From: a virus | IMG/VR virus record: IMGVR_UViG_3300009702_000082 | Location: 1-24,352 of that record | Reading direction: 5' to 3' (one strand) | DNA length: 24,352 nucleotides | Shown here: in pieces, positions 1 to 24,352 of the stretch | Position numbering within the stretch: position 1 is the first letter of the stretch | Layout of the letters: every line of letters begins with the position of its first letter | Made by a program: the position numbers and the translations under genes | The notes under the pieces: generated by a model | Databases searched by the model: none | Seen by the model: only the letters and a program-made list of their open reading frames with translations | What the model was told of the DNA's origin: nothing

Positions 1-8
1 CCTCGTGG

Positions 9-311
9 GTGCCGGGCCTCGTCCAAGTCCAGTATGGCGCCCACCCCGGAAAATGTGCCGTTTCGCACGCCGAGCCCCTCACCGACGAGGCCCTCGAGGA
101 GCTCCGACGCGAGGCTTACATCGCCCGCGACCTCGCCACGGCTGCGTGCGCGACCGTAGCGCTCGGCGAGGAGCTCTCGCCGGCGGTGCTCGACAGCCGC
201 GACGATCCGGCGGTCGCCCGCTGGGTCCGGCACCCCGGGGACCGCGCGGACGCGCGCGTCGTCTGCGCCGAGATCGTCCGCGAGGCGCGGTCCCTCCGCG
301 AGGAGGACTGA
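9..311 (+). CDS. Hypothetical small protein, 5' end uncertain
   Basis: A frame of about 100 codons starting at GTG, but the frame stays open to the left edge, so the true start may lie outside the window. I do not recognise the family. The C-terminus (EIVREARSLREED) closely matches the end of the protein at 524-790 (VIVREARALAEEDA), so the two are probably paralogous at least at their C-termini. Composition is rich in Arg, Ala, Asp and Glu; there is no membrane segment or signal peptide. The stop codon is followed one base later by the next start, and the purine-rich end of this gene supplies that gene's ribosome binding site. It is the first of five short genes before the portal. Function unknown. 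Confidence 0.55.
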   Translation: MPGLVQVQYGAHPGKCAVSHAEPLTDEALEELRREAYIARDLATAACATVALGEELSPAVLDSRDDPAVARWVRHPGDRADARVVCAEIVREARSLREED

Positions 312-330
312 CGTGCCCACGATCACGATC
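301..330 (+). repeat. Repeated gene junction, copy 1
   Basis: Sequence around the stop/start pair of the first two genes. The pattern is a GAGGAGGA ribosome binding site, TGA stop, one base, GTG start, then CCCACGATCAC. It is shared in near-identical form with 491-540 and 978-1026. Confidence 0.65.
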
Positions 331-522
331 GGCAACCTAGAGCTATCCGAGGACGAGGCGCGAAAAGCCGGGCTTCTCCTTGAGCAGCGGGCGTCGCGGG
401 CGGCTCGCCAGCGCCAGACCCTCCGCCGCCTAGGTGCCGATCGCAGTGGCGATGGCGCCCGTTTGGCGGCCGCTCTCGATCGTCTCGCCGACGACGCCTA
501 CGAACCCCAGGAGGGAGACTGA
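313..522 (+). CDS. Hypothetical small protein (69 aa)
   Basis: GTG start one base after the previous stop, with GAGGAGGA just upstream as Shine-Dalgarno, so translation is likely coupled. The product is short, charged and probably helical. It begins MPTITIGNLELSEDEARKAG, which resembles the start of the next gene (MPTITTLASL), and ends DAYEPQEGD, which resembles the end of the gene at 816 (DAYDSQEAD). These shared ends come from repeated DNA at the gene junctions. No known domain is recognised. Confidence 0.6.
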   Translation: MPTITIGNLELSEDEARKAGLLLEQRASRAARQRQTLRRLGADRSGDGARLAAALDRLADDAYEPQEGD

Positions 523-540
523 CATGCCCACGATCACCAC
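491..540 (+). repeat. Repeated gene junction, copy 2
   Basis: Includes the end of the 313 gene (encoding DAYEPQEGD), the stop, and the start of the 524 gene (MPTITT). It aligns over about 50 bases with 978-1026, with substitutions but almost no length change. Confidence 0.65.
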
Positions 541-790
541 CTTAGCTAGCCTAACCCCAGGGCTCGCCGACTCCTACACGCGGCGGGCGCTGGTGCGTCG
601 GATCGAGAGCCGGTACTGGCGACGATTGAATCGGGATCCTACGCCTGTCGAGATCGTCCGGTGGTTGCGCGGTATGGGGCTCGACGGCGCGGAGATCCTG
701 GCCACGTTGCGCGCCGATGGCCGGTACGTAAGCTGGATCGAGTGCGTGATCGTCCGCGAGGCGCGGGCCCTCGCTGAGGAGGACGCGTGA
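524..790 (+). CDS. Hypothetical small protein (88 aa)
   Basis: The ATG at 524 is chosen over an upstream in-frame GTG at 434 because it has a strong Shine-Dalgarno (AGGAGGGAG, 509-517), begins one base after the previous stop, and repeats the junction arrangement seen at 313 and 1009. The middle part (RRIESRYWRRLNRDPTPVEI, then VRWLRGMGLDGAEIL) looks like a small helical domain, possibly helix-turn-helix-like, but I cannot assign a family. The C-terminus VIVREARALAEEDA matches that of the first gene. It may be a phage accessory protein; function unknown. Confidence 0.65.
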   Translation: MPTITTLASLTPGLADSYTRRALVRRIESRYWRRLNRDPTPVEIVRWLRGMGLDGAEILATLRADGRYVSWIECVIVREARALAEEDA

Positions 791-799
791 CGCCGCGGG
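779..799 (+). repeat. 21-base direct repeat, copy 1
   Basis: A perfect 21-base repeat covering the last codons of the 524 gene, its TGA and the following bases. The second copy is at 1342-1362. Confidence 0.8.
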
Positions 800-815
800 T
801 CCAGAGGGTGACGTC

Positions 816-1007
816 ATGAGCGGGCGCTACCACATCGTAGAGTGCGGGCAGATTGTGGCCACGGCGTGGACGTACGCCGAGGCGTGTCGGATCGCTCGCG
901 ATGCGTGGGACGGCGAGACCATAGGCGACGGCGCGCCGTCCCTATACGACGCTGAGACCGGTGAGTGGATCAACTACGACGCCTACGACTCCCAAGAGGC
1001 GGACTGA
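816..1007 (+). CDS. Hypothetical small protein (63 aa)
   Basis: ATG start with AGAGGG a few bases upstream. The short acidic protein begins with a YHIVECGQIVATAWTYAEA segment that looks like a compact beta-beta-alpha unit, and ends INYDAYDSQEAD, like the end of the gene at 313. Its 3' end forms the repeated junction with the next gene. No membrane segment, metal-binding cluster or known domain is seen. Function unknown. Confidence 0.65.
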   Translation: MSGRYHIVECGQIVATAWTYAEACRIARDAWDGETIGDGAPSLYDAETGEWINYDAYDSQEAD

Positions 1008-1026
1008 CGTGCTCAAGATCACCACC
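978..1026 (+). repeat. Repeated gene junction, copy 3
   Basis: Includes the end of the 816 gene (DAYDSQEAD), the stop, and the start of the 1009 gene (MLKITT). Homologous to 491-540. Confidence 0.65.
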
Positions 1027-1353
1027 TACCGCAACCGCAACACCGGCGAGGAGACGCCGGCGCATCAAGTCGGCGTCGACCAGGATGGACGCGCGCTCTA
1101 CCAGCTCGCCGAGGACTGGTATCCGACCGTCCCGTACGAGTGCAACGAGGACGGGCTCGCCTACGCGATCGATCTCCCCGACCACGATCGCGTGATCGCA
1201 CGAGTCCGGCAGATCGACGGCTGCGTCCGCATCCTGCGGGCCCAAGACGCGGAGCACGCGGCCCGGGCTCGAGCTCTGCTCTGGCGGGATCCGGCGATGA
1301 TTGACTACCTCGACGGGGTCGACGGGATCGTGATCAGCCGCGAGGACGCGTGA
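1009..1353 (+). CDS. Hypothetical protein (114 aa)
   Basis: The GTG at 1009 is chosen although the frame is open from 961, because it follows the previous stop by one base and matches the junction pattern at 313 and 524; AGAGGCGGA upstream may serve as ribosome binding site. The protein begins MLKITTYRNRNTGEE and contains a beta-rich stretch (GRALYQLAEDWYPTVPYEC) before a C-terminal helical part ending VISREDA. The last 12 bases and the sequence after the stop repeat those of the 524-790 gene. Function unknown; it may be a small regulatory or host-takeover protein, but nothing in the sequence shows that. Confidence 0.65.
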   Translation: MLKITTYRNRNTGEETPAHQVGVDQDGRALYQLAEDWYPTVPYECNEDGLAYAIDLPDHDRVIARVRQIDGCVRILRAQDAEHAARARALLWRDPAMIDYLDGVDGIVISREDA

Positions 1354-1362
1354 CGCCGCGGG
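1342..1362 (+). repeat. 21-base direct repeat, copy 2
   Basis: Identical to 779-799. It covers the end of the 1009 gene and the start of the portal upstream region. Confidence 0.8.
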
Positions 1363-1379
1363 CCGCGCTGGTGTAGCGT
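1350..1379 (+). promoter_or_regulatory. Possible promoter before the portal gene
   Basis: GTGACG (1350-1355), 18 bases, TAGCGT (1374-1379). The -10-like box ends 10 bases before ATG 1390, a longer gap than in the other candidate leaderless promoters here. Weak on its own. Confidence 0.3.
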
Positions 1380-2958
1380 GGCCCGCACCATGGCGAAAGA
1401 CCCGGCGGCCCCGGCCGCGCCTGGACCCAACACGGAACCGACACGGAAGCGTGACGGGCGAGGGCGGTTCGCCGCTGGGCCCGGCGGCCCCAAACGGAAG
1501 CGCGTCCGCAAGTCTCGAGCGGGCGCCGCCGGTTCCTATGACGGCCCCATCTTGGACGTCCTCGGCACCACCGGGCTCCGCGAGCTCGGGGGACGCCTGC
1601 AGGAGGAGTTCCACCCCGACCTACGCGGCCGGCGCGCGGTCCGGATCTACCGCGAGATGCTCACGAACCACCCACTGATCGGCGCCGCGCGCTGGCTCGT
1701 CGAGGTCATGGCGCGCCAGGTTGATTGGAGCATGGCGCCCGCCGAGCTCCCGGAGGGCGCGTCCGACGCGGACCGCGCGGAAGCCCAGCGGCTCGCCGAC
1801 TGGTTCGAGGGCGCGATGCGGGACATGGAGATGCCGTGGTCCGGATTCGTCTCCGAGGTCATGGGCTCGATGCCGTGGTACGGGTTCTCCTACCACGAGG
1901 TCCTGTTTAAGATCCGGACGAGGCCGTGCGCGGACCCGTATCTCAACAGCCGGTTTTCCGATCGGCTCTGGGGTTGGCGGGACTTCGCGCCTCGGTCGCA
2001 GGACAGCCTTTATCGGTGGGAGATCGACAAGGCGACGAAGCGCCTCCTCGGCATGTGGCAGCAGGTCGACACGGACGGCTCGAGCTATTTCGTCCCGATG
2101 GCCAAGGCCCTGCTTTTCCGCGTTCGCTCGGTGAAGGGCTCGCCCGAGTCCGACTCGCTCCTCCGCTCCGTCTACCGGCCGTATCACCTCGTGGTGAACA
2201 ACGAGGAGGCGGAATCGATCGGGATCTACCGCAAGCTCGCGGGCTACCCGACGATCCGCGTGCCCTGGCAAACAATGAGTGCCGGCGCGACCCAGGCCGA
2301 ACAGGACCTCTTCGCCCTCGCGAAAAAGATGGTCCAGCGCATGCGCGCCGATACCTTGGCGGGGATCGTCTGGCCCGGTTCGAAGGACAAAAACGGCCAG
2401 GACACCGGGTTCGACGTCGGCTTTTTGCAGTCGGACGGCCGCTCGGTGGCGGAGGCGGACCCGGTGATCCGTCGGCTCAACAGCACGATCATGATCGCGT
2501 TTCTGGCCCAATTCCTTCTATTGAGCCAGGGCGCCCCGAACGCCAACACCGGGAGCTATTCGCTCGCCGAGAACAGCACGGACGTCCTGGCCATGGCGAT
2601 CCGAACGCTCCTGACGGTGATCGTCGAGGGGGTCTCGAACGTCGCGATCCCGCAGCTCGCCCGCCTGAATGGGTTTCGCCGCGACATCCTGCCCAAGCTC
2701 GCGTTTGGTGACATCGATCAGCAAGACGTCACCAAGCTGATCACCACGATGGCGCAAGCGGTCCAGGCCGGGCTCCTCGTGGTCGATGATGCGCTCGAGC
2801 GGTGGATCCGCGACCAGGCCGGATGGCCGGCACCCTCGGTCGGAGCTCCGGGCGAGGCCGCGCCGAGGGCCGGTCCCCAGGGGCTCCTGGACCAACTCGC
2901 CGGCAGTCTCGCCGCCGGGGGGCAGGATCCGGCGGCCGATCCCTACGCGTCACAGTGA
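1378..2958 (+). CDS. Phage portal protein
   Basis: The portal forms the dodecameric ring at the capsid vertex through which DNA is packaged and to which the neck binds. The 526-residue length fits. Recognisable features are a WYGFSYHEVLFKIR segment near residue 165, a WRDFAPRSQDSLYRWEID segment near 200, and a SDSLLRSVYRPYH...EAESIGIYRKLAGYP region near 260-290, where related portals read GRSLLR...IEAIGIERDLAGLP. The N-terminal 50 residues are Pro/Ala/Lys/Arg-rich and probably disordered. Start is GTG 1378 or ATG 1390; neither has a Shine-Dalgarno, and the 1390 start fits a TAGCGT box better. It is followed by the protease, decoration and capsid genes in usual phage head order. The terminase normally found before it is absent from the window. 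Confidence 0.88.
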   Translation: MARTMAKDPAAPAAPGPNTEPTRKRDGRGRFAAGPGGPKRKRVRKSRAGAAGSYDGPILDVLGTTGLRELGGRLQEEFHPDLRGRRAVRIYREMLTNHPLIGAARWLVEVMARQVDWSMAPAELPEGASDADRAEAQRLADWFEGAMRDMEMPWSGFVSEVMGSMPWYGFSYHEVLFKIRTRPCADPYLNSRFSDRLWGWRDFAPRSQDSLYRWEIDKATKRLLGMWQQVDTDGSSYFVPMAKALLFRVRSVKGSPESDSLLRSVYRPYHLVVNNEEAESIGIYRKLAGYPTIRVPWQTMSAGATQAEQDLFALAKKMVQRMRADTLAGIVWPGSKDKNGQDTGFDVGFLQSDGRSVAEADPVIRRLNSTIMIAFLAQFLLLSQGAPNANTGSYSLAENSTDVLAMAIRTLLTVIVEGVSNVAIPQLARLNGFRRDILPKLAFGDIDQQDVTKLITTMAQAVQAGLLVVDDALERWIRDQAGWPAPSVGAPGEAAPRAGPQGLLDQLAGSLAAGGQDPAADPYASQ

Positions 2959-2965
2959 CGGGCGC

Positions 2966-2994
2966 TTGACGTTGGTACACCGGGCCCCCATAGT
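2966..2994 (+). promoter_or_regulatory. Candidate leaderless promoter of lipoprotein gene
   Basis: TTGACG (2966-2971), 17 bases, CATAGT (2989-2994), then 6 bases to ATG 3001. One GGTACACC half-site (2974-2981) lies in the spacer. No Shine-Dalgarno is present. Confidence 0.6.
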
Positions 2995-3000
2995 ATGGGC

Positions 3001-3267
3001 ATGAGGGCATCCGATCACGAGATCATCACAGGCCTAGGGCTCCTACTTTTCGCGGTGGCGGTCCTTTGGTTCGCCGGATGCTCGCCGAGCCTGTATGACG
3101 CGGCCGGCGAGCTCACCGATCCACCGCTCGAGTGCTGCGTCGTATGTAACCCGACCTACGGTTACCCGTGCGGCGACAAGTGCATTCCGCACGCTCATGT
3201 CTGCGACGCGGGAGGGAAGGAAATAAACCCATGCGCATGCGCCATCCCCGAGTTTATCGGCCAGTGA
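3001..3267 (+). CDS. Small Cys-rich lipoprotein (moron)
   Basis: Start ATG 3001 is preferred over the in-frame ATG 2995, which overlaps the -10 box. The 88-residue product has a hydrophobic stretch (residues 9-24) ending in a lipobox FAGC with lipid-acceptor Cys27, so it should be an exported lipoprotein. The mature part holds eight more cysteines arranged as CCxxC, then PCGDKC, then C and CAC. A CGDxCI core of this type occurs in small cysteine-rich bacterial and phage lipoproteins of unknown function. It sits between portal and protease with its own candidate promoter, the mark of a moron: an inserted, independently expressed gene. It could act at the host surface, for example in superinfection exclusion, but that is inference. 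Confidence 0.75.
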   Translation: MRASDHEIITGLGLLLFAVAVLWFAGCSPSLYDAAGELTDPPLECCVVCNPTYGYPCGDKCIPHAHVCDAGGKEINPCACAIPEFIGQ

Positions 3268-3268
3268 C

Positions 3269-3424
3269 ATGGGCCCTCCGGATAGGCGCGGGGCCCCGCC
3301 TCCAGGCGGCGACCATACCGGGGCACCGCCGCCGAGCGGTCGAGGTGAGACCCGCCAATGGGTCCCCGTTTTACGTGCTCCGCCCGCGTGCCCACGTGAA
3401 ACGTTGACGGTGCGCCCGACGTAG
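3269..3424 (+). CDS. Possible small Pro-rich ORF (51 aa)
   Basis: ATG one base after the lipoprotein stop, with 51 codons running to TAG 3422-3424. The first half is Pro/Gly-rich (APPPGGDHTGAPPPSGRG); the second half reads GETRQWVPVLRAPPACPRET. Third-position GC is only moderate and the frame contains the candidate -35 box of the next gene. There is no clear ribosome binding site or known domain. It may be a chance ORF in a 171-base gap. Confidence 0.25.
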   Translation: MGPPDRRGAPPPGGDHTGAPPPSGRGETRQWVPVLRAPPACPRETLTVRPT

Positions 3425-3432
3425 CGCAATCT
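3404..3432 (+). promoter_or_regulatory. Candidate leaderless promoter of protease gene
   Basis: TTGACG (3404-3409), 17 bases, CAATCT (3427-3432), then 6 bases to GTG 3439. The same geometry occurs at 2966-3001. No Shine-Dalgarno precedes GTG 3439. Confidence 0.55.
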
Positions 3433-3438
3433 CACCCC

Positions 3439-4806
3439 GTGCGGATCAGTAGACGCACGGCCATCCGGAAGCGCGGCGGGCTCGAGGCCGTGTCCTGGGC
3501 CGCCACCGTCGAGGTCGCCAAGGTCGACGCGGATCGCCGACTGGTATTCGGGTACGCCTCGACCGTTACCGATGCGGCCGGGAACCTGGTCTCCGACCAC
3601 CAGGGCGACCGGATCCCGGTCGAGACGATCGAGGGTGCCGCGTATGACTACGTGTCCGACTCGGGGGCGCTCGGGGACATGCACGAGCGGATCGGCGTGG
3701 GCGAGCTCGTGGAGTCGATCGTGCTCACGCCGGAGAAGCGAGCGGCGCTCGGGATGCCCGACGGGCCGGTCCGGTGGTGGCTCGGCTTCCGCGTCCTCGA
3801 CCAGGACACGCTCGACCGCCTCGACGCCGGCGAGCTCCGCGACTTCTCGATCGGCGGCACTGGCGACCGCATCCCGAACCCGGACGGCACTGCCGATCTG
3901 GTAAATCTCCGGATCCGGGAGGTCAGCCTGGTTGACACCGGGGCCGGTCTCGGGGCCAATGTGGCCCTACGAAAGGCGCGCGAGGAGGATCAGAGCATGC
4001 CGAAGTGGATCGCGAACATCCTGCAGCACTTGGAAGCCAACCCGGAGACGAAGCCCAAGGCGGCCGAGATCCGGAAGGCGCTCAAGTCCAAGGTACGCAA
4101 AGACATGACCGTCGAGGAGGCGCTGGCGCTGCTTCCGGACGACGCGCGCGCGATCGTCATGTCCGCGATGGAGGCCCTGGCGGCACAGCGGCCTCCCGAG
4201 GCCGATCCGGCCGCCGCGGCCGGAGACGCCGCCACGGCGCCGATGCCGCCGATGGCGCCGATGCCGCCGACCCCCGATCCGACGGCAAAGATGGGCTCCC
4301 CGGCGCCCGAGCTCACCAAGCGGCTCGAGGACGCGGAGGCCCGCGCGAAGGCCGCGGAAGCCCGCCAGGCCGAGGTGGCCAAGCGCCTCGAGGCGATCGA
4401 GGAGGAGCGTCGGATGGACCGCGCGCGCGAACTGGTCCGGAAGGACTTCGCCCGCCTCCCGGCTGGCGAGGGCGGCGAGGAGCTCCTCGCCAAGCTCGTC
4501 ACCATGGCGGACCGCGTCGCAAAGTCGAACAGCGCGGACGGCGAGGTTCTCCAGGAGGTTCTGGTGATCCTGAAACGCCTCAATGCGGCGCTCGGCGAGG
4601 CCAGCCTTTTCCAGGCGCTCGGGACCGGCGCCGAGGGCCTCCCGATCGACGCGGATGATGGCGGTGCCGTGATCATGGCGGCGGCGCGCGAGCTCGCGGC
4701 GAAGGACGGGATCCCGGTCGCGAAGGCCGTCGCCAAGGTGGCGAAGGATCCGAAGTACCGCGAAGCCTACGCGCGAGACGTGGCCAAGCGCCGGAGCCGC
4801 TCGTAG
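3439..4806 (+). CDS. XkdF-like prohead protease fused to scaffold-like domain
   Basis: Residues 20-180 match the XkdF/prohead serine protease type: FGYASTVTDAAGN, SDHQGDRIPVETIEGAAYDY, MHE with candidate catalytic His82, WWLGFRVLD, ELRDFSIGG with candidate catalytic Ser137, and a closing IREVSLVDTGA strand. These enzymes cleave scaffold and capsid proteins inside the prohead. Residues 187-455 look like a scaffold: helical, with a Pro/Met/Ala linker (240-280) and a long charged coiled coil (about 290-340). An internal in-frame ATG at 3997 with a good Shine-Dalgarno could release the scaffold part as a separate product. Directly upstream of the decoration and capsid genes. Confidence 0.82.
   Translation: MRISRRTAIRKRGGLEAVSWAATVEVAKVDADRRLVFGYASTVTDAAGNLVSDHQGDRIPVETIEGAAYDYVSDSGALGDMHERIGVGELVESIVLTPEKRAALGMPDGPVRWWLGFRVLDQDTLDRLDAGELRDFSIGGTGDRIPNPDGTADLVNLRIREVSLVDTGAGLGANVALRKAREEDQSMPKWIANILQHLEANPETKPKAAEIRKALKSKVRKDMTVEEALALLPDDARAIVMSAMEALAAQRPPEADPAAAAGDAATAPMPPMAPMPPTPDPTAKMGSPAPELTKRLEDAEARAKAAEARQAEVAKRLEAIEEERRMDRARELVRKDFARLPAGEGGEELLAKLVTMADRVAKSNSADGEVLQEVLVILKRLNAALGEASLFQALGTGAEGLPIDADDGGAVIMAAARELAAKDGIPVAKAVAKVAKDPKYREAYARDVAKRRSRS
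3983..3999 (+). promoter_or_regulatory. Internal ribosome binding site and start in protease gene
   Basis: AGGAGG (3983-3988) lies eight bases before the in-frame ATG 3997, at the boundary between the protease domain and the scaffold-like region (Met187, MPKWIANIL). The gene's own GTG start has no Shine-Dalgarno. Independent initiation here would yield a 269-residue scaffold, as known for lambda C/Nu3. Confidence 0.5.
4237..4270 (+). repeat. 18-base tandem repeat in linker
   Basis: GCGCCGATGCCGCCGATG at 4237-4254, followed by 16 matching bases. It encodes the APMPPMAPMPP linker between the scaffold's first helical part and its coiled coil. Length variation between relatives would be expected here. 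Confidence 0.75.
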
Positions 4807-4833
4807 CGGTCGGTTGAGGAGGAGGAGCAAACC

Positions 4834-5217
4834 ATGTCGTGGGACCACAAAACCGCCGCCAATTCCCTGGTGGGGATCGTCGCCGCCGCCGATTACTCAA
4901 GCGGCTCGGCGCAGAACCGATTCGTTTCGATCACCGCCGCCAACACCGCGACCCTGACGGGCGCGGGCGCGCGGGCCGATGCGATCTGCTACAACAAACC
5001 GGCGAGCGGTGACCCGATGGAAGGCGTTGCCTTCGGATTCGGGAAGGTGACCGCCGGCGCGGCGGTCGCGGCCGGTGCCGAGGTCATGTCCGACGCGACC
5101 GGGCGCGCCGTCACCGCGACCTCGACCAACCGCTCCGTGGGCGTCGCGATCAACGCTGGTGCCGCGGCCGGAGACCTGATCACCGTCAAGCTGGGCGGCG
5201 CGGGCCGGGTCCTTTAG
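4834..5217 (+). CDS. Head decoration / capsid cement protein
   Basis: A 127-residue Ala/Gly/Thr-rich, beta-strand-rich protein with no membrane segment. It lies immediately before the capsid gene, where phages commonly encode a trimeric decoration protein that binds the outside of the capsid. The pattern (an early AAxxFVSI strand, FGKVTAGAAVAAGAEVMSDATGRA, then SVGVAINAGAAAGDLITVKL) resembles DUF2190-like cement proteins, in which a G-ALE-AAGAPV-D-GKA motif is usual. Start ATG 4834 has a very purine-rich ribosome binding site (GAGGAGGAGGAG). Expression is likely high and coupled to the capsid gene. Confidence 0.8.
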   Translation: MSWDHKTAANSLVGIVAAADYSSGSAQNRFVSITAANTATLTGAGARADAICYNKPASGDPMEGVAFGFGKVTAGAAVAAGAEVMSDATGRAVTATSTNRSVGVAINAGAAAGDLITVKLGGAGRVL

Positions 5218-5242
5218 GGCTTAGGCAGAGGAGGAGGAAAAG

Positions 5243-6229
5243 ATGCCCTACGCAAACCGCGACGTTCGAGCGAACGACATTCTGACGGCCTATTCGGTCG
5301 CCTACGAGCAGGACGCCTCCGGGTTCGCCTACAAAGCGTTCGGGCAGGTCCCGCTCGACACCGAGGAAAAAACCGGGCGGTACTACTCGTTCGATCTGGC
5401 GGACAAGTTCCGCTCGGACGCGCGCGAGCGCGCCCCCGGGACCGCCTCGGCGCGCAAAGAGTTCTCGATCTCGACGAAGACCTACGCGCTCAAGCGGTGG
5501 GCGGTCCACACGCTCCTCGCCGACGAGGACCGCTCGACGAAGAGCAGCCCGCTCGACGATCAGACGGAAGCCGAGTACATCACCGAGGATCTCATGATCC
5601 GCCGTGAGACCGACTTTCACACCGCGTATCTGACCCCCACGTCGGGCGTGTGGTCGACGTACCGCGCGGGCGTCGCGGCGAGTCCAACGTCGTCGGAGTT
5701 CGTCCAATGGAACCAGGCGAGCCCGACGATCATCAACGATCTGAACAACTGGTCGCGGACCGTGAAGCTCACGTGCGGCAAGCGTCCGAACGTTTGCATC
5801 ATGACCTCCGACGTCTGGGACGTCGTCCGAAACGACAGCAACGTCCTCAGCCGACACCAATACGTGAGCGATACGCCGCTCGATCTGACCTGGTTCGCGG
5901 GCCAGATCAGCGTGGATGAGGTGATCATCTCGGACGCGATCTACAACTCCGCGAACGAGGGCGCGGCGGCGGTGATGAGCTTCATGGCCACCGAGCGCGT
6001 GTTTCTCGGCGTGCGCGACGAGCGGACTTCGAAGAAGGTCATGACCGCGGGTCGCACGTTCGCATGGAGCCCCTACGATAACGTCCGGGATCTGGTCGGC
6101 ACCGCGGCCGGGATCGAGTCCTGGTACGATCGCGATCTGAAGGCCGACAAGTTCGAGGGCGAGTCCTACTACCAGCACGCGGTGGTCGCGGCCGCGGCCG
6201 GACTCGTGGCCCACAACGTCCTCGTGTAG
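5243..6229 (+). CDS. Major capsid protein (HK97 fold)
   Basis: The 328-residue product follows the decoration protein and precedes the connector genes, as expected for the major capsid protein. The sequence fits the HK97 fold: an N-terminal arm and E-loop region (YYSFDLADKFRSDARERA), a helical spine with TEDLMIRRETDFHTAYL, then KRPNVCIMTSDVWDVVRNDSN, which corresponds to the common capsid motif PNxLVxGxxVWDxLKNHPD. A later segment (LTWFAGQISVDEVIISDAIYNSANEG) matches the usual ITVDxVLVGxAxxNTAxEG. Shine-Dalgarno GAGGAGGAGGA precedes ATG 5243. No N-terminal delta domain is fused; the scaffold function is in the upstream gene. Confidence 0.9.
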   Translation: MPYANRDVRANDILTAYSVAYEQDASGFAYKAFGQVPLDTEEKTGRYYSFDLADKFRSDARERAPGTASARKEFSISTKTYALKRWAVHTLLADEDRSTKSSPLDDQTEAEYITEDLMIRRETDFHTAYLTPTSGVWSTYRAGVAASPTSSEFVQWNQASPTIINDLNNWSRTVKLTCGKRPNVCIMTSDVWDVVRNDSNVLSRHQYVSDTPLDLTWFAGQISVDEVIISDAIYNSANEGAAAVMSFMATERVFLGVRDERTSKKVMTAGRTFAWSPYDNVRDLVGTAAGIESWYDRDLKADKFEGESYYQHAVVAAAAGLVAHNVLV

Positions 6230-6238
6230 CGCCCCGCC

Positions 6239-6267
6239 TTGACGCCACGGGGGTACCGGTGCACGGT
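6239..6267 (+). promoter_or_regulatory. Candidate leaderless promoter of SAP/HeH protein gene
   Basis: TTGACG (6239-6244), 17 bases, CACGGT (6262-6267), then 7 bases to GTG 6275. This makes GTG 6275 the best start and treats the TTG at 6239 as a promoter box rather than a codon. Confidence 0.45.
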
Positions 6268-6274
6268 GTCCCCC

Positions 6275-7042
6275 GTGGATTTCACCCCAGAGAACGGTCA
6301 ATTCGTGGTCGGCGCCAACTGGCCTGCCCGCATGTATCTCGGCGAGTCCCGCCCGGTGACGGGCCAGGTGGTCCCCGATGCTTTCGAGTGGGATCGTATG
6401 CGCGTCCGGGACTACCTCGCCCGCGGGATCCTGGTCTGGAATCCACACCCGACGGTCGATCCCCTGTTCGTGACCGACGTCCTCGAGGCGGTGCCGGTCA
6501 ATAAGCTCCGCGATCTGGCTACCAACTACGCCCCGGGAAAGCTGGACGAGTCCAAGGCTTCGAAGGCCGACCTGGTAGCGCTCCTGCTCGAGACCAGCGG
6601 CGCAGTGCCCCCCGCACCCGAGCCGGCCCCGGTGAGCGACGGACGCGACAAGCTGTACCGCCTCCCGGGCGGTGCCGACCTCCCGCAGATCCGAGCCGAG
6701 CAGGAGGCGCACTGGCTCGCCCTCGGTTACGGTGACCTCGAGTGGTCCTCGAGCTCCGACGGCGGCGCCACCCTTCGAGGCACACCGCCGCATCCCGACT
6801 CCGTTCCGGCGGTCGACCAATTCGCCGAGACCGCCGACGTGGACGAGGTCGCGGACGCGGCGCCCCCGGTGGATGCCGACCCGAGCCCTGCAGCGGCGTT
6901 GTATGACGCGCTCACGGACGAGGAGGTCGCGGAGCTCGCCACCAAGCGCCAGCTCGACACGGACGGACTTGACCGCGACGGCGCGGTCCGCGCGCTCCTC
7001 GAGCTGGATGGATACGTCGCGCCGCCGCCTCCGGTGGAGTAG
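6275..7042 (+). CDS. Head-proximal protein with two SAP/HeH-like motifs
   Basis: The 255-residue product lies between the capsid and head-tail connector genes. Start GTG 6275 is chosen from promoter spacing; GTG 6266 and TTG 6239 are in-frame alternatives. Near residues 75-110 the segment VNKLRDLATNYAPG...SKADLVALLLE has the helix-extension-helix pattern of HeH/LEM/SAP domains, which bind DNA or protein. A second copy lies near the C-terminus (TDEEVAELATKRQLD...RDGAVRALLELDGY). The two are joined by Pro/Ala-rich linkers. Phages often place HeH-containing proteins after the capsid, but their role is unclear. It may be a minor head protein or DNA-contacting head-completion protein. Confidence 0.6.
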   Translation: MDFTPENGQFVVGANWPARMYLGESRPVTGQVVPDAFEWDRMRVRDYLARGILVWNPHPTVDPLFVTDVLEAVPVNKLRDLATNYAPGKLDESKASKADLVALLLETSGAVPPAPEPAPVSDGRDKLYRLPGGADLPQIRAEQEAHWLALGYGDLEWSSSSDGGATLRGTPPHPDSVPAVDQFAETADVDEVADAAPPVDADPSPAAALYDALTDEEVAELATKRQLDTDGLDRDGAVRALLELDGYVAPPPPVE

Positions 7043-7045
7043 GAT
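7040..7045 (+). promoter_or_regulatory. Candidate -10 box of connector gene
   Basis: TAGGAT ends 6 bases before GTG 7052, matching the leaderless TAnnnT pattern. It overlaps the TAG stop of the previous gene. No convincing -35 box is seen. Confidence 0.35.
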
Positions 7046-7051
7046 CGACCG

Positions 7052-7477
7052 GTGTCGTTCTCCTACGATCTCGGCCAGGCCACCGACCTCGACAAGGTCC
7101 GGTTTCGGATCGGCGATACGTCCAAGCCGAGCCTACTCGAGGACGAGGAGATCCAGGCGGTCCTTACGGAGCGCGGCGACTCGGTCCTTCACGCCTCGGT
7201 GACATGCTGCGAACGGGCGCTCATGCGCGCCTCGCTCGAGGTCAACACCACGGTGAGCGGTCAGACGGTGAACCGCGAGGCTCGTGTCCGCCAGCTACAG
7301 GACGGGCTCCGCCGCCTCGAGGACGAGCTCATGCGGACTGTGGCGCCCTTCATGGGCGGGATCTCGGAGGCCGAGCGCCAGACCCAAGAATCGGACTCGG
7401 ACTGGAAGGGCCCGATCATCCAGTCGGGCGACTGGATGGCGGGGCGCATCGGGTCCGCCGACACGTCCGAGGACTGA
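7052..7477 (+). CDS. Head-tail connector (gp6-like)
   Basis: A 141-residue protein beginning FSYDLGQATDLDKVRFRIGDTSKPSLLEDEEIQAVL. This matches the usual start of HK97 gp6-like connectors (D-VR-IGDT...LLSDEEI-ALL), followed by a helical stretch with many small residues (SVLHASVTCCERALMRASLEV). Connectors of this type form the ring below the portal and help close the head. The remaining helices (ARVRQLQDGLRRLEDELM) fit. The C-terminal 40 residues are polar and probably flexible. It follows the HeH gene and precedes the gp10-like and tail-terminator genes, which is normal neck order. Confidence 0.78.
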   Translation: MSFSYDLGQATDLDKVRFRIGDTSKPSLLEDEEIQAVLTERGDSVLHASVTCCERALMRASLEVNTTVSGQTVNREARVRQLQDGLRRLEDELMRTVAPFMGGISEAERQTQESDSDWKGPIIQSGDWMAGRIGSADTSED

Positions 7478-7650
7478 CCGCCCGTCAAGCCGTCTGAATC
7501 ACGGTGTCGAGAGCGAGAATCAACCGAGCGCCGGCGGTCGTACCACTCGCCCGGTGGCGGCGCTGTGAATCAAGCGCTGGCTCATGCCCCGGAGACTACC
7601 GTGGGCGCGCCCGCTAGACACCCCGGCCCCGGTGGGTACACCATACGGGT
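7478..7650 (+). other. Structured 173-base intergenic region
   Basis: No convincing gene is seen. Three GAATCA copies lie at 7496, 7517 and 7567. Between the last two is a possible stem-loop, outer arms GCGCCG (7528-7533) and CGGCGC (7558-7563), inner arms CCAC (7543-7546) and GTGG (7554-7557). A candidate promoter occupies the right end. It may be an untranslated RNA, a terminator or gene remnants. Confidence 0.35.
7615..7644 (+). promoter_or_regulatory. Candidate leaderless promoter of 28-aa membrane peptide
   Basis: TAGACA (7615-7620), 18 bases, CACCAT (7639-7644), 6 bases, ATG 7651. GGTACACC (7635-7642) overlaps the -10 box. The CTAGAC start and ACCATA end resemble the promoters at 21960 and 24052. 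A perfect CCATAC-GG-GTATGG palindrome spans the -10 box and the start codon. Confidence 0.5.
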
Positions 7651-7737
7651 ATGGTCTATCTGATCGCCCCCCTCTTCCTCGCCTCGCTCCTGATCGGCTC
7701 GGTCCTCGGGATCGCGCTGGACGCCCTCATCCGGTAG
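7651..7737 (+). CDS. 28-residue membrane peptide
   Basis: ATG 7651 to TAG 7735-7737 encodes a 28-residue peptide that is almost entirely one membrane helix (VYLIAPLFLASLLIGSVLG) followed by a short tail ending ALIR. It has no Shine-Dalgarno but sits exactly 6 bases after a -10-like box in a promoter resembling those of the right-hand module. The next gene's candidate -10 box (TAGCCT) begins with this ORF's stop codon. It lies between connector and gp10-like genes, where a membrane peptide has no structural role, so it is probably an independently expressed moron. Function unknown. Confidence 0.5.
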   Translation: MVYLIAPLFLASLLIGSVLGIALDALIR

Positions 7738-7740
7738 CCT
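7735..7740 (+). promoter_or_regulatory. Candidate -10 box of gp10-like gene
   Basis: TAGCCT ends 6 bases before GTG 7747 and overlaps the membrane-peptide stop codon. No clear -35 box is seen. Confidence 0.35.
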
Positions 7741-7746
7741 CGATCG

Positions 7747-8322
7747 GTGGCAGCGTTCGAGGTCCAGGCTCCCGATATCGGTCCCACCCTCATCCTCATC
7801 CCGCGCGAGGTGGGACGCGAGCTCGCCGACACGATTCGCGAGGCGGCGCTCACCGCCGAGGCCGCGATGCGGACCGAGATCGTCCAGCGGCTCGCGAAGG
7901 ATCCCACCGGACGCCTGGCACGCTCCGTCCGCACCGAGCTCGCCGGCGAGGGCGATAGCCTGATCGCCGTGGTGTCGCCCTATACGCCCTATGCCGTCGT
8001 ACAGGACCAGGGCGACCCGCAGCACGGCATCAACGGCAACCGGATGCTATCGATCCCGATCCCTGGGCGCGTGCCTCGCGGGAAGTGGCCTCGCGACTGG
8101 GGACAGGACGAGCTCCGCCTGGTCCCCGGCCGCGGCGGTCGGGCCTCGCTCCTATGGGACGTCGCGAACGACCGGCCGGCCTATGTGCTCAAGCGCTCGG
8201 TGGCGATCACCGGCGTGGGCTACGTGGCGGCGGCGGCCGAGACCGTCCAGGCCGAGCTCGATGCGATCGTCGGCGAGCATGTGGACGCCGCGCTTGCCGA
8301 CGTCGAGGACGAGGCGACTTGA
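7747..8322 (+). CDS. HK97 gp10-like neck / tail-completion protein
   Basis: The 191-residue product has the features of the HK97 gp10-like/minor tail family: a helical N-terminal region (EVGRELADTIREAALTAEAA), a GRLARSVRTEL segment, then PYTPYAVVQDQGDPQHGI, corresponding to the usual Y---VEFGT----P motif, and a closing alpha-helix. Proteins of this family sit at the head-tail joint or tail end and help complete the tail. Start GTG 7747 has no Shine-Dalgarno but follows TAGCCT by six bases. It lies directly before the tail-terminator-like gene, the normal order. Confidence 0.75.
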   Translation: MAAFEVQAPDIGPTLILIPREVGRELADTIREAALTAEAAMRTEIVQRLAKDPTGRLARSVRTELAGEGDSLIAVVSPYTPYAVVQDQGDPQHGINGNRMLSIPIPGRVPRGKWPRDWGQDELRLVPGRGGRASLLWDVANDRPAYVLKRSVAITGVGYVAAAAETVQAELDAIVGEHVDAALADVEDEAT

Positions 8323-8348
8323 CGCCCGCGCCGGGCCCGGCGCACCTT
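8319..8348 (+). promoter_or_regulatory. Candidate leaderless promoter of tail-terminator gene
   Basis: TTGACG (8319-8324), 18 bases, CACCTT (8343-8348), then 7 bases to GTG 8356. The -35 box contains the stop codon of the previous gene. Confidence 0.5.
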
Positions 8349-8355
8349 GGGCTCG

Positions 8356-8865
8356 GTGCCGTCCACGACCCGCAACCGCGAATCGATCCTTGCGGACATC
8401 AAAACGACCCTACAGGGCATCACGACGGCGAACGGGTACGATTCAGACGTCAAGCTGGTCGAGCAGGAGCGGCGGACCTACGAGGAGGTCGAGCGCTCGC
8501 GCATGCCCTGGATCGGCTTTTGGCCCGCGCTGACCCAACCGCCGGTGGTCCCATATCCCTTTGGGCAATACGCCAAGATCCTGGAGGTGGAGGTGTGGGC
8601 GCACGTCGCGACGGACCAGGATCCCACGACCGAGGCCGGGCGGACGGAGCGCATCCAACGACTCGGGCGCCTCGAGGAGGACATCCTGGTTGCCCTCGAC
8701 GTGGACCCGACGCGCGGCGGGTATGCGGTCGACACGCTGCAGGTTGCGCCGGCCTCGACCGACGAGGGCGTGCCGGATCAGGTACAGTCACGGAAACGTG
8801 GCGAGCGGGGCTCAACAGGTAGCCTTCGGATCGCTTTCCGCTGTAGTTTCTACCCGTACGACTGA
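8356..8865 (+). CDS. Tail terminator / minor tail protein
   Basis: GTG 8356 is preferred over TTG 8347 on promoter spacing. The 169-residue protein begins with a helix RESILADIKTTLQGI, then strands including RMPWIGFWPA, KILEVEVWAHVAT and a helix RLGRLEEDILVALDVDP, ending in a strand RIAFRCSFYPYD. This alpha-beta layout and its place between the gp10-like protein and the tail tube gene are typical of siphophage tail terminators (lambda gpU-like), which cap the tail tube and bind the head. Identity is from pattern and order rather than a strong motif. Confidence 0.65.
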   Translation: MPSTTRNRESILADIKTTLQGITTANGYDSDVKLVEQERRTYEEVERSRMPWIGFWPALTQPPVVPYPFGQYAKILEVEVWAHVATDQDPTTEAGRTERIQRLGRLEEDILVALDVDPTRGGYAVDTLQVAPASTDEGVPDQVQSRKRGERGSTGSLRIAFRCSFYPYD

Positions 8866-8874
8866 GGAGGACCC

Positions 8875-9249
8875 GTGAAAGAACCGACCCCCAAGGCGAT
8901 CGAGACCGCCCCGGATCTGACGGACCCAGCGGCATGCGCCGAAGCCTACGATGCGCTGAAAAAGGCGCTCGACAGCGGAAAATACGTGGAGGGCTCGGAG
9001 GCCGAGCGCAAAGCCAAGGTCGAGCTCGAGGAGCTCCACGAGCGGAGCCGTGCTCATTCGGTCACGGCGTCCACCGTCGATTTGGTCGATCTGCGCTACG
9101 TCGGACCGAAGGATGGGCCGCTCCGGATCGGCGCGGTCGGCGGACGGAAGGGTCGCCGGTTCGACCCGAGGGCGACCTACGCCTACCCCGAGCTCGAGGC
9201 GCGTGCGCTCCTCGAGCGCTACCCGAACATGTTCGAGGAGGTGATCTGA
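8875..9249 (+). CDS. Hypothetical small tail-region protein (124 aa)
   Basis: GTG 8875 has GAGGAGG four bases upstream, just after the previous stop. The first 65 residues are charged and helical (AEAYDALKKALDSGKY, ERKAKVELEELHERSRA), probably a short coiled coil. The C-terminal half (VDLRYVGPKDGPLRIGAV, RRFDPRATYAYPELEARALLER) resembles small phage proteins with a beta hairpin followed by a DA-LL helix. I cannot assign a function. Position directly before the tail tube gene suggests a minor tail component. Confidence 0.6.
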   Translation: MKEPTPKAIETAPDLTDPAACAEAYDALKKALDSGKYVEGSEAERKAKVELEELHERSRAHSVTASTVDLVDLRYVGPKDGPLRIGAVGGRKGRRFDPRATYAYPELEARALLERYPNMFEEVI

Positions 9250-9250
9250 T

Positions 9251-10396
9251 ATGGGCCTGATTCTTCCGCACGTCCTCGGCCGTCATTCGGTGGGCTACGC
9301 CGAGCTCGAGTCGGCCGCCGGAACGTTCATCCCCCCGACCGGGGCCGGCGCTTTCAAGTTCCTCGAGTCGACCGTGACCCCGAAAACCGCCCGCGAGCCG
9401 CGACGCGACGTCATGTCCGGCCGCGGCGAATACGAGGCGATCACCGGCAAGGGCGAGGCGGCCTACCAGGTTTCGATGCACTCGATCCCGAGCGGCGTAG
9501 TGGACACGCTCCCGGACGCCCATCCGTGGCTCCGGTCAGCGATGGGGACGCACGTGGTCAACGCATCGACATCCGTCGTCTACAGTCTGACGGACGTCCA
9601 GGCGTTGGGGTCCGTGTCGTTTTCCCGGGTATTCAACCAGGGCAATCAGATCTTCGGGGAGTTCGTCCCGGGGTGCACGATCAACCAGTGGATGGTGGAG
9701 ATCGGCGGTTCGGCACCGCCCAAGTGGACGTTCAGCGGTGAGTCGCTGGGCTACGGGGCGGCCGGATACGGGACCGTCAACGGGGCGGTTTCGGCGCAGA
9801 ACAACTTCGACGTCCAGGCGAACGAGGGCGACGGGTTCTCCGCCGGTGCGTACATCCAAGCGGGATCGACCACCGGGATCCTGATCTCCTCGGTCTCGAA
9901 CGACACGATCACCGGCCCGGGTTCCTACACGCTCGCCGACAATGACGTGGTGCGGCCGTACGGGCCGACCCCCGTCACCGCCGGGAGCCCGATCAGTCAC
10001 ACCCTCGGCTCGCTCACGGTCGACGGGATCACGTGGGCGATCAAGTCCGCCAAGATCACCGTGACCCACAACTTGGCCTACGTGAAGGACGAAGCTTTCG
10101 CGGCCTTCACTTCCGACGCGATCACCGGATACCGCGATATCACGTTCGAGGTGGTGGTGCGGATGCGCCGCGATATGGTGGTGGAGATGCAGCGGCGCGC
10201 GCTGTTCGCCCAACGCGCGATCGTCCTGACCACCGGCTCGGTCGCGGGCTCGAGGTTCATCTATTCGATGCCCCAGGTGGAGTTCGAGCGCGACGGCGCC
10301 TCGACGCCAGTGGACGAGGGCGAAATGACGATCGCCGGGCGAGCGCAGGACAGCGCCGAGGGTGCGCTGGACGCGTTGACGGTGACCCACAACTAG
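9251..10396 (+). CDS. Major tail protein (tail tube)
   Basis: The 381-residue, beta-rich, Gly/Ser/Thr-rich protein has the size and composition of a siphophage tail tube subunit and the right position, between the terminator and the chaperone/tape-measure genes. Segments such as TFSGESLGYGAAG, SAKITVTHNLAYVKDEAFAA and ITGYRDITFEVVVRM are typical of tail tube beta-sandwich proteins. The middle part (about residues 175-245: EGDGFSAGAYIQ...ILISSVSNDTIT) may be an added surface domain. Strong Shine-Dalgarno GAGGAGGTGATC before ATG 9251. No sheath gene follows, so the tail is probably non-contractile. Confidence 0.78.
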   Translation: MGLILPHVLGRHSVGYAELESAAGTFIPPTGAGAFKFLESTVTPKTAREPRRDVMSGRGEYEAITGKGEAAYQVSMHSIPSGVVDTLPDAHPWLRSAMGTHVVNASTSVVYSLTDVQALGSVSFSRVFNQGNQIFGEFVPGCTINQWMVEIGGSAPPKWTFSGESLGYGAAGYGTVNGAVSAQNNFDVQANEGDGFSAGAYIQAGSTTGILISSVSNDTITGPGSYTLADNDVVRPYGPTPVTAGSPISHTLGSLTVDGITWAIKSAKITVTHNLAYVKDEAFAAFTSDAITGYRDITFEVVVRMRRDMVVEMQRRALFAQRAIVLTTGSVAGSRFIYSMPQVEFERDGASTPVDEGEMTIAGRAQDSAEGALDALTVTHN

Positions 10397-10405
10397 CGGT
10401 ACACC
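10376..10405 (+). promoter_or_regulatory. Possible promoter upstream of chaperone gene
   Basis: TTGACG (10376-10381), 18 bases, TACACC (10400-10405). It includes a GGTACACC half-site (10398-10405) and would give a leader of roughly 85 bases before ATG 10498. The -10 box is poor (no final T). Confidence 0.3.
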
Positions 10406-10416
10406 TTCCGGGAAGG
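10404..10416 (+). repeat. 13-base palindrome
   Basis: CCTTCC-G-GGAAGG, perfect inverted repeat directly after the GGTACACC half-site in the gap between tail tube and chaperone genes. It may be an operator or part of the leader structure. Confidence 0.55.
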
Positions 10417-10424
10417 CATCGGCG

Positions 10425-10474
10425 GCGGCCGGCGGGGAACGCGAGATCGCCCTCCCGTGAGAACCGCCGGCCGC
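10425..10474 (+). terminator. Large stem-loop in leader of tail-assembly genes
   Basis: Perfect 11-base inverted repeat GCGGCCGGCGG (10425-10435) and CCGCCGGCCGC (10464-10474) around a 28-base loop. No run of T follows, so a simple intrinsic terminator is doubtful. It may reduce read-through from the highly expressed tail tube gene, or protect an mRNA end. A Shine-Dalgarno (GGAGGG, 10484-10489) follows. Confidence 0.5.
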
Positions 10475-10497
10475 TGACCGTCTAGGAGGGCAACCGT

Positions 10498-11115
10498 ATG
10501 GCGCGACGCGCGAAGCAACCGAATCAGAACCACCGCAATCCGGCCCTAGGGGCTTGGTATTGCGTCGACATCGACGACAACCGGTCGCCACTCGTCGCGC
10601 TCCGGGCCGGCAAGGCCAGCGGCGCGGAGATCGAGGCGGAGGCCGATTCATCATTCTGGGTCCGGCTCCTGCCCATGACCGGCGAGGAGCTCGCCGAGGC
10701 GCAGTCGGCGCACGTCACCGGTGCTATGTCGTTCAAGATCGACCGGAAGGCGCGCCGAGCTACCCTTGATCAGGACGTGGACCGCGCAACCAAAAACCTC
10801 ACCTACTCGATCATCGCCGCGCGGTGCCTCGAGGTCCGCGGATACGTCGGTCGCAACGGGGTGACCGGCGAGGAGTACCGCCCCACGACCAGCGAGGAGC
10901 TGGTGCAATTCATTCTCACGGAATGCGATCCAAGCGAGCGCGACGTGCTATCGGACATTTTCGAGGCGCTGACCGACTCATCTCGATTGGAGTCCGGCTT
11001 GGGGGAAGCATTCGGCTTGCCGCACGCCTCCTCGCGACCGGGCACCCCTCGCTCCGTTGGGGATGCTCCCGGTGCCGCGGATCTTCTTGGGTCGAGCCTG
11101 ACGAGGGCCTCATAG
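10498..11115 (+). CDS. Tail assembly chaperone, G-like
   Basis: The 205-residue protein lies between the tail tube and tape measure genes, the fixed place of the G/GT chaperones that coat the tape measure during tail assembly. It has the expected alpha-beta pattern: an N-terminal GAWYCVDIDD strand, SSFWVRLLPMTGEELAEAQ, a central RATKNLTYSIIAARCLEVRGY, then TSEELVQFILTECD and a helical end DVLSDIFEALTDSSRLESGLGEAF. ATG 10498 has Shine-Dalgarno GGAGGG. A second frame at -1, without its own start codon, runs on from its 3' end and is best explained as the T extension made by frameshifting. Confidence 0.75.
   Translation: MARRAKQPNQNHRNPALGAWYCVDIDDNRSPLVALRAGKASGAEIEAEADSSFWVRLLPMTGEELAEAQSAHVTGAMSFKIDRKARRATLDQDVDRATKNLTYSIIAARCLEVRGYVGRNGVTGEEYRPTTSEELVQFILTECDPSERDVLSDIFEALTDSSRLESGLGEAFGLPHASSRPGTPRSVGDAPGAADLLGSSLTRAS
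11001..11005 (+). promoter_or_regulatory. Candidate -1 frameshift site
   Basis: A GGGGG run inside TTG GGG GAA near the end of the G-like gene. Only the P-site codon re-pairs perfectly at -1, so this is not an ideal X-XXY-YYZ heptamer. Other positions between 10824 and 11115 are possible. Confidence 0.35.
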
Positions 11116-11465
11116 ACCTACCCGAGGCCGAGCGCCGCCGACTGCGAGGTTGTGACGGCGGACTATCGGAGGAGGCCCTCGAAGATCTGGCGCTCGACCT
11201 CCCCGAAGGGCTCCGCGGGTGTCCGCATGCCCCCGGCAATCTCGATCCGGACGCGTGGCGGTGGCTCGCGACGTGGGATCGGTGGCACCGCTACGGACTC
11301 CTCCCTTGCCCGTCATGGGGGCGCACGCTCGGCGAGCAGCCCGCGCCGGTGGTCGAGGCGCTCCTCCTCATAGAGGACGAGCACGAGCGCGTGAAGGCCC
11401 GCACGGAGCACGAGGAGCGCGCCGTCCTACGGAGCGCCTTGGCGAGCCTGACCAAACGCGGGTAG
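11004..11465 (+). CDS. T extension of tail chaperone (-1 frameshift product)
   Basis: The frame is -1 relative to the G-like gene and ends ten bases before the tape measure start. It shows good third-position GC from about 11030, yet has no ATG, GTG or TTG for a long stretch, so it must be entered from another frame. Recognisable text includes IRLAARLLATGHPSLRW, CSRC, then EEALEDLALDLPEGL and DAWRWLATWDRWHRYGLLP, ending with a coiled-coil-like helix. The shift may occur on the run of five G at 11001-11005 (zero-frame codons TTG GGG GAA), where a GGG-decoding tRNA could re-pair at -1; the start given here assumes this. The fused product would be about 320 residues. Confidence 0.6.
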   Translation, partial: GSIRLAARLLATGHPSLRWGCSRCRGSSWVEPDEGLIDLPEAERRRLRGCDGGLSEEALEDLALDLPEGLRGCPHAPGNLDPDAWRWLATWDRWHRYGLLPCPSWGRTLGEQPAPVVEALLLIEDEHERVKARTEHEERAVLRSALASLTKRG

Positions 11466-11468
11466 TGT
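11439..11468 (+). promoter_or_regulatory. Candidate leaderless promoter of tape measure gene
   Basis: TTGGCG (11439-11444), 18 bases, TAGTGT (11463-11468), 6 bases, GTG 11475. The -10 box contains the stop codon of the T frame. No Shine-Dalgarno before the GTG. Confidence 0.45.
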
Positions 11469-11474
11469 CGGCTC

Positions 11475-13310
11475 GTGGCGGAGCGGTCGGTCGAATTTGG
11501 GATCGCGATCACCGCGAAGGACAACACCACCGCGGGCGTCAACAAAGCTCGCCGGGGGTTCGATCGCCTCCGGGCCGGTGTCCATTCCGCCGCAACCAAG
11601 GCATCGAATGCGCTTATCAAGCTCGGCGGTGCCGTCACGGCGGTGAACCAGGCTTTTGAGTTCGGCAAAACGGCGGTGGAGATCGCCACGGCGGTCTATG
11701 ACCGGTTCGTGGCGAAGGCGCTCGAGCAGCGCGACGCCAGCGATCAACAGGCCAGAGACATGAAGGCGCTCGGGCTCGAGACCGAGCGCGTTGCGGGCCT
11801 GATCGGTGACTTCCTGATCCCGGTGATCCTCGGGATCTCGGACGCGCTCGGTCCGGCAACCAGCGCGTGGCGGGACTATTTGAAGGCCAACCGAGCCGCG
11901 TTCGGGGCGGATGCCGTCGCCGACGCTAGGGGCTATGCTGACGTCCTGGTTGACGTCGTGGGGGGCGCCGTCAAGTGGATCACCAGGGCTTGGATGGGGG
12001 TCAACACCGTGGTTGATGGCCTAATCCGAATCACGGCGGAATACTACTCCCGCGTTCTTGCGGGCGCTTCGTCTATGATCAGCACGTTTGCCAGCCTCGC
12101 CGAGGCGGTGGGGGCGGACGGGTTGGCCGGATCGCTCACCGACGCCCGCGACAATGTCCGGGGGCTTTCGGACGACCTATCGGCCGGCGCGGGAACCTAT
12201 GACGACTGGATCGCGCAAACCACCAAGGCGGTGGCCGAGCAGGCGGAGCTCGAAGACGGGGTGGACAAGCTAGGCAAGACTGTGAAGCACGCGATCGCCG
12301 ACGTCGCCACGAAGGTGATCAATCGTTTTCGCCAGTCGATCCACAAGATCGACCGCTCGCTGCGGGGCGCAAAGACCGCGTGGGAACACTTCATGGATCG
12401 ATTCAAGCGGGACCAATCAGCGATTCAAGGGATGTTCCAGGTCATGGCGGACGCGGACGCCCACACCGCACGCCTGATCCTCGATCAGAACCTCGAGACC
12501 GTCGAGGGCCTGCGGGCCGCGTGGGCCGACTATCATCGCTTCCGCCTTACCTTGAGCCAAAAGAGCGCCCATGACGTGAGCGAAGCCCTCGTGGCGGCCC
12601 AGGCCGAACAGAAGGCCGCCGCCGACGAATCGGCCTCGAGCCTGGCCTCATCCTATGAGGAATCCTTCACCACGGTGGCCGGGATCATTCGGGGATCGTT
12701 TCAGGAGGCATTCGTCGGAATCGGCCAGGACGGCAAGACTCTAGGTGACGCCATGTCCGCCCTCCTCGAGGGCATAGGGAAGCGCGCCCTATCCTCCGCG
12801 ACCGATTGGGTGGTAGCTGAAGGCATCAAAGCGGCGGCAACGCGGGCGGCCGCCGCCCTCGACCTGAAAGCATCGGCGGCCGAGGGTGGCGGTCGAGCGA
12901 TCGCAGCGCACGCCGATATTCCGTTTGTCGGGCTCGCGATCGGACTCGGGATCAGTGCCGCGGTTGTGGCGGCGATTCTGGGTCTAGCCAACTTCCACGA
13001 GGGCGGCTTCATCGGCTCCGGCGATCGAAACGGCGAGGTGCTGGCGCTCCTGAAGCGTGGCGAATATGTGGCACCGCCCGGAGCTCCGGCGGCGGCGGCC
13101 GCGACGGCGGCGGCCCTCGTCCAAGGCGGACATGGCGCATCCGGAGGATCTCCCACCTCCGGAGGCTCCGTGTTCGCGCCCCAGGTCATGATCACCTTGT
13201 TCGACGCAACCGACATGGCGGAGGCGGAACGCAGGGCGCAGGAGCGGCTCCTCCCGATGTTTCAGAGGTGGGCCCGCGACGGGAAGCTCGCGCAATGGGG
13301 GAACGGATAG
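11475..13310 (+). CDS. Tape measure protein
   Basis: The 611-residue protein begins SVEFGIAITAKDNTTAGVNKARRGFDRL, the normal opening of tape measure proteins, and is largely helical. Hydrophobic stretches lie near residues 110-125 (VAGLIGDFLIPVILGIS) and 478-505 (FVGLAIGLGISAAVVAAILGLA). The C-terminal part FHEGGFIGSG...ALLKRGEYVAPPG is the typical glycine-rich ending (GG-I----G-VP-LL-PGEYV). Tape measures set tail length and later help DNA pass the cell envelope. At roughly 0.15 nm per residue the tail would be near 90 nm, but that is an estimate from the family. It follows the G/T chaperones that would coat it. Confidence 0.88.
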   Translation: MAERSVEFGIAITAKDNTTAGVNKARRGFDRLRAGVHSAATKASNALIKLGGAVTAVNQAFEFGKTAVEIATAVYDRFVAKALEQRDASDQQARDMKALGLETERVAGLIGDFLIPVILGISDALGPATSAWRDYLKANRAAFGADAVADARGYADVLVDVVGGAVKWITRAWMGVNTVVDGLIRITAEYYSRVLAGASSMISTFASLAEAVGADGLAGSLTDARDNVRGLSDDLSAGAGTYDDWIAQTTKAVAEQAELEDGVDKLGKTVKHAIADVATKVINRFRQSIHKIDRSLRGAKTAWEHFMDRFKRDQSAIQGMFQVMADADAHTARLILDQNLETVEGLRAAWADYHRFRLTLSQKSAHDVSEALVAAQAEQKAAADESASSLASSYEESFTTVAGIIRGSFQEAFVGIGQDGKTLGDAMSALLEGIGKRALSSATDWVVAEGIKAAATRAAAALDLKASAAEGGGRAIAAHADIPFVGLAIGLGISAAVVAAILGLANFHEGGFIGSGDRNGEVLALLKRGEYVAPPGAPAAAAATAAALVQGGHGASGGSPTSGGSVFAPQVMITLFDATDMAEAERRAQERLLPMFQRWARDGKLAQWGNG

Positions 13311-13311
13311 C

Positions 13312-14193
13312 GTGGCCTATTCGACCACCCCCCTTGCCGCCCACGCGGATCACGTGACCTTCATCGTTCGAAACGCCGTCACACCTCTGACCGGATCCCC
13401 GGCCTCGAGGTGGGTCGTAGGATCGAACGGATTCGGCGGCGCCGACGTCACGGATCCGCTTTTTCCGGTGCGCGCCGCCGCCGACGATATGCTCGCGGTC
13501 GACACCAGGATCGCCACGGCCTCGGCGAGCTCGATCAATTCGCTACTCCTGCGGTGCGATCCCGCGATCCCGTTCGACTGGATTGTGCTCGGCGGCGTGA
13601 ACGGCACGGTATCCGGGGGCTACACCGAAGTGGTCGTTCAAACGGCAGACTCCGACGACTTCCTTACGCTCCCGACCGACGTCCACAACTTCGGCGCCGT
13701 AGCGGTTGACGGTCGCCTCAGCGCGGCGCTCAACGCCTCCTGGACTGGCGTATCGCGCCTTAGGGTGCGCTTCACCAGCGCCGGCACCGTGGTACCTCAG
13801 ATCACCGAGGTATTCGCCGGTACGCGTCACGCGCTCCGCCGGATGCCCAGCGCCGGTTGGGACGACCGTGGCATCCGGTCGACGGTTGACCGGACGGTGT
13901 CCAAGTCGGGGGTTATCTCTAGTTACACGCGCGCGAAGGGCCAGCGCGTGGCGGCGCTCGACTATCGGGTTGGTTTGGACTCCGAGCGCGATGCTTTTCG
14001 CGGGATCTTCGATGGGACAGACTACGGGGCGCGCCATTTTCTGCTCTGCGATCTCCCGCTTACGAGCCCAGATCAGGTTCACATGATGGTGTGGGACGAT
14101 CCGGAGCTCGTGCAACGGGTCGCCCGCGGGCCCACCGAGCGCGCTACCAGCCTCGCGTTCAGCGAGACCGCCCCGTTCCTCCTCACCGAGTAG
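13312..14193 (+). CDS. Distal tail-like protein
   Basis: The 293-residue beta-rich protein lies directly after the tape measure, where siphophages encode the distal tail (Dit) protein that joins tube and tip. GTG 13312 starts one base after the tape measure stop; GGGGGAAC may be a weak ribosome binding site. Visible segments include SRLRVRFTSAGTVVPQITEVF, DRTVSKSGVISSYTRAKGQRVA and RDAFRGIFDGTDYGARHFLLCD, a strand-rich order with a fold-like end, but there is no decisive motif. The ending is consistent with a tail-tip structural protein. The Dit role is assigned from position. Confidence 0.55.
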   Translation: MAYSTTPLAAHADHVTFIVRNAVTPLTGSPASRWVVGSNGFGGADVTDPLFPVRAAADDMLAVDTRIATASASSINSLLLRCDPAIPFDWIVLGGVNGTVSGGYTEVVVQTADSDDFLTLPTDVHNFGAVAVDGRLSAALNASWTGVSRLRVRFTSAGTVVPQITEVFAGTRHALRRMPSAGWDDRGIRSTVDRTVSKSGVISSYTRAKGQRVAALDYRVGLDSERDAFRGIFDGTDYGARHFLLCDLPLTSPDQVHMMVWDDPELVQRVARGPTERATSLAFSETAPFLLTE

Positions 14194-14222
14194 CGCCGAT
14201 CGCTCATCGGCGGCCTTGGTGC

Positions 14223-14228
14223 TACGGT
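14223..14228 (+). promoter_or_regulatory. Candidate -10 box of tail-hub gene
   Basis: TACGGT ends exactly 6 bases before GTG 14235 and is followed by GCACCG. There is no Shine-Dalgarno before the GTG, and no clear -35 box. This supports GTG 14235 over the long 5' extension of the frame to 14091, which overlaps the previous gene. Confidence 0.4.
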
Positions 14229-14234
14229 GCACCG

Positions 14235-16715
14235 GTGCCGAACGCGTGGAACACGAACCTAATCAACCGTCTGAAAGGCGGCGCAGGCCACCCGGTGGTG
14301 CTCCTCGAGCTCCGCACCGGACAGAACGCCAACGTCTACTACGCGGTGAGCGGCGACCGTCGGCTATTCGGTCACCCCAACGTGATCACCCGACTAACGC
14401 CGCAACGGGGAACGTGGGACTGGCGGTCCCAGCGCTTTTCAGTAGGTAAGCTCACGGTCGGGTTTGGCCAGAATTGGTGGATGCGACTTATCGCCTCTTC
14501 GCTAGTGCTGGGCGGGGCCCAAGTGACATTCAAGGTCGGGTATCCTGATCTGGCGGAGGGCGACTTCGAGACGTTTTTTCGCGGATTAGCGCGGGATGGT
14601 AACTCGGCGCGCGCCGGGATCAGCCTCGAGGTGGAGGGCCCCGAGTCCCTCATTCGTGATCAGCAGATACAGACACTCGCGTGGGGCGCCCACCCGGCGG
14701 ATCAATTCCTGGCCATATTGCAAGCGGTCGGCGTCGATCCGTCGTTCTACAGCGCGGCCGAGATGGACCCAACACATGCGATCTGGGATGGAACCGAGCA
14801 CTGGGGCTGTGCCCTGGCAGGTAATAGTACGTTTTTCGAAAGAAATTTAGCTACTCCGGTAGTCGAATTGCCCCCCGCCTCAGCGATTGAGCGCTGGAAT
14901 CAACTCTGCCAAATCACAAACTGTGCTCCGATCCAGGGGCCGGACGGGAAGCTACGACTGCGCCGCATCGATCGGAGTGCCGCATCCGTGCGAACGCTCA
15001 CCGCCGACGATATCCTCGAGGTGCAAACCAAGGGGATCTGGGGCGGGATGATCAATCGGGTATCAGTTGAATTAGGTACCAGCATAGACTTTTCGGCGGG
15101 TATGCATGCGGAGGGCTTCCTTGATCGTATACGCGTGACCGCCGACGCCACTACCTTGCAGGCGGACATCGGTGTTTTCGGTGGTGCCGGGCGCATCCTA
15201 TCTGAGGAGATCGGATCCCCCTGGCTTCAACAAGCGGATTTCCAGCTAATCTTCAATAAGGCCGCGTCCCTAGCTTCTAGCACCATTCATGTCCTGAACG
15301 CACCGGCTCGGTTTGGGTGGGCGGGTATGTGTCTGCCCCCGTCCTCGCGCGTGTTTGGCGGCGGAGTCCCGGCGGCCCAGCTTTTGGATGCCGCCGCTGG
15401 CCGGTACGCCTACATCGGGTTGACTGACGCCAAGGGGCACTACGAGTTTTTCCGATGCCCGAGCGTCCTTCAATTCTGGTCGGATGTGTTCGGGAATGCA
15501 TCATCATATATCGATCCGTTCGACCAGCGTTATGAGTGGCCACCGCGGGCGGAATATACGTTCGACCAGCGCCACCTTTTCGGGAGCAACGCGCAATGGG
15601 GTGTCACCGACATTATTCCCTTTGGGGGGTTGTACGCGTTCGACGCCACGATCCCGGTCGCGTGGGCGCAGGAGCGCCTAGCGTGGCTCGGATCCGGTGT
15701 GCCTCAGATCCGCGTGCGGTGCACCCTCGCCCAAACGGATCTCGACTATCTCGATATCGTAGATATTCAGGACGATCTTGTGCTGGCCACCGGCCTCGAT
15801 TATCCGACCCTAAGCACGATCGGATCGTGGGCGATCGTCGGGATAGAGCAGGACTGGCTCGGCGATAAACCTGGGGTGTGGCTCGATCTGGTTTGGGTCC
15901 GCACCTCAGCCGTACCGCCCCCGCCCACGACCACGATCACAGCTCGAACCCCGGTCTCTCAACCCCGCCAACACCTGACCGACCAGCTCGATGGCGCGGT
16001 GCCGGCCGTCCGTTCGGTGTCGGACTTCGGTGTGGATTCAATCGCCGGCCTGGTGGTGAATCTTACGGATGGTTGGGTGTACCGAGGCCCTAACATCGGG
16101 TCCTACCTCACGGCGACCAAGCTTTTGCCCCTCAAAGCCTCGAGCGATGTTTACGTATACGCAGACGCTCGGAGTGGCGGCTTTGTAATTTCGCCGCTGG
16201 CGCCAGGGAGCGCGCGACCTTCGCCGCCTCTGAGATCGCTCGTGCCGCTCTACATGTTCGCCACCGACGCGACCTCGGTCACCAGCACCACCGACCTCCG
16301 CGAGCCGGTAGGGGAATGGTTCCGCACCGAGGAGGCCGACGGGCTCGACGCTGGGGTGCGCCGGCGATCTCGCCGATACGTCCACACCGGCGGCACCCCA
16401 GAATCGGCGATCCAGATCCCGATCCGCTGGTCGCCCGGCGCGAAGGGGTCAATCCGCGCCGAGGTCGTTTCGCGCGACGGGACCGACCAGCACTCGTGGA
16501 CACTCCGGGCCAGCTTCGTTGTGGACGGGTCGGGCAACGTGACGGTCTCGACGGTCGCGGGGTCGCAGGTGGTGTGGGATGAGGCCGTTTCCGGCGACGG
16601 GTGGACGGCCGAGATAGTCCAGGATAGCGGGAGCTCGAAGGTGCTGGCCGTCGAGGTTACGGCCTCCGCCGGAGCCCGGACCTCGGTCGATGCCCATTGG
16701 ATGTTCGTCGATTGA
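14235..16715 (+). CDS. Tail tip / baseplate hub protein
   Basis: The 826-residue protein starts VPNAWNTNLINRLKGG. The first 550 residues contain a beta-rich domain with QRFSVGKLTVGFGQNWW and ESLIRDQQIQTLAWG, then IERWNQLCQITNCAPIQGPDGKLRLRRID, a layout like phage tail hub proteins (gp27/gpD or Tal type), where an assembled-ring domain is followed by a DGKLRL-type element. A Pro/Thr linker (PPPPTTTITARTP) near residues 560-572 leads to a C-terminal module with GFVISPLAPGSARPS and a beta-sandwich end (IRAEVVSRDGTDQHSWTLRASFVVDG, in pieces) typical of tail fibre receptor-side domains. An A/T-rich segment interrupts the otherwise GC-rich gene at 14821-14870. Confidence 0.7.
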   Translation: MPNAWNTNLINRLKGGAGHPVVLLELRTGQNANVYYAVSGDRRLFGHPNVITRLTPQRGTWDWRSQRFSVGKLTVGFGQNWWMRLIASSLVLGGAQVTFKVGYPDLAEGDFETFFRGLARDGNSARAGISLEVEGPESLIRDQQIQTLAWGAHPADQFLAILQAVGVDPSFYSAAEMDPTHAIWDGTEHWGCALAGNSTFFERNLATPVVELPPASAIERWNQLCQITNCAPIQGPDGKLRLRRIDRSAASVRTLTADDILEVQTKGIWGGMINRVSVELGTSIDFSAGMHAEGFLDRIRVTADATTLQADIGVFGGAGRILSEEIGSPWLQQADFQLIFNKAASLASSTIHVLNAPARFGWAGMCLPPSSRVFGGGVPAAQLLDAAAGRYAYIGLTDAKGHYEFFRCPSVLQFWSDVFGNASSYIDPFDQRYEWPPRAEYTFDQRHLFGSNAQWGVTDIIPFGGLYAFDATIPVAWAQERLAWLGSGVPQIRVRCTLAQTDLDYLDIVDIQDDLVLATGLDYPTLSTIGSWAIVGIEQDWLGDKPGVWLDLVWVRTSAVPPPPTTTITARTPVSQPRQHLTDQLDGAVPAVRSVSDFGVDSIAGLVVNLTDGWVYRGPNIGSYLTATKLLPLKASSDVYVYADARSGGFVISPLAPGSARPSPPLRSLVPLYMFATDATSVTSTTDLREPVGEWFRTEEADGLDAGVRRRSRRYVHTGGTPESAIQIPIRWSPGAKGSIRAEVVSRDGTDQHSWTLRASFVVDGSGNVTVSTVAGSQVVWDEAVSGDGWTAEIVQDSGSSKVLAVEVTASAGARTSVDAHWMFVD
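14821..14870 (+). other. A/T-rich segment inside tail-hub gene
   Basis: 32 of 50 bases are A or T in a window that is otherwise strongly GC-rich. It uses codons avoided elsewhere (AGA, TTA, AGT, AAT, ACT) but keeps the frame and encodes GNSTFFERNLATPVVEL. Further A/T-richer stretches lie nearby at about 15056-15090. May mark recombined sequence or a recently replaced loop. Confidence 0.6.
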
Positions 16716-16927
16716 TTGCCTGTACCGCCCACCCCCACCCGTCGCGCGATCCGCTCCGGTGGGTCGTGTTCGGTGCGGCTGTCATCGGTGGCGTGGCGCT
16801 GTTGCCTATCGCGGCGGTGGCGAAGCTCGAGGTCGCGCACCCTTGCCGCCGCCGAGCGGGCCGGTGTAGCTTCACCGCATGCCGTTCAGCGATGCGATCC
16901 AGCGCTCGATCGTCGACCATTTTCTGA
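16712..16927 (+). CDS. Possible small membrane protein
   Basis: A TTG at 16712 overlaps the hub stop (TTGA), and the frame encodes a short protein with one membrane segment (WVVFGAAVIGGVALLPIAAVAKL) after a His/Pro-rich start. A TTG at 16697 is an in-frame alternative. The last 49 bases overlap the next gene and look like a read-through tail. It is the only sign of coding in a 163-base gap. No ribosome binding site is clear. Its place between tail genes would suit a moron; it could also be chance. Confidence 0.3.
   Translation: MIACTAHPHPSRDPLRWVVFGAAVIGGVALLPIAAVAKLEVAHPCRRRAGRCSFTACRSAMRSSARSSTIF
16843..16872 (+). promoter_or_regulatory. Candidate leaderless promoter of tail fibre gene
   Basis: TTGCCG (16843-16848), 18 bases, TAGCTT (16867-16872), 6 bases, ATG 16879. 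No Shine-Dalgarno. Confidence 0.5.
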
Positions 16928-17313
16928 GCACCGTGATGACCGCGCCCGGGACATGGACACCTCCCACCGCGATCTGGGTCGGCCTGAGCTCCACCACGCC
17001 TACGAGCTCGGGAACAAACGTCACCGAGCCGACGGGCGGTGCGTACGCCCGGATCCAGCTCACGAACGCGGGGAACCCGTTCCCGGCCGCGACCGGCGCG
17101 GATCCGGCCGAGTCGGACAACCCGAATGACGCGGTGTTTGCCCCCGCGACCTTAGATTGGGCGTCTGGCGCGAACCTGACGCATGCCGTCTTCTACAGCG
17201 CAGCCACCGCCGGAACGTTTCTCGGCTTCGCACCGATCACGACCCCGCAGGCGGTCCTCAGCGGCAACCAGGCCCGGATCCCGGCGGGCGATCTCAACAT
17301 CCGCTGTCAGTAG
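16879..17313 (+). CDS. Phage tail fibre protein (conserved short family)
   Basis: The 144-residue protein has the family order SDAIQRSIVDHFL, TAIWVGLSSTTPTSSGTNVTEP, GGAYARIQL, a central FAPATLDWASGANLTHAVFYSA, and GTFLGFAPIT...VLSGNQARIPAGDLNIRC. Short phage tail proteins with the run WYLGLSTTTPTDDGTNVTEPSGGGYARV and a late DA-SGG...G--VKFPAGDLTI ending are common in tail fibre regions; this is clearly one. They are thought to be small structural or adhesion subunits. It lies between the hub and the LamG repeat protein. Confidence 0.75.
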   Translation: MPFSDAIQRSIVDHFLSTVMTAPGTWTPPTAIWVGLSSTTPTSSGTNVTEPTGGAYARIQLTNAGNPFPAATGADPAESDNPNDAVFAPATLDWASGANLTHAVFYSAATAGTFLGFAPITTPQAVLSGNQARIPAGDLNIRCQ

Positions 17314-17321
17314 GTGCCGCG

Positions 17322-17627
17322 GTGCCGCGCGTCTCGGCTGGGTCTGGTCGATCAACCACGCAACGCGCCGCGCTGGCGATGCTCCGCGATGCGATCGCCT
17401 CCGAGGACTTCCCCGCGGCGCTCGCGGCGGCCCGCGTGATCGGCCACCTCAAAGGACCCGACGCAATCCGCGCCGGGTCCACGGACTACGATACGATCGT
17501 TCAGGTGGTAGAGGGAGTGTTCGGCGCGGGGTCGGGCACGCCCGGCAAGGGCCGCGGCCTGAAAACATCGACCGGGACCGAGGGCGCGCTGGCGATCAAT
17601 GCGATGCGCCAGCGCGCGGCGAGGTGA
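17322..17627 (+). CDS. Hypothetical protein (101 aa)
   Basis: The frame is open from 17157, but GTG 17322 shortly after the previous stop is the sensible start. The middle (TTQRAALAMLRDAIASEDFPAALAAARVIGHLKGPDAI, in pieces) is helical, with an Ala-rich repeat-like character; the C-terminal third is Gly/Ser/Thr-rich, then AINAMRQRAAR. No membrane segment. It sits between two tail fibre genes and ends three bases before the next start. It may be a tail-fibre assembly factor or a small structural piece; I do not recognise it. Confidence 0.55.
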   Translation: MPRVSAGSGRSTTQRAALAMLRDAIASEDFPAALAAARVIGHLKGPDAIRAGSTDYDTIVQVVEGVFGAGSGTPGKGRGLKTSTGTEGALAINAMRQRAAR

Positions 17628-17630
17628 CCC

Positions 17631-19238
17631 ATGGGAATGTCGTTCGCCGGGGGCAACTCCAACACCGGCACGATCGATACCGCCTATAGCTCCGGGTTCG
17701 TCGGAACCCAGACCTTCACGCTTTCGATCTGGAATTACCGCGACTCGGCGGTCACCTACGATTTTGACCTCCTCGCCGTAATCCCCGGCACCACGACCGA
17801 GAACGCGCTCGAGTTTTTCTATCTCGGGTACGGGATGAACCGCCTGCAGATGTACCTCGGTTCGACCACCGCGAACGCCGGCGGGTCGTGGGGAATCGCG
17901 ATCCCGAGCGCGAACACCTTCCATCATATCTGCCTTTCCCGGGACGGGGCCTCGGCGAGCAACGATCCGACGATCGAGGTGGACGGGACGTCGCAGACCC
18001 TGACGAAGGACACGAACCCGACCGGCACCCTCGAGACCCAGGGCGCCGTTATGATGCTCGGGAACGACGGCGCGACCGATCAGATCGGCGGCGATATCGC
18101 CCACATGGGCATGTGGGATATCGTTCTATCATCGACCATTCGGACGGCCCTGTCGGGCACGAGCTCGCCGATCAACTACCCCACCAATCGGATCTTTTAC
18201 GCGCCGCTCCAAGGAACGCTGTACGAGCACGAGAACGGGGCCATGTCCCTTTCGGGGTCCGGGGTGCCCACCTATGCCGCCGACGGCCTGACTCAATATG
18301 CGACCGTCGCGGCGGTCTCACCGCTCGCCGACACCGCGCACCTGGTCCTCGAGATATCGGAGCCGCTCCTCGACGCATCGCCCACCGCCGATAGCGCGCA
18401 TGCGCTGGGCGCGCTTGCGGCCCCGATCCTCGACGCGTCGCCGACGGCGGACACCGCGCATGTGGTAGGCGCGATCGCGGCGCCGATCCTGGACGCGTCG
18501 CCGACGGCCGACACTGCGCACGTGGTGGGGAGCCTGGACGTCCGCCCGCTCCTCGACGCATCGCCCACCGCAGACACTGCCCACGCGGTCGGGAGCCTGG
18601 ATGTCCGCCCGCTCCTGGACGCGAGCCCGACGGCGGACACGGCGCATGCGGTGGGGGCGATCGCCGCGCCGCTCCTGGACGCATCGCCCACCGCCGACAC
18701 CGCGCACACCGTCCAGCTTTCGCTGTCGAGCTACATCGACCTCGACGCGAGTCCGACGGCGGACAGCGCGCATGCGATCGGGAGCCTGGACGTCCGCCCG
18801 CTCCTCGACGCATCGCCCACCGCAGACACTGCCCACGCGGTCGGAGCGATCGCGGCGCCGATCCTGGACGCCTCGCCGACGGCGGACACCGCGCACGTGG
18901 TGGCGGCGCATGCGGCCCCGATCCTCGATGCGAGTCCGACGGCGGACAGCGCCCACGTAGTGGGCTCGCTCGAGGCCCGTGTGCTCCTGGACGCGAGCCC
19001 GACGGCGGACAGCGCCCACACCGCCGAGCTCGCGCTGCAGGTGCTCCTCGGCGCATCGGTGCTCGCCAACACCGCCCACACCGTCGACCTCACCGGCGGA
19101 CTCGCCGCGACCTTCAACGTCCAGCGTCGCGGACCTTTGCTGTTCGAGCGCCGAGAGCGCGCGGCCCTTGCGGCGGAGGTCAGGGATCGCGGGCCGGTGT
19201 TGATCGAGCGCCGCCAAAGGGGCACCCTGACCGAGTAA
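17631..19238 (+). CDS. LamG-domain tail protein with 13 repeats
   Basis: The 535-residue protein has an N-terminal concanavalin A/LamG-like beta-sandwich (residues 1 to about 200; HHICLSRDG, PTIEVDG, and GGDIAHMGMWDIVLS are typical), a fold often used for sugar binding. Residues about 230-485 are a tandem repeat of about 20-21 residues with core DASPTAD[TS]AH: 11 canonical copies and a degenerate copy at each end. The spacers alternate among types such as VGSLDVRPLL and VGAIAAPIL. The C-terminus carries a second short duplication (RRGPLLFERRER and DRGPVLIERRQR). It is likely a host-recognition or shaft protein of the tail. Start ATG 17631 with GAGGTGA upstream. Confidence 0.7.
   Translation: MGMSFAGGNSNTGTIDTAYSSGFVGTQTFTLSIWNYRDSAVTYDFDLLAVIPGTTTENALEFFYLGYGMNRLQMYLGSTTANAGGSWGIAIPSANTFHHICLSRDGASASNDPTIEVDGTSQTLTKDTNPTGTLETQGAVMMLGNDGATDQIGGDIAHMGMWDIVLSSTIRTALSGTSSPINYPTNRIFYAPLQGTLYEHENGAMSLSGSGVPTYAADGLTQYATVAAVSPLADTAHLVLEISEPLLDASPTADSAHALGALAAPILDASPTADTAHVVGAIAAPILDASPTADTAHVVGSLDVRPLLDASPTADTAHAVGSLDVRPLLDASPTADTAHAVGAIAAPLLDASPTADTAHTVQLSLSSYIDLDASPTADSAHAIGSLDVRPLLDASPTADTAHAVGAIAAPILDASPTADTAHVVAAHAAPILDASPTADSAHVVGSLEARVLLDASPTADSAHTAELALQVLLGASVLANTAHTVDLTGGLAATFNVQRRGPLLFERRERAALAAEVRDRGPVLIERRQRGTLTE
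18528..18592 (+). repeat. 65-base perfect direct repeat, copy 1
   Basis: Identical to 18780-18844, 252 bases downstream. The offset is 84 codons, four repeat units, so it is in frame. Confidence 0.9.
18780..18844 (+). repeat. 65-base perfect direct repeat, copy 2
   Basis: Identical to 18528-18592, bounded on both sides by mismatches. Suggests recent duplication or gene conversion between repeat units. Confidence 0.9.
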
Positions 19239-19523
19239 ATGGTGACGGGCGAATACGGGACGCTTTTCGTCCACGAGTGCACGACCCAGGACGGCGCGGA
19301 CCTTACGATCTCGGGCTATACCGTGACGTTCGAGACCGACGACGGAACGACGGTCCGCACGAGCTCGGGGCTCGCATCGGGGATCGAGGCCCGCTACACC
19401 ACCTTAGTCACTGATCTTCACTTCCAGACGGTTGGAAAGTGGCGCTGGCGGTTCAGGGTCGCGAACGCCGGCGGGACGTCCCTACATTATACGCCCTGGT
19501 ACACCGAGATTGTGAGAGCCTGA
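19239..19523 (+). CDS. Hypothetical Ig-like tail protein (94 aa)
   Basis: ATG 19239 directly abuts the previous TAA. The 94-residue protein is beta-rich: EYGTLFVHECTTQDG, LTISGYTVTFETDDG, IEARYTTLVTDLHFQTVGKWRWRFRVANAGG (in pieces). A sandwich ending with KWRWRF is like small Ig-like or baseplate-upper (BppU N-terminal) modules in tail fibres. No membrane or signal sequence. It lies next to the LamG repeat protein, so it may be its partner. Function not proven. Confidence 0.55.
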   Translation: MVTGEYGTLFVHECTTQDGADLTISGYTVTFETDDGTTVRTSSGLASGIEARYTTLVTDLHFQTVGKWRWRFRVANAGGTSLHYTPWYTEIVRA

Positions 19524-19991
19524 ATGATCGTCCTATCGCCGCACTTCACCCTCGAGGAGCTCACCGAGTCCGGGGCCGCGGCTCGGCACGGGATCGTCAA
19601 CGAACCGACGGCCGAGCAGATCCGGAATCTGACCCGCCTCGCGAACGACGTCCTCGAGCCCGTGCGCAACCGGTTCGGACCCTACCGGACCTCGAGCGGG
19701 TACCGGTGCCCAGAGCTAAACGAGCTCATCGGCGGCTCGCCTAGCAGCGCTCACATGGAGGGACGCGCCCAAGACGGATGGCCGCTCGGAGCCCGTGACC
19801 GCGCGGGCGAGCTCCACCAGGTCATGCTTTGGCTCAAAGCAAACCGGTGGCGGGTGCCGTTCGACAAGGCGATCTACGAATACGATCGATGGGTGCATAT
19901 CCAGGTCGCACGCGATGGCGGCACACCCCGAGGCGTGCTGCTGCAGAAATTCCACGCGCGCCCCTATGAGCCCTATCGTTGCGACGGTTGA
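19524..19991 (+). CDS. M15A-type peptidase (endolysin-like)
   Basis: The 155-residue protein shows the M15A peptidase pattern: HFTLEELTESGAAARHGIVN, a helix of NLTRLANDVLEPVRN, YRTSSGYRCPELNELIGGS, SSAHMEGRAQD and finally YEYDRWVHIQV. The zinc ligands are expected to be His77, Asp84 and His125, with an acidic residue just before the last His. Such enzymes cut D-Ala-containing peptide links in peptidoglycan and serve as endolysins or tail-associated lysins. With no signal peptide and a holin-like gene next, the endolysin role is the better guess. The usual SQH-xxG-xAaD motif reads SAHMEGRAQD, so the residue before His is Ala. Confidence 0.82.
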   Translation: MIVLSPHFTLEELTESGAAARHGIVNEPTAEQIRNLTRLANDVLEPVRNRFGPYRTSSGYRCPELNELIGGSPSSAHMEGRAQDGWPLGARDRAGELHQVMLWLKANRWRVPFDKAIYEYDRWVHIQVARDGGTPRGVLLQKFHARPYEPYRCDG

Positions 19992-20001
19992 TGCCCTTCG
20001 G

Positions 20002-20031
20002 TTGACCTAGCCCCCTAGTTGGCCGCACCCT
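20002..20031 (+). promoter_or_regulatory. Candidate leaderless promoter of holin-like gene
   Basis: TTGACC (20002-20007), 18 bases, CACCCT (20026-20031), then 7 bases to GTG 20039. Same geometry as the promoter at 8319-8348. Confidence 0.45.
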
Positions 20032-20038
20032 TCAGGCC

Positions 20039-20509
20039 GTGGGCATCGCTGACGTCCTGAGCGGGGACCTCGCCGAGATCGGGCTTCTGGCGGCGGGTAT
20101 TTTCGCCGCGATGCGGGCCCTGCAAACCCTTCCGTGGTGGCGGCGTGCCCCGTGGGCGCGCCGATGGACGCCGGTTCTGCCGGAGATCCTCGGCGTGCTC
20201 GGCGCCCAACTCCCGGGGGTGATCGCATCCAGAAACACGCGGAGTCCGGCCGAGCTCGTCCTCCTCGGCCTGGTGGCCGGTCTCGTGAGCAGCAAGATCC
20301 ACAAAGTTTTGGGTCAAACCATTCTTGGGAACGACTCGGTTATCGATGCCGGGCGAAGGGAACGATATGCGTCACGCGAAAATAGCTTTCTGGGCGGCCC
20401 TGGCGGTGCTGGGGACGTTCCTGGCCTGGTTGATCGGGGCGAGGAGCGACGGGGTGGAGGTGGCCAAGATCCGCCTCGCGGAGCTTCAACGGAAGGTCGC
20501 GACGGATGA
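20039..20509 (+). CDS. Holin-like membrane protein
   Basis: GTG 20039. The first 110 residues carry hydrophobic segments LAEIGLLAAGIFAAMRAL and AELVLLGLVAGLVSSKI, separated by a basic PWWRRAPWARRW stretch, and then KVLGQTILG. This fits a small holin that would release the adjacent M15 enzyme. The frame runs on to 20509 in a tail (residues about 110-156) that overlaps the next gene, is Gly/Arg-rich and has poor third-position GC. The tail therefore looks like unselected read-through, though it is still part of the translated frame. There is no other stop to shorten it. Confidence 0.6.
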   Translation: MGIADVLSGDLAEIGLLAAGIFAAMRALQTLPWWRRAPWARRWTPVLPEILGVLGAQLPGVIASRNTRSPAELVLLGLVAGLVSSKIHKVLGQTILGNDSVIDAGRRERYASRENSFLGGPGGAGDVPGLVDRGEERRGGGGQDPPRGASTEGRDG

Positions 20510-20750
20510 GGCCGAGCGCTCGCGGTTCGAGGCCGAGCAGTCTGGCGATCTCACCGCGGCGGCGGCGCACGAAAAGCGGGCCGCCGAGTTCGCCGCGCGC
20601 GCGCGCGCCCTACAGCGGGAGGAGACCGGGATCCGCGATCGGTTGGGTCGCCCTCGTGGTGATCGCGAGCTCGCCACGGACTTCGAGCGCCGCCGACGAA
20701 AGCCCAACCGACAGCCGTCCAAGCGCCGCCCCGGATCGGCCACCTCCTGA
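20367..20750 (+). CDS. Membrane-anchored coiled-coil protein (spanin-like)
   Basis: ATG 20367 (in-frame alternative GTG 20325) has AAGGGA upstream. The protein has an N-terminal membrane helix (IAFWAALAVLGTFLAWLIG), then a long charged helix (RLAELQRKVATDEAERSRFE and more), the layout of an inner-membrane spanin subunit such as Rz. The last 35-40 residues (after GIRDRL) are Arg/Pro-rich with codon use unlike the rest and overlap the next gene. The next gene's frame becomes codon-like at about 20640. In Gram-negative phages, Rz-like proteins link to an outer-membrane partner to break the outer membrane. A Gram-positive host would need a different explanation. Confidence 0.5.
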   Translation: MRHAKIAFWAALAVLGTFLAWLIGARSDGVEVAKIRLAELQRKVATDEAERSRFEAEQSGDLTAAAAHEKRAAEFAARARALQREETGIRDRLGRPRGDRELATDFERRRRKPNRQPSKRRPGSATS

Positions 20751-21138
20751 CGATCCGCCGACGCGCGCGCTCGAGCTCGAGGGCGCGCCCGGGTTCTGGG
20801 TCGCGTCCGGCACGTTTCGGTGGCTCGATGCGCAAGCCGACCTTGCGGCGGTTCGCGCGCGCCGCATCGCCGCCCTCGAGGGCCAGATAGACGCGCTCCG
20901 CGCGCAAGCGCTTGTGCTCACCCGGACCACGGACCGCGCCCAAGCGCGCGTGGACGAGCTCGAGAAGCGGCTCGCCGACTCCCGCGAGGCGGAGCGCGCC
21001 GCGCTCGAGCTCGTGGTGTCGAGCGCCGGTGGTGACGGCTGGCGACTCGTCCTGTCGTTCGCGGCCGGTGCGGCCGCGGTCGCGCTCGCCGTCCTCGCGA
21101 TCGCGCCCAGTACACCGGGGGTTGTCACGGTGCACTGA
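20506..21138 (+). CDS. Coiled-coil protein with C-terminal membrane helix
   Basis: The frame starts at ATG 20506 inside the previous gene, with GGAAGG upstream; an alternative is GTG 20656. Codon pattern becomes coding-like only from about 20640, where an export-signal-like stretch (GWVALVVIASSPRTSSA) begins. Then a Pro-rich part (DRPPPDDPPT), a coiled coil (ALEGQIDALRAQALV and RVDELEKRLADSREAER) and a C-terminal membrane helix (WRLVLSFAAGAAAVALAVL). This layout resembles a spanin partner or a one-piece spanin (u-spanin), but there is no lipobox cysteine and no cysteine at all. May be joined to the previous frame by a +1 shift or sequencing error. Confidence 0.5.
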   Translation: MRPSARGSRPSSLAISPRRRRTKSGPPSSPRARAPYSGRRPGSAIGWVALVVIASSPRTSSAADESPTDSRPSAAPDRPPPDDPPTRALELEGAPGFWVASGTFRWLDAQADLAAVRARRIAALEGQIDALRAQALVLTRTTDRAQARVDELEKRLADSREAERAALELVVSSAGGDGWRLVLSFAAGAAAVALAVLAIAPSTPGVVTVH

Positions 21139-21149
21139 CCGGGTGTACC
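21109..21149 (+). promoter_or_regulatory. Three operator half-sites at the RHH promoter
   Basis: AGTACACC (21109-21116), GGTGCACT (21129-21136) and GGTGTACC (21142-21149). The second and third form an imperfect inverted pair with a 5-base gap; the first and second form one with a 12-base gap. They flank and overlap the -35 (TTGTCA) and -10 (TACCGT) boxes of the ribbon-helix-helix gene. Confidence 0.5.
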
Positions 21150-21151
21150 GT
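21122..21151 (+). promoter_or_regulatory. Candidate leaderless promoter of RHH gene
   Basis: TTGTCA (21122-21127), 18 bases, TACCGT (21146-21151), 6 bases, GTG 21158. No Shine-Dalgarno. Overlaps the operator half-sites. Confidence 0.55.
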
Positions 21152-21157
21152 TGCGAC

Positions 21158-21367
21158 GTGGCACGAAAGTACGCCCCCAAAACAGCGAAGTTTCTTCCTG
21201 AGACCGTGGCGGCGCTCGAGCGGCTCGCCGCCGCCGACGCGAGCGGCAAAACGACCGCCGGCGGATTGATCCGCGAGGCCGTCCAGCTTTTGCTCGAGGC
21301 GCGGACCCGCGAGCTCCGCAAGCTCGGGATGCCGCCTGGCGAGATCAAGGTCGCATGCGGAGGGTAG
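21158..21367 (+). CDS. Ribbon-helix-helix-like DNA-binding protein
   Basis: GTG 21158 starts right after a promoter with operator half-sites. The 69-residue protein has the CopG/Arc-like order: a basic strand (KYAPKTAKFL), helix 1 (PETVAALERLAAA), a short turn (DASGKTTAGG), and helix 2 (GLIREAVQLLLEAR), as in many RHH proteins where SxSELIREAIREYL follows. RHH dimers bind short inverted repeats as repressors. The half-sites over its own promoter and at 21966 and 24058 make an autoregulated repressor of this module a good hypothesis. A non-repressor RHH, such as an antitoxin, cannot be excluded; no toxin gene is adjacent. Confidence 0.65.
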   Translation: MARKYAPKTAKFLPETVAALERLAAADASGKTTAGGLIREAVQLLLEARTRELRKLGMPPGEIKVACGG

Positions 21368-21371
21368 CGCC

Positions 21372-21932
21372 ATGGCGGGCGTCCAAAGCAAGTTCGAGCT
21401 CCGGGCGCCGCCGCCCGCGAAGGAAACCGCGATCCAGCGGTGGATCCTCCGGGCCCTTGCGTTCGACCGCCGGATCGTAGTCCTCGACCTCAGCGGCGTA
21501 GGGAACGGACCGCGAGGAATGACTAAATCTCAGCGGTCCAACCACCGCAACCGCCAGATCGCCCACCTCTATGAGGTCTCGCTCCGTCGGCTCGCGGCGG
21601 TTGACGGGCCGGCTATCCTGGTCTGGCGCCAGAACACCGGCGGCATGAAGGATCACCGGGGTCAGTTTGTCCGGTTCAATCTCCCCGGCACGCCGGACCT
21701 AGGCGGGATCCTCCGGACCTCGTGGGGCGCCTACCCGATCAGCGTCGAGGTGAAGCGCCCCACCGGCAAGCCGTCCAAGATCCAGATCGCCCGTGCGCTT
21801 TTGTTCAGTAGCATGGGCGAGATCACGCTCCTGGCCCATTCCTCGGAGGAGGCGGTGGAGCGGGTGGGGGCGATCCTCGCCGCCGCGTCCGAAGGGCGGG
21901 ACGCCCTGGCCCTCCTGACCGCCGCCGCGTGA
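21372..21932 (+). CDS. VRR-NUC domain nuclease
   Basis: ATG 21372 has GGAGGG seven bases upstream. The 186-residue protein shows the PD-(D/E)xK layout of VRR-NUC enzymes: an early KETAIQRWIL with candidate Glu18, RQNTGG, FVRFNLPGTPDLGG with Asp109, ISVEVKRPTGKPSKIQ with Glu126 and Lys128, then Gln138. Proteins of this type are structure-specific nucleases; phage forms often act in DNA processing or as Holliday junction resolvases. It starts four bases after the RHH gene and is probably in the same transcript, ahead of the Rad52-like gene, so a recombination or genome-processing role is likely. Confidence 0.72.
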   Translation: MAGVQSKFELRAPPPAKETAIQRWILRALAFDRRIVVLDLSGVGNGPRGMTKSQRSNHRNRQIAHLYEVSLRRLAAVDGPAILVWRQNTGGMKDHRGQFVRFNLPGTPDLGGILRTSWGAYPISVEVKRPTGKPSKIQIARALLFSSMGEITLLAHSSEEAVERVGAILAAASEGRDALALLTAAA

Positions 21933-21959
21933 AAAAAGCCCAGCGCGGTCGAATCCGCC

Positions 21960-21987
21960 TAGACAGGTACACCTCCGGGTGTACCAT
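21960..21987 (+). promoter_or_regulatory. Candidate leaderless promoter with palindromic operator
   Basis: TAGACA (21960-21965), 16 bases, TACCAT (21982-21987), 6 bases, ATG 21994. The perfect inverted repeat at 21966-21985 occupies the whole spacer. Confidence 0.65.
21966..21985 (+). promoter_or_regulatory. Perfect inverted repeat (operator candidate)
   Basis: GGTACACC (21966-21973), TCCG, GGTGTACC (21978-21985): an exact 8-4-8 inverted repeat lying between -35 and -10 boxes, so a bound protein would block RNA polymerase. Related half-sites are at 24058-24077 and 21129-21149. Confidence 0.75.
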
Positions 21988-21993
21988 AAGCCT

Positions 21994-22359
21994 ATGGCAG
22001 GACGCTCAGCCCTGATTCACTACGCATCCTTCAACGCGATCCGCGCCGCCGTCGCAGAGCACACGCTCTTGAGATCCGGGGTAGGCGGCCGGACCCGCGG
22101 GTGTCTCGCCGATCGCCGGCCGGCCCTGACCTCGTGGCTCAGCGCCCTCGTCACATGCGAACGGTGCCGGGAAGCGATGGAACGCCAGACGGCGGCACAC
22201 CGAGCGGCGAGGTTGATCCGCGAACAATTCGAGGCGGATCGTCGCCACGGGCTCAAGCTCGATGCCCATTGGTCCGATGCTACGAGTGTGGAACGACGGA
22301 GGGCGTCGGAGCTCGGGCGCGCTGGCGCAAAGGCCCGGTGGGACCAGGGCGACGCATAA
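21994..22359 (+). CDS. Hypothetical protein (121 aa)
   Basis: ATG 21994 is chosen because it lies 6 bases after the -10 box; the open frame begins at 21979. A central TCERCREAMERQ and an upstream GCLADRRP give two or three cysteines that might hold a metal, but the full zinc-ribbon pattern is not clear. The second half is charged and helical (RAARLIREQFEADRRHGLKL), ending in SVERRRASELGRAGAKARW, a DNA-binding-like basic helix. The promoter carries the best operator palindrome in the window. It may be a regulatory protein; function unknown. Confidence 0.65.
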   Translation: MAGRSALIHYASFNAIRAAVAEHTLLRSGVGGRTRGCLADRRPALTSWLSALVTCERCREAMERQTAAHRAARLIREQFEADRRHGLKLDAHWSDATSVERRRASELGRAGAKARWDQGDA

Positions 22360-22399
22360 ACCAAACCGGCCGCAGGTGCGCGGTCAGGAGGGCGACAAA

Positions 22400-22798
22400 A
22401 TGACAGCAGCAACGATCGAATACGTGCGCGAAGAGCAGGCGGCTATCTGGGATCTGATCGCGAGCACGATCGAGGAGTACAGACTCACGGAGCGGTTTGG
22501 CGAGGGCCGGGCCGCACCGTGGGCAGTCTCGGTTTGGTTCGACCGCGGCCCGCGGGTCGTCAGTCTGACCGGCTATGGGCGCGGGTCGCTGTCATTGACC
22601 TGGCTCGAGCAGTCGATCGCCGCGAGTCCACACCGGGTGGTGCGCGCCCATCACGATCTCGCCGCTCCGCTCCTAGGCTATCTCCTCACCGCCTCGGAGG
22701 TGTTCCTCGACGGGGCCCCGCTCCTCGCCGACGGCGCGCTCGACGCTTGGGATGAGGCCGAGACCCTGGCGCAGACGGCCCAGGATGCGACGCTATGA
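22400..22798 (+). CDS. Hypothetical protein (132 aa)
   Basis: The frame is open from 22262, but ATG 22400 has a strong ribosome binding site (AGGAGGG). The protein has a helical start (ATIEYVREEQAAIWDLIAS) and WAVSVWFDRGPRVVSLTGYG, then SLTWLEQSIAASPHRVVRAHHD, an acidic C-terminus (ALDAWDEAETLAQTAQDATL). No known domain is recognised. Its last codon overlaps the next start in an ATGA arrangement, so it is translationally coupled to the Rad52-like gene and may act in the same pathway. Confidence 0.65.
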   Translation: MTAATIEYVREEQAAIWDLIASTIEEYRLTERFGEGRAAPWAVSVWFDRGPRVVSLTGYGRGSLSLTWLEQSIAASPHRVVRAHHDLAAPLLGYLLTASEVFLDGAPLLADGALDAWDEAETLAQTAQDATL

Positions 22799-24042
22799 CG
22801 CCCACGGATGAGGCGCGCGGCGCGATTTACGCGCTCCTGCGGGAGCCCTTTCCAGAGGAGGCGATCGAACGGACCTACACGGACGATCGCCAGGTCCGCG
22901 GTCCGGATGGACGCATGCGGACGGCCCGGGGAACCCGCAAGGGATACGACACCACGGGGATCAAGTATCAGGCGGTAGCTGATCGGCTCACCGAGGCATG
23001 CGGTCTCGGTGGATGGCGGACCGAGCCCGCCTACACGATGGAGACCCGCGAGACCGGTCGTGGATCCAAGCGCTGGCTCGTCTACGTCGATCTCGTGCTC
23101 ACGCTCGGATCGTGGGACGCCGGCGCATGGGTTCCGTGGGCGGAGGCCCGCTCGAGCGGCGGTCACGAGGGCGCTAGCCCCGGGGATGCCCGAAAGGGCG
23201 CGTTTACAAACGCGCTGAAAAAGGCGGCCGCCATGTTCGGATGCGGGCGGGAGGCTTACCTCGGGACGCTGGACGACGATCACGTCCCGGCGCCCCATGA
23301 GGAGGCGACCCGGCAGAACGGCGCCAGGGCGCCCCAGAGCCCGCGTGATGAACGCGGACGCCCGGACGCTGGCACGACAGCCCGCAACGCGGTGGGGCGA
23401 CGTGAGGCGGCCCTACGTCGCCTGTCGCAGCTCGCCGACTTCCACGGGGTCGAGGCGTGCCGTTCGGTCGAGGGCAAGCCCGGCCGAGACGCCAACGCGG
23501 AGGCGTGGGAAGCGTACGCACGCCGGGTGGAGGGCGAGCTAGGAACCCCGGAGCGGTTCTCGGAGGAGGACATAGATACGCCGTGGCCGGACGCTGGGGC
23601 ACGTCCGAGCTCGCCGGCGACGTCCGGAGCTCCGGCCGAGGCCGCTCGCGGTGACCCCGACCCCGCCGAGGTCGCGCGCGGTCTCACCGGCCCGCAGTCA
23701 ACGATCGCCCGGGTGGTCGAGGCCGCTCGCGAGCGCGACCGCCAGCGCGCCGAGCCCGAGCAGGGCGACCCCGGCGATCCTCTCGAAGGTATCCAGGGCG
23801 AGATCGACGCCCCGGGGACCGACGCCTACCGCCGGACCTACAGCGTCCGCGACTGGTGGGTCATGGCGCGCGAGATCGGGAAGGACGAGGCCGAGCGCAT
23901 TCTTCAGGAAAGCGCCGGGACGACCAACGTCACGCATGTGAATACCGACGGCCTACAGGCCGCGTGCCGCCGCATGGCGCTCGCGCTCGATGCCGACGCC
24001 GCGGCTCGTGGTCCCGAGCAGTCCGGCGACGTGCCGCTCTGA
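22795..24042 (+). CDS. Rad52-like single-strand annealing protein
   Basis: The first 170 residues match Rad52/22-type annealing proteins: IKYQAVADRLTEACGLGGWR, VYVDLVLTLGSW, then GDARKGAFTNALKKAA and FGCGREAYLG, the position where the family has GDAxKGAxTDAxKRA---LG-GR-LY. These proteins pair complementary single strands in phage recombination. The middle (170-330) is a polar, Pro/Ala/Asp-rich linker; a C-terminal helical part (YSVRDWWVMAREIGKDEAE) follows, and the end is GPEQSGDVPL, like SSB C-terminal tails (DDxPF). ATGA overlap with the preceding gene. Confidence 0.75.
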   Translation: MTPTDEARGAIYALLREPFPEEAIERTYTDDRQVRGPDGRMRTARGTRKGYDTTGIKYQAVADRLTEACGLGGWRTEPAYTMETRETGRGSKRWLVYVDLVLTLGSWDAGAWVPWAEARSSGGHEGASPGDARKGAFTNALKKAAAMFGCGREAYLGTLDDDHVPAPHEEATRQNGARAPQSPRDERGRPDAGTTARNAVGRREAALRRLSQLADFHGVEACRSVEGKPGRDANAEAWEAYARRVEGELGTPERFSEEDIDTPWPDAGARPSSPATSGAPAEAARGDPDPAEVARGLTGPQSTIARVVEAARERDRQRAEPEQGDPGDPLEGIQGEIDAPGTDAYRRTYSVRDWWVMAREIGKDEAERILQESAGTTNVTHVNTDGLQAACRRMALALDADAAARGPEQSGDVPL

Positions 24043-24051
24043 CGAATCCGC

Positions 24052-24079
24052 TAGACGGGGACACCGCGTGGTGTACCAT
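24052..24079 (+). promoter_or_regulatory. Candidate promoter with operator-like inverted repeat
   Basis: TAGACG (24052-24057), 16 bases, TACCAT (24074-24079), with GGGACACC (24058-24065), GCGT, GGTGTACC (24070-24077) filling the spacer: the same layout as 21960-21987 with one mismatch in the left half-site. Both promoters are also preceded by GAATCCGC. Unlike 21994, the next start is 38 bases away and has a leader. Confidence 0.6.
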
Positions 24080-24084
24080 ATGGT

Positions 24085-24110
24085 TGCGGGGGTGAGCCCC
24101 GCAGGAGGAG
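24085..24110 (+). promoter_or_regulatory. Leader hairpin joined to Shine-Dalgarno
   Basis: TGCGGGG (24085-24091) pairs with CCCCGCA (24097-24103) around a 5-base loop. It starts about where transcription would begin. AGGAGGAG (24103-24110) follows at once, so the hairpin abuts the ribosome binding site of GTG 24118. Confidence 0.55.
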
Positions 24111-24117
24111 AAAACAA

Positions 24118-24352
24118 GTGTTGGAATCCATCGGACCTATCGATCTCGGACAGAAGGTGATCATCCGGGCCAACTTCACCTATACCGGTCGCCTCATCGA
24201 GGTCTGGCCGACGTTTTTCGTTCTCAAGGACGCCGCCTGGATCCCGTCGTCCGGTCGGTGGGGTCATGCGCTCGCAACGGGCGAGCTGGACGAGGTCGAG
24301 CCCTTCCCCGACGGTCCGGTGATCGTCGCCCGCCCGACCTATGACGTCGCCC
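24118..24352 (+). CDS. LSm/SH3-like phage protein, cut by window end
   Basis: GTG 24118, SD AGGAGGAG, with 78 full codons visible and no stop before the edge. The sequence (KVIIRANFTYTGRLIEVW, FFVLKDAAWIPSSGRWGHAL, ELDEVEPFPDG) has the order of a small barrel found in many phages: YHTGRLVEV, VLEDAAWIADTGR, ELNEVEPYPDGVV. These have no well-defined biochemical role. The continuation would be expected to end within about 30 codons. Its promoter resembles that at 21960, so it is probably regulated with the right-hand module. Confidence 0.65.
   Translation, partial: MLESIGPIDLGQKVIIRANFTYTGRLIEVWPTFFVLKDAAWIPSSGRWGHALATGELDEVEPFPDGPVIVARPTYDVA

Follow-up and report, generated by a model that had tools for sequence, protein, structure and literature searches.

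The window, by which we mean the entire stretch of DNA analyzed here, is IMG/VR virus record IMGVR_UViG_3300009702_000082 taken whole (24,352 bases, GC 67.5%) and derives from a GC-rich metagenomic phage. Its genes encode a portal, a head maturation protease, a cement protein, a major head protein, a tail-like region, and a Rad52/Erf-like annealing protein. The closest named relatives of the portal (1378–2958) and major head (5243–6229) proteins, at ≈28 to 36%, occur in phages of Arthrobacter, Microbacterium, Enterobacter, Rhizobium, Pseudomonas (KPP23), and Roseobacter. A search of IMG/VR with these two proteins found no close relative, and a search of viral contigs with the 874-aa tail-region protein, the capsid, and the portal likewise returned no close phage relative. 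The record is probably a fragment of a phage genome, so arguments from absence reach only as far as the sequence present. An endolysin gene is followed by three open frames, ORF1 to ORF3, of which the first two each run into the next (Table 1).

Table 1. Features of the lysis region and other elements discussed in the text. Positions are those of the window except in the last row.
Feature	Position	Strand	Description
Small lipobox ORF	2995–3267		Strong lipobox LLLFAVAVLWFAGC, Cys-rich mature part; between portal and protease genes
Endolysin	19524–19991	+	Peptidase_M15_3 (D-Ala-D-Ala carboxypeptidase-like), 155 aa; directly upstream of ORF1
ORF1	20039–20509	+	Holin-like, GTG start, 156 aa as read, last 47 overlapping ORF2; frame 2, TGA at 20507–20509
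GAAGG	20355–20359	+	Shine-Dalgarno-like, 7 nt before the ORF2 ATG; read from sequence
ORF2	20367–20750	+	127 aa, ATG start, no Cys; frame 0; N-terminal TM helix, coiled coil, basic C-tail
ORF1 overrun within ORF2	20369–20509	+	Passive tail; off-frame codon usage, open run of chance length
(CG)7 tract inside ORF2	20594–20607	+	Longest CG run in the window; possible assembly-slip site
GGAGGAGA inside ORF2	20618–20625	+	Shine-Dalgarno-like; no canonical start codon at the usual distance
ORF2/ORF3 overlap	20638–20750	+	Probably dual-coding; intermediate codon scores in both frames
IGWVALVVIA	20638–20667	+	Hydrophobic, signal-peptide-like stretch in frame 1; RR upstream, SSA/AD downstream
ORF3	20656–21138	+	Taken from GTG 20656 as the closest canonical start; Pro-rich stretch, then a coiled coil and a membrane helix at the C terminus; Cys-free
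ORF3 C-terminal membrane helix	21046–21102	+	LVLSFAAGAAAVALAVLAI; Kyte-Doolittle mean 2.54 over 19 residues
Small ORF directly 3' of ORF3	21158–21367		GTG start; good codon use (+0.70)
u-Spanin-like genes	L010:2862–3332, L021:5423–5899, L024:5423–5911		Lipobox, C-terminal membrane helix, Lys/Arg-rich tail

The endolysin and its neighbors

The endolysin matches Pfam PF08291 (E 3.4e-17) and the endolysin family phrog_894 (E 4.3e-29), and conservation of the SxHxxGxAxD and WVH residues in the alignment places it within Peptidase_M15_3. It has many relatives, at ≈32 to 59% over the matched stretch, and those in named phages come mainly from phages of Gram-negative hosts, which suggests that the host of the window phage is Gram-negative as well. 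Phage KS9, which carries a related endolysin, has the gene set holin-endolysin-Rz-Rz1 with Rz1 embedded in Rz (gp24/gp24'). In a gammaproteobacterial prophage (L014), an endolysin 45% identical to that of the window is accompanied by a holin-like gene, an Rz-like gene, and, in the +1 frame of Rz, a lipobox-bearing Rz1 gene, the two overlapping by 56 nt. With the M15_3 endolysin directly upstream of ORF1 and these gene sets beside related enzymes, the context gives good support to the original prediction of a lysis cassette. Three further loci, viral and Bacteroidales, contain u-spanin-like genes near an M15_3 endolysin.

ORF1 has three hydrophobic segments, and both it and ORF3 are modeled as helices only in structure predictions made without an alignment. 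Its size, its helices, and the adjacent endolysin agree with the usual shape of a holin (a small protein with one to three membrane helices), and we regard it as a putative holin. Matches to the holin families phrog_1299 and phrog_1129 are weak (E 0.066 and 0.087), no holin family is matched in Pfam or NCBIfam, and the two phrog families were not found among 37 related records.

The hydropathy of ORF2 peaks at residues 6 to 24, behind a basic start, and an N-in topology is predicted, judged from positive charges alone. Past the membrane helix there are weak coiled-coil matches only and no Pfam family match. An N-terminal membrane helix followed by a presumably periplasmic coiled coil fits an i-spanin-like shape, with the topology read by charge only.

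The C-terminal membrane helix that had been ascribed to the last frame is real, with strong hydropathy. It is followed by a tail, APSTPGVVTVH, that contains neither Lys nor Arg, and the sole charge beside the helix is an Arg on its N side. An AlphaFold2 model made without an alignment places helices at residues 45 to 87 and 92 to 148 of ORF3 (pLDDT 63). None of ORF1, ORF2, and ORF3 contains a single Cys, which bears out the earlier statement that the last frame lacks a lipobox.

ORF1 to ORF3 have no relatives among phages searched by tblastn (E up to 1), among 4,803 ORFs compared by BLAST and phmmer (from loci mostly gathered by endolysin similarity), or in 398 genomes of the phylum to which L014 belongs. 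Leftover matches in those genomes (E 1e-4 to 1e-2 per genome) were dismissed as chance or coiled-coil likeness. Single-protein scans of viral contigs with ORF1 and ORF3 also returned nothing, as did a scan of genome contigs with ORF3.

Codon usage across the three frames

Codon usage was scored with a model for which eleven other genes of the window served as the training set; the mean is +0.6 bits/codon in true frames and about −0.6 in off-frames. The cores of ORF1 (20039–20366), ORF2 (20367–20637), and ORF3 (20782–21135) score +0.45, +0.75, and +0.70 bits/codon, respectively. The proposal of three successive coding frames therefore holds: frame 2 gives way to frame 0 and frame 0 to frame 1 (stop at 21138), each being +1 relative to the previous one. 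A first codon switch near 20367 agrees with the scores, which place it within 2 bits at 20343–20354, adjoining the ORF2 ATG and its upstream GAAGG. The second switch had been set at 20640, and here the scores define a zone rather than a point, as all positions from 20632 to 20748 fit within 2 bits.

The upstream frames do stay open for ≈110 to 145 bases into the next gene, as had been pointed out, but there is nothing special in this, since such lengths are expected by chance. In the +2 offset of the window's own genes, the probability of a run open for at least 143 nt is 0.49 and for at least 110 nt 0.57. These overruns are ordinary for GC-rich coding DNA. The ORF1 overrun scores −0.43 (20369–20506), at the 0th percentile of true-frame segments and with P = 0.22 among off-frame segments. 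Because its codon usage is that of an off-frame, we read it as a passive tail with no sign of selected protein sequence, and ORF1 and ORF2 meet at an ordinary junction in which the upstream stop comes late. At ORF1/ORF2 we accordingly reject any significance for the threefold chain, given the off-frame usage and the chance open length. The claim of an unusual chain is weak, since this first overlap is a passive stop-free run and the overlapped arrangement is the commonest architecture of two-component spanins; the part that stands is the C-terminal helix without a lipobox.

The ORF2/ORF3 overlap behaves differently. Over 20638–20747, frame 0 scores −0.05 and frame 1 −0.03, values above off-frame segments (P ≈ 0.01) and below true-frame segments (≈2.5th percentile). 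The annotated embedded Rz/Rz1 pair of phage KS9 served as a positive control for dual coding: its two frames score +0.24 and +0.11 in the overlap, against +0.50 for KS9 true frames and about −0.5 for off-frames. The pattern in the window is of the same intermediate kind, with lower scores. On the strength of these intermediate scores in both frames, like those of KS9, only the ORF2/ORF3 overlap is read as dual-coding, and 20638–20750 is probably such an overlap. As ORF1 to ORF3 illustrate, a long open overlap says little in most cases when the phage DNA is GC-rich, and scoring codons alongside a control of known Rz/Rz1 type can split passive overrun from dual coding.

The lysis region and the start of ORF3

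We read the region, with confidence no better than even, as serving lysis in a tailed phage whose host is Gram-negative; it would consist of the M15_3 endolysin, the holin ORF1, and the overlapped spanin-like ORF2 and ORF3. ORF1 would permeabilize the inner membrane and so give the cytoplasmic endolysin access to the wall. The N-terminal helix of ORF2 would hold this protein in the inner membrane, its coiled coil lying in the periplasm, and ORF3, a second coiled-coil protein held at a membrane by its C-terminal helix, would act with ORF2 in the final, outer-membrane step. Of this, the functions as holin and spanin-like pair and the membrane topology are predictions. This reading draws on the upstream endolysin, the three coding frames, the KS9 and L014 gene sets, the Rz/Rz1-like overlap scores, and the Pro-rich stretch of ORF3. 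It is weakened by the absence of relatives of ORF1 to ORF3, the missing lipobox and Cys of ORF3, its uncharged C-tail, and the weak holin matches. The region is a real, ordinary-looking lysis set with one odd gene, ORF3, and interest centers on this lipobox-free, C-terminally anchored protein, whose signal-like stretch lacks a proper start.

The open stretch of frame 1 extends from ATG 20506 to 21138, and no ATG, GTG, or TTG occurs in any frame at 20507–20642. The candidates for the start of ORF3 are ATG 20506, GTG 20656, GTG 20659, a non-AUG codon behind GGAGGAGA, and a +1 shift from ORF2; each is putative, and a convincing start codon is absent. Codon use does not speak for ATG 20506, because frame 1 at 20506–20637, the 44 residues after this ATG, scores −0.49, as an off-frame does. 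This ATG, the first in the ORF3 frame, forms an ATGA with the overlapping TGA of ORF1 (20506–20509), and GGAAGG lies upstream. The same ATGA occurs at the gene junction 22795–22798, and ≈20% of the TGAs in the window have an A before them.

The want of a convincing start is one reason to treat ORF2 and ORF3 as a single protein, in which two coiled coils would be flanked by membrane helices at the two ends, an explanation that we consider unlikely. What joins the frames would be a programmed +1 frameshift near GGAGGAGACCGGG/A (20618–20631) or else a slip in the (CG)7 tract, in the assembly or in the population; a CG unit lost from the assembly there would connect them. The codon evidence permits a switch at 20632–20640, and the Shine-Dalgarno-like stretch is positioned as in some +1 shift sites. 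However, the supposed shift site has neither a stop nor a rare codon, canonical GTG starts are available at 20656 and 20659, and the dual-coding scores match separate overlapping genes. Frame 0 is still strongly coding through 20637 (ARALQREETGIRDRLG), so a switch at the CG tract would cost ≈14 to 16 bits, and an assembly slip there is not favored.

With ORF2 and ORF3 as separate overlapped genes, two further readings differ in where ORF3 would start. Around 20620–20700, frame 1 reads RRPGSA-IGWVALVVIA-SSPRTSSA-ADE. No 10-mer in the +1 off-frame of the window's genes is equally hydrophobic (5,068 windows compared), and ≈10,400 off-frame residues of these genes contain no comparable signal-peptide-like stretch. 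A start ahead of IGWVALVVIA, at ATG 20506 (coupled through the ATGA to the stop of ORF1) or at a non-AUG codon, would make ORF3 a lipid-free functional counterpart of a u-spanin, with a signal peptide for export and the C-terminal helix as its anchor in the inner membrane. This seems rather improbable to us: along with the signal-like sequence, it would agree with the u-spanin-like genes that adjoin related endolysins in L010, L021, and L024 and with the absence of periplasmic Cys from all 58 surveyed u-spanins (PMC6139136), but ORF3 lacks the lipid-attachment Cys, its C-tail is uncharged, and the residues after ATG 20506 resemble an off-frame.

GTG 20656 and GTG 20659, on the other hand, are the only canonical starts near the rise in frame-1 coding. 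A protein begun there would have no signal peptide and would be a cytoplasmic coiled coil with a C-terminal anchor and an outside C-tail, for example a regulator of the holin or endolysin rather than a spanin. The Arg on the N side of the helix and the uncharged tail point to N-in by the positive-inside rule. We nonetheless find this proposal doubtful, to a similar degree, as it leaves to chance the hydrophobic residues just before GTG 20656 (off-frame 6-mers as hydrophobic occur at 0.1–0.2% of positions) and matches no known family. A bolder conjecture, which we hold to be quite improbable, is that the outer-membrane step is carried out by an exported, membrane-anchored coiled-coil protein without a lipid anchor, encoded in the +1 frame of an i-spanin-like gene. 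Its translation would begin at a non-AUG codon, through coupling to the holin stop, or by frameshifting, so that one stretch would yield the holin, the i-spanin-like protein, and this third protein in three frames.

Comparison with known spanins

A survey of 677 phages of Gram-negative hosts found 182 embedded, 228 overlapped, and 118 separated spanin pairs, making the overlapped arrangement the commonest two-component architecture (228 of 528), along with 58 u-spanins (PMC6139136). Both +1 and −1 registers occur among these pairs, and +1-frame overlapped o-spanin genes are common (PMC6139136). Phage P2 is the prototype of overlapped Rz/Rz1 spanins, and KS9 gp24/gp24' is an embedded example. 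The window resembles this type in that its frames lie beside a holin and an endolysin, although the gene order differs, with the endolysin first. ORF2 has the N-terminal membrane helix and coiled coil, and ORF3 begins inside ORF2 in the +1 frame and extends beyond its end, the overlap bearing a dual-coding signature. A Pro-rich segment characterizes o-spanins of the Rz1 type (PMC6139136), and ORF3 has such a stretch behind its signal-like one.

Unlike Rz1, ORF3 has a membrane helix at its C terminus, preceded by a long coiled coil, and lacks a lipobox or Cys; unlike Rz/Rz1 pairs generally, the two frames show no sequence similarity to known members, and the ORF3 start codon is only a candidate. 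At least one periplasmic Cys occurs in 507 of 528 two-component spanins, making it usual but not absolute (PMC6139136); the ORF2/ORF3 pair has none. Like unimolecular spanins of the T1 gp11 type and the u-spanin-like proteins of L010, L021, and L024, ORF3 combines a signal-like N terminus with a C-terminal membrane helix and no periplasmic Cys. It differs from them in having no lipid-attachment Cys and in being preceded by a separate, overlapping TM-coiled-coil gene, and its C-tail is uncharged, in contrast to the Lys/Arg-rich tails of those three proteins. ORF3 may work like a spanin, yet it is without the lipobox that defines both o- and u-spanins. The survey describes a protein of phage ADB-2 that resembles T1 gp11 and lacks a lipoylation signal, for which its authors suspected a sequencing error, and it cautions that start codons of spanin genes are often misassigned (PMC6139136), a caveat that applies to ORF3.

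A weak match to TIGR04211 (SH3_and_anchor) lies over the coiled coil, with E 0.1, far below the family cut-off. Proteins of this family have a signal peptide and a C-terminal anchor; the SH3 domain is absent here.

Approximately 13% of the surveyed phages (91 of 677) have no recognizable spanin (PMC6139136). A lipobox-free coiled-coil protein overlapping an i-spanin-like gene would be a candidate for the route by which such phages break the outer membrane.

A six-frame lipobox scan of the window found one strong ORF, that at 2995–3267, and a second that is short and poor (12322–12197, minus strand). The codon use of the former (+0.26) supports coding, and tblastn found no phage relative; it could conceivably be a separated o-spanin. 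Directly 3' of ORF3, the frame that holds the small ORF at 21158–21367 gives a weak ribbon-helix-helix antitoxin-like match in Pfam (E 0.16).
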